Positions 1 through 64,000 of a stretch of DNA of 64,000 nucleotides are shown here, in pieces (the stretch's first letter is position 1; each line of letters begins with the position of its first letter). The stretch is from Fragilaria crotonensis (taxonomy: Eukaryota > Bacillariophyta > Fragilariophyceae > Fragilariales > Fragilariaceae), in assembly GCA_022925895.1 (NCBI GenBank), contig JAKSYS010000259.1:1-64000 (forward strand), in the 5' to 3' direction. The notes under the pieces are model-generated. The model was not told the DNA's origin. It was given only the letters and a program-made list of their open reading frames with translations, and did no database searches. A program made the translations under genes and the position numbers.

Positions 1-37
1 TCATCACATCACGCACGTGTTGGCTGCCTTCTACGTG

Positions 38-1461
38 TTAAAAAATGGTAATCATGACAAAGGCGGTATAGAGCAAACCGATGGGATAGGCAATCAAATA
101 GCGTTGGTCGCGCATGCCACATCCTTGTTCCATCAAGCGAGTCGATGCAATGGTACACCAAACGACAGTGAGGAATCCCAAGAATTGCCCCAAGAGTTGC
201 AAATTTCCCAAATTGACTACCAGGAGCTTGACTGCCGCCAGCAAATTGACGGGTAGGAGGGAATATCCCAGAATTGACGTGACGGTCCACAGGAGATGGC
301 TTCTGCCGGTGACATGAAATTCAAGATCAGCGTCATGCTAACACAACCAAAGAGGCCAAAACCGTAAATGTATCCAAATTGCAATTTTCCCGACAGCATC
401 AATTCCCCGCCCAAGAGCAAACCCAACGCGATGGGCCCTGCCAAGTCGGCATCCTGAATGACGGCTGCATCGGAAATTGTCCCTTTGAAACGCGAAAAGG
501 GCAGAACAACCGACCTTGTTTTGGCAACAATGTGTTCGACGTTGATTCCCAATTCTTCCAAGAGAGGAGGGTCATCGTCGAATTCTGCCGAATTGTAGGG
601 TTGATATGCCGAGTGCGACGAAGGCTGACGCTTGTTTCCGGTTGGTGCAGGCTGTTGAGGAATAAACATGGAGTGCTGGGCAGATGTGTCCATAGGGCCA
701 GTGAAGGCGGCATTGGTATCCATTGTTCCAGAAAACGCGTTTGCAGGTGCCGTTGAAGTGAGTAGATAAGGATTCATACCAGATTGGCCATAACTAAAGG
801 CGGCAGACGGTGCGGTTGCGGCTGGAGCTGCGTAGTTGTAGGCTACTGGTGTGGCTGCAGCAGGTGGCGGCGGCGCAACTGTTGAGGCACCATAGTTCCC
901 ATAGGGTGAAGGAGCCGCTGCAGCTGGAGCAGATGGAGGAACAGTGTAGTAAGGAAAGGATTGGCTAGATGAGCCGGAGGTTGCTGATGATATTGCTGCT
1001 GTACTTGCAGTTGTATTGGACGTCGCAGCAGCATTGTACGGTACAGCTCCTCCATAGTAGGCACCACTGCCGGACGCCGACGACCCTGTAGTAGCTTCCG
1101 TGGCAGGATTGGGTACTGACTGCGCTGTCCGACTCAAAGGTCTGGCAGCTGACGATGCGGCTGTAGGCCTAGAAGTTCTGGATGCCACTGGGCGCACGGT
1201 CGATCTGACTTTGGTATCGGTCTGTCTTAAAACAGTTGGTGCGTTTGTCGTCGCACTTGAATTCGCGTTTGCTGCAGTCGGTCGCGGCGGCGGAGGAGGA
1301 GGTGCCGCAAGAGATGTTGCAGTGCGATTGGAAACTGCACCACTTGACAACGATGATGATAACGACGCCCTCGCATTGATCCTCGGTGGAGCACTACAGG
1401 TAGAACGGGAACCGTCTTGGTCACCGAAGCTGCTGAAGAAATCATCAGACGTGTCTGCCAT
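38..1461 (-). CDS. YIPF5: YIPF5/Yip1-family Golgi membrane protein (one apparent frame break)
   Basis: Yip1-domain proteins are multi-pass membrane proteins of the ER-Golgi system that work with Rab GTPases in vesicle budding. Seen here: a long Ser/Ala/Pro/Tyr-rich N-terminal region, then the family hallmark PPLLEELGIN (about 450-600 in DNA terms), the segment DLAGPIALGLLLGG and FGYIYGFGLFGCVSM, then further hydrophobic helices ending LIAYPIGLLYTAFVMITIF just before the stop at 38. The start was taken at the ATG at 1461 (MADTSDDF); the frame is open a little upstream but only to a TTG. Around 285-300 the reading frame changes: the protein up to MSPAEAIS is in one frame and WTVTSILGYSLLP onward in another. 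One added base would give 1425 bases, a whole number of codons (474 residues). Both sides match the family, so I read this as a real gene with a sequence error rather than a pseudogene. Confidence 0.88.
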
Positions 1462-2121
1462 TTTTGAAAACAATTTCAATTCAATTCAACACGATTACCA
1501 ACACGTTAAGACAAACAGTCGCTCCACTCTCGACTGATCTGTTCAACTGAATTCAGAAGTTAATAGAGACAAAGGTCAATGGTGATATTTGCAACGTGTA
1601 TAGCTTTGGTTATATCACAAATTGAAAACACATCGATGGAACTGGCTATGTGTATGGGCGGGACGTGGGACGTGAGACGCATGACCTTGCTCGAACACTA
1701 CTGTACCTGGTACAGAACTGCTACATGTACTACAGTATTAGAACTCGTAGTATCGTACGGAGTATTGAATACCAGGTTCCTACACAAGGTTAATAAAAGC
1801 TTTCCCTTTCGTCCTGTTCGTGCGATTCAAAAATGACATCGACTGTACGAGCGTCTGGTGGAAACGAGTACCGGTACCATACTTCTGTACCATATGCTCC
1901 AGTACCAATCATCTTCTTTCTTTATAGTACTGTGCTCTACTGTTGTACTGCTCTACTACTCGAGTACAGTACTAGCGTGACAGGTACTGTAGTACGACGT
2001 GCACAAACGCTATTTGCTATAGATTCCTACTGTACTCGAAGCACCCTTAACTCCGACCCAAGTTGACAATGGCATCTATAGCCAAGGTGGGCAAAGTAAA
2101 TAATGTAGTATTCCAAAACAT
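1462..2121. other. Intergenic spacer, GTAC-rich
   Basis: No gene seen. From about 1680 to 2040 the spacer is packed with words such as TACTGTAGTAC and GGTACCAT, giving many short palindromes around GTAC. The same texture recurs in other spacers of this window. Confidence 0.6.
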
Positions 2122-5100
2122 TTAAATCCATAACTGCGGGTACCATTCATTGTATTGAAAAATGTCAAAAGGGTCGACAGCTGAGCATGCCTCTTCAGAT
2201 TTCATTGTGTTGAAGAATTCAGGGTCTTCAGAATTGAATGGGCGAAAGGAAGGATGATTCCTTTGCAGAATCTCCATATCTTCCTTCGGCTCGGGTCGTA
2301 CCAGAAAGAAAACACGGGCGTCTGTTCGATTGGAATCTCTGTGAATATCCTCCTCACTGTTTTCGCTTTTGACACAGATAACATAGTACACACCGTCGTA
2401 TCGATACACGACATGCTTGCCCTTAGGTGGAAAGAACTGACCGTTCACTCCGTTAGAGGACCGGAAGACTCGAACCGGTTTCTTGTGGACAAAGCTGCTG
2501 AACAAGGCTTGTGGCCGCTGGAGTCGACCGACGTAGTAGGTAACGTATCGGTACTCGTCCACTTCGCCATGTTCATTAGAAATGTTGCTAATTACAATGG
2601 ACGGACTTCCAGCACCCTTGCTCCCAGCTACACCTCCACGGTCATTAGCATGAGCTCCGCAGGCGAAGAGATGCGCTCTTGAGTAGCAATTGCCTTCGAT
2701 TAGCTCACCCGCCATCGGACCAAACTTGTACGTTATGATGCGGTTTGGAGCTTCGATACTCTCCACCTGATAGCCAGTGTCCACCGAGACAGGTCTCTGT
2801 TTGCCATTTCGAAAGATAATCGCCATGCGTCGCTTGTCAGCCACATCGTGCTTCTCCTTCAAGACAGCGTGCACGTACCCTACCTGGCTACGGCCATCCA
2901 TTTGATAACAATCTCCAGCAATCGGGAAAAACTCAAGTTGCTCATCGCCGTCCTGTAGTTCCACAAGTTGCGATGGTTGAAAGCAGATCGTCCTCGGATC
3001 CTCGGGCGACTCAACCGTAAGGGAGAGTACAGTATCTTCCTCCTGCGTATCATCAGCGTGCCAATTGATGTTGTCCTTTCCGTCCCGGTAGATGAGGAGA
3101 TCAACACCGATATTCCACGCCTCACCTGGCAGACGGCAGTGATCAGCAAGGCGCGCAGCCAGGCCTGATATCTCCTCCAATTCTTCCAACGGGTGACTCT
3201 TCATCTGAATACTCCCGTACTTGTATCCATGTGCATTATTCGGAGAAGACGAGAACAATGCGTGAAGCCTAGGCTCGGCCCCACATTCTCTCACCTTGTA
3301 TTGGCGGTACTCATTTCTCGAAACCATTTCAAGCTTGATGGGATCGATGTTGGGGACCAGCTGTGGCCAAAAGACCAACCTTCCACCTCGACGCAGCTCA
3401 AACACTTGCTCATTCAAACCTTCGTCGCAATCAAAATATTCCCACGCACCATACTTCATTTCTTCGGCCACCCACTTGCGACTGCGTGCAAAGACTCGCT
3501 TCCCCTGCGGAACTGAGAAACCTTCGGTAGCATGCGCTCGACAACACGACAGGCCAGCATTCGAGTATCTTATAACTTTCTTTGCAGGCGTCGTCGCTGT
3601 CGATGCATTCGCAACTTGAGAAAGGTTCTCGTCAGGCTTCATTTGCACCATCTCGTTTGTCGTGCACGTCAATGCGTCCCAATTCTCCACCGCTGGGGTC
3701 AAGTGGCTGTCTTCCAATGGAGGTGGTGTCACAAGTCGTGTCAATTTAGGTGTCGGTCCCTTGTCAGTAGGGCGCTGATTCGAAATTCTTGCTTTGGCGA
3801 TGTTCTTCAAGAATAACGCACCAACAGTGGAGCTGTTTCCGTTCTTCAATTCAGGTGTCGGTGCCTTGTCGGCAGGGCGCTGATTCGCAATGGCGATGTT
3901 CTTCAGGGATGAAGTGCCAACAGGAGAGTTGTTTCCGTTCTTCATTGTATCGCCTTTAACCTCGCTACCAATATCAGATTCCTCGTCACCTTCGTGAAAC
4001 TTTTCAAGAATGCGTTCTTCTGGCGACTTCTTGAGCTCCTCCTCCAGGCAGGCAAATCCCTTCATTATTTCTTTCTCGGTACGAAGGAGTTTCTCGCCCG
4101 CGTTGACCTTAGCCTGAAGGCCGGCCTCAGGTACGTGCGCCTTGATCGACACTGCTTTCTCGTATGACATGAGTTCCCAGCGTTTTTTATGTATGTACGC
4201 TTCACTGACTGGAGACCCGTACACGTAGCACAAATAAAGCATTCGTTTCGGACTTCCTTTGGACTACAGACAGTGGCGAAGTCAGATAACCGCACCGGTG
4301 CATATAATCAAGGAAAACATTCAAGTTACTCACGGTCTCAAACATCCGCATCCAAATACTTCTAAGGCGACGAGGAGCTTGCAACGGGCTTAAAACGAGA
4401 ACGGGGCGCAACTGATTTGTTTTCACACGGCTTAGCATTATTTGCCCCCATAATTTCTTGTGAGATTCTGGTACACGCTCCAAAATCTGCGCGACGCACT
4501 TCACCTGGATATAACCATTTTCCGACTTAGTCGCATTACATGGATAGCGATTCTTCTTCGACGCCTTTGCTGTCTGCGACGAACTCGTGCAATCACGCGC
4601 CTTGGTGAGAGGATTACACGCTGGGTGTGACAGTCTACTCTTGTTGAAAAACAGTTCAGGTGCCGGTTCAAACTTGCGAAAATCACATATCTCCGCGAAA
4701 GGATCTGTGTCGTGTTCCTTGCATGGCCGACCAGGGATTCTCTCGGCTTCAAGAGTCTTGTCAAGCGTCCACGGCCCTGGCATTTGTGTGGGTTCTTTGA
4801 TCTCGACAGTTGGAACCATGCATTTGGATGACAATGTAGCCTTCCTTTCGGGATGTTCAATGGCCGTGGCACCTCGACGGACCTTCGCCTTCCCTTTTCT
4901 CACAACCTCTGATAATCTTGAATTGGAGCATTTGGCGCCCTTACGGCCAGATGAAGAAAGCCTTTCGGTGACACCTCCTAGATGTTTCCGGCCCATGTCC
5001 AGACATCTAGACACGCTCATCCAATCTGCGACTTTCGTCTTCAGATGTATCTTGCTACCTTGTCGCTTCTCTCCACATCCCTCCACTTCGGCCATCGCGC

Positions 5101-6385
5101 AGCCCGATCCAATCTTCACCTTTACCTCCGGGGCTTTCTTCTGGCTCTCAATACTCATGTTGTACACCGAATCCGGATTATTCAACCTTGCGCTCCACCC
5201 TTCTGAATCTAATTTGTTCGTCCCTGTCCTCGAAAGTTCCTCACCCGTCGTGTTGTTCTCAGTGAACAATGCCTTCTTCGCAGCCTTTACCGATTTATCT
5301 TGTTCGTATTCCATACTGGACTGTGCAGTGGGCTCCTCAATGACATACTTGGGTCTCTTTCTAGGTCTCACATCGTTGGTCTTGGCAGTCGCCAACTTAT
5401 CTGTCGCTCTGCGACATCGCTTAATGCGGGTTTCATGTGAGCTGCCGTCTGTTACCCGATTCCCGAGGCGAGCCTTGGCCACCGTTCTTTTCTCCTTCGT
5501 AATCGCAATCTTTTTCTGTGCGCTAACAAGCGACTGGCGTCCGCTTTCCACTTCATGGCTTCCATCCTCGAGAGGATAGTCGATTTTATCTGGAAGGTCA
5601 AGAAGGCTCTCAAAGACTTCAGCAAACTTTAGTGGGATGCGTTCGGCTGGTTTCTTTCGTAGATCCTCCTCCATACAAGCGTACCCCTTCATCGCTTGTT
5701 TTTCCACAGACTTGAGTTTCTTGCCCGCATCGAACTTGGCTTGAAGGGTGGCAAGGGCTACATGCGCCATTGTCGATGCCCCTATCTCATACGGCAACAG
5801 AGTGCTTGGTTTCTGTTGCGTAAGTGCTTTGCTGTTCGGAGACCCGTACCAGTAACACCAGTGCCACATCTGACGGGGGTCGCCTTTAGTCTATAGGAAT
5901 CAGTGAGGCAACCACGGCTGCGAGAAAACAGGAGGAAGAAAAATCAAGCAAACTTACTTTTTGAACATGTTCATCCAAACGTCCCTCAGGTCAGGATGTA
6001 CTTGATATGGGCCCAACACAAGGACGGGGCGCCATGGATCCTTGTCCCATTTGCAAAGCATGATCTGACCCCACAGTTTCTGGTGTGAAGCAGGTGCTCG
6101 CTGAAATATCTGCCGTCTCTGCAACACGAACTCTTGTCGAAATTCGTTAGCCCATTGCTGTCGCTCGATCGATGAAGTTTCAAGAACGAAGGTTTTCTCC
6201 GTCGATTCCTTTCTCGGCATTGATGACCTTGAATGACAGCGCTTCTTGATGCGTTGAGAACCATCAGTATCCTTCGTGATGCCATGTTCTCCAGTACTCG
6301 CCGTCGTACCTTTCGAGCCTCTACGAGGCACTGTCTCCGACGGCAAAGAGCAGTCTCCACTAATGTCCGGCAATTGATGACTCAT
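2122..6385 (-). CDS. PWWP-PWWP-AlkB-SRA protein, putative chromatin-guided oxidative demethylase
   Basis: Three exons inferred: 6385-5958, 5890-4334 and 4263-2122. PWWP 1 spans exons 1/2 (KLWGQIMLCKWDKDPWRPVL ... CYWYGSPNSKAL ... LLPYE); PWWP 2 spans exons 2/3 (KLWGQIMLSRVK ... CYVYGSPVSEAY ... LMSYE). PWWP domains bind methylated histone tails and DNA. Exon 3 then carries an AlkB-type 2OG-Fe(II) dioxygenase: YRDGKDNINWHADD (iron ligands His and Asp of HAD, about residues 395-397 counted from the MLYLCY methionine), distal His about 458 (YVHAVLKEKH) and the RRMAIIFRNG arginines that hold 2-oxoglutarate. It is closest in look to ALKBH2/3. The C-terminus (about 506-652) is SRA-like: FACGAHANDRGGVAG, SIVISN, KPVRVFRSSN, YRYDGVYYV. 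Intron 2 (4264-4333, GTGAGT...GTAG) keeps phase 0. Intron 1 (5891-5957) has canonical ends but its donor is one base out of phase, so exon 1 linkage is slightly uncertain. The substrate is unknown; about 1374 residues. Confidence 0.78.
4264..4333 (-). other. Intron 2 of the PWWP-AlkB-SRA gene, inside PWWP 2
   Basis: GTGAGT donor and CTGTAG acceptor, 70 bases, phase 0. Removing it joins WMRMFET to SKGSPKRMLYLCYVYGSP and completes a PWWP fold. It sits at the same place in the domain as intron 1 does in PWWP 1. Confidence 0.75.
5891..5957 (-). other. Probable intron 1 of the PWWP-AlkB-SRA gene, inside PWWP 1
   Basis: GTAAGT donor after WMNMFK and CTATAG acceptor before TKGDPRQMWHWCYWYGSP, 67 bases. 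The acceptor is phase 0 but the donor as written is phase 2. One extra G before GTAAGT would fix the phase, in line with single-base losses seen in other genes here. Confidence 0.6.
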
Positions 6386-7087
6386 TTATCCCTTTTTGAA
6401 CTACGATACCATCGGAAGCAAACACCTGAGCCAAAAAGTGAGGCCGATCAGCACAAAGGATCTGTCGATCGTGGCGTCGCAATTCACTGCGAATCAGCGA
6501 AGGAAAGGTCGCATGATGTGGCATAAGATCGGATCACAAGTATACATATGCATACATTATATGCGTTTGCGCGTTGCGCACACTTGGCGGCGTGTCCCAG
6601 ATATGAGGTGCCGAAACTTAAATTTAGCTTTCGTTACTTAAGAAAAAAACCCGTCTTTTACCGGAGCGGCCATTCTGAATGCGGAATGTCCACTCTACAG
6701 GCATGCCGTTATCGAAGGGTTATCACTGATTACGGCGTCTTTTCTCATCAAGATCACACGAAATTGTATCTGGGTCGGTTTCGTTTTACGCTGTCTACTC
6801 TCTCTACTACAATAAGTTGTACTCGTACTACCAAGGATTTCGCTACCTGAAGGCACACTTAGGAAGGACATAATTACTATTTAGAGGTGTAGGAAGGATT
6901 CGGAGGGAAAGCAAACAGGATTTGTAGTTTTTGCGTGAAACTGTTTTACGCCAGCCCAAATTAAGGCACTTGCTTAGGGATGGTTGCGCCAACAACTGCA
7001 ACGGTGCCGAACCTACGCCTACCAACACGCCGTTCACAGAATGAATCGGATTTTGCCATTGAGCCATGTATCAAATTTCCTGATGGG
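6386..7087. other. Intergenic spacer
   Basis: About 700 bases between the start of the PWWP-AlkB-SRA gene and the end of the helicase gene. It should hold the promoter of the first. Short open frames here are not conserved-looking; no gene or RNA recognised. Confidence 0.5.
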
Positions 7088-10000
7088 TTATTCAACAACG
7101 CACTGGACTCCGCGGCACCATTTCCCGAATGCTGCCCAGTGCTTGTCTCCTTCCTCGAGGCAATCTAAATCCCCCACAACAATCAAACCATTCTTTGCTC
7201 TTGTCAGAGCGACATTCATTCGTCTCCAGTCCCTTAGGAAGCCGATGCTACCGCTTCGATTCGAACGAACAGTTGAGAAAAGAATGATATCCCGTTCCCT
7301 GCCTTGATAGCCGTCGACCGATTTCACTTCGACCGGCGCCTCCAAGTTGGCTGCCAGCTTCTCGTATTCCTTGTCTTTACTCAACAGTTCTTTAATCAGC
7401 TCCACTTGACCAGTATAAGGACTGACAACCCCAACCGACGCGCCCTTGTTGTTCTTCAAAACATCTTTCAAGACTTCCACAATCCTCGCGGCTTCCGCTT
7501 CATTGCTATAGGACGTGGTCGCATCAGCGAGATACAACGCCATGGGCCCACCACCGCGTTTCGACAGCTTGCTACTCGGAGAACCTAGTCTCTCATGACA
7601 ACGACCGCCCACGTGAACGAACCGCACATTTGGAATATCATCTGAACGGCCGACGGTATTGTCCGACAATGGCCCAATGCTGCTAGTCAAGGTTGGGAAT
7701 TTGCGAACGTGTCTCATGTACGACGGAGTCGATAGCTGCGAATTGTAAAAGACTGCTGACGAAAACGCAGCAATAGAAGGATGCATACGGTACTGCACGG
7801 ACAGCAACAGAGAACCAGCAAACTGCTTGCGGTAGGCAACCTTGGGTTGGCTGGCGTCCAACACACGAAGTAGTGACAATGCCTGCTTGGTGGATTTTGA
7901 TTCCAAAAAGGTTGTGTCCTTCTCACTCTGGTCGTTTTGAGCCGTCACAATGACGGGTGCTGGCATTGTCGCAGCCAGTCGTTCCATCAGGGAAAGACCT
8001 AATGGTGATTCGGGCGAACTCTTCACGGTTGGCGGCAATTGGCACGGGTCCCCAAGAAGTACCAGCGCTCTGCAGCTATTCGAAGAAATCAGAGGAATAA
8101 GTGTAGCCGGTTCCACGCTCTGGCATGCTTCATCCACCAACACAAACGGTAATGACAGGGGTGGCAGACCATCCGGTGCAGAGCTCTGCCTTCCGAAAAC
8201 GACGCATCCCCTCCTTTTCCATTCATTTTGGTTTTCTTGGACGAGTCTTTCCAATAGTCGCCCTCATCTGCCGCATCGTCCTCCGACAGAATTCCACATG
8301 CTGCCAAGAGTCGAGGATCAGCTGCGCCCGTGGAAGTGGTAACAATGACATCCGCATCACGCAAAGCCTTGGTCGCTGCGATGTTGCAGGCCTTGATGGA
8401 AGCCTTGACCGCCGCGGTGGCCAGCGCTCTCTTGCTCTGATCGCTCAGGATCGAGTCCTGATTACGATTTGATTTTGTTTCACGCGATTCAATTGAGACG
8501 TCGCTGCCGTCGCCTGCTGCAAGGCACGTTGTGCCTTTGGATCGGCATCAATAGCGGCATCCAACGTGTGGTTCCAGAGTTGTTTCGACACACCAGATGC
8601 CTTTCCAATGCGGACCACCTTCAGCCCTAACTTCAATGCGGATTCGGCCAAATTATCGGCGCCCACGTTGCTAAAGGCACATGCCAAGACTTTTGTGTTA
8701 CGAGGAGCAATAGTGCGACACTGATGGACGAAACCAAACGCTATTGCAGCTGCAACTGTTGTCTGTGAAAGGAGGCAATATTGATGAGCAAGAGAGAAGG
8801 AGTGCAGTCTAGAACTGACGATTTGATCTGAATAACGTTGGCACGTACTTTACCAGTTCCTGGTGGACCCTGAACCATGGTCAGTCGACGTGTCAATGCA
8901 GCGCCTATAGCCGTTAGCTGAGGACCATTGAAGGCGGGGAATATACCGTGGGGATTCGTCTGCATATACGACAATACTTGATTAGCCAGCGTGGCAGAAT
9001 TCGGCAGTGGCGATCTTGCCAGACTCTTCGCGACCTCTCGCAAGTCACAGGCCTCCGTATCACGGAAAAAAATGGATGAGGGGTCGTGGAGCATGAATGT
9101 GGAGATGATGGTTTCACGAAAGATTTCGTCCATGCATATGTTTGCATATTGCTTGGTGGTTTCGGAGTTTTCTGCTCCTTGTTGTCCTTGCTGAATGCCC
9201 TCTGCTTCTGGGCGTTTTCTGTTCTCTGGTATGGTGGTCATTTGGCTGAGCGCTGATACCATGCGTTGATAGGGAACATTTGACAAGAAGCGATCCACCC
9301 GCAAGCGCAGACGACGATTGCCATTGCCCGATCCATCGTTGGGTGCCGGACCAAATGCGGCTTCAAAGGCTCCACCAGACATGGCAATGTCTACATAGGT
9401 GGGTCCTGTATTGAGAATACGTGCTTCCGCCGCAATCGCATTTGTCGACGTCGGCAGTCTGTCGGCACCAAAGATATCGCCTGAACCGTTAGGTTGGTAT
9501 GTCAGCATAATGACATCGTTTGTTGAAAATTTATGATTTGGTGGGAGAGTTGAATCGGAGTTTTCGGAAAGGAAATTGGTGCAAGCATCGTTCGCTTTTG
9601 AAAGTCGATACACTTCGTCGGAAAACAAATTCCCACGCCGTTCGGCATACATATCAAAAAGGGCATATCCAGCGGCTTCAAGAGCTAGAGGATCATCGAG
9701 AGATGCTTTGAGTCGACCCAGGACTTCTTCTTCCTACGAGCATTAATCAGGGAAGGTCCAGGTAGCAATGGCGCAAGAAAAAGGTGCGAGAAATTGGAGA
9801 TGTGGGTCAGAAAAAACTTAAAATGTCGACAAGATTCGACCGTAGAGAATAAGCAGTAGGCGAGTAGATCCAAGCGAATCTTCACATTTTCGTTCCAATG
9901 ACAAGCGACAAATGCAATGTAATAGGAATTGACAATTGTACTTACTTCAGCCTTGTATTCTGCCGTCAGCAGTTGTAAAAAATGAGAATGATACGACGAT

Positions 10001-10530
10001 AGGGAATTGTAGAGGGTCGATCTCTTGCGAGAGCGATTTCTCCCACCAGTCTTCAACTGCATGTCGATTGGCGTAATGCTTGATGGCTTCTTGAGTGACC
10101 ATTGGGCGGTTTGCATTGGTGATGTTGTCACAGTTGCCATGTCAAGCTCTTCGTCTGTTTCTGACAAACCACGCTGCAAACGTCGAGTTCGACGATCAGA
10201 AGCCTTCTGTTTTCTCATGGTGAGCGTCGCCCCATTGGAAACTGACACCGCGAAACTTCGGCTTTTCGGAAGCGATTTGCCGAGAAAACTTGAGTAGCAT
10301 AAGACACCATGGGGAGCTACAAGAGCAAGAAGCACCTGCCATGTGAAGATAATCATGAGACAATCACTTGGTACTTCAAGGCAGTTTTTGTTTTGGGTGT
10401 TGGGTTGCCCACAATTGTGAAAACCTTCGTCCCATACATCGGTAGATTGCTGCTTTCTCGTTTTCTTCCGGGTCGGACGCGCCATCATTTGTTCTGTCCC
10501 TCCGGGTGTTCTTCTTCGAAGTGGTGACAT
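7088..10530 (-). CDS. SF1B DNA/RNA helicase, IGHMBP2/UPF1-like (two introns, two apparent one-base losses)
   Basis: Superfamily 1B helicases of this group unwind RNA or DNA 5' to 3' using ATP. Exons: 10530-9946, 9733-8849 and 8762-7088; introns 9734-9945 (GTAAGT...CGTAG) and 8763-8848 (GTACGT...CACAG). The second intron splits Walker A exactly: GPPGTGK then TTVAAAIAFGF. Other motifs follow in order: VLVDEACQSVEPA (II), LLGDPCQLPPTV (III), LLSVQYRMHPSI (IV), VVSPYTGQVELI, VKSVDGYQGRERDIILFS (V) and RRMNVALTRAKNGLIVVGD (VI). The upstream LTAEYKAE-EEEVLGRL region resembles the IGHMBP2 N-terminal domain. In the last exon the frame moves twice (about 8440-8490 and 8200-8280); adding one base at each gives 559 whole codons, total about 1048 residues. 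The N-terminus is uncertain: a later ATG at 10356 would begin a hydrophobic leader (MIIFTWQVLLALVAPHGVLC), possibly an organelle signal. Confidence 0.85.
8763..8848 (-). other. Intron splitting the helicase Walker A motif
   Basis: GTACGT donor, CACAG acceptor, 86 bases, phase 0 on both sides. Its removal restores GPPGTGKTT, which is invariant in this helicase family. Confidence 0.9.
9734..9945 (-). other. Intron 1 of the helicase gene
   Basis: GTAAGT donor and CTCGTAG acceptor, 212 bases, phase 0. Joins LLTAEYKAE to EEEVLGRLKASLDDP. Confidence 0.85.
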
Positions 10531-11244
10531 CACCGTGCTGGTTGCTGGATGTGGGAGTACCAGTAGTTCTGTCTGAGTGATGAGTAAATGGGTGTGTGAT
10601 GTCAGAGACAGGCAGCGTTTTTTCTAACCGCAGACACCGTCAAAATTCAAAATGCAGCCTGGAGCACAGTCTACATTCTACATTCTACATTCTACTAGCA
10701 TGATACATTCTACTGGTACAGTCCTTCGAGTGCAATACCTGGGGTAATGCAAGACTAACCAACTTGTGGACCTTGGACCGGTGCTTATAGTCGAGGAAAC
10801 CAAGCTACAAATAGCGAAATCTTCGCCATGAAGTAGTTTTGAGATTCTTTCTTCCGGTTGATGGTGCACAACCTGGCACAAGGATGTGTGGAGGGAAACT
10901 TAATGGTGTAAGGGGGGCTTTGGCGACTCATGCTACAGGTGTGTGAAATTGTAGCTCGACAGAAATTTAGCTGGATCCCAACCAATTGCCAGAAAAAGTT
11001 GTGTTTCGAATGTAGATGAAGGGATTTGTCACGGTCACATTATTGCGTTTGTCCACGGAAGTCCATCTGATCAGACGGTGAGCGCCATATCATTCGATCA
11101 CGGTGTTGAACTTCGTTCGAGCTGGGTAGTGATTTTTTATTTTGATCTGCATCAAGTTAGAATGTACTTGGTAGAACTACTACATGCTTTCACTTGAGCG
11201 CTTTGATTCGCACCGTCAAACCAAGGATTCCATTTAATAGAAAC
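10531..11244. other. Intergenic spacer
   Basis: Between the helicase start and the separase stop. Holds a short run of TACATTCTAC repeats near 10670-10700. No gene recognised. Confidence 0.5.
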
Positions 11245-14200
11245 TCAAAACGATTTCCGCACAACTGGAAGCCCATAGCAAACCGGAGCCAATCCAACAA
11301 TATGCTGCATCTTGCAACACGACCTTGCCTCTGCAACGCACTTGGCCAGGGAATCTCCTTCGTGGCTTAAAAACTTGTCCATGAACTCCAAGCAGTATCG
11401 GTCAATATCTCGATCGGTCACATCCCAAAGATTCCCGACGACACAAGGCGCACCTGACATTAGGTACGACAGCGCTATCCCTTCCGGTTCGTAATAAATG
11501 TCAACTCGCTTTGACGCGTCCGCGGATTTTCGATTGATCGAAGCAAGTTTGCCAGAACTGCAACCCATTAAGATAATGCTGGAACGACACGGCATCCGAC
11601 TCTCGCTACCCTCCATCAGAGACTCAACTCTACTCCTCGAAAAAGACCCTTTGCCGCCCCCATGACCGCAAAATAAGAACAGACCGCGTTCCTGCGTAAT
11701 GCTGTCAAGCACAAAATCTTCCGTGGGAAATTCACCAATAACTCCCGACCAATTCCAGCCGTTCTGTCTGTTGGCGAATTCAATCAACGGCATCATCCTC
11801 TCGGCCGTCTTTCCCAAGTTACATTCAGGATCTATGACGTAGCGAGCGTTACTGGCGTCTACCTCGGTGGGTACTGATGTTAATAGAGAAGCGAGGAGGA
11901 ACGCAAAGGATGGAACGCGGGTGACTGCCTTTCCCTGTAGAAATGATAGACCTTCGAAAGGAAATCGATGAAGATTTTCGTCAAGCACAAGGATGGTACA
12001 CTCGATATCGTTCGCAGTCAATTCAAACTCATTCGAAGCAAGGTCTCTCAAATTTTCCTGCCCTTGTTCAACGAGGAGCTGGATAAGGTCTGCTTTCCTG
12101 TGCTTGCTCGAAAATTGAACACCCTTGCTTTGTAATCTTTCCTTCAGTTGCGCCACCGTCAAATTGTGCAGGATCTCACCGCCTCTAGATTGCGGCGGCG
12201 ATTCGAACACCGCGTCAAACATCGAGGCCAAATTTCCACGTAGTGGGGAATCTCCCGAGTCGCTTCGTTCAATGGTTTGTAGTGGCACCCCGAATACCTG
12301 CCTGACGCTTTCACCATGAAAATAAATCTTGTCAGTGCGATCGACTAGTTGTCGAAGCCTGCTGTCGAACTCTTTCCTCTTGCTCCACCAACACCTCTTC
12401 GCTGACTCCTCACCGAACTCGTCATTAGCTGTGCTCTCATCCATCCCGTTCAACTGGTTGTCACTCTGTTGGATCAATACATCGATCGGCATCATCACTT
12501 GGTCGTAAATCGACGAGTCAAAAAGATTCCTTGGCGATACCTCTGGAAACACACAGGTACACTGCCGTTTGCCATCGTGCTGTCCAGCTATGAGCAGCTC
12601 TCCCGTTGGACATAAAGCAATAGCAACAACATTCCACGCGGTTGGCAGACAATCCTTAGCTAGAGCGAATAAGTCGAACCATTCGCTTTCAACGAGCTGC
12701 TGCACACGGGTATCTTCGCATTGTCTTCCACCTAAAGTGGTACTGAGAAACTTAGCCTTGGACGTTATTCCGATCGACGCGTGTATGAGGGCATCGGCCG
12801 CCAATCCGAGTTCCGTCGCCTTTGCTCTGGGTCCCAAAACTAAAGCAAGCGATCTGCACAATTCTCGTTTTAACGGGAGAGAATGAGCGTCAACAAGCAA
12901 GAGACCCGACTCAAAGGCTGCTCTCGCATCCTTGAGGCATTCATCGATAAGTTCATTATCTTCTTCCCACAAACGCCTGATCACTTCCTTTTCTCGAGCG
13001 GCGCCCACGTGGACGAGACCGAGAAAGTAGTACGCTAATGATTGGAGACGAGTTGAAACGGCTGACATACCGATGAGCTCATAGCAAATCGTTTTCACGG
13101 CGTCCATGCTATCAACACTGCATCCGTCGAGGCTAAGCAGGGACCTCGCTTGACAGAGCTTCACACGGGCGATTGCATTTCCGAATACGTTTGTATCCAT
13201 TGATAGCTCATCAAGGACTTCGAACGACGATACGAAATCATGTGAGACAGTCATGTCCAATGCGGCAATCGAAAGCAACAAATTGTCGACTCCCTCGGAA
13301 GGAAGAAAGCTGGGTGTGAGAATTGGCGTCAATGTCCGGAGTCGCTCCAGTTGAACTTCAAGATCATCGACAACTGCAAATTCGACTGGTGCGCCAGACC
13401 ACGCCACTCGTGACCATAAGTCAGTTTTCAGTTCCTCCCAAGGGTGAAATTGTGCCTTAAGCGAAACAAGAGAACGGAAGCAAACAGCTTGCTGTACTGA
13501 TGATATCGATCCGCTAGATTCTCCGAGCGAACGCAGATCGACTCGCGAAGTACCCAATCCCTGTAAACTTGCTTGTTCAGATGCAGCCAGCAAGTATGCT
13601 TCGGCTTTTCTATAGTCTCCAAAGACATCGTATGCTTGCGCAAGATTTAGCAAGCATTCAAGCTGTCGGTCCATGAAAAGGTTGTCCATTGAGGATAAAG
13701 AAAGTGGTAACGTATTGTCATCAAAAGGCCCCCTTTTGGATAGCTTGGCGCCAGTTTGACAAATTTTCATGCAATTCCTCAAGGCCTCTACGGCATCGCG
13801 CCCTTGGTGCAAGCGTATGTATATCTCAGCTAGGGCTAGCAATCGAGAACCTTCAACCCATCGACGAATCACTTGGAGGGCGTCGGCCCCTCGATCCTCC
13901 ATTCCCATGATATCATGGATACTCCGCAACTCTGAAATGCAGACGTGCAACCTGCCTGGTACTTTGGTTGCTCCTTGTAGACGTAATGCCGAAATCTGGG
14001 CTTCAAAGCGGCATAAGGCCCCCCATTCACTAGTGGATTGTTGTCGTAAATCCATCGTCCCACTCAAAACATGAGCCAATGAATCAAAATCCGCACGTTT
14101 TAAAGAAGCTATAGCACCCGCCGTGAACCAACAATTCGAGAAATCGTCCACACCCATTTTTCGAGATAAGAGAGCATTCCAGTACGCTACCTTGTTGGCC

Positions 14201-17200
14201 TTTACAAAATCACCGCTCAAGGTAAATTGAGATCGCACCTTTGATAGCAACGCTTGCACGCATCCCCATACTTTTGATTGAAGCTTGTCGTCTGCTCTCA
14301 CTTCGAATCCCAACAATTTACGTACGACCTGTTTGCACGCTTCAATCAATGTGGTATTATTGTATGCGCCCACTAGGCAAATCTGACGATGGACCATGTC
14401 AAGCCATAACAAGGATGCCGTTTGATTCCCTTGGTCCCGGGCGCGAACTTCTTCCAGGGCTTTTGCTGCCCTCGAAAGTTGATTCCAGTATAGCGATCGC
14501 ACCTCGTCCTTTGGGTCGTTTTGGTTTGGTGTCAGTGATGAGGCAGCGACAAAATGTGAGAGACCAAGCATGTAGGTCGCGTTATCGGTCGTCGATTGCA
14601 TGCGTTTCAACAATCTATAGAGAAGGCGCAACGAAGACTTGAATACGTAGTGAAGCATGGTAGTTGAGCGTTCCTCACTCGGCTGTCGTTTGATTGTATC
14701 TCCAAGGGATACGAGGAGGATCCCAGCTGTTCTTGCCTGTTGTCCTCTCACCGAGTCGCAACATCTTGGATGACATCGCCGCAGGATATCAACAAATGCA
14801 CTGGCCAAGAGCTTTTCCAGGTCTGGGGTAAAGCCTATTCCTTCTCCAATTGAAGCATTCTTGATACCTTCAGATATGGCTACCAAGGTAGGGGCCGCAT
14901 CGGTTGCTTCAATTGGCATGTCGCGATGCAAGAGCGGTATGAGACGGTGAATTAAGGAGGCGGTAGTATTTCGAGTCACTGGTGTTCCAGCAGACAGATC
15001 CAACAAGAACGATGAGGTTGCATCCAAAGAGTCTGGACTTTCCACCGCCTCGGTTGTGGAGTCATAGGCAAGAGCACAAACAATAGCCAAAAGCGCCGCG
15101 TCGTTCATGCCAAGCGATACGAGGCATGACGCAAGGTAGGAGTACCGTGACATGAGTTGTCTTGAACGAGCAAACTCTGGATCACAGCTCGATGACTCCA
15201 ATCTTGTCAGGAAATGCAGAGAATAAACAAGAGGAATAGTTCCAGGGATGTTCGAGTCGTGTCGGCGCTTTCCGATAGAAAAGAGTAGCCTTGCCAGACG
15301 TTCGACGGACCCAATGCTTGGTTTCGTCAAATCAACCGTCATATGGATTTCAAGAATAAGCTTATTAATCATCGGCGGCAATGATAAATCTGAGGTGATA
15401 GAATCCAGAGCGTCATAGAGAGAAATAACGCGAGAGTAAACATCGATCATGTCATCCCAATAGTCAAGGCGACGCGTGGCATCCAACTCAGTCGCAATCA
15501 ACAAGCGGAGCACGGTCACGACCGCTGTCGACAGAATGGTTCCACACACCTTCCACGCGGAAACTTGTATGGAAGATAATTGGGCGGCATCGGCATCTTC
15601 GAGCGCCTTGCGTTGTCGAGAACACCTATGCGGTAGCATGGTCTGTTGCAGTAGTTTGTAACACCGACGCAAATTTTCAGGCGTTTGTTGCGCTGCTACG
15701 ACTGACTGAAAGTCGGCTAGGGCCGAGTGGTGCACTTGTTCCAGATGATGGAGGGAATCGTAATGCCCGTACGATTCCAACGAAACTGCACCTAATGTTT
15801 CCGATCCGAGCTCTCTTTCAAGACTTGCTACCACGAAAATGAGCCCAAGCGTGACTTCTCCAAGGTTTGGGAGCGAATTCGAAGCGCCACCATCAGAACA
15901 TACATGACCGAACTTGTAAGGATACTTTCCAAAGAATCTACACGAGCATGAAGATTTTTCCCTTTGTATGCCCATATGAAGTGATCGATAGGAGCAGTAT
16001 TCAAGATAGGACATGCAGCGAGGTCGGGCAATGCGGGCCAAGGCTTTGCCAATAACGTCGTGGAATCGGTACAAGGGATTTTGGGTTCCTTCCACAGGAA
16101 TGAGAAGCTTGGTTTGTTGAACATACGAAGCGGCAGCTTTCCAAGCGTACGAGGAAGCGAGCTCAGAGCATGCTGTCGAGATCAACATGCGGACGTCGCT
16201 TCCAAGTGTATCGTCGTCACACAAAATCAGAGCCAAAATGGCATCGCGCCGCAGTTCGAGGGCGGTGTCGTGGTTTGTTTGCGAAGCTGCGACATCCCAT
16301 AACAATCGATGCGCAGCTTTGGTAAATGAAATCAATTCCTTGTGTGACTTTGGGGTTGCAGCATATGTTCGAGTCCAACGGACAATGACAAGTAGTACAA
16401 TCTGCTTGACAATATCCACAGTCGTTTTCAGCAGCATGACGCTTGCAACGCCAGGGCCAAACTCAGAGGTAGAAAAGGGTTTCTTATGACGTAACAGTAC
16501 ATTGCATACTGCCAATGTGGATTGAATGCCGATTTTGAGCGGCTGCTGCACATCCGCTCTCGTGGTGTTGGAGGTTGGAACTGGAAATTCAAATAGTGCA
16601 GCGCTCGCTTCAAATGTGCAGAGGCTCGAGTCTTTTAGGAAATTGCCTAGAATCTCGTAAAGTGCCACTCCAATTGATAGTGCCATTGACCGTGTCCCGT
16701 CGTTGCTTTTGCTAATGGCGGTGTTTTCTGCATTTTGAAGGCGATCCGAGAGCGTGACAATCGCATGGTAGACCAGCTTTATGGGTGTCAGAGGGCTGCC
16801 AAAAAGTATTGTAGTCAATGCTCGCAAGGCATGAGTCGCGACTGTGAGCTCTTGCACTAGCGTCTCGCCGAAGACCTTCTGTTCGGTGGCTGCCTTGACA
16901 CTTTGACGGCAAGCATTCAGCAGGGCCTCTTCGGATTCTATAAGCTGAAGGGGTGCAGCGCGTTTGGAAAGGGTACGCGAGCACTCCAGGATAGCGTCCA
17001 TATAACTAGACGATTGTTTTTTCCAGAAAGAAGCTGCTGCACACGATCTAGCTGCGCGGCCAAAGGCACAATGGTCGTCGATTGTGCATTTCTCAAGATC
17101 AAGCTCCGGTGGCATCGTGTCCACGGTGCGTTTGTTCTTCGCCCCCTTGTTGCTTACATTCTCCTTATCAAACGCCGAAACCTCTGACGCAGTCACTGCA

Positions 17201-17262
17201 GCGGGTAATCGCTTCCGTCGACGTCGCGTCGTTATTCCTGAAGCAGAGGAAGATGATGACAT
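11245..17262 (-). CDS. ESP1: Separase (peptidase C50) with a SAP motif
   Basis: Separase is the cysteine protease that cuts the cohesin kleisin at anaphase so sister chromatids can part. This single exon encodes 2005 residues, within the usual range of 1600-2200, starting at ATG 17262 (MSSSSSASGITTRRRRKR). The C-terminal protease is clear: LVLDENLHRFPFEGLSFL, RVPSFAFLLASL, FLFCGHGGGKG with the catalytic His about 1867, LMGCSSGKL with the catalytic Cys about 1901, then GIALSYLMSGAPCVVGNLWDVTDRDID. The long N-terminal part is helical repeat-like, as in other separases. Odd: a SAP motif at about 1701-1732 (LTVAQLKERLQSKGV followed by KHRKADLIQLL) lies just before the protease. I know of no such motif in animal, plant or yeast separase. 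No introns or frame breaks over 6 kb. Confidence 0.95.
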   Translation of the reverse strand: MSSSSSASGITTRRRRKRLPAAVTASEVSAFDKENVSNKGAKNKRTVDTMPPELDLEKCTIDDHCAFGRAARSCAAASFWKKQSSSYMDAILECSRTLSKRAAPLQLIESEEALLNACRQSVKAATEQKVFGETLVQELTVATHALRALTTILFGSPLTPIKLVYHAIVTLSDRLQNAENTAISKSNDGTRSMALSIGVALYEILGNFLKDSSLCTFEASAALFEFPVPTSNTTRADVQQPLKIGIQSTLAVCNVLLRHKKPFSTSEFGPGVASVMLLKTTVDIVKQIVLLVIVRWTRTYAATPKSHKELISFTKAAHRLLWDVAASQTNHDTALELRRDAILALILCDDDTLGSDVRMLISTACSELASSYAWKAAASYVQQTKLLIPVEGTQNPLYRFHDVIGKALARIARPRCMSYLEYCSYRSLHMGIQREKSSCSCRFFGKYPYKFGHVCSDGGASNSLPNLGEVTLGLIFVVASLERELGSETLGAVSLESYGHYDSLHHLEQVHHSALADFQSVVAAQQTPENLRRCYKLLQQTMLPHRCSRQRKALEDADAAQLSSIQVSAWKVCGTILSTAVVTVLRLLIATELDATRRLDYWDDMIDVYSRVISLYDALDSITSDLSLPPMINKLILEIHMTVDLTKPSIGSVERLARLLFSIGKRRHDSNIPGTIPLVYSLHFLTRLESSSCDPEFARSRQLMSRYSYLASCLVSLGMNDAALLAIVCALAYDSTTEAVESPDSLDATSSFLLDLSAGTPVTRNTTASLIHRLIPLLHRDMPIEATDAAPTLVAISEGIKNASIGEGIGFTPDLEKLLASAFVDILRRCHPRCCDSVRGQQARTAGILLVSLGDTIKRQPSEERSTTMLHYVFKSSLRLLYRLLKRMQSTTDNATYMLGLSHFVAASSLTPNQNDPKDEVRSLYWNQLSRAAKALEEVRARDQGNQTASLLWLDMVHRQICLVGAYNNTTLIEACKQVVRKLLGFEVRADDKLQSKVWGCVQALLSKVRSQFTLSGDFVKANKVAYWNALLSRKMGVDDFSNCWFTAGAIASLKRADFDSLAHVLSGTMDLRQQSTSEWGALCRFEAQISALRLQGATKVPGRLHVCISELRSIHDIMGMEDRGADALQVIRRWVEGSRLLALAEIYIRLHQGRDAVEALRNCMKICQTGAKLSKRGPFDDNTLPLSLSSMDNLFMDRQLECLLNLAQAYDVFGDYRKAEAYLLAASEQASLQGLGTSRVDLRSLGESSGSISSVQQAVCFRSLVSLKAQFHPWEELKTDLWSRVAWSGAPVEFAVVDDLEVQLERLRTLTPILTPSFLPSEGVDNLLLSIAALDMTVSHDFVSSFEVLDELSMDTNVFGNAIARVKLCQARSLLSLDGCSVDSMDAVKTICYELIGMSAVSTRLQSLAYYFLGLVHVGAAREKEVIRRLWEEDNELIDECLKDARAAFESGLLLVDAHSLPLKRELCRSLALVLGPRAKATELGLAADALIHASIGITSKAKFLSTTLGGRQCEDTRVQQLVESEWFDLFALAKDCLPTAWNVVAIALCPTGELLIAGQHDGKRQCTCVFPEVSPRNLFDSSIYDQVMMPIDVLIQQSDNQLNGMDESTANDEFGEESAKRCWWSKRKEFDSRLRQLVDRTDKIYFHGESVRQVFGVPLQTIERSDSGDSPLRGNLASMFDAVFESPPQSRGGEILHNLTVAQLKERLQSKGVQFSSKHRKADLIQLLVEQGQENLRDLASNEFELTANDIECTILVLDENLHRFPFEGLSFLQGKAVTRVPSFAFLLASLLTSVPTEVDASNARYVIDPECNLGKTAERMMPLIEFANRQNGWNWSGVIGEFPTEDFVLDSITQERGLFLFCGHGGGKGSFSRSRVESLMEGSESRMPCRSSIILMGCSSGKLASINRKSADASKRVDIYYEPEGIALSYLMSGAPCVVGNLWDVTDRDIDRYCLEFMDKFLSHEGDSLAKCVAEARSCCKMQHIVGLAPVCYGLPVVRKSF

Positions 17263-18021
17263 GTTACATGCATGAACAGCGCACGCAATACAATATATGA
17301 AGTAACGAGTGGATTATCGAATCACTCAAATCAAGTAGAGTCCCAGAATCGCAGAGCCAAACAGCACAAGTGAGTAATGACAAGAGGCGACCAAAGACCG
17401 AAGATCAAAGTGAGAGAGCTATGCCTTATTTGGTGTACTCGGCGTAGTAATTCTACCGGTACTTGTAGTACCTGGTGCAAGTACTGTGCAAGCTTTTGAT
17501 TGTGTTGATGTGTTTGATGTTTGATGTGTTTCGATTGGATAATGCGCCGTTGCTTCAGGATTTGCTTTCTATTCTACGGTTTGAATTTTATATCGTGTAC
17601 GGCCTGTATAAATTTTATAGACACGTCATCATACGACATCGCAAGCACCAGCCGCGCTTCGTGATTTTACATTTTACATTTCACTCTTTACACAGATACA
17701 TCTGGAATCTGGAGAGGACTACCGATAACACTACAGTTGCACACAATCCACACAACGCCGCGGCCTTTATCCCAGTCATCGGGTTCAACATTGTGAATTC
17801 CGATGGAACTGACGAGGCTCCATCGCAGGATCCCAGGTGGACGGCAATGTTGGACTCTTCAGTACTCGAGTAGAGATGGATGTGAGTCACCAAAAAAGTG
17901 AATACAACTGACCTACCCCGTACCCAGCTCTGTACAATCAGAAAACTATCCATGTCACTCTACTCTCTACTAGAACAAGACACAATTTGCAGCAAGTGGA
18001 CCTACTGCCGGTACTCACAAT
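17263..18021. other. Intergenic spacer upstream of separase
   Basis: About 760 bases with the presumed separase promoter. Includes a TGTTTGATGT repeat near 17500-17530 and some GTACC words. No gene recognised. Confidence 0.5.
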
Positions 18022-19482
18022 TCACAATTGAAGTGTTCGTCGTAAATCTGCAGCAAGGCGTTGGTGGAAGTGATAGCTTGCAATCTGCTTCTCTGGAACA
18101 TACCTCCCTCGATCAAATCCGTACGACCCCATTCCAGTTTGCACATTTTCGCACAAGAAGACATCCTCATCGTGCACCACACGGCTGCTCTTGATGCTCT
18201 CGTCAATAAACTCCAGCATAGCATCTCGGTCATCTCCAAAACTGCGTTCCAGGAACCACGCCTTGATAACCGAGCAAGTCGTTGCTGTTAGCGGCTTGAT
18301 GATATCCACATCCAGCCATGGTCCGTATCGATTGTACATAATGTTAGGATACATGTACGCATATATCGCAGGTCGGTCGGTCCCAAAACGAGTCGTCGCC
18401 ACCTCGACCTTGGGCGGCGCATTTTGAATCGACAATTCTGGTGAGACCAGATCCGTGAAGTAGGACGCCTCATCAATGTTAGCCGACAAGTCCTTGTGAG
18501 CATACGCACAGTGGTAACAGCCGTCGCCGTAGTTGTCGACAAACACCTTCCAGTTGCAATCCACAGTGTACTCGCTCGACTCAATGAACTGCAGATCCGT
18601 AAAGTCGGGAACAAAACCGTTTCTTTCGACTCGTTGCTCAAACAGTGATACAGTTTCAAGAAAATGAGCATCCTTTTCTGCGGTGGAACCGGCACGGTCC
18701 TTCTGAAATTTCATGTACACAATCGGTCCGACAACCATCATCTCAATGGTCCGGAGATCATAATTCTTGTTCCTAAAATCCTCAATTCCTTTCATTTGCG
18801 TCGTCTTGATGAGCTTTCCATCTAAATTAAATTGCCATCCGTGGTAGGGACATTGCATACCCCGACGTTCCTGCTTTTCATCCAATTCTCCATAATGATA
18901 CTGCTGCTGTTGCTGTCGTCCCTTTTTGAGTCCCAATTCCGATGTGAGACGACATGTCGGATTGTTCGTCCAGGGTCCGACCAAACAACTTCCGGCATGA
19001 GTACAGACATTGTAAAATGCCTTGATTTCTCCATTGATGTTGTTGGTAATCAGATAGGGCTGTTCGTTGAAGATTCCAGTTTGGAATGACCCAGGCTTGG
19101 TGGCCCGGAGAATATCGACGGCAACCCAATTATGACAAAAGACAACGTTCCGTTCGCATTCCATAATATCCGGCCATGTGTACCATGAACTCGGAGGAGT
19201 TTCTGCCCGACCAATGGGAATAGAAGGATCGTATCGACCAATTTCATGCTGCACGGCGGCAGACAATTTTGTTGTTGTTGCTCTTGCGGTGGCATCGTGA
19301 TTGTCGTCACGATTGTTTGATGCCACTGCCGTCGGTGAAGACGACATTCGCGCAGTCAGCGTCATTGCTCCAAATGTAGCACTGGACGGCCCTACTAGTG
19401 GTATCCTGGGACGGAGAGCGGTGTGATACCAGGTTGTTGTCGCAACTGTAGTAGCCGCTTGGATGCAACGTTGAAACCCCAT
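18022..19482 (-). CDS. Rieske [2Fe-2S] / mononuclear iron oxygenase, choline monooxygenase-like
   Basis: Rieske oxygenases pass electrons from a [2Fe-2S] cluster to a mononuclear iron that activates O2. The start was taken at ATG 19482 (MGFQRCIQAATTVATTTWYH); the upstream open frame begins only with TTG. 486 residues. The N-terminus is rich in Thr, Ala, Arg and Ser with few acids, like a mitochondrial or plastid transit peptide. Rieske ligands: NVCTHAG and CPYHGW. Mononuclear iron site: FVDNYGDGCYHCAYAH, matching DNYxDGxYHxxxAH of choline monooxygenase and relatives. Between the Cys-x-His and Cys-x2-His pairs are 48 residues instead of the usual 15-17, because of a Gln-rich insert. The exact substrate is not fixed by sequence; a quaternary amine is one option. 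Confidence 0.85.
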   Translation of the reverse strand: MGFQRCIQAATTVATTTWYHTALRPRIPLVGPSSATFGAMTLTARMSSSPTAVASNNRDDNHDATARATTTKLSAAVQHEIGRYDPSIPIGRAETPPSSWYTWPDIMECERNVVFCHNWVAVDILRATKPGSFQTGIFNEQPYLITNNINGEIKAFYNVCTHAGSCLVGPWTNNPTCRLTSELGLKKGRQQQQQYHYGELDEKQERRGMQCPYHGWQFNLDGKLIKTTQMKGIEDFRNKNYDLRTIEMMVVGPIVYMKFQKDRAGSTAEKDAHFLETVSLFEQRVERNGFVPDFTDLQFIESSEYTVDCNWKVFVDNYGDGCYHCAYAHKDLSANIDEASYFTDLVSPELSIQNAPPKVEVATTRFGTDRPAIYAYMYPNIMYNRYGPWLDVDIIKPLTATTCSVIKAWFLERSFGDDRDAMLEFIDESIKSSRVVHDEDVFLCENVQTGMGSYGFDRGRYVPEKQIASYHFHQRLAADLRRTLQL

Positions 19483-19945
19483 GGTATTTTCTTTGGCACA
19501 AGCACTCAACAATATGGATGCGCCTGTTGGCAATGTACTTGATTGCAGGGAAAACGTCAATGACCCAGCAGGATTATTCGCCAGCTCTTTTCCAGTGGTG
19601 AGGCGAATGGAGATCGGCGAACTTAAGGTAGGCTAGTTGCGCATACCTTGTAATGGACCTGGTATGCACTACTCCAGAATACAAGATATATATTGTTGGT
19701 CGCTGTCTTGTGTTTTGGAAACAGTGTCAGGTTTCTATACACTCAGTTTGAATTGTTCGAAACAGATTTCTATGTTCCGTATCTCACCAACAGGATCGTT
19801 CCGCACCAAAGTCAGTTGAGAGGCGCATTCAGAACAAAATGAACATGTCATGACTATGGATGGGTATGTTTAATTGAAGTATTATACCGCCTGTATTATA
19901 CCGCTGTATTATACCACCCTCTTCTAGAAATTGTATTTTAATGTA
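19483..19945. other. Spacer with three-fold GTATTATACC repeat
   Basis: No gene. At about 19878-19918 the words ATTATACCGCC, GTATTATACCGC and GTATTATACCACC follow one another, just outside the left edge of the Helitron. Confidence 0.55.
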
Positions 19946-19954
19946 CTAGTGGGT

Positions 19955-20051
19955 GCCTCCCAATTGGTCGGACTTTTGGAATACGTGTACGGTAAAAACG
20001 AAAAAACCCACGCCTCCCAATCGGTCGGACTTTTGGAATACATGTACGGTA
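19955..20051 (-). repeat. Duplicated Helitron 3' terminal module
   Basis: Two copies of about 40 bases (19955-19994 and 20012-20051), 57 bases apart, differ at about two positions. Both hold GGTCGGACTTTTGGAATAC. The outer copy runs into the true CTAG end. Confidence 0.7.
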
Positions 20052-20189
20052 TGGGTTGTGCACGGTTGTGTGTAGTGGCAAGCGTGCTGCAAATGATGTG
20101 TTTTACAACACAATTAGATGAGGAAAAAAGTGACAAATTCATAGAAATTTGCTAATTTAGATTGCCAAAATACACAGTATTGAAGTTGT

Positions 20190-22007
20190 TTACAAATCCT
20201 GTTGATGATACTGAGGGCACAGTTTTGATATCAGGACCTCCTTATAAACAATGTTGTGCAGAAGATGACCATCAGTAAATATGAAAAGATCATGTGGGTT
20301 ACGAACTCTTGAGAGAGCAACGTAAAGCTGGCCATGTGCAAATACACCTTGTGGCAAGAAAATGCCAACTCTTCGCAATGTTTGACCTTGACTCTTGTTG
20401 ATCGTCATTGCATATGCTGGTTGAACTGGAAACTGACGTCGTTTGAAGACAAATGGCAGCTCATCTTGAGGTGATAGGAGAGCAATCCGTGGTATGTCCA
20501 CAATTTCTGCAGTGGTAGGAATCAAACACTGGAGGACAGACTGTGAGATCGGCGAACAATGAGACGGTGCCATTGCTGAGTGTGCTTGATAGGTTTCGAG
20601 CAGCATGACCAACATGCCTTTTTCAGAGTGAGGCAATGTGGTGGAAGGCCAGATAGCTCCAAAGAGTTCAGGAATTCAGGAGGATAGAGGGTATGTGCAG
20701 GATCATTAGGTTCCTCAGATATGATGTTGTCAATACTGAGAAACACATGTTCATCATGAGGTAGCCTTGAGGTTACCATATCATTGATTCTTTGAACATC
20801 TTTGTTTTTAGGACATAGAATAGCACGTTCAGACCAATAGGCTGGTTCATTGGAAGAAAAATCATCAAACACATGCTCAACCAGTTCGTTTGTATCCTGA
20901 GGCTGGAATATATAAGATGGTAGATTTATTGGGAAGGCTCCATATCCTCGCCGATCCTCAACAGGAAAGATGCAAAATGGGAAAGTACTTCTTGGAACTC
21001 TGGGTTAGCATTTGTGTTCTGTAAGTCCATTCGCAATCGCATATTTTCAGAGAGTTGCATTACATTCACAGATGATGTTTGCCAGACTTTGGATTGTAGG
21101 ACAGTTGAATGCACAGTGGTAGCTCTTCCAGCATGGCGTAGTATGGGAAGCACTTGACGAAAGTCACCACCCATGACGACAACCAAGCCACCAAATGGAG
21201 CATCATTACGTTCAAGTAAATCACAAAGAGACTGTGAAAGAACATCAAGACCAACACCCTTAAGCATTGTGATCTCATCAATGATCAAAATCTTTGCAAC
21301 CTTCATAACTTCTGCCTTCTCTTTTGATAGGTTGCACATGGATGTTTCATATAATTGAATTGGAAGCCCGGATATATAGTGCAGAGTACGGCCCAAAGGG
21401 GCAAAGTTTGAGGCAGCAATGCCTGATATGGCGTTGCAAGGGCAACCTTCCCTTCACTGCGCACCTTGGCAAGGATCATCCTGAACAACTCCGTCTTACC
21501 TGAGCCTGCAGGTCCATCAACAAAATAAACATTTTTCTGATTTTCAGTACCAGCATTGTTGTTCACAGAAGCAAGTACAGCATCAAAAATAGCACGCTGT
21601 TCAAGATTCAGGAGAGGGAGGCGATCCAGCTGCTGTTGAATATCAGTGTTGGATGATGACAGCTGCAATTCTAACAAATGGTTGACTGAATTGTTGTCCA
21701 TGGCACTCCCATGCTCCTCAACCAGAAGTGTGCGGAGGGATGGTATCCATTCGAATACAGAACGGCTGTGCATTATCCCCAGAAGGGCATCAAGTTTACG
21801 CACAAGGAGGTCCTGCAGGTGTTGTTCACTAAGGCTGGGTTGACGGTGTGCATAGTCTTCTGACAGGGCAGCCCAGTGAGAGTCATAGAGTGACCTTGGG
21901 TCAGAGACATCACAGTTGAAGAGGATGATTGCAAAGTCTTCTGAGCCTTGCTGGGGAGAGTGTCTGTGTGGCTTCCTGCATGGCTCGATGCCACTCAGTA
22001 TCATCAT
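20190..22007 (-). pseudogene. Helitron Pif1-type helicase region
   Basis: The helicase half of RepHel unwinds DNA during rolling-circle transposition. Motifs in order on the minus strand: LNLEQRAIFDAVLAS, VDGPAGSGKTEL (Walker A, about 21490-21525), ILIIDEITMLKG (Walker B, about 21260-21290), VVMGGDFRQVLPI (about 21145-21180), LSENMRLRMDLQNT, ILCPKNKDVQRIN, AYAMTINKSQGQTL (about 20375-20415) and GQLYVALSRVRNPHDLFIF (about 20270-20325). The motifs lie in four different open stretches, so the present copy cannot make one continuous helicase as written. Confidence 0.85.
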
Positions 22008-22415
22008 CTAGAAGACCCAATGTACGACAGGCATCTTGAAATGTTGGACAAAGTACATCATCAACGGTTCGTAGAGCTTCAAAGCTTGTTGCACCTTTCA
22101 CTACAGTCAACATCCTTCGCAGGAAGTATCTCTCACCAGAAGAAGGGGAAGCACTGTAGAGGCGAGACACAGTGGGGAATGTCTGCCGGTGATTGGAGCG
22201 TCGTACCCAGCACTTCTCGACACCAGCACTTTTCCATGTGTAGTGTTGTGGGATGTCATGATAAAGGAACTGGCGAGCATACTGATCATGCCGATTGAGG
22301 TCCAACCAGGCAGTCAATTGTGTACAGGGTGGTCCTCTTGCAAGCACTTGAGCAACATTTTCATTTTCCTCAAAAACCACTGATTGCTGATTGGGAAGAT
22401 GGAACATTAGGCGCA

Positions 22416-23605
22416 TCACATTGGGCTTCTCTGAATGTAGACGAAGGCTGAAGAGGCGCCAGCATGCCTCTGATGCAGAGACATAACGTCCATCAAGATA
22501 GAGCTTGATCTCATCAACATCTTCCCCCATCTGGACTGCAGCACGGTCGTGTCCCTTGTATACATACTTGTAGAGGTACTTGACGGCCTGCACTGAATTG
22601 CACACCTCAACATTGATATGACAATCATACTTCTTGGTAAGATGGCAATTATATGGCACAACCCAGCGGTTGTCCAACTCAGCTCCTCGAACAGTTACAG
22701 TCCTTCCATCATCACGTCGATGATATTGAGGAATCCATCATCATTGAGTGTTGTCTCATCTTGAAAGGGCCAGGGATACTTGTCCTTGCATTCACCTGCT
22801 GGCTTTGTAGAACTATTACAACACTTCAAATTTTTCCATCGATTGGGGAAACTTTGGTGCCACAGGGCCCATGCAACATACACCTCTTCACAGTTGCAAA
22901 AGTTCAGGATCTATCAATGCATCTGGGATCTCAGCTGAAACAATATGGTCAATGTCAGATTCTGTGCGCGGTTTGTCATTCTCTGCCAAATGACCAGTAC
23001 ATGTGCATGTGGCAATCCTCGCTTCTGAAATTGATGGTGTAGATAGCAGCCACAACCCTTCCAAGCACTTGCCGCTTCTGGAGGTCAAACATCATCTCTG
23101 TAAATTTGAGATGGAACACTCGTGCCACCAAATCTGGTCTGTCATTTACAGTTTGGCCAGGAAGAAGGTTTTCAACAACTTCTGGCCACTGCGGATTGGT
23201 TGTCATTGTAATAAAGAGGTCTGGCTTGCCCATTCGGCGCACAATTGCCAATGCATCCTGGCAAAGCTGGTGCATGTTTCTTGCACTTCCAATGTGAGAT
23301 GAAGGCAGAATGATTCGTCGCCCCAGCTGTCGAGTGTTTGTCACATCCTCACCAGCAACAGCATCTGCAATGCCTTGATAAAGTTCAGCACGCAATCTTG
23401 GTTGATTAAGACGGATGAAATTAAGACGGCCTTGTTCCACTTGGGCATAGCAGTCCACAATGTATTGGTGAAACAGCTTCCCTGCAAAGTGAAGGTGATT
23501 GGAGAACTGAGCAGCAGGTCGTACAAAAAGCCGAAATGCAGCATGCATGAGGCAAGTTAATCTTGTCAAATGTGGAGTCGTAGCATTTGGACCAGTTTGC
23601 ATCAT
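22416..23605 (-). pseudogene. Helitron Rep (HUH/Y2) nuclease region
   Basis: Carries the Helitron helicase-like signature IILPSSHIGSARNMHQL and KPDLFITMTTNPQWPE. The HUH site falls near 22990-23020, where the DNA can be read as LPHAHVLV in one frame and CHMHMYW in another, so the frame is broken at that point. Downstream come NRWVVPYNCHLTKKYDCHIN and VKYLYKYVYKGHDR, the latter holding the tyrosines used for strand cleavage and joining. Confidence 0.8.
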
Positions 23606-25211
23606 GCCAGGATGCCAGCCTCTTGGGAGCCTGTTGGAAAAAGGAGTACATATGCCAGTGGAGAATAGTCGGGATGGAGCTCTGAGATTGACTGAATTGC
23701 TCCAGCACGAAGCAATACTCGAATATCACGGTTACCTGAACCTTCGTCAGGAAGAATCACAGCTACCTCACTGGAACTTGGTGCATTGTACCGTCTGTTG
23801 TCCAATTCAGGTTGATCCAGGATATGCATTGCAACATTGTGGCCAGGCAATTCAACATCATGATTACCATCAGTATTACTGGCCAAGGTTTCCTCATCAA
23901 GAGCTTGCTTGAATAATCCATACAGCCGGTTTTGATTCTGAATCATTTGCTGCAATAAAACCAAAGTATTCCTGTCCAAGGTATTCAAATGATGTAAACG
24001 ATTGTCCACCTCATGGTTAGTGTCATAGAAATAGAGTTGTGCAAAAGCAGGATGCTGTCCAGGTTCTGGGAGCAATGATCCTAACCGGTGGTACATTGAG
24101 CCATGAATGCGAAAAGTATAAATTCCACAACTCCTATCAATCAAAGCATCATCCACATTAGCGCCTATTGAGGCAAAACTCAAGGCAGAGTTGTAGGCAC
24201 GGATGTGTGGCATGAACAATTCATGTGCATGAAAAAGATCCATCAACACATTTGGTGTGGGATCGAGAGGGAGGAGAGATACCTTGCCCTTGGCACAGCA
24301 AGATGAAAAGTAGCCCCTTTCAGACCTTGATTCATTTGGAAAATGCAGTGCAGAGCAGCCCTGACATTCAACTGTGCATGGGCCAAGGACATGACGTGCT
24401 GGAGCAGGAGCAGATGAATAGGCTGCGCCATTGGTGCGTTGGCAACTTTGGCGTGTTTGTCTCATGTGCTCTTGGTGCTGAGTGGTGATGGCAGCCATCT
24501 GTGTGGCAGCAACAGGGTCACCTTCTTGAGATCTCTGGAGGCGCTCCAGACGTGTTTGTCTCATCTGCTCTTGGTTCCTAGTGGTGATGGCAGCCATCTG
24601 TGTGGCAGCTACAGGGTCACCTTCTTGAGATCTCTGGAGGCGCTCCAGACGTGTTTGTCTCATGTGCTCTTGGTGCTGAGTGGTGATGGCAGCCATCTGT
24701 GTGGCAGCAACAGGGTCACCTTCTTGAGATCTCTGGAGGCGCTCCAGACGTGTTTGTCTCATCTGCTCTTGGTGCTGAGTGGTGATGGCAGCCATCTGTG
24801 TGGCAGCAACAGGGTCACCTTCTTGAGATCTCTGGGCGCTCCAGACGTGTTTGTCTCATGTTCTCTTGGTGCTGAGTGGTGATGGCAGCCATCTGTGTGA
24901 CAGCAACAGGGTCACCTTCTTGAGATCTCTGGAGGCGCTCCAGACGTGTTTGTCTCTTCTGCTCACGGTTCCTGGTGGTGATGGTGGCCATCTGTGTGAC
25001 AGCAACAGGGTCACCTTCTTGAGATCTCTGGAGGTGCTCCAGACGTGTTTGTCTCTTCTGCTCACGGTTCCTGGTGGTGATGGCGGCCATCTGTGTGGCA
25101 GCTACAGGGTCACCACCTTCTTCTTGGGACAGGTTGCGGTTTGGCACGCCTTTTCCTTGCTGCAATGGCAGCTGGCTTTGTTGATAGTGAATGTTTACTT
25201 GGGTGTGACAT
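23602..25211 (-). pseudogene. Helitron N-terminal region with 33-residue tandem repeats
   Basis: The most likely start is ATG 25211 (MSHPSKHSLSTKPAAIAARK), a basic N-terminus common in Helitron proteins. It is followed by about seven 33-residue repeats and then the Helitron-like N domain: CQGCSALHFPNE, IRAYNSALSFASIGANVDD, YTFRIHGSMYHRLGSLLP, FAQLYFYDTNHEVDNR. The frame changes between the basic start and the repeats, and again in the repeats where one unit is two bases short (near 24830). Confidence 0.72.
24460..25125 (-). repeat. 99-base coding tandem repeat, about seven units
   Basis: The word ACAGGGTCAC on the plus strand recurs at about 24512, 24611, 24710, 24809, 24906, 25005 and 25104. 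Spacing is 99 bases, except one of 97. Each unit encodes 33 residues containing RLERLQRSQEGDPVAATQ and MAAITTQHQE, highly charged and helix-prone. Near-identity of the units points to recent expansion. Confidence 0.9.
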
Positions 25212-25759
25212 AATGGTTATATGCTGATTGGAAAGAATTGGAAGCAAGGAATTATGTGAGCGGTACAATTACTGTAGGTGTATGAGGTACTGGAGTCTAC
25301 AGTACAGCGTACAGTACCATACTGTACAGTACTCGGAGTACATCTTATAGTGAGGAGTGTATGAGGTACTGGAGTACAATGTAGAGTCGTAACAGGGACT
25401 ACAGTACAGCCAGCGTACAGTACTGTGCAATGACCACCAATAATACAACTTCACGACGCAACCCGCCGTTAATTAAGCGTTATTTTTCAAAAAACCAAAA
25501 CACCCACCGTTAATAAAACGTTATTTGAGTAAGGGATGGCTTTTGTATTCAAAAAATTTGCGTTCATGGGGGGGCCAAGCACCAATACTGGCGAAGCTTC
25601 TTGGTTACTGTTACTTTCAGTACTCAACCCTGGCGAAGCTCCGTAGTGAAAAAATTCAGACAGTATTCATTTGATCCAGTACCCCAGAGTGGTCATACTC
25701 CGTAACAGACGGACGCACGCACGCACACACGCACACAATTAATTTATAATATAGTAGGA
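25212..25759 (-). other. Helitron 5' non-coding region
   Basis: Contains GTAC-rich repeats (25260-25440), a pair of CGTTAAT..CGTTATTT words near 25468-25525, a CACG microsatellite (about 25708-25738), and the 5' end shared with the short Helitron at 38347-38781. Confidence 0.6.
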
Positions 25760-26290
25760 TAATTGAATTAACCTTTAGGGTTAAGGGTTTATGTTAACTT
25801 TCGTGCTAGTACTCTAACCGTCATCAAAAGAAAGCTGTTTTGTGTGAAATTGCATCGTCTTCCCGCAAAGATTCTGCCACTCAGAATATTAATATTGCTA
25901 GAGTGCACTAATTGACAAGATAAGTGTCTAGAATGCACACCAAATCTGAGATCTGGAAGCACTAGTATGGGGATGTTTACCAGCCAGTCACTGTTGATGA
26001 TGGTACCAATCAACAACACAAAGCTTAGTCAAAGTAGGAGCCAACTATTGCAGCATCTGGGCAGAGGGAGAAGCAACAGAGAGGCATGTAGTTGATGGTA
26101 TTGGTAGCTAGAACTATTGTTGATCTCCTATCATAACACCTTTGCTCTCACCTCACTAGCACTCGGGTGAAACAGTATGATCAGCGTATGATATAAGCCG
26201 TGTACTGCACGTGCTGTTCTACTCAATACTGTACTGTACAGCTGTATTATACCATGTGGTATTATATGGTATAATACGGTACTAATACAG
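25760..26290. other. Spacer between Helitron and copia element
   Basis: No gene recognised. Near 26235-26285 palindromic GTATTATACC/GGTATAATAC words occur just before the copia insertion. Confidence 0.5.
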
Positions 26291-26295
26291 CTTCC
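26291..26295. repeat. Target-site duplication, left copy
   Basis: CTTCC directly before the left LTR; the same five bases follow the right LTR at 38064-38068. Confidence 0.88.
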
Positions 26296-26894
26296 TGACA
26301 GTATTCGTGTGATCGGTACGCGAGTACTGGCCGACGGTAGACTTAAGGTTAGTAGGACCTAGAAGTCTGCCGTCGGACTTGACGGGAGAGGAAGCGAACG
26401 TGACGGATCGTCCAGCTTTGGGCGTAGGAGTCCTGAAGATGTGGACCATGATGGTAGATTTGTTGTTACAAATATGTAGAAGATGTAGAACTAAGTAGTA
26501 AAGGCCTTTACTGTTTTTGGTTTGTGGAAATTATAAGTTAAAATGTAGATGAAAAATGAAAGTGAGATCTCCAATATTAGTTGGAGTCTCACAAAAGTTA
26601 TGTTGCTTTAATCCCACTTGTTGAGTGGTGTTTGAGTTATGAATCCCATAGTAAAGTTGTGTTGTCAATAAAATTGACAACATAACAGATTTGAATACTT
26701 AGGGAAACTCAGGGCAACATGATTTAAATTCCTTGTGTGGTCGCGGGATCCAGAGTTCTGATTCGCAGAACTACTGGCACGAGTCACGGACAGACGAAGG
26801 AAAATAAAGGACTGTCTACCGTATTACCGTATGGTATTTAACCTTACAGTAATTACGAGTGACAGTGTGACAGAGTGACAGTAGATCTCTAACA
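26296..26894 (-). repeat. 3' LTR of the copia element
   Basis: 599 bases, begins TG and ends CA on the plus strand (TGACAGTATTCG ... CTCTAACA). A purine run (AAGAGGG) lies just upstream on the minus strand, as expected of a polypurine tract. Confidence 0.93.
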
Positions 26895-27620
26895 CCCTCT
26901 TGGATCAGATCTCTGGTCCCGGTGATGAAAGCATGTGGTCGGGGAGAACACAGAAGATCTTGGTGAGGTGAGGATCAATTTTGCCGGAGTGTTGAGTCTT
27001 GGTGAGGATATCGGCAAGTTGGGAGTCACAGGGAATCCAATGAGTTGGTGGATGCCGTCTTGTTGGCCTTGACGGACGAAGTGGAAACGGCGTTCAATGT
27101 GGCGAGTTTTGCGAGTGAGTTTGCCATTCTTGGCGATTTGAACAGTTGCTTCATTGTCAATCATGAGGATGGCAGGGATAGAAGGGAGACGTTGAGTGGT
27201 TTCACGCCATTGTTTGGTGCCAAGATAGAGCATATCATAGAGAAGCATTCGGATGTGAGCGGTGGCCATGGTTGCGGAACATGCAGCCATATATTCAGCT
27301 TCAGAGGTAGACATGGCAACAGGTGTTGGCATGGTAGAATTTGCTTCAATAAGAGCACCATTGTAGAAGATCATGTATCCAACAGTAGATCGGCCAGTAT
27401 CGGGGGCAGTCTTGCCAGCTGGCATCAGAGAAGACAGTGAGATCAGTGTATGGAATGCGATGATGGATGCAGATGTCATAGATGGGGTTTGAAGTGCCGT
27501 CGGGAAAGAATTTGAGGGCATAGTAGGGACGACGTCGGAGGTAGCCAATGAGCCAGGTGAGAGCTCGAAAATCAGGTATGCCAGGAGAGATGCATGCTTT
27601 AGCAAGTTTGCAGACAGCAA
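26889..27620 (-). pseudogene. Copia RNase H part
   Basis: Fossil part of the 26296-38063 element. Shows the copia RNase H signatures GRSTVGYMIFYNGALI, VAMSTSEAEYMAAC, LMIDNEATVQIAKN and TRHIERRFHFVR. Confidence 0.88.
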
Positions 27621-27739
27621 ATAGGATGTCAGCTCTTGTGTTGTATGCTAGGTAGAGGAGAGTGCAGACAGCAGAGCGGAACGGAAGGCGTTGTTGCTTT
27701 TGTTCGACGAGAGTCAGGTCGGAGGCGGTTACGGGGCGG

Positions 27740-28650
27740 TTATCCTTGCTGAAAGTATAATCGGGAGGGAAGGGGAGTATCTCGTTCTGGGAATTCGGAG
27801 TTTGGATCGTATCGTTGAAGAGTATTCAAAACATAGCGGTGCTGGTCGAGGGTGTAGCTTGAGTCGGAATGTTTGTGGATACGCATTTGTAGGAACCATT
27901 GCGCAGGGCCGAGGAATTTGACATCAAAGCGATTGCGGACGGAATCTTCAAATTGTTTTTCGATGGAATCGTTGCTTCCAGCGTAGAGCATATCGTCGAC
28001 GAAAAATAGTAGGCGGAGCCATTGATTGTGTTTGTCGTATCGGACAAAATAGGACGGTTCGGAAGGAGACTGAATGAAGCCTTGGGAATAGAGCCATTCC
28101 GAAAATTCAATGTTCCAATATTTGCCGGAGTAGACGAGACCGTAGATTCCTTTGTTCAGTAACATTGGGGAGCCAAAGAATTTAGCGTATTCAGGAAGTG
28201 ATAGGCGTATTCCAATGGCAGTTTCACGAAGTGGCGACCAATAACTTTGGCTTGGAGGTAGGCACCAATGAAGTCAGCACTCTTGACACTTCTTCTGGAT
28301 GCACAGATGGTTGCAATGAATAGCTTGACCCCTCTTGCAGATGCACAGGGTGACCAGGTGTCTTCATACATGAGTGGTTCAACAGGTATAGGTTTTGGAG
28401 TGCCAGGTGAAGAGGTAGCAGATTCAGCAATTTCTTGACGTTGTTCGAGGAGTCGTTGTTGGTTGATGGCTTTAACTCTTTTCAGGAGACGTTTCTCCAG
28501 GTCGCCACGGGCGACAAGGCGAGCTTTTAGTTTGTCAAGTTTTCCAGATGCAGTTTGTTTCGCTTTGAGCACAAGTTTGACTGGGATAATGAGTTCATCT
28601 TTGTGTGGGGTTTGTCCAAGGATGAAGGTATCATGGTCAATGAGGTTCTT
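27740..28650 (-). pseudogene. Copia reverse transcriptase part
   Basis: Fossil part of the same element. Recognised by KLKARLVARGD, SADFIGAYLQAKV, NKGIYGLVYSGKYW and the catalytic-site region LLFFVDDMLYAG (a YVDD-type box). Confidence 0.88.
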
Positions 28651-29279
28651 GATTTCCATTTTGATTGCATGTAGCCAAGCATTGCGGACATTATCATCAA
28701 GTTTGAGAACAGCTTTGAGAGACTGAGGTTCTGGAAGATATTTGTCCACAGGTTCCTGGGGGTTGGCTTGTGAATTGTTGCTGGGAGAGTTGTCAATTGT
28801 CATCATGGCAGAGTGAATGGGATCAATGGTTGGTAGATCTTCATTGCATTCTTGGAAGTAGATGGTCATCATCTTGTGGAGTTGGGAATGATGTTGTTGA
28901 TGGGTGACAAAGTTGATTTGATGTGGTGTGGGTGGTGTTGGACCATGTTGGATGATTGCTGTATTGATATGGTCAGCATGGGTTGGGTTAGGCATGGTTC
29001 CAGCAGGTGGTTGTTCATCAGTATTGTCATCAGTTGATTCAGGGATGGCAGTCAGGGAGGGCAGTGGATTTGTGTCATCAATGAAGGTTGATGGTGGATT
29101 GCCAAGGTTGGCTGCAGATCCAGTTTGGTGAAAAGTAGATGGTTCAGAGTTTTCAGGAGTGTTGCAAAGTCCATTTGGGTTGAAATGGGAGCGGATGGGG
29201 ATGGCTCCAGCAAAGGGTTTGGAATCGAAACATAGAGCTGAATTGAAGTCTTCGTCAAAGTAGGCATCGCGGGTGATGA

Positions 29280-30171
29280 TGAGGCTTTGGGGTTGGTCTG
29301 GGGAGTAGACTAGCCAGCCTGCGGAGTTGTCAGGAAATCCGAGGAAAATGCCGCGAGAGGCTCGTTGCAGTTGTTGCTTGTAGGTGATGAGCTTGTTGCG
29401 GAAAGTTGGTTCGTAGCGTTTGAAGAAGGTAGGACATCCAAAGACGCGGAAGTTGGCAATGGAAGGCTTGCGTTGGAAGCTGTATTGATAGGGAGTTGTT
29501 GGGTTGCCATCTTGATCAATAACATTCTTGGCAGGGCAGACATTTAGGATTTGAACTGCATAGGCATGGGCATGATGGAAGAAGGCACCTCCAAGTCTTG
29601 CATTGTTGAGGAGAATGTTGGCAGTGTTGTGGACTTCACGCCATTTTGCTTCACAAATACCATTCATTTCTTGATGTTCAGGGGCTGCAGCTTCAACTTT
29701 GATACCAAGTGAGGTGCATTCAGAGATGAATTTTGTTGATGTAAAAGCAGATCCAGCATCAGTGCGGATGAAACGGACGGATTGGGTGCGGCCAAGGAGT
29801 TCTGTGTCAGTAAGCCATTGCTTTAGAGCAATAAGGATGGAAGTTGTGCTTTCAGTTGGAAGACCAATCCAACCTGTTAGTTTGCCTGGGGTTGTGACAA
29901 TAAACAGATAGGCTGAGTAGTTGGAATTGGTGGTGAGACCATAGCGGAAGGGATTGCGCATAAGGTCAAGATGAAGGCGATGGAAGGGTTCGGTGCCTTG
30001 GCGTTGAGGTGTTTTGTTTCTGGCGCGTTTTTGACTGATGGAAATGCGGAGAGGCCAGGAATTGTGGTCAACAGTAGGTGTGAGAACATGATCATTCCAT
30101 GTTTGGTGAAGGGATCCAACCATGAGATTTCGAAAATTGCGGTAAGCAAGTCGTCGATAAATCAGTTCCAA
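29280..30171 (-). pseudogene. Copia integrase part
   Basis: Fossil part of the same element. The core has LHLDLMRNPF, SVRFIRTDAGSAFTS and EHQEMNGICEAKWREV, consistent with the acidic triad of retroelement integrases. Confidence 0.85.
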
Positions 30172-30253
30172 AGGTAAAGCGGTGATTGAGCGGCGTTGAT
30201 CAGTGTCAATAGGAGTTGTAGTGTCATCAAAGTGTTGCTCTTCTGGTTCAGAG

Positions 30254-32344
30254 TCAAGGGCAAAGGGTTCTTTGGGGTTGGAAGTGGTTGAAAAGGCTTG
30301 GTGTGGGTTTGGTACTTCTCTGGTGAGAATTGGCCAAGTGTAAGTGGAGCCATTTGGGAGTTGAATGGTGGTGGCTCTGTTCTTGATCAGGACACTGAAG
30401 TTTTGAGTGCATGATAGAGCAGTCAGGGGAGAGTAGTCTGTGACTTAGGCCTTCAACAAAGTAGACATCAGTGAGACCAAGGATGGATTTGAGGCCATCA
30501 TCAGTGGTGAAGTGACATGCAGTTGTGCCTTTGTGGGTAGACATCTTGGTGCTGCCATCAGCTAGGGAGATTGGGACACTGCAAGGTTCAACATCACTGA
30601 GGTCGCTGAAGAGTGGGGTATAATGGCTGGTAGCACCACTGTCAGGTAGCCAGTTTGCCAGGAGTGGGGGACCAAATCTTTGGTATGGTGATTGGGGATC
30701 ATCAGGGAAATAAGCTGTGGCTCCAGAGTTGGGAGGAGCATGGTTGGCAGTTGGAAGATAATCTCTATCAAGTAGGGGTTGATTGATAGTCATCTGAGGT
30801 AGGTTGGGATTGGGCCATGGGATGTAGTCTGGTTGATCATCAAGGTGATCAAGGGAAGAAGCTTTGAAAGCTTGGTGATGGTATCTTGAATGATTTTGGG
30901 AGTCTTGACTAGAGTCAGTGACAAAGTAAGCACGTTGTTGATTGCGAGGAGCAGCGTTTTCATTGTTGGTTGAACGTTGCGGGTTGGATGCACGATTGTT
31001 TTGGCGCGGGTTGGTACAGTTGCGCGAATAGTGGCCGAGGCGTCCGCAGTTATTGCAGACGATGGTAGCGGCGTTGGATGCAGAGTTGCGCGATTGATTG
31101 ATGTTAGATCCATTGGGTGATGGTCGTTGATTTGGATTCGACGTTGGTCGGAAAGGGGGGGCGGTTGTTTCGTTGGTGTTGGTTGGACGGGCGCGGTGAA
31201 GGAGGTGGTGGGCGTCGTTGATTTGGATTGTTGAAGGGTGGTCGCGAAGGAGTTGTAGGTGGTCGGAACGGGCGCGAATGGTTTTGCGGTGGTCTTGGTG
31301 GATGACTTCGGTTTTGATTGTTGCCATTAGGGTTTGAATATGGGCGAAGGATGGAGCTGAAAGCTTGTTGTTGACGTTGTGTGAAAACACGATGGGTAGT
31401 TTGGGGGGTGGCGCGATTGAAAATGGTGAGATTGTTGACGGGTAGAATGTGCGTGCTGATTGTAGTTGCGTTGATTCTGGGACGGTAGTGTGAGACCACG
31501 GGATTCGTCAATGTTGAGGAGGTGGCTCTCAAGTTCGGCGAATGGTGGCAGAGCTTCGTCGTTTAGTTCAGCTCGACGGATATCGGCGTCGAAGCGTTGA
31601 TAAGATGCGGCGTAAAAGGAGTGATTGCTTCCACCACGAACGGTGCGTTTGATGAGTTCGGCGTCGGTGTTGGGGATTCCAGCATGATAGCAGTCGCGCG
31701 TAAGGATGCGGATGCGGTTAAGGTAAGAGGTGGCGACTTCATGATGTGGTTGTTTGATGGAACAAAAGGCTTCGCGAGTTCGCTCGACGTGGTCAGGAGT
31801 TAGCGGTGCGCAATGGCGTCGTAGAGTAAGAATCGCGGTGCGGGCGTCTGGTGGGCCATCAATGATGTGTTTTTGGCAAGGGTCGCAGACGTTTGTAAAG
31901 ATCAGGTTGTAAAGTGCGGTGCCAACAAATGGGTGTGAATAAGAGACTTGTTGTGGCCAAAGATCAAAGACTTGGCGCGTCCACGGGGGGAAATGTTGCA
32001 AACAATTCGAAGGTTGTCGATGAAGGTGTTAAAATGGCGGCGGCGTGCTTGAAGGTCGGTTGGGTAAGCCAATTTGCGAAGGTTTGCATTTTTGGCGTAC
32101 TTCAAGAGCGTCTTGGTTAGGTCTTCAATTGGTGGGTAAGTGAAGTCGGTGCGCGTGGAGGATGTGAGTGCATCAGGTGATGTGTGCTGGATGTGTTTTG
32201 GGTCTTGCTCTGAATCATGATCGGTGTCGTCGTCAAAGAAGGTGTCGACAGTTGGTGGGTATGCAAAAGTGGCATGGGTCGCCTGGCGCGGAGTTGGGCG
32301 TGCGGAAGCGAGTTTTTGATTTTCTGGGGGAGTTTGGTGATCAT
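30254..32344 (-). pseudogene. Copia gag and protease part
   Basis: Fossil part of the same element. Gag is seen from the capsid-like stretch around 31500-32000 and a CCHC knuckle CNNCGRLGHYSRNC near 31015-31060. The protease active-site motif LPDSGATSHY lies near 30620-30655. Spread over several open stretches. Confidence 0.82.
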
Positions 32345-35300
32345 TTGCAGAATTGGCCGTTTTTTGTGTAGATTTGGTAGGTTTCGTATTGGGGGGGTTG
32401 AATAATTTTGCTTTGTTGAGTTTGGGGTTGCGAAAGATTTTGTGATGGATTTGGTGGTTGAGGGTTCGAATTCCGGGGTGGTAAGTTTTTGGAAGGTATA
32501 ATTTTGGGCGTCGTCGAAAATGTTGTTGAAATCGGAGGTTGTGGGTTCGAGTCGGTTGTGGCCGGATCGTGAGGTAATTTTACGTTTTTCGGCGTGAGGA
32601 TGCCTGAAAATGCATCGGAGAAGCGTTTTAGAGGTCCAGTTGTTGATTTCGCAGTTGGAGGCGAGTTAGAGGGTGTTTCGGTGTGTGAAGTACTTGTTTC
32701 GGGCGAGTTTGGTGGTAAAAATGCGAGATTTGGTTGAGTTCCGGGCAGTTGTTGAGTTTCTTGTGCGTGTTCGTCGTATGTAGTTTCCGCGTCGGAAATT
32801 AGCTGTTGGGATTGAGTTTCCGTGCTGTGCGCGTCGTTTTGTGTTGGATTTTCGCTGGTAGTGTCAGTTTGTGTGTAAATTTCGCTGTCAGGTTCATCGT
32901 GCGTGAAAACTGTAGTTTCAGGTTCGTTTTCTGCAAGATTTTCGTTTTGTGGGTCGTTTTGTGCAGAAATTTCGTGCTGGGGGGTCCGGGGTTCGAGTCG
33001 GATCGGAAAATAAAGCGGAACGGCGAGTTTTTTACGGCAAGACATGCGAAATGTGGTCCAGAAAATGTAGTTTTATCCTGTTGGAAGGTAATTATGTTGT
33101 TACTTGTAACTAATTCCATCTGATTGGGACAGCCTAGGCTATCACAGATAGAAAAAGGTAAGTAACCAGCATAACAACCAGGATAAGACAGACATTGTAG
33201 ACTAGACTCACCATTGTAGCCATTGGCTGAAAAGGGTGAATCAGGTCCCATTTGATCAATGAATGGAAACTCAGGATGAGACTCTTTCTCATTGTAATAA
33301 TAAGAAAGATGATTGTTGAAAAGTTGGATCTCAGGGTCACGGAGGGCATCAATGAGATGTGGCAATGCCCAGGCTTGATAGATTGATTCCTCAAGTGGAC
33401 CAGTTGTGAAAACTGGTATCATGCGAATAGCCAAGGAAAAGGGGACCGTTTTGGGATCGCGAGCGACGTGATACTTACTGGAATCAGGGTGGCGACGCAG
33501 GTTAGCGGCGCTGATTGGAATCCAGTCGGGGTCGCCAATGTGATAGGAAAGAATTGGTTTGGCAAGTTGGGCTTTGAACAAAGCTTGGACTGACAATCTG
33601 TTGTAGGGTTCTCCATCTCTGTTGCTGATGATTGGTTGTTGATCATGGTTGAAAGTGGTGGGGAAGATTCCTGCTCTTGCTGTAGGTTTAGCAATCTCAG
33701 TTGATGAACCATTAGAGTAGGAGTTGGACGCAAGTGGGGAGCCTTGGAACATGATAACGTGGGGAGGAGGATGGTTCCTGGGGAGAATGCCGGTCGGGTC
33801 CTTTGGATTCACAAGTTGCGCAACTCGGTAGAGGATATACTCGAAGTGCGGAAGGAAGTCAATCGAGAAGTTGATGCCGTTGGTAGGGACTGGAGTGAGG
33901 TCAGAGTAGACATCCATGTAGTAGGTTTCCTCATTTGCTTCAGTTGGTTGCAGGGTAAACAGTTGGAGGAAGTCCAGAGGTTGGCAGACCACATAGTTGA
34001 TTGCAAGTGTGTCATCATTGACATCATCAAGATCCAATTGAACAAGGGAGGGCCTGGTAATCATGGGGAAGCAGGTTGCAAAGTTGGACAAGAATAGATC
34101 TGCAGGTGGAAGGTTGCCAATATGGAAGCGGTTGTTGGATAATTCTGGTTCCCTCGATCGTCGTCGCGTCTTGCGATTAATGAGACCATGTTCGAATAAG
34201 GCAAGGCGGATGATTGTCTGGGCAGTTCGTAAGGCAATCGATCGTTGTTCCTCGTCGTCCAATCGAAAAGAATTCGTGTATGCGACAAGATAGGGATTCG
34301 CGCGCGAGAAATTCAAGTCCACGCGAAACATTTTCCGATAGCGTTTCAATCCGCGATAAGGAATGCAAAAGGCAGGGGAAAAGATCGGCTTCAAAGAAGG
34401 CATGGTTAGCAAAGCGGGGGAGCGTCCGAAAAGTAGTGGTATCAGGGAACAAACTTAGAGCGGCAGCGGTAGACTTGATATCTTTGGCGATCTGGAACAA
34501 GTGTTTCGGGTAGAGGTCGTGTTGACGAAATCCGTGTCGGTGGTATGTGCTGTGGCGGTGGTGGGTTATGTAGTAGAGTCGGAGCGCGTAGATGAGTCCG
34601 ACAGCACATTGCGTTTCCATCGGGCAGTGGGGAGGGTTTTCGTAGAAGTCGCGGGTGATGTCGTAGTACTTATCCGGGATGCCGAAGGTCAAAAGGGAGC
34701 GTTGTTCGTCGGTGAAATGCTGGGTTAGCAAGTTGGTAGCACGGTTCAGAGTGTGAATCATGCCGAGTAGGTAGAACTTGTCGTCGCGGGAATACCGAGG
34801 GGGGAGTTAGGACTTGGCATCTGATGTCTGAGAGTGATGTGGCGCGATATAGGCTTCATGTCGGATGACGTGATGTCGCGAATGTGATGAACTTCCGGTG
34901 GAGCGGCGAGAAAGTTGAGACAGAAAGCTGCGATAGTGGTGCTGATTTCGATGCAAAGCGGTAGGTCGCGTAGATGGATGGTACCGTTCAGTGGGTCGTC
35001 CAGCGTAGCTTCTGAGAACATCAAGGCCGATGATGGATGGTGAGCTGGGTCCTGGAACATTGCGTAAGGGCGTTGGTGAACTGGGGCAAGAGGATTCAAA
35101 TGCCTTAGGGGCGGTTCAGGAAAAAGTGGGGGGTAGCATCCGGACTGGTTGTTGAGTTGCTGCTTTGGGTAGCTCATTTAGTGCTTCCAAAATTGGGTTA
35201 GTTGCTGTTTCTTCCACAAATTCCTCTTCAATGCTTTCAATGATCATGGGTTCTGGCATGATTTCAACTTCTGGTAAGACTTCAGGGTCAGGAACAGGGT

Positions 35301-37330
35301 CAGAAGCAGGGTAAAAGTTAACAGATGGCTTAGTTGGTGAATTATCACTGGGGGAGTAATAATTTTCACCAACATCAGCACAATCAGGGTCAGGGAAGAG
35401 GGGTAAATCTTCCAATTTGATAGGAACAGGATGCTGGACACTCAAGGAAGTGGAGGAAAGGCTGGGATCAGTGGGATTGTGGGCTCTGTAGGCACACTGG
35501 GGTGGACTGGATTGGATCGCCGTACCGTCCACGACAGTAAACTCGACAGTATCATCATCATCACAGTACGATTCCAAGGCCTTTTCTTCAGCAGTTAGGG
35601 GGCCGCGTGGTGCAAAGTGGACAAAAAGGGTCAATATCAAACGAGTCATCGGTAGGCGAAGCGGGCTGGGAAAATGGTCGAGTGGATGCGTCATCGGCAG
35701 AATGGTCATTGAAGTTGGGACGCGGGGACGGTGTCTCGGGATAACACGGACTGTAAATACGGCGGTTGTCGGGGGACTGTGGCGCTGACGCGAAGGGAGT
35801 TTGGACGGAATCTGGAGTTTCGGCACAAAAATTACGAGTCCCGAGTTCAGCACTGCGGTCATGACACGTCATAGTTTGCGTTCGCGAGGCTGCAGAGTTG
35901 TCGACGTCCACCAATACGCGCGGGGGCGAGGGAAAATTTTGAACAGTCATTTCTCGAGAACCATCTGTCGGAATTCGCTCAAATTTGGCCAGGATGTCGA
36001 CCATACGGTGTGCTGGCGGCACGGAGTGTGAGTTTCGTTGCCCGATTACGCTGCGAACGAGGATGAGCAAATCAAGAATGGGCATCAACTGTTCATCTCC
36101 AGTCATCTTGATGGCAATTATGACAAGGTCTTCAAGGTCCTCATGATGCTGTAGAAAGCCAGTAAACTCAGTGAGGGTTGGAGCATAACCGAAGGAAGCA
36201 ATTCTGTGGGTAAAAGTGGCGATTTCTGACTCCAGGCCAGGATGACTGGGGTGGATGAGTGTGGGAGGTTCTTTGGATTCTCCCTGGCATTGCTTTCTGG
36301 CTGGGGGAGGCTGATACCTTGATGGTGAAGGATGGAATGGGAGGTTAAAGAGATGAGCAAAGAGACAGTCATGGAGATCTTTGCATGTCTTCTGAAGGGT
36401 GGTGAAGCCAGATGGATTCATGCACCCGGAGCTTGAAAATTGGATTGTGAGCAGGTTGGGCAAAGTTGGTCAAGGTGGTAACTTTTGCGGTTGGAATGCT
36501 TGGAGTGTTGGCTCTGGACTTGTAGGTGAGCGTGGGAGGCGAATTTGGAGCTTTCTGGGGCGTTTTCAAGTCGTTTGTATCATCGGTGAGATCGATTACG
36601 TTGTGTTCGTTCGGGTTAGTGCGGCGCTTGGCGGCGGTAGTAGTGTGCTCCTCTGTAGTAAAACATCAGTAGGTCCAATGTTATTGCTCATAACATTGGT
36701 AGATGCAGCAGGTAAGGTAGTTGGACCGTTTTTGTTTGTAGTTTCGCCCATTTTGTTGTAGTAGTTGTCCATGGTAGTTGTGGTTGTAGTGGTCTGCATC
36801 TTTGCAGCCTTCTTGGTGGTAGAAGTAGCCCTGTGGCTAACTTTAGTGTCCTGCTGTGGTGGAGCTGCAAAAGCCTGCTGCTTGCGCTCGTCGGGGTGGA
36901 GGTTGCGATCCTCTTCAATAATATCATCGATGTCGTCGGAGGTTAACTTGCAGACGTCAAAATAGGCGGGACCTTTCTCAGAGGTGCGCCTCTTCTTCTT
37001 GTTGTTTGGGAGGTCCTGATCGTCATCAGGGGTAGTGGTTGGAGAAGGGATGTAACGGACACGGGAGGGGAGCTTGGATTTCTTCGGAGATCCATAGGCT
37101 AGGGCACCTTTGTAGAGGGCGGGATGGGTGGGCGTGTCAGGAGGGACAGGAGATGCGCCGAGTTCGGCGGGGTGGTCGACGTTAGCGTCGAACGCGTCAG
37201 GGTTAGCGCCTTTGGAGGCGGACCTAGAGGCGCGAGGGGCAAGGGAGGGCGGAGGTAAGTTCTGCATGGTGGACTTAAAAAGTTCTGTTGCCTTCAAGGG
37301 TGAGTTTAAATCCGTTGCTGGCGAATCCAA
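32341..37330 (-). other. Extra open frames between 5' LTR and gag of the copia element
   Basis: Same strand as gag-pol and inside the LTRs. Main open stretches: 36596-37330 (Pro/Lys-rich, with a short basic patch KKKRR), 35588-36463, 35116-35862 (acidic, Pro/Glu-rich), 34177-34761, 32799-34412 (the longest, with DLFLSNFATCFPMITRP and a Cys-bearing CLSYPGCYAGYL ... CDSLGCPNQ) and 32341-33045 (Gln/Asn/Thr-rich, disordered). I recognise none of these as gag, pol or env. They may be a long lineage-specific gag-like leader or captured cargo. Confidence 0.55.
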
Positions 37331-37466
37331 AAGGCGAGGGAAATTAATAGCAGTTAAGCGTAGGTTCTTAACGGCCGTAGGTAGATTCGACCAATGATCG
37401 GAGACATTGGTCGAGTATTTTCCTCGACGGTAGAGCCTTGGACCGGTGGTACGAGGCGAGCAACCA

Positions 37467-38063
37467 TGACAGTATTCGTGTGATCGGTACGCGAGTACTG
37501 GCCGACGGTAGACTTAAGGTTAGTAGGACCTAGAAGTCTGCCGTCGGACTTGACGGGAGAAGCGAACGTGACGGATCGTCCAGCTTTGGGCGTAGGAGTC
37601 CTGAAGATGTGGACCATGATGGTAGATTTGTTGTTACAAATATGTAGAAGATGTAGAACTAAGTAGTAAAGGCCTTTACTGTTTTTGGTTTGTGGAAATT
37701 ATAAGTTAAAATGTAGATGAAAAATGAAAGTGAGATCTCCAATATTAGTTGGAGTCTCACAAAAGTTATGTTGCTTTAATCCCACTTGTTGAGTGGTGTT
37801 TGAGTTATGAATCCCATAGTAAAAGTTGTGTTGTCAATAAAATTGACAACATAACAGATTTGAATACTTAGGGAAACTCAGGGCAACATGATTTAAATTC
37901 CTTGTGTGGTCGCGGGATCCAGAGTTCTGATTCGCAGAACTAATGGCACGAGTCACGGACAGACGAAGGAAAATAAAGGACTGTCTACCGTATTACCGTA
38001 TGGTATTTAACCTTACAGTAATTACGAGTGACAGTGTGACAGAGTGACAGTAGATCTCTAACA
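37467..38063 (-). repeat. 5' LTR of the copia element
   Basis: 597 bases, TG...CA ends, about 99% identical to 26296-26894 by eye. Confidence 0.93.
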
Positions 38064-38068
38064 CTTCC
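38064..38068. repeat. Target-site duplication, right copy
   Basis: CTTCC directly after the LTR, matching 26291-26295. Confidence 0.88.
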
Positions 38069-38346
38069 CTTTTCAGAAATGGTATAATACCCATCGATAG
38101 TCATGACAACACTTCGCAAGCACCAGCTGGACCAGTCCCAGGTCCCAGGTCCGAGGTTCCAGTATGTCCCAGACGATAGATTCTAAACGCAACACGTTGT
38201 TGGATTCCGTGCGCGTCATTAATGCCACGGTACTAGTACTACGTACTATACGTACTACAGCAAGAACATGAGAGTAGCTACCTGGTACTACCGGTAGTAG
38301 ACTGTGAGGTCGTATGACATATGACATACTGTAGATTTTATATACA
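38069..38346. other. Spacer right of the copia element
   Basis: No gene. Contains GGTATAATAC near 38080 and GTAC-rich words from 38220. Confidence 0.5.
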
Positions 38347-38781
38347 CTAGTGGGTGCCTCACATTTGATCGGAGTGTCTACATACAGGAAACTGGACGTA
38401 CAGTACCCCCAACCTGGTCGTACTCCGTACCACTACTTTTTTCCCCTACAGTATGCAGTACCATGGTACCAACGTAGGAAACTTCATGAAGTACGGTATA
38501 TTTTACAGTACCAGGTAGCATTTGTCAAGCAACCTGTTCACAGCAAATTCAATGAGTATTCCATCCAGTAACTTTGAATTAGTACAGTATTGTAGTTCAG
38601 TAACGTAACACACTGTCGTTTCAACATAAATTACCGTCCGTTTATGTACTGTAGACCTGTAGTACATGTAATCCACGTAACAGTGCAACATTTGATCCAG
38701 TACCCCAGAGTGGTCATACTCCGTAACAGACGGACGGACTGACACACGCACGCACACAATTAATTTAATAATATAGTAGGA
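38347..38781 (-). mobile_element. Short non-autonomous Helitron
   Basis: 435 bases. On the minus strand it starts TCCTACTATATTATT at 38781 with host A at 38782, and ends GGCACCCACTAG at 38347 with host T at 38346. The right end (38691-38781) matches the large Helitron at about 25665-25759, including CCCCAGAGTGGTCATACTCC. The left end matches 19946 onward (CTAGTGGGTGCCTC). It has no coding capacity of note, so it would need the RepHel of a relative such as 19946-25759 to move. Confidence 0.78.
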
Positions 38782-39181
38782 TATGTCATAGATAGAACTG
38801 TACACACTACGTGTACTATGAGCATACGCAACAAGGTTCCCGTACAAGACCTGGTACAAGGTACAAGTATACAGGTACAGTACCAGTAGTATCTTCTGTG
38901 GCTCCGTTCTCAGTTGCTCTCCAGTATGCAGTGCTACAGTTTGACTCAATACTACAGTAGAGTTCTCACATGCATACACAGAGAACTTCATAGCAGGGCT
39001 ATCGTCAGCATTCTGAGTGGAGAAGCGCTCCAAGTGCAAGTCCTTGTTTGTACTTATTCGTACAAGCACAAGTTGTGTGAACTTGAAATCAGACCCTATT
39101 TCCTACTGTGTCGTATTGAATATCGTGTATAAATTTCAATAATTCCTTCACAAACCAGGATTCGACGACGACATCACAGAA
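38782..39181. other. GTAC-rich spacer and likely promoter of the next gene
   Basis: No gene. GTACAAGG, GGTACAGTACC and similar words are frequent from 38800 to 39070. Confidence 0.5.
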
Positions 39182-39763
39182 ATGATCATGAACCGAACAG
39201 CGACGGCAGCAACTCTCTTGTTGATACTAACAGCATCAACCGTGTCTGCCTTTAACCCGTCATCTCCACATTCCTTGGTGGGTCGTAGCGGTGGTGGTGT
39301 TATTAGCATCTATCGTGTTTCTTTCAGGGCAGCAGCTCTGCTACAGCTGGGGCAACATCATACGAGTAGGAGTACCATGCAACTGCATTCCTCTCCCAAC
39401 AATGACTTTGATTCGGATTTCCCTCCCCCCAAGGATAATGATGATTCAAATGATGGGGTTGATTGGGATGCCGAATGGAAGAAGGTTGTAGCCAATAAGG
39501 ATCAGCCCAAACAGCGCCCAGGTCAAGATTTTTACAAATCCGACGCTGAAATTGTTGTCACCAAAACCGTCAATCGTAGCATTGAAACTGTCCAAAAACA
39601 AGTTGCGGCGGCCAAGAAGGACTTGCTGCCTTCCTTCACAAGCACGGCGGCACTCACAAACGATTGGAGATTTTGGGTTGCTCTGATGGCAATCGTGTCA
39701 GTGGCAACCGCAGTATTGACGGCTCCGCCACCATTGCCTGTGGACCAGAGCTATTATATCTAA
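39182..39763 (+). CDS. Plastid-targeted single-pass membrane protein, unknown function
   Basis: 193 residues from ATG 39182 (a second ATG at 39188 would also serve). The N-terminus is a hydrophobic signal peptide (TLLLILTASTVSAFNPSS) ending in SAF, the cleavage motif of diatom plastid preproteins, where Phe after the cut directs import. A Ser/Arg-rich transit region follows. The mature part has WDAEWKKVVANKDQPKQRPG, an Asp-rich stretch, and near the C-terminus one membrane helix (FWVALMAIVSVATAVLTAP). I do not recognise a functional domain. It is convergent with the WD40 gene. Confidence 0.8.
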   Translation: MIMNRTATAATLLLILTASTVSAFNPSSPHSLVGRSGGGVISIYRVSFRAAALLQLGQHHTSRSTMQLHSSPNNDFDSDFPPPKDNDDSNDGVDWDAEWKKVVANKDQPKQRPGQDFYKSDAEIVVTKTVNRSIETVQKQVAAAKKDLLPSFTSTAALTNDWRFWVALMAIVSVATAVLTAPPPLPVDQSYYI

Positions 39764-40043
39764 GGAAATGGCGAAAACACAGCGGTGGTGGTGAGAAGTG
39801 AGAGGGTGGATGGTCAGAGGTGGTCGTTCCGCATCGGTGGCCTCTGCCTGAATTTGCACTCGCATGAGGTTCTTTCTCCATTTTCAACATTCTCCTACAT
39901 TATGTGCGTGATTAACGATTTTGCCTCTTGCCACTTGTGGTACAATTGCTGTAGTCTATTTGGAAAATAGAACTGCTACTCTAGAGTTGTACTAAATTCG
40001 TCACATTGATTGGATCAAGATAAACATCAAATACACAGCAAAC

Positions 40044-42659
40044 CTAGCTACTCTCCGCAACTTCCTCCTTGTTCTCCTTTTTCGTGGACGGTAGGTGCCC
40101 CCTCCTCACGTCAAAGAGATATGCAGGAACACCCAAAATACCGGCATCGCCAAAACCACCACCGCCACAGCCAATCCGAGCGATTCGTTGCGAGTTCCCA
40201 TCACCGTCATCGCTGTGGTGCGTGTCGACATCGACGGCATAAAGCGGGTAGTCGGCGTTGGACACTAGCGTTGAAAGTGGCGCATGAATGTTACTGTCAG
40301 AGTGGGAATCCCACAGACACAATCGACCATCGACGCCCCAGGACAACACCAAATCCTGAGACTCACCTCCTCCACAGTAGGCTGCTCCATAGAGTGGTCT
40401 GCCTGGGATGTGACCACCCTCCAACACAGCCTTGCAAGAAGGCCTGATAATGGGACCATCAATGTGAATATCCCACAAAATTAAATGCCCTGTCGCGACG
40501 CACGACGCCAAACGCGCACCAGTTGCATCCCAACAAAAGGATGTCAGGTGGGAATTGTTTCCTGGCAATGTGACGGGAGCGACGCACACCCCTCGACCGT
40601 TCACAAGTCGTAGCGATCCATCCGATAAAGCAACGCCCAGGAGACCGTTGGCCAGACAATACTGCGCGTCGAATACGTAGACGATGTTGTGAGGGTTTCG
40701 TTCCCCGCCAAAGGCAACACGCGAATTTTCCTCGCCCGCAGCCGTCTTCAGCCTCTTGGAACTTGTGTTTTCCTTGTTGTCCAGACCGAGGCCGCCGATT
40801 GTGACATTCTTCACTGATACCCCGTAGCCAAAATCGTCAAGGCAAGTGAAGCGAATGCTCATCACCTCGACGAGCTTGATGCTGCCTGATGACACAATTA
40901 CATTGTCAGCGTCGTCGGAGGCAATCTCCCATAGATGCACAAAATCGTCTGAGCTAGTCATCAAGAAGTTGTTGCATTCACCGTCCCCGGCCGCAATGCC
41001 TTTCCAATGCGTAATGAACTGTATAGTGTAGACTTGTGGTGGCTCTCTTTCTTCATCGCCACTTGGTATCGATTTGTGATCCAATGCCCCGTGATCCAAC
41101 GTATAAAGACAAGTCCATGTCCCTTCTGCGTTCGAGGCGGACCAGACCTTGACAATTCCATCTGCTCCACCTGATGCCAACAAGTACTTGTGTTTGCACT
41201 CGCGATCAAGCGTGTCGTCCCCCCACGACCACGGCGCCCTGTTATCATACATTAGCAACGAGAGGGGAGGTCACGGTAAGCAGGTGAAAAAGAACTTGGA
41301 GCCTCTCCCCATCGCAGAGGGAATCAGGACTTACCACCCTACTCGCAGACACTCGGCTTCTTTGCTATGCTCCGTCAACGTTTGCAAAAGACGGTGCGAT
41401 GCTACATCCCATACACGAATGGTGGCATCCTGACTAGCTGTTGCCATATAGTTGCCGCAAGGTGAAAACTGAAGTCCATAAATCGTTTCCTTGTGACCAA
41501 GACATAGCGCTTCATTAGGTCGTTCACCTACAACCAGGGGCTGATAGATTCCCGTACCAAACGACTGCGAGAAAGATAGGGCTGCCTTGACAGCCTCAGG
41601 TCGTCGGGAAACCACGTAGGCTTGGAAGGATCTCTCGAGAGTCGATGGAGAATCCGGTAGCTGATCAATGTTTTGAAGAGTGAAAGGTACTTCATCTAAA
41701 CCAGATGGATGGCGGGGTGGACGAAATGGCAACTCTCCATCTTGAAGTGGTTCGTCCTCATCAATTGCGTGCAGTCCCTGTAAGGCGTGAAACAAATCGT
41801 CGGTCGGTATCCCTGGAAACTCCGGTCGGTGAACTTCATTCTCAAGTTGACAGGGCTGGCAGTACATATACCAAGGAAGTTCGTCGGTTTCGTCAGTCTT
41901 ATCATAGTGTATTGGTGGCGAATCCGGCATTTGTTCAAGGGTGAGTTTAACGAGATCGTGTTCCAAAGAGGCCAACAGATCTGAATCTGAATCCGAATCG
42001 CCAAAGATATTATCGTAGTCAAGTTCGTCAAGACTACCGCGTTCAATTTCGTCGATTTCGATATCCTCTAAAGTTCCAGAAAGCAAGAAATCAATGTCAG
42101 ATTGGTCGGCCTCGTTCGGATGGTCAAACTCCTCCACTTGGTCTCCAAATGAATTGTGGAAAACCTGCGCTAAGAACAAGGTGTCCTCGGTTTGTTCTTC
42201 TTCAATGGGAAGGCAAAAGGCGTCAATATCAATCGGTGTCAGCTCGTCAGGCGATAGTAGTAAGTCGTCGTCTCCAGCACTACTTGTATCGGCTCCGCTG
42301 CCTGTCGCCGTAAATGTTGCCTCTACCGTGTGGCGTTCTATAACTTCCAAGTTCCGATTGACACTGTCACCTTCCACGCCCGTTCCTTGATTTATAGTCT
42401 CATGTGCACCCTCGTCTGAGGCGTCTCGAGGACCGCGAATATACTGTTTGTTCCTTGTTTCTTCGGTTGTCTTCGTTTCCGAGGCCCCGCACTGTTGGAA
42501 AACCAAGGAGGCCCTTTCCCTAGGCTCTTCTTCGTGGACTTCTTCGTCGGCGCCGTTCTCTTGATTACTGATGCTGTCAGAGATCACAAGATTTGCCAAG
42601 GACAGCTCCACCTCCTTGGTTGTACTTCGTTCGTCTTCTAATGATGAGCTAATGGTCAA
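40044..42659 (-). CDS. WD40-repeat protein, two exons, acidic N-terminus
   Basis: WD40 propellers are protein-binding scaffolds. Exon 1 runs from about 42659 to 41335 and exon 2 from 41238 to 40044; the intron at 41239-41334 has GTAAGT...AACAG ends and keeps frame through LRVGW-APWSWGDDTL. Repeats seen: GHKETIYGLQFSPCGNYMAT ending IRVWD, YLLASGGADGIVKVWSAS, FLMTSSDDFVHLWEIA, ATGHLILWDIHID and LVLSWGVDGRLCLWDSH. The N-terminal 250 residues are highly acidic and look disordered. The start is uncertain: the frame at 42659 opens with TTG and has no in-frame ATG before the propeller region, so a short upstream exon or a base error is likely. I cannot name the orthologue. Confidence 0.82.
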
Positions 42660-42921
42660 ATGCTGGAGAGGAGGGGAACAAGCGATTGCTGCTTCCGTCC
42701 GAGAAAAATGGAAACGTTGTTGTCATTTCTTGATCGCATCTTAGCACGAACGCAATCTCTCTTCTTAAGAATGCCTGTAGACTGTGGTATCCCGTAGTTG
42801 TACCTAGTAGTCCGTTGCCACAGTACACTTAAATCCTCCGCGGAATCAAAGATTACGTGACTACGACTCGGAGGCAACCACAGCAAATCAAGAAAAATGG
42901 CAAGCCAGCTAAAAGAGAGTT

Positions 42922-44006
42922 CTACGACGACTCGGTCCCGCTACTACTACCACCATCGGCACCGCCTCCCCCGCCGCCGCCCATAGGGATGGGAATGGCG
43001 AGCCCTCCTCCGCTGGGGACGCGACGTGCAATTTCTCCGATCATTCGCTGCGGCGGCTGACCCTGAAGCCACACCGTCCCAGGTCCTGTCAAGGTTGTTA
43101 CAAAGAGACCTTCACCACCAAACATTGCGTTCTTGATCCCTTGCATCATTTGAACATCTGCGGGGGCACGGGATGTACAAAGTGAGCTAGCGATGACAAG
43201 GGCGACGGGTGCATTATTCCACCCAATAACAACGTACCATAGTCAACTCCTTGAGTAAAGGCAACCAGACATCCGGATGAAATTCGCAATTGTTCACCTT
43301 CGTCCAAATCTCGTCTAATAAGCGTTCCTCCGGCCTTGACAAATACATCGCCTTCTCCAGTGAGAGCTTGCAAGACAAATCCTTCACCTCCAAAGAAACC
43401 GGATGTCATGTTCTTAGTGAACTCCATTTGTATATCAATAGTGTGTGACGCACACAAGAGCGCTCCCTTTTGACACACCAATTTGCCTCCGTATTCTTCT
43501 ACAGATAGTCGTAGTATCTTGGAAGGAAAATCGGTCCCCAACGCCACTTGACCGTGAGTTCCGGGTGGACCGTCGTAACGATAATCGCTGATGAAAACAT
43601 TCTGACCAGTCAACATTCTCTTGAACCCGGCACTCATCCCACCTCCCGTCGTAGTTTCCATGGTGATACCGTCCGTCATGAACATCATGGCACCTGATTC
43701 GGCCCTCAATACTTGGCCTGGTTCGAGGTTAATTGTGACAATCTGACTTTCGTTGCCTTCAATCTTGGACGCCACAGTAAAATTGATGGGAATGCCCACG
43801 ACCCCATCGGAACTAGTTTTGGCAGGCAAATTGTCGTTGGAAGCGTAATACCGAGCAGCTTGGGAACCAAGAAGGCCATGTCCACCAACGAGGCGCCTGG
43901 TGGTTGTCATCGTCATAGGGACGATCAGACTCGGTGACACTGATGCTGCTGCACGTGGGAGTTGCCGAGCCACAGCCGCTCCAGCAATACGCGAGAACGA
44001 CGCCAT
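42922..44006 (-). CDS. AIM24: AIM24-family protein, mitochondrial
   Basis: AIM24 proteins act in the mitochondrial inner membrane and support cristae organisation in yeast. Exon 1 is 44006-43238 and exon 2 43157-42922; the intron at 43158-43237 (GTACGT...CGCAG) gives GVDYDVQMMQGIKNAMFGG across the join. 334 residues. The start at ATG 44006 (MASFSRIAGAAVARQLPR) gives an Arg/Ala/Ser-rich presequence fit for mitochondria. Family features: GQVLRAESGAMMFM, GFFGGEGFVLQALTGEGDVF, and a C-terminal FGGEGLFVTTLTGPGTVWLQ. It ends in a Gly-rich tail, which is normal for the family. Confidence 0.9.
43158..43237 (-). other. Intron of the AIM24 gene
   Basis: 80 bases, GTACGT donor and CCCGCAG acceptor, phase 1 on both sides. 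Rejoins a conserved AIM24 segment. Confidence 0.88.
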
Positions 44007-44804
44007 TGACGTGTGTCTGATACAGGTATGGATCAATGAAAACCTTTGATTTCTGTGAAGACAGAGATCAGTGATCGATTGACTTCTTAATCCTGAGGAG
44101 GGAGTGATGGGGATGGAGGAGGATGCTTCTAACACGCAATGCGCATACGCTATCAGTAGTACATGTACCAGTATTGTGATTGCACAGTCCACAGTACGTG
44201 GTAATACGATTCGTCCACGATACTGTGCGGTACTACCGTAATTTTACTTGTCGATGCAGCAGATACAGTATGATACCCAGTACTTCTACATGGGACCTGG
44301 GACTACTGACTACTACAGAAAAATCACTACTCAGATTTCACCTCCATTATACATGCATGCATCGCAGGAACCGCCGGTACTCGAGTACCATGGTACCAGG
44401 TAGCTATGTACTCTACCTACCAAATACCCGTATGCGTACTAAATAAACTGTAAAGCCAAGACGCAGTATCATACAAGTAGCTTGTAATAGTAGTAATCCA
44501 GGCTCCAGGCTCTATGCTGAATGCTGAGTATGCATATGCTCATATAATCATGTGATGAGAGAGGCAATGTACACTCCAGTACCTGTTCGATCGGCTAGCT
44601 TTGTAGTGCAGGGTAACTGGTAACTGGTACTCCAGCGTGGCCTTCGACAATGGTGCCGCGGTATCCAGCACGAGGCAGACCCGAAACGGATCAGTTCTTT
44701 TTTCAAAACTGGCATTACCTCTCTCTATATTTTGTTGTCGACACTACTCTATTTTCACACTGTACCGGTACTCCTTTAGCCACATCCAAAGAAGTGTGAT
44801 CCGC
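44007..44804. other. Intergenic spacer, GTAC-rich
   Basis: No gene recognised; GTACC/GGTAC words cluster at 44155-44420 and 44570-44640. Confidence 0.5.
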
Positions 44805-45482
44805 TCAATTCAGTTTCTTGAGATGAACAACGTGGTCGCCGTGACCTCTGTGATTGGCACGGTCAAGAAACTCATATCCATGTGATACAATGGTAAACCC
44901 ATTTGAAAGGTAAAAATCCGACGCGCGCTTGTTGGACACGACCGAGCTGGCTTCCAGAATATCATAGCGACCATCACTGATGCAATACGCCGACGCGTAC
45001 TCGATCAGTTTCCTTCCAAGTCCGTGTTTGCGGTGCGCTCCATCGACGAAAAAGTCGGTAATGGCCCAATGCGGACCGACGAGTTCTGGCATTCCATCGT
45101 CCGTTTGCAACAGCAAAAAGCCAACCACGGTTTCCCCCACCTTGGCGACAATGGAAACCTTGTCCGGATCATAGTCGTGGCCGTTGGTGCCGTTGGCGAA
45201 CCATTCCCGGTAGTCGTCTCCGTCAAAAGGCTCTCCCGTACCGCCGCCATCTTCCATCGTCTGGTGCTCATAGTGATAGTTTTCTAAAATCAGCAAGAGA
45301 CTCTCCTTATCTTTCTCTTGAAATAGACCAACAAAGTAATTTGAATCGGAATTCGGCATGATGCTTCGCCCGTGAGTAATTGTTGCGTCGAGGCTCGTCA
45401 CAGTGGACGACATCGTGGGATGGATTTTCATCTTGAGCATCATGGGGAAGAAACGAGTTGACTTGTAGAATCCAGATTGCAT
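44805..45482 (-). CDS. GNAT-family N-acetyltransferase
   Basis: GNAT enzymes move an acetyl group from acetyl-CoA to an amine. The acetyl-CoA loop is clear: DFFVDGAHRKHGLGRKLIEYA fits the R/Q-x-x-G-x-G/A pyrophosphate-binding motif. It is preceded by strands SIVAKVGETVVGFLLL and followed by DILEASSVVSNKRASDFYLS and NGFTIVSHGYEFLDR, the usual motif B. The start was chosen at ATG 45482 (MQSGFYKS), giving 225 residues; the longer frame opens only with TTG. The substrate (small molecule or protein) cannot be told. Confidence 0.82.
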   Translation of the reverse strand: MQSGFYKSTRFFPMMLKMKIHPTMSSTVTSLDATITHGRSIMPNSDSNYFVGLFQEKDKESLLLILENYHYEHQTMEDGGGTGEPFDGDDYREWFANGTNGHDYDPDKVSIVAKVGETVVGFLLLQTDDGMPELVGPHWAITDFFVDGAHRKHGLGRKLIEYASAYCISDGRYDILEASSVVSNKRASDFYLSNGFTIVSHGYEFLDRANHRGHGDHVVHLKKLN

Positions 45483-46191
45483 TCGATATGGCTGCTTCCT
45501 TACTTCAATTTTATGACCAATGCTTGCTTCCACTCCCAACGTGCCCCAAGCCCCAACGCCACGGCACGGCGACGTGATCGTGCTCAATTGGACCTATCAC
45601 GACTGCAACAGCGGAACATGTTTGAATCGATGTCCATTCACTGGTACAAATAATACGGAGGTCCCGACTCTCGAGGAGCACGCAACACTGAGAACTGGTG
45701 GCGGTTTGCTCGATTTCAATATTTCTCCGTTAATTCGACACGGGAATGAGATGTTGAATGGACAGAATACTGTGTACTGCAGTACTGTACAACTCCGTAT
45801 TCTGGGTTTCTTCGTGCCATTGTTGGGCGTTGGGGCATGTGGATCGTGAATCGTGAACACGAATCATTCCAACATACTCGAGTATACCGGTAGTAGCGTC
45901 AGTCATAACGTCGGCAGCCGGCAAATACATATATACTGGTATCGCTATTGTACTCCGAGTGCAAAGCAACTGATGACGGCAACAACGCCCATCAGTCTAC
46001 CGTCAATGTTCTCCCAGCCTACCTGCGAATCACTTCCATGCACGTTTCATGCGAGGCGGCACGATCGTACTAGCCTGTCAATTAAGATTACACTCCCTTG
46101 CTGGTGCACCAGTTCCACCTCCTGCCACCCGAAGTTCTGTGCGATTGGCGATCGGACATGATCCTGTTCTCCTGTTCACCAGAGCCTTACC
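45483..46191. other. Intergenic spacer
   Basis: No convincing gene. Some GTAC words near 45770-45800 and 45880-45960. Confidence 0.45.
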
Positions 46192-46437
46192 ATGAAATGG
46201 AAATACCTCCCCATTGGGTTAGTCCTCCTACTTGCTTCCCCCTGTTTGGGAATTGTCAATGCCTCTGCCTCACATTGTTTTGTTAACTTGTACTCAGAGT
46301 TTCCTTCATTGCATGATGCAACGTTGACGATACATCCGCACCAAAGACTGAGGGGTTTCTTTCAGCCACTCACAGCACCACGAGTTGAGCATTTACTTTC
46401 CCACCGGCTGGCACGACAGGATGTAGTAGAGTGCTGA
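46192..46437 (+). CDS. Possible small secreted protein
   Basis: 81 residues from ATG 46192. Starts with a textbook signal-peptide shape: MKWKYLPIGLVLLLASPCLG with a basic start, hydrophobic core and small residues at the cut. The rest has no known domain. It could equally be a chance open frame; there is no other support. Confidence 0.22.
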   Translation: MKWKYLPIGLVLLLASPCLGIVNASASHCFVNLYSEFPSLHDATLTIHPHQRLRGFFQPLTAPRVEHLLSHRLARQDVVEC

Positions 46438-49400
46438 GGAATAGTAGGATCGAGTAGAACAAAAGGAGTACTGTTAGTTGTTTAGCCGTTTGTCCACACT
46501 CGTACTCGACGAGTACATCACAGTACCGAGGAATGTCGTCCGACTGTGGTTACCCATTCAACACGTAAACCTAGTACAAAAACAGTATCATTAACCATGT
46601 CAAGAACATTCATGCAAAACAGCCAATAATGATGCCCTCCAAGTTGATACACATCTACTGGTTTTTTCTCTTTGATTAAGATTCTTGCTAGTAGCAAGAA
46701 TTGTGAAGTGAGCAACTACGCCGGAGACATGGGCGCTAACCAAATGTTTTGTAGTGAGTGAAGGGATGTGCGCATGAATGCATGCAGATTCCTGCATAGG
46801 AGCAAAAAACAGCTAGCAATGTGAGGACAGCAGCACTGCACAACTCTGGTTCTCAAGTTCTTCATTTCCTTGTCATGGCAAATTCTCCAGCCAGCTAGCT
46901 TTAGGCACTTCTTGCTTGAAGTCTACAGTTATGATGAATGAGTGACAACTCCTTGAAACCAACAATGAAGGCATACATGACAACAGAAGAAGGCTCCAGC
47001 AACTGACGGCAAGATACTGAATTTCTTGGAGTCATGATCCTGCGCCCAAAGCTTGAGTCCAGGAAGGTCACATTAATCATTGAGATTGATAACGTCGCTG
47101 TCTAGCTAATCACAGTCCTTCTTCTCCTTTCTTTGGGACAACAGGTACGAATCAAATGTGCCGGTTCACAGCCTTCTGAGTATCCGCCAGGCATGACCAA
47201 ATTACAGGTTTGCTAGAGGCTGGTTAGCTAATGATTTTGTCTAGGAGGAGGCCTTCAACAATCATCGAGCATTCACATTGTTCCAGCCATCGGAAATAAA
47301 ATGATTAGTTGATCAATTGATCTCCCATTGGTAAGCAGGGAAAGGCGGCCATTCCATAAACCATAGACTTCCAATGTATACTTGATCCATGGAAAGGAGG
47401 CGAGACAATGGTTGTGAATCAAAATTCAGCATTCAGTAGGAGCGGCATCAATGATGATGCTCAAGAAGTTGACAAAGACTGCAAATGCGAATCATCAGCA
47501 TGCTGGCCTGCAGCAGCAGCAAACAGAGTGGCATCAGAAAGTCCTCTGTTTGAACCCGAAAAAGTTGTGCGGCAATTCTCAGGAGTTGAAAATGCCATGG
47601 ATCCACACCAACACTAGGATTGTCTGTGCCGACTCTTCCTTTGCCTCCTGTTGCTGCAGCAACGCTTCTCTTGAAAAGCAATTGTATGAGTTTCAGAGGC
47701 GTCATGAAGATTGCAACTCAAACCTTTCCCATCATGTATCTGGCTTCAGTTGAGCTCAATCACCATGGTGACCACGTCAAGCAACTACTGGGTGGCAAAC
47801 TGCTAATCCATCCATGCTTGAATTTGTATGGATGGATTGTCAGAGGCAATACTTCCTGCCACAGCATTCTTATGTGAAGCAGGTAATCTATACCTACAAG
47901 CACTAGCACTACTAAGAACGGCAAGTACATGTCCCCAACAACACAGATTCTATGAATATTGAGTTCCATGTCCCACAACCGAAGGCAGCAGAGTTCTAGC
48001 TACTTAAGTGCATGTGGAATGATTGAAAGGAAGCACAGCAATCGGGCACGACAAGACACACTGGGGCTGGCAGGCAAACGTGAGACTCCTCACGACGACT
48101 CTGTATTCCGAGTCAACATGGCAATTTTGCCACCATGACTTGTCAATACATGGCTTGCAACCAGCATACAGTCAATTAACTCAGACACAGAAGAGCCAAA
48201 AGATAATTAAGATCATACTTGATGAAGTACGGAATGACAATGGGTTCAATTTGGTGAATGTTCATCGTAGTAGGCAGAATCCGGAGCCTCCCAGAAGGAG
48301 CGAGCCCAACCCTACTATTGAGCAAGCCGGTCGTGGTGATCTGAGGGTGGACTGCTATGCACACCTCCACCCTACCAAAAAGTGGAAAGGTGGTGTGGAA
48401 GTGCTATGTTCCCTTCAGGGGCATTGCAAGGGTCTGCAAGAGTTGTCTCTCCACATTTGTGCGTTTTCTATGCATGCTGGATGAAAATCAAACCAAGAAG
48501 GACACATGCTGGGTGTGCTACAACAAGAAAGGAAAAGCGTGATATCCTGTTCACATAACTGAGCACCACAGTGTCTCAGGAATAGATTGCAATGTTAACA
48601 TTACTAGAATATGACTGGTTGTTTGAAAGGTACGACTGGTAACAAAGCATCACTATGGTGCGTCACGTTAACGTTCAGCTAAATCATATTTCAGTGCAGC
48701 ATTGCATGCTTATTACATTGTGTTGTCAATGAAGACATGGAAAACAAGGACATGAAACTTCTTGTATCTGTGAACTTGCCTAAAACATCTTGTGAACTTG
48801 GATTGCCAAGGCTGCAAAAGAAAAGTTCCACCAACTTAAAAATCTAGTTGAATCATGATTTAATGGATTATGAATTATGAACATTTGGAAACGTCGAACC
48901 TTGGATCGGCACCACCGATCAGTAACGAATGTCGTAGTAAAGAATGTCCGATCCTGCATTCTCCTCCTACCGGTAGTTTTTTTCTGAGGTTTTGTGATAC
49001 GATACGCCATTCAACATTCAAAAGCATGTCTCAGGAAAGTATTGCTTTTAATCGTTGTTTGCTTCGCCGTCAAGGTCACCTGTAATGACGGAAAGGTTGA
49101 GGTAGACAATACGGAAGAATCCTATCCGAACCCTAACAAAATGACCCCCTTGGTAAAGGTCATTCTTCCCTCATGCTAGGTATTTATACGCCAAGAAGTC
49201 GTATACATCGATGTCGTATGTCCTACAGTTTCTGTTATAGAGCTCGAAAGATGCCGGTAGTATTTATTTACCTGACGCACGCTCAGAGAGCTGCGAGAAC
49301 TGAAACTCCGCACGTCCACGTAGGCACAGAATAAACAAGAATCTTTATATCGGAATCGTGCTCAACAGCCCCTTTATGATTAATTTGCAGCGATCTTTTT

Positions 49401-50094
49401 GGGGCTCTATGTGAACTCTCAAGTTCCTCAACACTAAGAGACCCGAACTCGATACTACCTGGTATGTACCCTGGAAACGATACCCTCGTATTCTACTCGG
49501 AATCTTGGTCTACTCTGTATTCCACAGTATGCATACTCCGATTACTTGATATTCCTCCAGGTCTATATAATCTGCAGTACTTGTGCCTTTTTCGTGTGCA
49601 CATAAAGTCATCGTCAGCATAACCATGGAATTTTGTATTTTTCCGGTGTCTGACGACTGCAAAGACCATCAACTCTGCATCATTCTACACTACAAGTACA
49701 TACTATCATCAAATACGACAAATATACCCAGTTTATACTCCGAGTATCATACAATAGTGCTTATATGGAAAAGGTGCTCCTGAAGACCGAGATAGCGTCA
49801 ACAGTCAACACGCCTACGTTCTGACTCGAATCGGGTCTGCTTGTTCAGTCTAGACTCTAGCTAGACCATCCAGTTCAGTCATTTTCAGCTGAAGGGTTCA
49901 GTACAAGAACCTGCTACCTGCACCCTGCATCACTGGTGGAATAATCATACCACGCACTGCGCCATCGTTAACATTGAAGCACAGCCACGAGCACAACCTG
50001 GATCGCAAACCAATTGAACTCCGACCTCCGACTATTATCTGTCACCGAGTGTTTCCTTCGGTCCTTCGGGCACACACCATTTGGCATTGCGAAC
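46438..50094. other. Long gene-poor stretch
   Basis: About 3.6 kb with only short open frames. Base texture changes to CA/TG-rich ordinary sequence between 46800 and 48800, unlike the GTAC-rich spacers. That may mean a decayed mobile element. A short Cys-bearing frame at 48357-48542 (ending DTCWVCYNKKGKA) is faintly like a transposase zinc tail, but too little remains to call. Confidence 0.4.
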
Positions 50095-51021
50095 ATGGCT
50101 CACATTGGACACTTCCAGCACATCGAAGGCGATGAACACAGTCGAAGCATGGCATGTTTAGCACCACCTATTCTCTTGCGACACAAGGATGGATACATGG
50201 AACAGGTTATGATCTGCACACTGTGTCAAGAGTTGCCGTTGGACCCCGTCGTGACTCCGTGCAATCACATGTTTTGTCGCGATTGCATCTTTGAGGCTCT
50301 TCATCATCGATCCGAATGTCCCAACGATCGGCAGCGCTTGACGGCTGGCACGTTGAAGCCAATTGACGGGATCGCCCGTCGTGTGTGGGAACAGATTGGT
50401 GTCAGTTGTCCCACACCCTCGTGTGGATGGACCGGGACGGTTGGGAACTACAAGAATCATGCCATGCGATGTCAACAGACTAATGGCGATGGAACAACGA
50501 TTGCAGAATATGAACAGAAACTTGAAGATTTGAAACACATGCATCACTGCGAGATTAAGGAACTCGAGTCTAGTTACGAGGCGGAAATGGAGGCACTCCA
50601 CACCACCCATGCTCGAGAAATGGAGGAGGCTCTTGCCAAGCAACTGAAGAAATTTGAACAAATTGCTCAAATATATAATAATCAACGGCTTCCCATGATG
50701 AGAGCGAAAGCAAAAGCGAAAGGGAAGGAAGAGGCACTGGCAGAACACGACCCGAATTACGAGTACGATCGGACTCGGGTAGTGGAGCTGACGCAGCTCA
50801 TCTGTCGGAACTTGGAAAGCCCGCCAGAATCTATAGACCGAAATCGCATCTATTCCTGCGTCAAGAAATGTTCTGACGATGTAAAGGCAAATTGGGCGGA
50901 CAATCCAGAGAATCTCAGATTGCATGTCCGAATGCTATTGAACGTTTGCAGAGCCTCCACATGGTTCACAGAACGCCAACAAGCACAGATTGAACAATGG
51001 TGTATTGATAGAGGGTGGTGA
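50095..51021 (+). CDS. RING/TRAF-type zinc-finger E3 ubiquitin ligase, NRDP1-like
   Basis: 308 residues from ATG 50095. RING: CTLCQELPLDPVVTPCNHMF then CRDC and ECPNDRQR, ligands C41, C44, C56, H58, C61, C64, C75 and D78. The last ligand is Asp instead of Cys, as in NRDP1/RNF41, whose RING also ends CPxDR. A TRAF-type finger follows: VSCPTPSCGWTGTVGNYKNH with AMRC. Then comes a coiled coil (YEQKLEDLKHMHHCEIKELE onward), as in TRAF and NRDP1 proteins, and a short C-terminal region of unknown type. Likely transfers ubiquitin to an unidentified target. Upstream frame opens only with TTG, so the ATG was preferred. Confidence 0.85.
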   Translation: MAHIGHFQHIEGDEHSRSMACLAPPILLRHKDGYMEQVMICTLCQELPLDPVVTPCNHMFCRDCIFEALHHRSECPNDRQRLTAGTLKPIDGIARRVWEQIGVSCPTPSCGWTGTVGNYKNHAMRCQQTNGDGTTIAEYEQKLEDLKHMHHCEIKELESSYEAEMEALHTTHAREMEEALAKQLKKFEQIAQIYNNQRLPMMRAKAKAKGKEEALAEHDPNYEYDRTRVVELTQLICRNLESPPESIDRNRIYSCVKKCSDDVKANWADNPENLRLHVRMLLNVCRASTWFTERQQAQIEQWCIDRGW

Positions 51022-51780
51022 GGTGGTAATTTGTCGAAAGGGGTGGAAATATCAATTATTGGTGGCATTCGAAGTTCTAGCGATCTTCTTACACTGTCAA
51101 CTGAACCGCGTCGAGCGCACAACAACAACAATTTTGACCTGTCATTTCTCTTGTCAGCTACAACTATGGTTTTGCTGTGAACATTCACGTCGGCCTTGGA
51201 GGTATGCCTTGATAATGATGGGTTGTTTGAAAAGTTGCTTCTGCACGACGATACGAACCTGAGGAAACCTCGGGTGATTCTTCCTATGGTTGATTTATTT
51301 AAGACGACTTCTTTCGACTTGATTTCACTTTTCGTCCTTCGCTTAGTCTACCTTCTTATGCACAGGAGTTGCATCTCCCTTTTACCATCAAAAATCGCCA
51401 CGCAGTGGAGGGATATTCAACCATCCATCGTCGACACTTACATTTCTACAACATTTTTTAACAATGACAACATAATAGAGCCGACGCCGCATAGTGTCAT
51501 CGATGCTTGCCTTTTTGAAGACAAATTGGAACGGCATTCTGGAATCCACTTCGTCACGGCCATTTCCGAAAGGCAAATATCGTCAGCACCTCTCTAGCAA
51601 ATCATAACTTGACCATCGTCTCCAAGGCTCAACCCTGGGTGTCATTTCCATACAACTTTATTGACACTTTCAGCGAATGTTCAAACATTTTCCTTGGCCG
51701 GGAGGCCACAATGATGAACATCAGCGGGAGGGAATGGCATCGTCAATGACTCACGCTGCTCATTCGAATTCAACTTTTTG
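51022..51780. other. Intergenic spacer
   Basis: Lies between the RING gene and the TilS stop, which face each other. An open frame at 51196-51597 on the plus strand has no ATG at its head and no known domain, so it was not called. Confidence 0.4.
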
Positions 51781-53551
51781 TCACATGGTCGGCAACGATA
51801 GGGTGATGCCAACCCTGCCATGCTGAAATGCAGCGTCAACTTCCCACCTGTCATTGACGTGGACAGCGACCAATGTGTCTCCTTGTAGAATAACAGGGAC
51901 GTCATCACGAAGATGTAATGGAACCTTTCGGCCTCGAAGGAAATCCTTCAACTTGATTGGGCTGCTCTTCCAGGAAGGGGTGAAGGGAGCGTTCTTTACT
52001 TCGCCAGAGGCAGCGATGGTGAATGCCGCCTCGGCGGATAACTCGTTGTCCAATCGGATATCTAAAGTCCTTTCGTCTTCACTTGCGTCATGGTCATTTG
52101 CAACTGACCACTCGATCCGTTGCCTGATTGTTGCAGCTCCAGATAACATTGGGATATCGCCATCGCGGAGAAGACGAAGACTGGCACCAGTTCGTGCTAT
52201 ACTCCACCCCTCCCCGATTTGGAGCGTCCACTGAAGACTTCGAGGAAACATATCTAGCTGGTTACAGATTCGTTGAAGTTGGTCATTCGATATGATCAGT
52301 CCTTGCTGCCTTGACCACAAATGCATAGCGTCGCGGTGGACCAAGGAAAGAGGGCTTGATGGTGGCAAAAGAAAGTATGGGTTACTTCCATTTTCTTGAA
52401 GATACTGGCTGGCACGTTGTCTCAAGTCGTCACCAAGTTCTCTCGATTGGTGCGAAAGTCTATCGAGACGCTTCTCCAGCAATTCTTGCGATCCCACAAT
52501 CTCCGCCAACAGTGGGATCAGTTCATTGCGGACACGATTGCGCTTGTATTTCGAGGAGGCATTCGTCGCATCCTCACGCCATGTGAGATTACGAGTTGTC
52601 AAAATTCCATAATGTCTTGTTTGGAAACAGTGAGCATCGGACGTGCCCAAACGGCACGGGGCATGTCACTGGGTTCTGACACTAGGTCCATGCCCACCAA
52701 ATTGGTAATGTGCACTCCGCGCAGTACCTTGAGGAGTAATGTTTCCGTCGAATCGTCACGATGGTGTGCCGTCATTAAATTCCTCGTTCTCGATCCGACG
52801 TGAGTGTTTGCAGCAATAGACGGTACATGGTGGTCCGTCTCCATGTCCGAGCTGCATCTTGGGAAAAGCCTTGTTCTGGTGATGAGACATTGTCCCAAAA
52901 GTAGGTATGGAGTGGTATCTGCAGGTCTCGGCAAAGTTGTTCAACGAATTCACGATCGCCATCGCTCTCGGAACCACGCTGGTTGTGATCAAAATGAACA
53001 GCGTGAATACTCAAATTTGGCAAGTTGAGCTGATGGAGAGCATACAAGAGTCCAACCGAGTCACACCCACCACTGACACCCACAATCGTTACAATCTTTT
53101 CCGAACAGGAATCCATGAAGTGCGGGAAAACATTCTCGGCCAGTACATTGAAGATTGCGTCCACAACGACATTACTAGTAGGACTAGTGGAACCATCAAT
53201 AGAGACTGATTCCGATTCACTATTGTCATGGCTTTCATGTTGATACAAATCAGTCCTCAATTTCCGAGTCGCACTGACAGCGCTGGTTGTTCGTGTCGAT
53301 TCAAGATTCGAAAAGGCACGTACTCGACCACCACGTCCACCATTCGGCAGGTGATACACTTCCAACATGGGTCGCTTCGAACGATACAGATTAAAGGTGG
53401 TTGTCGTTTTCTGATGCCGAACGAAGCAGCACGATCTTGAATGCTGTGTGATAACAGCGATCTTGTTGTTCGGGAAGGAACTGATAGTCCGACTCCGCAC
53501 GAGCGCAAGACTCATGATGAAATAGATGCGCACTCGAGGAAAACGGATCAT
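51781..53551 (-). CDS. tilS: tRNA(Ile)-lysidine synthase, organelle-targeted (two apparent one-base losses)
   Basis: TilS attaches lysine to C34 of the CAU-anticodon isoleucine tRNA so that it reads AUA; eukaryotes keep it only for organelles. Seen: the PP-loop VGVSGGCDSVGLLYALHQL (ATP binding), IHAVHFDHNQRGSESDGD, LMTAHHRDDSTETLLLKVLR, then RPMLTVSKQDIMEF and WREDATNASSKYKRNRVR, all in family order. The N-terminus from ATG 53551 (or ATG 53515, MSLALVRSRTISSF) is basic and Ser-rich, fit for import. The frame moves at about 52776 and about 52610-52625. One base added at each gives 1773 bases, 591 whole codons, and the second falls in a T run. No motif is lost, so the gene is probably intact in the organism. 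Confidence 0.88.
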
Positions 53552-53904
53552 TCACAAACCTCCACGGCGCAATGGAATGGTGAATATTGAGATGAAGCCA
53601 GTGTGCTGAAGGGATCGAGCGGTGTAGGGCTTCAAGGGTCCATGGTCAGTTTCCAGTTAACAAATAGTTTTTTGCCTCATTTCCGTGCTGGCTACCGGAG
53701 TACTGTACTGAGTACTGAGGACATGGAGTACCAGTGGTACAGCTATGCATACGATGTAGTCTGTTCACGTGATTTGTACAAGTACCGGCTACCAGGTACG
53801 GAGTACTCGTACTGGAGTACCTGCAGCAAGTACTGTAGAAGTCCGCACACTCGCATACAGGTGTTGTCTGTTGCCACCGTTCTACCAAACGAATTTCATG
53901 AGGC
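53552..53904. other. GTAC-rich divergent spacer
   Basis: Between the divergent TilS and signal-peptide genes, so it probably holds both promoters. Dense in GTACTG/AGTACC words at 53695-53830. Confidence 0.5.
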
Positions 53905-54540
53905 ATGACGACGACGAGGATCCTTCTGCTGCCGCCGCTGCTGCTGGTAGTGTTACTCACTCCTTATTCTTGTCATGGCTGGGGCCTGCTCTCGCAGACA
54001 ATAGCGGCTGCCGTCGTTTCGAGCTTGTCGCTCGGCAATGGTATTGATCAGCAGCAATTGTTACAATCGTTGAAACCTCCAACAGAGGAGACTCCACAAA
54101 TTGTACTGCCATCCCGTAGTCAAGATTCCAACGACAAGAATACTGAATTGGTGCAACCTCTTGTACAAGGTTTGGTTTATCTCACGAGTCCCCAACAGTC
54201 GCGTCCAGTGGGGTCCGACTTTTTGATATTGGAAATTCGCAATGGCAATCATGAGGGTGACAAGGACAGCCACATAAATGTCGTCGTTGCAGGCGCCAAG
54301 ATTCCAGTCTCACGGATTAGATTCCCAATGCAATTCGCAATGTCAGAGAAAAATATATTGCCAGGACAGACAGTGGGAGAGAACGACCTTTTAGTTGACG
54401 CTAGGATTTGTCCTTCAGCAGCATCCTGTTCTGCCGACGAAGCGACATTCAAGGCAAGAGGGATTGCAAAAATGATTTCAAATCTTCCAGGAAGCGAAGG
54501 AAGATCTATGCGAGCGGCTGCATCGCTAGGGTTGCGATAA
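53905..54540 (+). CDS. Signal-peptide protein with a CcmI-like C-terminal segment
   Basis: 211 residues from ATG 53905. Opens with a strong signal peptide (ILLLPPLLLVVLLTPYSCHG). The central part, LVQGLVYLTSPQQSRPVGSD and HINVVVAGAKIPVSRIRFPM, then QFAMSEKNILPG and LLVDARICPSAAS, reminds me of the C-terminal beta domain of the cytochrome c maturation protein CcmI (small-molecule-like fold with 'arRP...P..f.l.d...' pattern). That match is weak. If right, the protein would sit in a lumen or periplasm-like space. No plastid SAF-type site is seen. Confidence 0.65.
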   Translation: MTTTRILLLPPLLLVVLLTPYSCHGWGLLSQTIAAAVVSSLSLGNGIDQQQLLQSLKPPTEETPQIVLPSRSQDSNDKNTELVQPLVQGLVYLTSPQQSRPVGSDFLILEIRNGNHEGDKDSHINVVVAGAKIPVSRIRFPMQFAMSEKNILPGQTVGENDLLVDARICPSAASCSADEATFKARGIAKMISNLPGSEGRSMRAAASLGLR

Positions 54541-54983
54541 AGAGAGCCTTTTTGAGGAGGCTTGTCTTGCCATGCTTCCCTACGATCGTTCAAAAAGGAA
54601 GCGTACCATCTGATTCGTAATATATGCACAAACATTCTCGCTAAACCTGTCGAATAATAAGCTCCAGTCACCCCTTCCCTAAGCACTGCGTATCAGATAC
54701 TGCAGGTTGCCGACTATTTCTAATCAAAAATCGTTATTTCACATCAGTGTACCCCTGTCCCCTTCGCCTCCCCAAGTTGCAGCAAAGCCATTCATCAACC
54801 TCGTGGTTCTACCGCAACGAGACATTGCGCTTTCCCGGCATGACCTGACGTGCCTAGTAGACCGCACCGCATCGTCGTCGTCAACAAAGTCAGTTCTTCG
54901 CATCCCTCCTTTTTCCCTTTGTCTTACCTAACAAAAAATTCCCCCAAATCGAAGCTTTCGACGAAGGTGTGCTCATTGCCTTG
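54541..54983. other. Intergenic spacer between convergent genes
   Basis: No gene recognised; contains T/C-rich stretches typical of 3' regions. Confidence 0.45.
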
Positions 54984-56765
54984 TCATGCTTCGGTTTTGT
55001 TCTTATGCGATAGATCCTGCAGTTCTATTGCGTCCCCGAAGAACAGTGCCTGTTGTTTCTGCTCCTTTTCTCGAGGATGATTCCCTTGGAAATGACGTTT
55101 CGGATCCTGAAAGCGCGGTTTGGGCTCCTCTTTGTCCGTAAGCCCCTGAATGCCACGTCGGACAAATGTGGATGCTGCCAACGGAGCGTCAAACATCGCG
55201 ACATCCATGCCTCGATGCATTTCTCGTAACTCACACTGATCAGGATTTTGCGGTTCAGATTGTGAGCGCTTTCCCTGTTCCTCTAAACTAATTGTTGATC
55301 CTTTACAGTGCCCGTTCTGCTGCTCCCGAAGCATGCTCGCCTCCTGCAATTGTGATTTTTGGGTACAGAAAGTCTGTTGCTGCTCCAGGGCTGCCGCAGC
55401 CGCTTTCATGATCATTTCGTCCCGCTCAGTTTCCATGTCCTTAATTTTCTGCATGCCAGCTCGGACAAAGGTGACTGCTTCGGACTGAGCCTCAACTATC
55501 GCAGCATCCATGGCTCGGTGCACCTGTCGCAACTCATATTGATAATGGTCGTGCAGTTCCGATTGTGAACGCTTTCCCTGCTCCTCCAATTCAATCATTG
55601 ATGCATCCCATTGAATCTTCTGCTGCTCCCAATACTCAGTGATCTCCCGCAATTTTGATTCATGAGCGCTCATTTTCGCCTCGAACTCTGCTTTCTGTTG
55701 AGACACAGCTACTTCTATAGATTGGTGGATCATATGGTCCCGTTCGGTCTCAAGTTTTGGATCCATGAGAATTTGTTGTTGTTCCAAACGCGAATTTGCT
55801 TCCTTCAAAAGTAACTCCTGAGAATTGATTATCTCGTCGAATTCCATCTTTTGCTGCTCCAGAGCTGTCGTCACCGCTTGCGTGATCATTTCATCTCGCT
55901 CGGTCTCCATGTCCTTGAGCTTCTGCTTACCAGTACGAACGAAGGTGGTTGCTTCGGACTGAGCCTCAACTATCGCAGCATCCATGGCTCGGTGCACTTG
56001 TCGCAACTCATACTGATAATGGTCGTGCAGTTCCGATTGTGAACGCTCTCCCTGCTCCGCCAATTGAATCATTGATGCATCCCATTGAATCTTCTGCTGC
56101 TCCCAATACTCAGTTACCTCCTGCAATTTTGATTCATGAGCGCTTATAATCGCCTCGAACTCTACTTTCTGCTGTTTCAAAGCTACCTCTACAGCTTGGC
56201 GGATTATTTGGTCCAGGTCGGTCCCAACATCACCAAGTATCGGATCCCTTGTTCCGGGAACAGACTGCGTACCACGTTTCGCTTCGAGATCCATGAGAAT
56301 TTGTTGTTGCTCCAAACGCGAATTTGCTTCCTTCAAGAGTAACTCCTGAGAATTGATTATCGCGTCGAATTCCATCTTTTGCTGCTCCAAAGCTGTCGTC
56401 ACCGCTTGCTTGATCATTTTATCTCGTTCGGTCTCCATGTCCTTGAGCTTCTGTATGCCAGTTCGGATAAAGGTGGCTGCTTGCGACCGAGCCTCAACTA
56501 TCGCAGCATCCATGGCTCGGTGCACTTGTCGCAACTCAAACTGATAATGGTCATGCAGTTCCGACTGTGAACGCTCTCCCTGTTCCTCCAATTGAAAGAT
56601 TGTTGCATCCCATTGCATCATCTGCTGCTCCCAATACTCAGTTGCCTCCCGTAACTGCAATGTCTGAGCGTTGATGATCTCTTCGAATTGATTCTTTTGT
56701 AGTGCCAGGGCTGTTTCAACAAGATTATTTGATCCTCCTTTTGGCACATGAAAGCATCTTTGCAT
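54984..56765 (-). CDS. Coiled-coil protein with about three 160-residue repeats
   Basis: 593 residues from ATG 56765, almost all charged heptad-like helix. Three long repeats hold EYWEQQKIQWDASM, GERSQSELHDHYQYELRQVH, RAMDAAIVEA, KDMETERDEMI and INSQELLLKEANSRLEQQQI. DNA copies are very alike (for instance the CATCCATGGCTCGGTGCAC word near 55508, 55980 and 56510), so the array grew recently. No motor, kinase or membrane domain is visible. It may be the downstream part of the coiled-coil gene at 56861-58984: a CTACAG acceptor lies at about 56775, but the matching donor (AG|GTCCGG, after ENINR) is weak. Function unknown; structural role possible. Confidence 0.7.
   Translation of the reverse strand: MQRCFHVPKGGSNNLVETALALQKNQFEEIINAQTLQLREATEYWEQQMMQWDATIFQLEEQGERSQSELHDHYQFELRQVHRAMDAAIVEARSQAATFIRTGIQKLKDMETERDKMIKQAVTTALEQQKMEFDAIINSQELLLKEANSRLEQQQILMDLEAKRGTQSVPGTRDPILGDVGTDLDQIIRQAVEVALKQQKVEFEAIISAHESKLQEVTEYWEQQKIQWDASMIQLAEQGERSQSELHDHYQYELRQVHRAMDAAIVEAQSEATTFVRTGKQKLKDMETERDEMITQAVTTALEQQKMEFDEIINSQELLLKEANSRLEQQQILMDPKLETERDHMIHQSIEVAVSQQKAEFEAKMSAHESKLREITEYWEQQKIQWDASMIELEEQGKRSQSELHDHYQYELRQVHRAMDAAIVEAQSEAVTFVRAGMQKIKDMETERDEMIMKAAAAALEQQQTFCTQKSQLQEASMLREQQNGHCKGSTISLEEQGKRSQSEPQNPDQCELREMHRGMDVAMFDAPLAASTFVRRGIQGLTDKEEPKPRFQDPKRHFQGNHPREKEQKQQALFFGDAIELQDLSHKNKTEA
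55310..56700 (-). repeat. Three near-identical coding repeats of about 475-530 bases
   Basis: Shared DNA words recur at 475-530-base spacing, for example GCAGCATCCATGGCTCGGTG. Differences are few, and one unit carries an extra segment (about 56215-56290). Confidence 0.75.
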
Positions 56766-56860
56766 TGCGTAGTACCTGTAGTAACCGTAGAGTCAGGGTA
56801 ACCATCTCCTTCTTCAAGCTGTTTGTGAGGCTCCTGTTGCGTACGACATTCGGTGGCCCC

Positions 56861-58984
56861 CTAAAGTTTCCGGACCCTGTTGATGTTCTCAATCTTTTGC
56901 ACCTCCTCATCCGTCAGCCCCTCAATGACGTGAGCGCCGCAAGAAGAAGCCTCCACTGCCTCAGCTTGAGCGGAAGCATGTACGTCCTGTGTCTCTGGCT
57001 CGCGTTGGGTTGCTTTCAAAGCACAAAATTGTTTGCAGTGTTCCGTATTCGCACAGGATATCTCCTGCCCCACATTTGAAAGAGAGCAAGACTGGTTCTC
57101 GACGACTGGGCCATGCACCATGTTTTTCTTCTCCAGCACAGCAATTGGACCACCAATCGTGCGATTAATTTCTATTTCTATTGAGGAGGCGCAATATTCG
57201 AGGAGGACGTCGAGGTCGCGGTTTTCAATGTTTTGATCGCGTTCTTCGCGGAGATTCCTTAAACTTTCATCCATTGGTTGCTGCCGAAGAAGGCTGTGCT
57301 GCGAGTGAAGCAGGTTGCACTCAGCAAGTCTCTTGTTTTCCAGGTCTTCCAGTACATTTTCATGTTCACTTCGTAACCGCCCCAATTCATGTTCGTGGTC
57401 AAGACCTAGCTGCTGAATTTGACGCTTGTGCTGCTGTACTAAGGCGAGTTTCTCGTGCATGGCCTGTTCGCGATCGTTAAGTCGCTCGACTTCAAAAACG
57501 AGTCGTTGCTCTTGCATGTCCTCCTGGTGTCTCTGACAGAGCTTGTCCACGCTTTGACTGTGATTTACTACCAACAATCGCATTTCCTTCTGAAAGCTTT
57601 GGTTTGCCTTTCTGACAGCCTCCTTCACAGCCTCCTTCACAGCCAAATCCTTCTCAGTTTTCATTTCTTTGCGACTACGTTCGAGCAGCTCGGAGTTTAC
57701 CTGAAGCATTCGTCGAATTTCCTCCAGTTCCTTCTCATGCTCTAGCATTTGCGCTTCCAACCGTTTGTGGTGCACCATTTGCAATTCCACAAGTTCGTTT
57801 TGATGTGCTACATCCAAGTGTTGCAATAATTCCTCAACTTCCTGCGATGTCTTTGGACGCGTTGCAAGTATCTGATCCCTTTGATCTTGCAGCAGCTGTT
57901 CAACTTGATCCAGATAATGCTCTTCCCACATCAGCGCGGCGTCACGCTCCAATGCTGACAACTGCTCTTTGTGCTCATTTTGCAATTGACCTTGCCGGTC
58001 CATTTGTTCTTGATGATACTCCTGCCACTTCTGAGACGCCTCTCGCTTGAATGCAACCAATTCCGTTTTCAAAGCTCCTGTTGCTTTCTTCAGAATTGCA
58101 TCGTGTTTGGTTTTGAGTTGTGAGCGCTCCTTTTCAAATGCAGCTGTTATATCCTGCACATTTGCATCGTGTTCGGCCTTGAGTTGTGAGCGCTCGTTTT
58201 CGAATGCAGTTGTGAGATCCTGCAGAACTGAATCATGTTCAGCCTTGAGTTTCAATCGCTCTTTCTCGAGGGCTAGGATGAGATCCAACTCATGATGTCT
58301 CTGACAGTCCTGTCGCACTCTCTCCACTGTCAGTGCCATTTCTTGCTCCAAATTTTCCAGTAATCCCTTGAGCTCATGAGAATTCTCTCGAACTTCTCGT
58401 CGCGCTTCCTGCATGGCACGTCGTTTGTCCCGTTGGCGTTGGCGTTTCTGTTGCTCCATGATGTATTCATGTTGACGTCGAGCCCGTTCCAGTTCGCCTT
58501 CCAGTACTGCGATACGATCAATAAGAATTCTGGGCTCAACATGACGATTTGAGTCTTGAGCATCATCACGGTGTTCACAGTGATCGTCACTGTGGTCGTT
58601 GCTGTTTTGGCGTTCTAGATCATCACGACGGTCATTATGATGATCATGCTGCCCGTATTCGATCATCTTGTTGGACCCAACGACTGCCTGAGAGCAATCT
58701 TGACATTGCGATTCAGCACCATCCTCAGTTGAACTTGGCACGCTGGACTTGTGATTCTCGATATCACGATCCTCATTCGAGGGAGCGGCGTCCAAAGTTT
58801 CAGAATCTGTGCCAGCGATGGTGACATTGCTAATTTTATGTCCATCGTCAATCGGATGAGAATCATCGCCTTTCCTCAACAACACTCGAGGTCGTTTGTT
58901 CATCCACGAAAATTTTCGGCGTAACAGTCCAGCCGGGCGTTTCTTCTTGACGATTGAGACGGCTGGGTGCTGGACGAGAATCAT
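56861..58984 (-). CDS. Long coiled-coil protein, basic head
   Basis: 707 residues from ATG 58984 (MILVQHPAVSIVKKKRPAGL). A basic first 60 residues (KKKRPAGLLRRKFSWMNKRP) could bind nucleic acid or acidic membrane, or be a nuclear signal. An acidic, Asp/His-rich region follows, then about 450 residues of continuous coiled coil with short internal repeats (ENERSQLKAEHDANVQDITA and variants, about 58080-58270). It ends IEGLTDEEVQKIENINRVRK. No catalytic domain seen. Same strand and style as the 54984-56765 gene, only 95 bases away, so the two may be exons of one gene or a tandem pair. Confidence 0.75.
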   Translation of the reverse strand: MILVQHPAVSIVKKKRPAGLLRRKFSWMNKRPRVLLRKGDDSHPIDDGHKISNVTIAGTDSETLDAAPSNEDRDIENHKSSVPSSTEDGAESQCQDCSQAVVGSNKMIEYGQHDHHNDRRDDLERQNSNDHSDDHCEHRDDAQDSNRHVEPRILIDRIAVLEGELERARRQHEYIMEQQKRQRQRDKRRAMQEARREVRENSHELKGLLENLEQEMALTVERVRQDCQRHHELDLILALEKERLKLKAEHDSVLQDLTTAFENERSQLKAEHDANVQDITAAFEKERSQLKTKHDAILKKATGALKTELVAFKREASQKWQEYHQEQMDRQGQLQNEHKEQLSALERDAALMWEEHYLDQVEQLLQDQRDQILATRPKTSQEVEELLQHLDVAHQNELVELQMVHHKRLEAQMLEHEKELEEIRRMLQVNSELLERSRKEMKTEKDLAVKEAVKEAVRKANQSFQKEMRLLVVNHSQSVDKLCQRHQEDMQEQRLVFEVERLNDREQAMHEKLALVQQHKRQIQQLGLDHEHELGRLRSEHENVLEDLENKRLAECNLLHSQHSLLRQQPMDESLRNLREERDQNIENRDLDVLLEYCASSIEIEINRTIGGPIAVLEKKNMVHGPVVENQSCSLSNVGQEISCANTEHCKQFCALKATQREPETQDVHASAQAEAVEASSCGAHVIEGLTDEEVQKIENINRVRKL

Positions 58985-60284
58985 TGTTGCACAGGGCTTA
59001 AGTTATGAAGTTTTGTTTTGTTCGCTCTCACTTTGCGATAACTGAAACTCAATGGAAAATAGAGATCAAAGAACGAGAATGACCGATATGATATGCACAA
59101 CCCCAACGACGGAGACGAAGGTGTGAACGAGGATGCTCGTCGTTGACAGACGACTTCCACAAGTATGATACTCGAGACTGGGACTCTAGTGGGGAACTGG
59201 TCTTGCTTAAGCAAGGAGTATGATTGCAGGATTGAGATCAGATTTTTACAGATTTTGGCTCAAATGTAAACGTTTGCTAATCGACGTCCGATAACGTCAC
59301 AGATACCGGTGCGCTATGTAGGGCGGACACGCATGTGACGTTGGAGTATGGGCAACGGCAGTTTACATGTTCCCTCACCTTTTACATACAGATTACAGCG
59401 GGTATGAAATATGGGATGCACGATATGATGATATATGTCATACATATGCTGGGTGGGAGTTTTCCTGTAGCGGTAATGTTTACTGGAGTACCAATTTATT
59501 GAGCACTACACACTGGGAATGGTAAAACTACCATAGTTTAATGTTTTAATAGAACAACACGAAAAGGAAATCATAAAAAGATTAAAACACGCATCCCGTC
59601 GATGAATGTCGAACTCTATGATTTATATATGGAAAATTACAGATTGAAGAATTCAGGTAGTCTACAGTCTACAGTCTACTACTAGCTAGTCGTACAGTAT
59701 GTGCTATACCAGGCTACCAGGCTCGTTTGCGCATGTCGCATGTGCATATTCTCCACGCTTCGACTCAACGTCAGTGTATTCTTTTCTCAATGCAGTACAT
59801 CCCCAAAAAAGGAACTATTACTCGCCGGAGTCCATGAGTAGAGCTATGACCAACTGGATGGTCTCGGATTTTAGCTCAACGGGTAGTGCACTCAAGTCAA
59901 ACGCGGCTTCGCTGTATCGAGGTGCTTTTGATTCCCTCCACGTGAGACATGTCCCGTCGTTTTGACAGAGTCAGTTGATGAAGCTGATTATGCTGTCGTC
60001 GATCTAGTTGACGTGCTGATGGTTATCCTCGGCTGCGGCTATGCTAAACGTGTCAAAGTTCGCTTCTCTCAAGGTCGAATCACACAATTTACAAACGCCA
60101 CTTTATCATGTTGCTTCCCTAAGCTTGAGATTATAAGTGATGTCGCGCCGGTTTTCAGCTGCAGTTTTGGCAACATGGCTTCACGCCAACACAAGAACGG
60201 AACATTTACAATCAATCAATTAGTATTTAGTCTGTCGAACTCAATTGTAGTACAACGCGTTGTTTCGGTAGTCGCCCACTTCAT
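58985..60284. other. Intergenic stretch
   Basis: About 1.3 kb between the coiled-coil gene start and the MAPEG stop. A TTAGCTCAACGGGTAG word near 59870 matches a tRNA A box, but no full tRNA fold could be drawn. Otherwise nothing recognised. Confidence 0.45.
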
Positions 60285-60746
60285 TTACGCCCACCATCCG
60301 TTCAGACTGCCGGCTAGACTAACCACTGCACCAAAAACTCCAAAAGCGGCAATTGTTTTGATGGGACCTCCCTTCAAATGACGGGCTGTGGTGACATCCA
60401 ACTTTGTGTCAGCGTATCCAGCAAGGTAAAGGTATCCACCAATGCAGTACAGAGCACCTTCGACCGCAACGGCGATCGGATGCTTGAGTCCACCAATAAG
60501 CGCCGCCGGCACAAAGAACCAAAGCGATTCAATCATGCTCTGATGACCACGTTGCACGCGATTGAAGGCATCTGCGTCCTTGTGGAAGCCAGGGGTGGCA
60601 TAGAGATTGGGGTAGTCAACGTTGTACTTTTTGCGAGCTGCCATGACGCTACCTCCCATGAGGGTGTAAGTCACGAAGGGACCGACAACGCATGTCAGGA
60701 GGACGTAGCCGTAGTTTTGAGGGACTTGAAGAGATACGAACGACAT
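60285..60746 (-). CDS. MGST3: MAPEG protein, microsomal glutathione S-transferase 3 type
   Basis: MGST3-type enzymes are small ER or outer mitochondrial membrane proteins that join glutathione to lipid electrophiles or reduce lipid peroxides. 153 residues from ATG 60746 (MSFVSLQVPQNYGYVLL), the usual family length. Seen: four hydrophobic helices, ARKKYNVDYPNLYA after helix 1, and FNRVQRGHQSMIESLWFF, the MAPEG signature with the Arg/His residues that hold glutathione. Then GYLYLAGYADTKLDV, matching the RxLYxxGY motif. Single exon, ends GSLNGWWA. Confidence 0.92.
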   Translation of the reverse strand: MSFVSLQVPQNYGYVLLTCVVGPFVTYTLMGGSVMAARKKYNVDYPNLYATPGFHKDADAFNRVQRGHQSMIESLWFFVPAALIGGLKHPIAVAVEGALYCIGGYLYLAGYADTKLDVTTARHLKGGPIKTIAAFGVFGAVVSLAGSLNGWWA

Positions 60747-61020
60747 GGCTGAATTTGTTGAAATAGTAATCTGTGTGACAGGATGGGATCACCAAAGATA
60801 ATTGAAGGGCTGCGATAATGCAACGAAACGAAAGGAATTGCAAGATTCATATATCTTCGATGCGATTCCGAGGAAGATCGCATCGATTGTGTTCATCTTG
60901 CTTCTCTGTTGAGAATCCCAGATATCTCCTGCCTCGTACGCACGTACTAACTCTACCTTACTGTAGATAAACTGACAATACCACCGACTCTAAATTCCGG
61001 TTCCAAATATTGTAACTACT
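60747..61020. other. Spacer that may include the outer part of a copia LTR
   Basis: A TGTTGAGAATCCC word at 60907 resembles the start of some copia LTRs, but the partner LTR would lie beyond the right edge, so this cannot be confirmed. Confidence 0.25.
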
Positions 61021-64000
61021 TTAGTTACTTCCTTGTCTCAGATCAGTCCTGCCAACCTTCCCAGACAGGGATCTCTTGTCTTGGTTGGAGATGATCTTAA
61101 CTCCTCTTTTAACTCTCCTTTCTCTCTTACTTACAGTCGTCCAATCGCCATCTACATCATCAAACAATTGTAGTTTCTTGTCGGGCGATTTACTGTCGTT
61201 CGGATACTGTAGATTCTGGATCGTGCGCGTTGCCAACGGAATGCCGTTCGTAGTTCCCGCGTACACACGACGGAAGCGGGATTCCGGTGCTGGATGTCTG
61301 TCTGTTTGCACAGCCAGTACATCCTCACCGGTACTGTCGTTGGTTAGTAAACGCTTATCCTCGACATCCTCCCTCCAGCAATCTAGAGTTCCGTTTCTCA
61401 TGTTCTGGGCGTGTTTGGTATGTAACTTGTCAGGGCAGTTCTTGTTCAGAATGTCTGCGGCATTTTCTTCTGAACGAACAAATTGCACTTTCAAATATCC
61501 AGTGTCCTCGAGCTCTCGAATGAAATGTGCCCTCACGTCTATGTGTTTTGTTCTTGCTCCGACATGTTGGTTCTTAACCAAATAAATCGCTCCCAGATTG
61601 TCTTCATAGATTTTTCCAATAAGTCTTTCTTCTGATGGATTTCGCATGACCTCGTCAAGCATCATCATCATGAACTTGTTTTCACATGCGCCTTTCGCCA
61701 AACTAATATATTCCGCTTCTGTACTTGATAGAGTCACAACATGTTGGGTTTTCGATTCCCAATGTACTAGTGTTCCACCCAGTGTATGTAGACCGGACGA
61801 TATGCTCTTTCTGTCGTCTATGTTCTTGGCATAGTCTGAGTCAACAATAGATATCGGTCTCAGCTCTTTTGGTCTCCTGTACACCAATCCTTCATATGGC
61901 TTCATCTTTATATGTCCGACCAATCGTTCTAGCGCTTTCCAATGCTCGTGTCCTGGATTAGATAAATGTTGTGCCAGTTCTCTTGCTGGATTGGCAATGT
62001 CTGGTGCCAATTTTGTCATCAGGTACATAATCTTACCGACCAATGACCTGTATTCGGTCATCTTCACTGTATCGCCTTTGTTCTTTGTTAAATGCTGTCC
62101 CGGAAATCCCGAGTAATCGCATCCTTTGCCGGTTTTCCTGCTGTCTCCTGATATGCACTTACAATTTCTTCTTCCAGTTTGTTCATGCTAGCCACCACAT
62201 AAATTTCTCCGTTGTCATCCTTCTTCCACTGTACCAGACTCCTAAGTGTTTCTTCAACTGTCCAAGATCTGAGATGTTGAATCTCTTCTTCAATTCTGTC
62301 TTGAATTTCTCAATGTTTGTCTTATCACCAATAAGTGCCACGTCATCAACATGTACAACTGCAAGTAAAGTAGCATTTCCTGCTTTGTCCTTCCAGTAGT
62401 ACAGACATGGATCAACTTCACTCTGTGACATTTTCATTTCTCCAGTCAGGTATTTGTATAACGTCTTCATGAATAGCCTTGGAACATCCACACCTCCATA
62501 CATTGCCCTGGTGAGTCTGATACAATACTTTTGTCGTTCTCCTTCTGTGATGAATCCCAGATCCACCATTCCTTCTGGCCATTCTGCATATACTGGTTTG
62601 TCACTTTCCAGTTCTGCGTTCAAGAATGCCGCTTCAATGTCGATCATTTCAACAGTCCATTTTTCATCTTGTCTGTACAGTGCCATAGCAATCGCTGTAC
62701 GTACTGTTGTATCTGTTGCAACTGGGGAAAATGACTCTGTGTAGTCCACTCCCGGCACCATGACATATCCTTTAAGCACAATCCGACTTTTGTACCGTTT
62801 GCTCCCATCTTGTTCTTCTTTGACTTTGAATATCCACTTCACTGGTATCGGTTTCTGTTGTCAAGATTTTTCCTTGGGAATTTCTGCCACGCATCTCGCG
62901 ACAAGAAATTATTGATCTCGGCTTTTGCCGATGGTACCCATTTGTCCTTTTCACGGCCTTCCACGGCTTGCTTAAATGTCTTAGGTTCTCCTGGGTCAGA
63001 CGTAAGCATGGTATTGAATGCTGCTTGATCAATCCGTGCCCGACTTCTTGTTCGTGTCCCAGTGTCGTCTTCAATGACTGCGGGAGTTGCTCCCAGTCTC
63101 TTCATTTCTTTGTCAAGTTTCGTAGTTTTTGGTTCTTTTGCTTTTGGAGCATTGACGATTTCATTGTCGTCTCTCATCTCAGTTTCTTCGCCAAATACAA
63201 TGCTTTCTTCGTCATCAGATGAATCTGATACTCCTTTGGCTTCGCTTTCATCGTCGCTGCTCGAATCATCTTCGTTGTTTTGAATTGTAGAGTTTTGTCG
63301 ATTTGGTGAATTTTTGACTTCGTCACTCTTTTGGTTCGTATCCTCATCATTAATCATATCCGTATACTCCCGTTCGGTGTCATATGTTGGAGTGTAATCG
63401 TCATTCATCCTCCCTGCTCCAGAAGCATCTAGGAGGTTGTCCCGTTCAAGTAGGGACGGCGTTTCATCGTCGTATTCGGGGATCAAATGGACGTTGTTTT
63501 CCGCTTGTTCTGCAGCTGCTGGAACGTCCTCATTTGAATGCGCTTCAGGAGTGTTACTTTCCTGTCCTTGGACAAGTTCGGGATCGAACATTTGTGCCAT
63601 TGTCATGCGTATGTCGTTCGCATCGTGAGTAAAATCCGCCCAAGCGTACACATCACGCGTCTCCACAACTTTGTTAGTTAGGGTTATACATCCGATAAAC
63701 GTCCCGCGAATGGTTTTCGGCATAGCCAATCATAACCATCTTCGTGCTCCTTTCCTTAAACTTCCTGATCATACCTTGTCGATTCGTCACATATCCAACG
63801 CGACCGAACTCAATCAAATTTGGATAAATGTTTACTGGTTTTCCGTAGAATAACTCGTCAGGAGGGATAGAACTCCTTGTGTTTGAGATGGAGTTGCCAA
63901 TAAGTGCAGCAGTCTTGGTTGCCTCTGCCCAAAGTTTGACTGCATCGTCTTTGTCCAACCGGCAGACAACATCATTGCCAAAGCTCGTTTGGCATCTCGA
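61021..64000 (-). mobile_element. Second copia element, pol part, cut by the window edge
   Basis: A fossil Ty1/copia copy on the minus strand, different in family from 26296-38063. RNase H at about 61450-62065 (SKTQHVVTLSSTEAEYISLA, ARTKHIDVRAHFIRE), reverse transcriptase at about 62180-62845 (FSPVATDTTVRTAIAM, LLAVVHVDDVALIG) and part of integrase with an acidic linker at about 62840-63960. A long tail follows RNase H up to 61021. It appears broken at a few points (about two or three). Gag and the 5' LTR lie outside the window, and the age cannot be judged without both LTRs. Confidence 0.88.

Follow-up and report, generated by a model that had tools for sequence, protein, structure and literature searches.

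In animals, TET enzymes combine a CXXC domain with a dioxygenase, and enzymes of the ALKBH2/3 type act mainly on N-alkyl lesions, with 1mA and 3mC being the main substrates of the ALKBH3 family. Oxidation of 5mC in vitro has been reported for AlkB, ALKBH2 and ALKBH3 (Bian 2019, cited in PMC11065319). Fungal DNA transposons carry genes for TET/JBP methyl-cytosine dioxygenases (Kojima 2025, PMC12730594), and orchid Ty3/Gypsy elements carry an AlkB RNA demethylase (PMC9289625). In diatoms, 33 genes of P. tricornutum have been reported to be demethylated under nitrogen limitation (PMC9861306), and a review could not tell if methylation loss at one diatom locus under nitrate starvation had been active or passive (PMC3145265). 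Here we describe a gene from a 64,000-nucleotide stretch of the Fragilaria crotonensis genome (the window) that joins an AlkB-type 2OG/Fe(II) dioxygenase domain to an SRA (SAD/YDG) domain. The same genome contains 13 matches to the DNA cytosine methyltransferase model PF00145 on 9 contigs, some of which are parts of one gene. It yielded 0 Tet_JBP matches in a search run without a positive control, and because no control genome gave a match, we do not claim that TET/JBP enzymes are absent.

The gene runs from 6385 to 2122 on the minus strand and was modeled with three exons, with both the AlkB and SRA domains residing in exon 3 (2122-4263, including the stop codon). This exon is an open frame of 713 aa that encodes the second half of a PWWP-like copy, a linker, the two domains and a C-terminal tail; the linker contains a tandem repeat of ~35 aa (3741-3944), whose units at 3741-3848 and 3846-3944 are 78.7% identical. 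When a 492-aa AlkB-SRA fragment is used as the query, the AlkB domain (2809-3312, fragment residues 97-264) matches PF13532 with an E value of 3.2e-9 (37.7 bits, cut-off 31.2). The AlkB call depends on this shorter query, as an hmmscan of the whole 713 aa with E values up to 1 listed the SRA match alone and not PF13532. The catalytic H-x-D...H...R...R residues are intact in the window (H181, D183, H244, R258 and R264 in fragment numbering), and among 26 aligned members of the family H181, H244, R258 and R264 are invariant (26/26 each), with D183 present in 25/26. The iron-ligating aspartate is directly followed in 25 of the 26 members by a second aspartate, a residue that in ALKBH2/3 contacts the lesion base. 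The AlkB domain is a predicted 2OG-dependent dioxygenase of a methylated base. The nearest solved structure in a profile search of the PDB is ALKBH3, and ALKBH2 is absent from the list of matches with E values up to 1. There is no match to the TET/JBP model PF12851 in exon 3, for which the Pfam scans gave PF02182 and PF13532 only.

The SRA domain (2350-2721, fragment residues 294-417) matches PF02182 with an E value of 2.4e-11 (44.0 bits, cut-off 30.7; same 492-aa query), and a profile of the family retrieves TagI (9e-16), UHRF2 and UHRF1 (4e-8) and SUVH6 (4e-5) from the PDB. The base-flipping pocket of UHRF1 has two stacking tyrosines, an aspartate and a threonine, and the protein also has a finger loop; residue roles were assigned on that basis. 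One clamp tyrosine is kept in 25/26 members and the acidic residue is aspartate in 24/26; the other (first) stacking tyrosine of UHRF1 is not kept in the family, as judged by eye from the alignment. The loop corresponding to the UHRF1 finger is shorter, again by eye and with its length judged through TagI, in which the stretch following the pocket tyrosine is ~13 residues longer than in the family profile. A first-pass annotation, made from the sequence alone, had described an AlkB core with HAD...H...RR...R spacing and an SRA-like domain in one continuous exon, and had named a C-terminal domain other than SRA as one of its refutations. Both domains were borne out by matches above cut-off with the 492-aa part of the open frame, and this refutation did not hold.

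The AlkB-SRA core belongs to a conserved family. Other proteins with the pair occur in diatoms, a bolidophyte and a pelagophyte, and some of them contain PHD-like or Tudor domains as well. The pair was not found in a limited literature search, in which the printed form ‘SAD_SRA’ probably escapes the term used. Our alignment (A1) and the residue counts include 24 of the 41 proteins found, plus the window copy and a copy on contig C413 (n=26); shorter or partial matches were left out, and P0039 and P0040 were used in the tree only. A Pfam scan of the 26 members (E up to 0.01) detected PF02182 in all 26 and PF13532 in 24, as well as PHD-like fingers (PF13771) in three and an SGF29 Tudor domain in one, which suggests that chromatin readers have been joined to the AlkB-SRA core more than once. 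In three close relatives the AlkB and SRA domains are much better conserved than the linker, which points to selection acting on the enzyme; for P0003, which is in the same clade, identity to the window gene is 151/195 in AlkB, 125/151 in SRA and 41/115 aligned positions (155 in all) in the linker. Chance read-through of two adjoining domains was rejected, as relatives at 97, 88 and 73% contain AlkB and SRA in a single protein. We also considered a bacterial or viral source of the AlkB-SRA fusion and rejected it on a weak test. Scanning of contigs for such an origin yielded at least 592 stretches and 116 called relatives, 80 of which were kept, and a loose motif check found both domains in one frame in 0/80 and an SRA-like frame in 2/80. 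The weakness is that at least one SRA frame (at L105, visible by eye) escaped the check; at L128, the matched range spans AlkB into SRA, yet the frame is AlkB alone. In viral contigs, the query P0003 found no relative, and A1 found two SRA-type loci, both with HNH-like tails by eye.

The N-terminal part of the gene is less straightforward. Exon 1 (5958-6385) contains the 5’ coding part and the first half of PWWP-like copy 1, ending in DVWMNMFK, and was assigned from its open frame, a GTAAGT donor at 5957 and a homologous exon in C108, a separate gene on another contig of the same genome. Exon 2 (4334-5890), which has relatives in P0034 and P0035, encodes the second half of copy 1, a long linker and the first half of copy 2. 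Intron 2 (4264-4333, 70 nt, GTGAGT..CTGTAG) is removed in frame; in the tail of P0035 the same intron is read through into exon 3 in another frame, and likewise in the window. At intron 1 (5891-5957, 67 nt), the canonical join (GTAAGT at 5957, CTATAG before 5890) is one base out of frame and leads to a stop after 178 residues, so that the assembly as it stands does not directly spell out the three-exon protein. Keeping the frame takes either a weaker donor or the loss of conserved residues, and the equivalent junction in C108 is in frame. A protein with two PWWP-like modules requires one extra base near an A-run, for which a sequencing error, an allele or real damage are possible causes.

The end of exon 1 with the start of exon 2, and the end of exon 2 with the start of exon 3, form two copies of one split domain, which are identical to the spliced C108 gene at 93/150 and 87/150 residues. 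For both window copies no PF00855 match was listed with E values up to 10, in a search whose filters drop most matches above 0.1, and the C108 paralogue matched this model with an E value of 0.73 against 24,736 models (10.8 bits, cut-off 25.6). When the three copies were combined into a profile, none of the 8 PDB matches it retrieved with E values up to 10 was a PWWP structure, and hhalign against two accepted PWWP domains of the same genome gave a probability of 1.3, a result that says little as only 3 and 2 sequences per side went in. The identity of the split domain as PWWP is thus weakly supported, and the N-terminal modules may plausibly act as chromatin readers, although the PWWP match behind this role is weak. 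The first-pass annotation had proposed a three-exon gene with two PWWP halves completed by short introns and named PWWP, AlkB and SRA models for an HMM search; the two split copies, the short introns, the second junction, PF13532 and PF02182 stand, whereas the first junction is broken and PF00855 was not listed for the window copies.

Closely related copies of the AlkB-SRA gene are linked to mobile elements. Its sister group in the Fragilaria crotonensis genome is multicopy, and at five of the eight paralogous loci the tail-to-tail neighbor is DDE_Tnp_4 or a repeated helicase, the two stop codons being 26 to 103 bp apart. At C603, an SRA-only copy without AlkB is located inside a complete PIF/Harbinger transposon that encodes a DDE_Tnp_4 transposase (PF13359, 2e-22) and has TIR arms that are 97% complementary and TTA on both sides (3-bp TTA/TAA duplication); 14 inward-facing TIR pairs of this pattern are present in the genome. 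This is the sole complete element seen, and the element copy that contains AlkB is a remnant. We counted 58 matches to the helicase family (191 candidates, 37 scored), and many of them are clustered. The helicase-linked copies were rejected as a proven transposon, as the 9-10 kb around the C413 and C578 copies contain no convincing terminal repeats. The contig of the window gene (C180) has no match to the C603 TIR pattern, the pattern that this search covered, and there is no transposase among the five neighboring frames scanned. The helicase adjacent to the window gene (7088-9733) is split across several frames. The first-pass annotation captured the AlkB-SRA core but not the one-base break between exons 1 and 2, the family beyond this gene or the paralogues linked to transposons.

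We tentatively favor, at slightly less than an even chance, the reading that the gene product is an AlkB-type dioxygenase of modified cytosine, most likely 5mC, which is nuclear and targeted to chromatin and has mobile anti-silencing sister copies. The SRA domain would bind DNA at the modified cytosine through base flipping, while the PWWP-like copies would anchor the protein to chromatin. Oxidation of the methyl group of the base by the AlkB domain would then remove or edit DNA methylation; sister copies of this ochrophyte family, traveling with or in mobile elements, would use the same activity as anti-silencing. In its favor are the AlkB and SRA matches with their intact catalytic residues, the conservation of the core among close relatives, the chromatin readers fused to it in other members, the PF00145 matches, the linkage of sister copies to mobile elements, the fungal precedent and the reported oxidation of 5mC by AlkB, ALKBH2 and ALKBH3 in vitro. 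The N-alkyl preference of ALKBH2/3-type enzymes, the absent UHRF1 tyrosine, the shorter finger loop, the weak PWWP match, the out-of-frame first junction, and the lack of AlkB in the one complete element speak against this reading, as does the remnant state of the element copy that has AlkB. Its main rival, which we regard as rather unlikely, is a repair enzyme, in which the SRA domain guides an ALKBH2/3-like domain to methylated DNA for repair of 3-methylcytosine, a by-product of DNA methyltransferases. ALKBH2 is linked to DNMTs, and one literature query returned no paper on this link by title among the matches listed. The affinity to ALKBH3 and the aspartate kept after the iron ligand in 25/26 members agree with repair, as does the reported demethylation of 1mA and 3mC by ALKBH2 (PMC11836389). 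However, repair would be of little benefit to a transposon, yet the sister copies are transposon-linked. Fusions to chromatin-mark readers are also commoner among regulatory enzymes.

It is quite improbable that the AlkB domain strips N6-methyladenine from DNA or RNA with the SRA domain serving for placement only. An AlkB protein of the stramenopile Nannochloropsis is reported to be a 6mA demethylase, but it is described as an ALKBH1 homologue (PMC10943562), whereas the window domain is nearest ALKBH3 among solved structures; the orchid elements offer a precedent for RNA (PMC9289625). The reader fused to AlkB here, being of the 5mC type, also weighs against this alternative. The out-of-frame splice between exons 1 and 2, together with the adjoining helicase spread over several frames, could also mean that the gene is decaying or retains only part of its function, in which case the frameshift severs exon 1 and the product is PWWP-like copy 2 plus AlkB-SRA, or AlkB-SRA alone. 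We consider this improbable, as exon 3 retains 713 open codons, the exon 1 and exon 2 parts have dN/dS values below 1 against C108 (NG86 0.18 and YN00 0.33; NG86 0.32 and YN00 0.64), other assemblies hold relatives of exons 2 and 3 (exon 1 relatives were searched for in the Fragilaria crotonensis genome only), and a one-base error near the A-run is equally possible.

Under the favored reading, the AlkB-SRA dioxygenase is a concrete candidate for cytosine demethylation in the diatom species that have it, and may represent an undescribed route for erasing or managing DNA methylation. A broader and more doubtful conjecture is that diatoms and their kin use AlkB-SRA rather than TET as their active 5mC dioxygenase, that their DNA transposons carry the same gene to evade silencing by methylation, and that a host version fused to duplicated chromatin-reader exons has become fixed in at least one lineage. 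If transposons do carry AlkB-SRA, they would be an independent counterpart, from another enzyme family, to the fungal TET-bearing transposons, and capture of demethylating enzymes would be suggested as a general tactic of DNA transposons.

Compared with known systems, the window protein shares the HxDD...H...R...R arrangement of ALKBH2 and ALKBH3, the latter being the closest solved AlkB structure, but these enzymes contain no SRA or chromatin modules, and the residue after HxDD, presumably glutamate in ALKBH2/3, is threonine in 23/26 family members. The SRA domain is shared with UHRF1/UHRF2, SUVH proteins and the restriction endonuclease TagI, whereas the AlkB-SRA members scanned have no RING, SET or HNH Pfam match. 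Animal TET has a similar layout of reader and dioxygenase but belongs to another dioxygenase family. The orchid Ty3/Gypsy elements also place an AlkB domain on a transposable element, but theirs is an RNA m6A demethylase on an LTR element, and SRA is not mentioned in the abstract (PMC9289625). The fungal TET/JBP genes likewise encode 2OG/Fe(II) dioxygenases, which act on 5mC, and are carried by several unrelated DNA transposon lineages, including Harbinger, with escape from silencing as their proposed role (PMC12730594); the words AlkB, SRA and diatom have 0 occurrences each in the text of that report. Here, the dioxygenase is of the AlkB family, is fused to SRA and occurs in an ochrophyte host, and no element was found to enclose the window gene. 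The mobile cousins of the window gene nonetheless appear to resemble these transposon-borne TET/JBP genes, and the first-pass description of an enzyme parallel to TET but built from AlkB would still be the best reading of the locus.

The AlkB-SRA gene extends from position 6385 to 2122 on the minus strand, and its enzyme core is encoded by exon 3 (4263-2122, minus strand), which is open over 713 codons. A Pfam scan of the last 492 residues of this exon detected both AlkB (PF13532, 3.2e-9) and SRA (PF02182, 2.4e-11) above their curated cut-offs, in agreement with the first-pass annotation, which had placed an AlkB core with its catalytic residues in the same exon as an SRA domain and identified the latter as the C-terminal domain. 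Detection of AlkB is sensitive to the length of the query: a scan with all 713 exon 3 residues listed SRA alone and not PF13532; in the relatives P0001 and P0003 both domains were matched at similar strength. In the alignment (numbering of the 492-residue fragment) the window gene has all three Fe ligands (H181, D183, H244) and both arginines (R258, R264); across the 26 aligned members, D183 is retained in 25 and each of the other four in all 26. Three close relatives, P0001, P0002 and P0003, retain both domains on a single polypeptide and match the window gene at 97%, 88% and 73% over this region. Compared with P0003, 151 of 195 residues are kept in AlkB and 125 of 151 in SRA, as are 41 of the 115 aligned linker residues; the exon 3 linker contains a tandem repeat of ~35 amino acids (3741-3944, minus strand).

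Two protein searches identified 41 relatives (33 and 9, with one common to both). AlkB and SRA occur together in 22 of the 41 proteins, as judged from the precomputed domain column; the remainder, many of which are fragments, have one of the two domains or none. Named members of the family come from Cylindrotheca closterium (a diatom), Chrysophaeum taylorii (a pelagophyte), Triparma strigata (a bolidophyte) and Triparma laevis, and a protein with the prefix CCRYP is presumably from Cyclotella cryptica. The Triparma AlkB match is below the cut-off (P0039, 19.4 bits) or missing from the precomputed column. P0018 carries the name of an MMETSP transcript, so one member of the family is transcribed. 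Additional domains in the 26 scanned members are PF13771 (3/26) and SGF29_Tudor (1/26). In a tree of 29 rows, whose deep branches are long and of unsure order, the window groups with P0001-P0003 (support 99/98); the sister clade of 14 rows comprises P0004-P0015 and the copies on contigs C413 and C732 of the same genome (99/97), and the two clades join at 100/99.

Upstream of the core, the first-pass annotation had described two PWWP halves completed by introns. Two intron-split copies of one domain are indeed present, the first formed by the end of exon 1 and the start of exon 2 and the second by the end of exon 2 and the start of exon 3, but the PWWP label is weak by profile. The intron position is identical in both copies, which share 76/150 residues with each other and 93/150 and 87/150 residues with a split gene on contig C108, whose in-frame intron occupies the equivalent site. 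Duplication of a C108-type gene would yield two copies split at the same place and both resembling the C108 gene, and is the most likely origin of the 5' part. PWWP identity appears reasonable by eye; in a scan against 24,736 models, PF00855 was listed for the C108 copy alone (E 0.73), which by our own arithmetic corresponds to p of ~3e-5 when no hypothesis other than PWWP is considered. Further tests of the label, by profile against solved structures and by alignment to accepted PWWPs, failed. The Pfam search returned three PWWP matches above the cut-off elsewhere in the genome, so the model can detect such domains in this DNA, a point that speaks somewhat against the label.

At the first junction, splicing from the donor GTAAGT at 5957 to the acceptor CTATAG before 5890 puts the reading frame one base out, and this canonical join produces a protein that ends after 178 residues. 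Among 18 donors and 8 acceptors, 24 in-frame pairs were found; both pairs that use the GTAAGT donor omit the conserved YWYGS strand, whereas those retaining the strand rely on weaker donors. For the parts in exons 1 and 2, the dN/dS values relative to the C108 gene (0.18 and 0.32 by NG86; 0.33 and 0.64 by YN00) suggest that selection has seemingly acted on the frame through most of its history. The one-base offset may be an assembly error or real, and the neighbouring helicase gene is likewise broken across frames. P0034 and P0035 match exon 2 at 61% and 57%, and the P0035 frame continues across intron 2 and enters exon 3 in another frame, exactly as in the window; at least one other assembly thus shares the exon 2-exon 3 layout. 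As predicted proteins, P0002 and P0003 start at the counterpart of residue 32 of exon 3, within the terminal stretch of PWWP-like copy 2 and past its YGSP strand, and P0001 starts further downstream; none of the relatives found combines the PWWP-like copies, AlkB and SRA in a single protein. The 343-residue open frame antisense to exon 2 (4548-5579, plus strand) is probably mechanical.

Other features of the window include an SF1 helicase (AAA_11/AAA_12) in several frames (7088-9733, minus strand), in which by eye one break resembles an ordinary intron and the others indels, and a one-exon separase of 2022 residues (11245-17313, minus strand; Peptidase_C50, 6.8e-54) with a HeH/LEM-type motif (PF12949, 1.5e-8) within the C50 match. 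Between the AlkB-SRA gene and a neighbour at 217-1485, which is Yip1-like by eye and has no Pfam match, the intergenic stretch 1680-2050 contains many GTAC and GTACTGTAGTAC-like repeats, as judged by eye.

AlkB-SRA or SRA relatives occur at eight further loci of the genome (contigs C413, C732, C578, C410, C656, C603, C71 and C65), in addition to an SRA gene on C207. Five of the eight have a tail-to-tail partner gene, with stop codons 26 to 103 bp apart: a DEAD/RecQ-like helicase on C413 and C578, and a DDE_Tnp_4 transposase on C603, C71 and C732. The C656 and C65 loci run into the contig end on the partner side, and C410 lacks a partner among frames of at least 120 residues. Several of the tail-to-tail copies are broken or truncated, and the sole open AlkB-SRA frame is that of C413. 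DDE_Tnp_4 is common (333 candidates, 150 scored), and by our own arithmetic the chance that a randomly placed gene lies within 110 bp of one is ~1 in 2000; because repeats cluster, the true odds are higher, yet not 3 in 8. On C603 there is a complete 4.6-kb PIF/Harbinger element (3429-8028 of locus L034), with terminal inverted repeat (TIR) arms 97% complementary and TTA on both flanks, which encodes a transposase (504 codons) and a tail-to-tail SRA protein (545 codons) without AlkB. When up to 3 mismatches were allowed, its TIR was matched 35 times across the genome, versus 0 for the reversed pattern, and 13 of the 14 candidate inward-facing pairs are spaced 0.9-1.7 kb. As C71 retains AlkB and SRA pieces, a transposase and one TIR end, an AlkB-SRA-bearing form of the element probably once existed. 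On C656 the element's other gene (739-2658 of locus L037) is followed by AlkB-SRA in the same orientation, which suggests that AlkB was lost from C603 by deletion. The start of this second element gene is zinc-finger-like, with a match below the cut-off in the C603 copy (Znf_SCAND3, 0.0015). The helicase is multicopy and clustered (58 matches in the genome; loci L031 and L033, and clusters on C592, C588, C490, C389 and C269), and a search for terminal repeats around the C413 and C578 copies found no convincing ones. The N-terminus of these helicases is cysteine-rich by eye, and they may resemble the telomere-linked helicases of fungi.

In the proposed mechanism, SRA would locate a modified cytosine, the PWWP-like copies would grip chromatin and AlkB would carry out the oxidation; the genome contains 13 DNA methyltransferase matches on 9 contigs. 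Among the titles and abstract openings listed in a literature search, mainly of papers outside subscription journals, none dealt with an AlkB-SRA fusion; the domain surveys by Iyer and Aravind may mention one, and we therefore claim no priority. The predicted function in methylation control has as its main rival the repair of 3-methylcytosine. The transposon link favours methylation control over repair, as has been proposed for fungal TET/JBP elements (PMC12730594); the apparently incomplete SRA pocket and the ALKBH3-like kinship of the AlkB part both weigh against it. In profile searches, the solved structure nearest to the family's AlkB part is ALKBH3 (2.5e-6), and its SRA part is closest to TagI (9e-16), followed by UHRF1/2 (4e-8).
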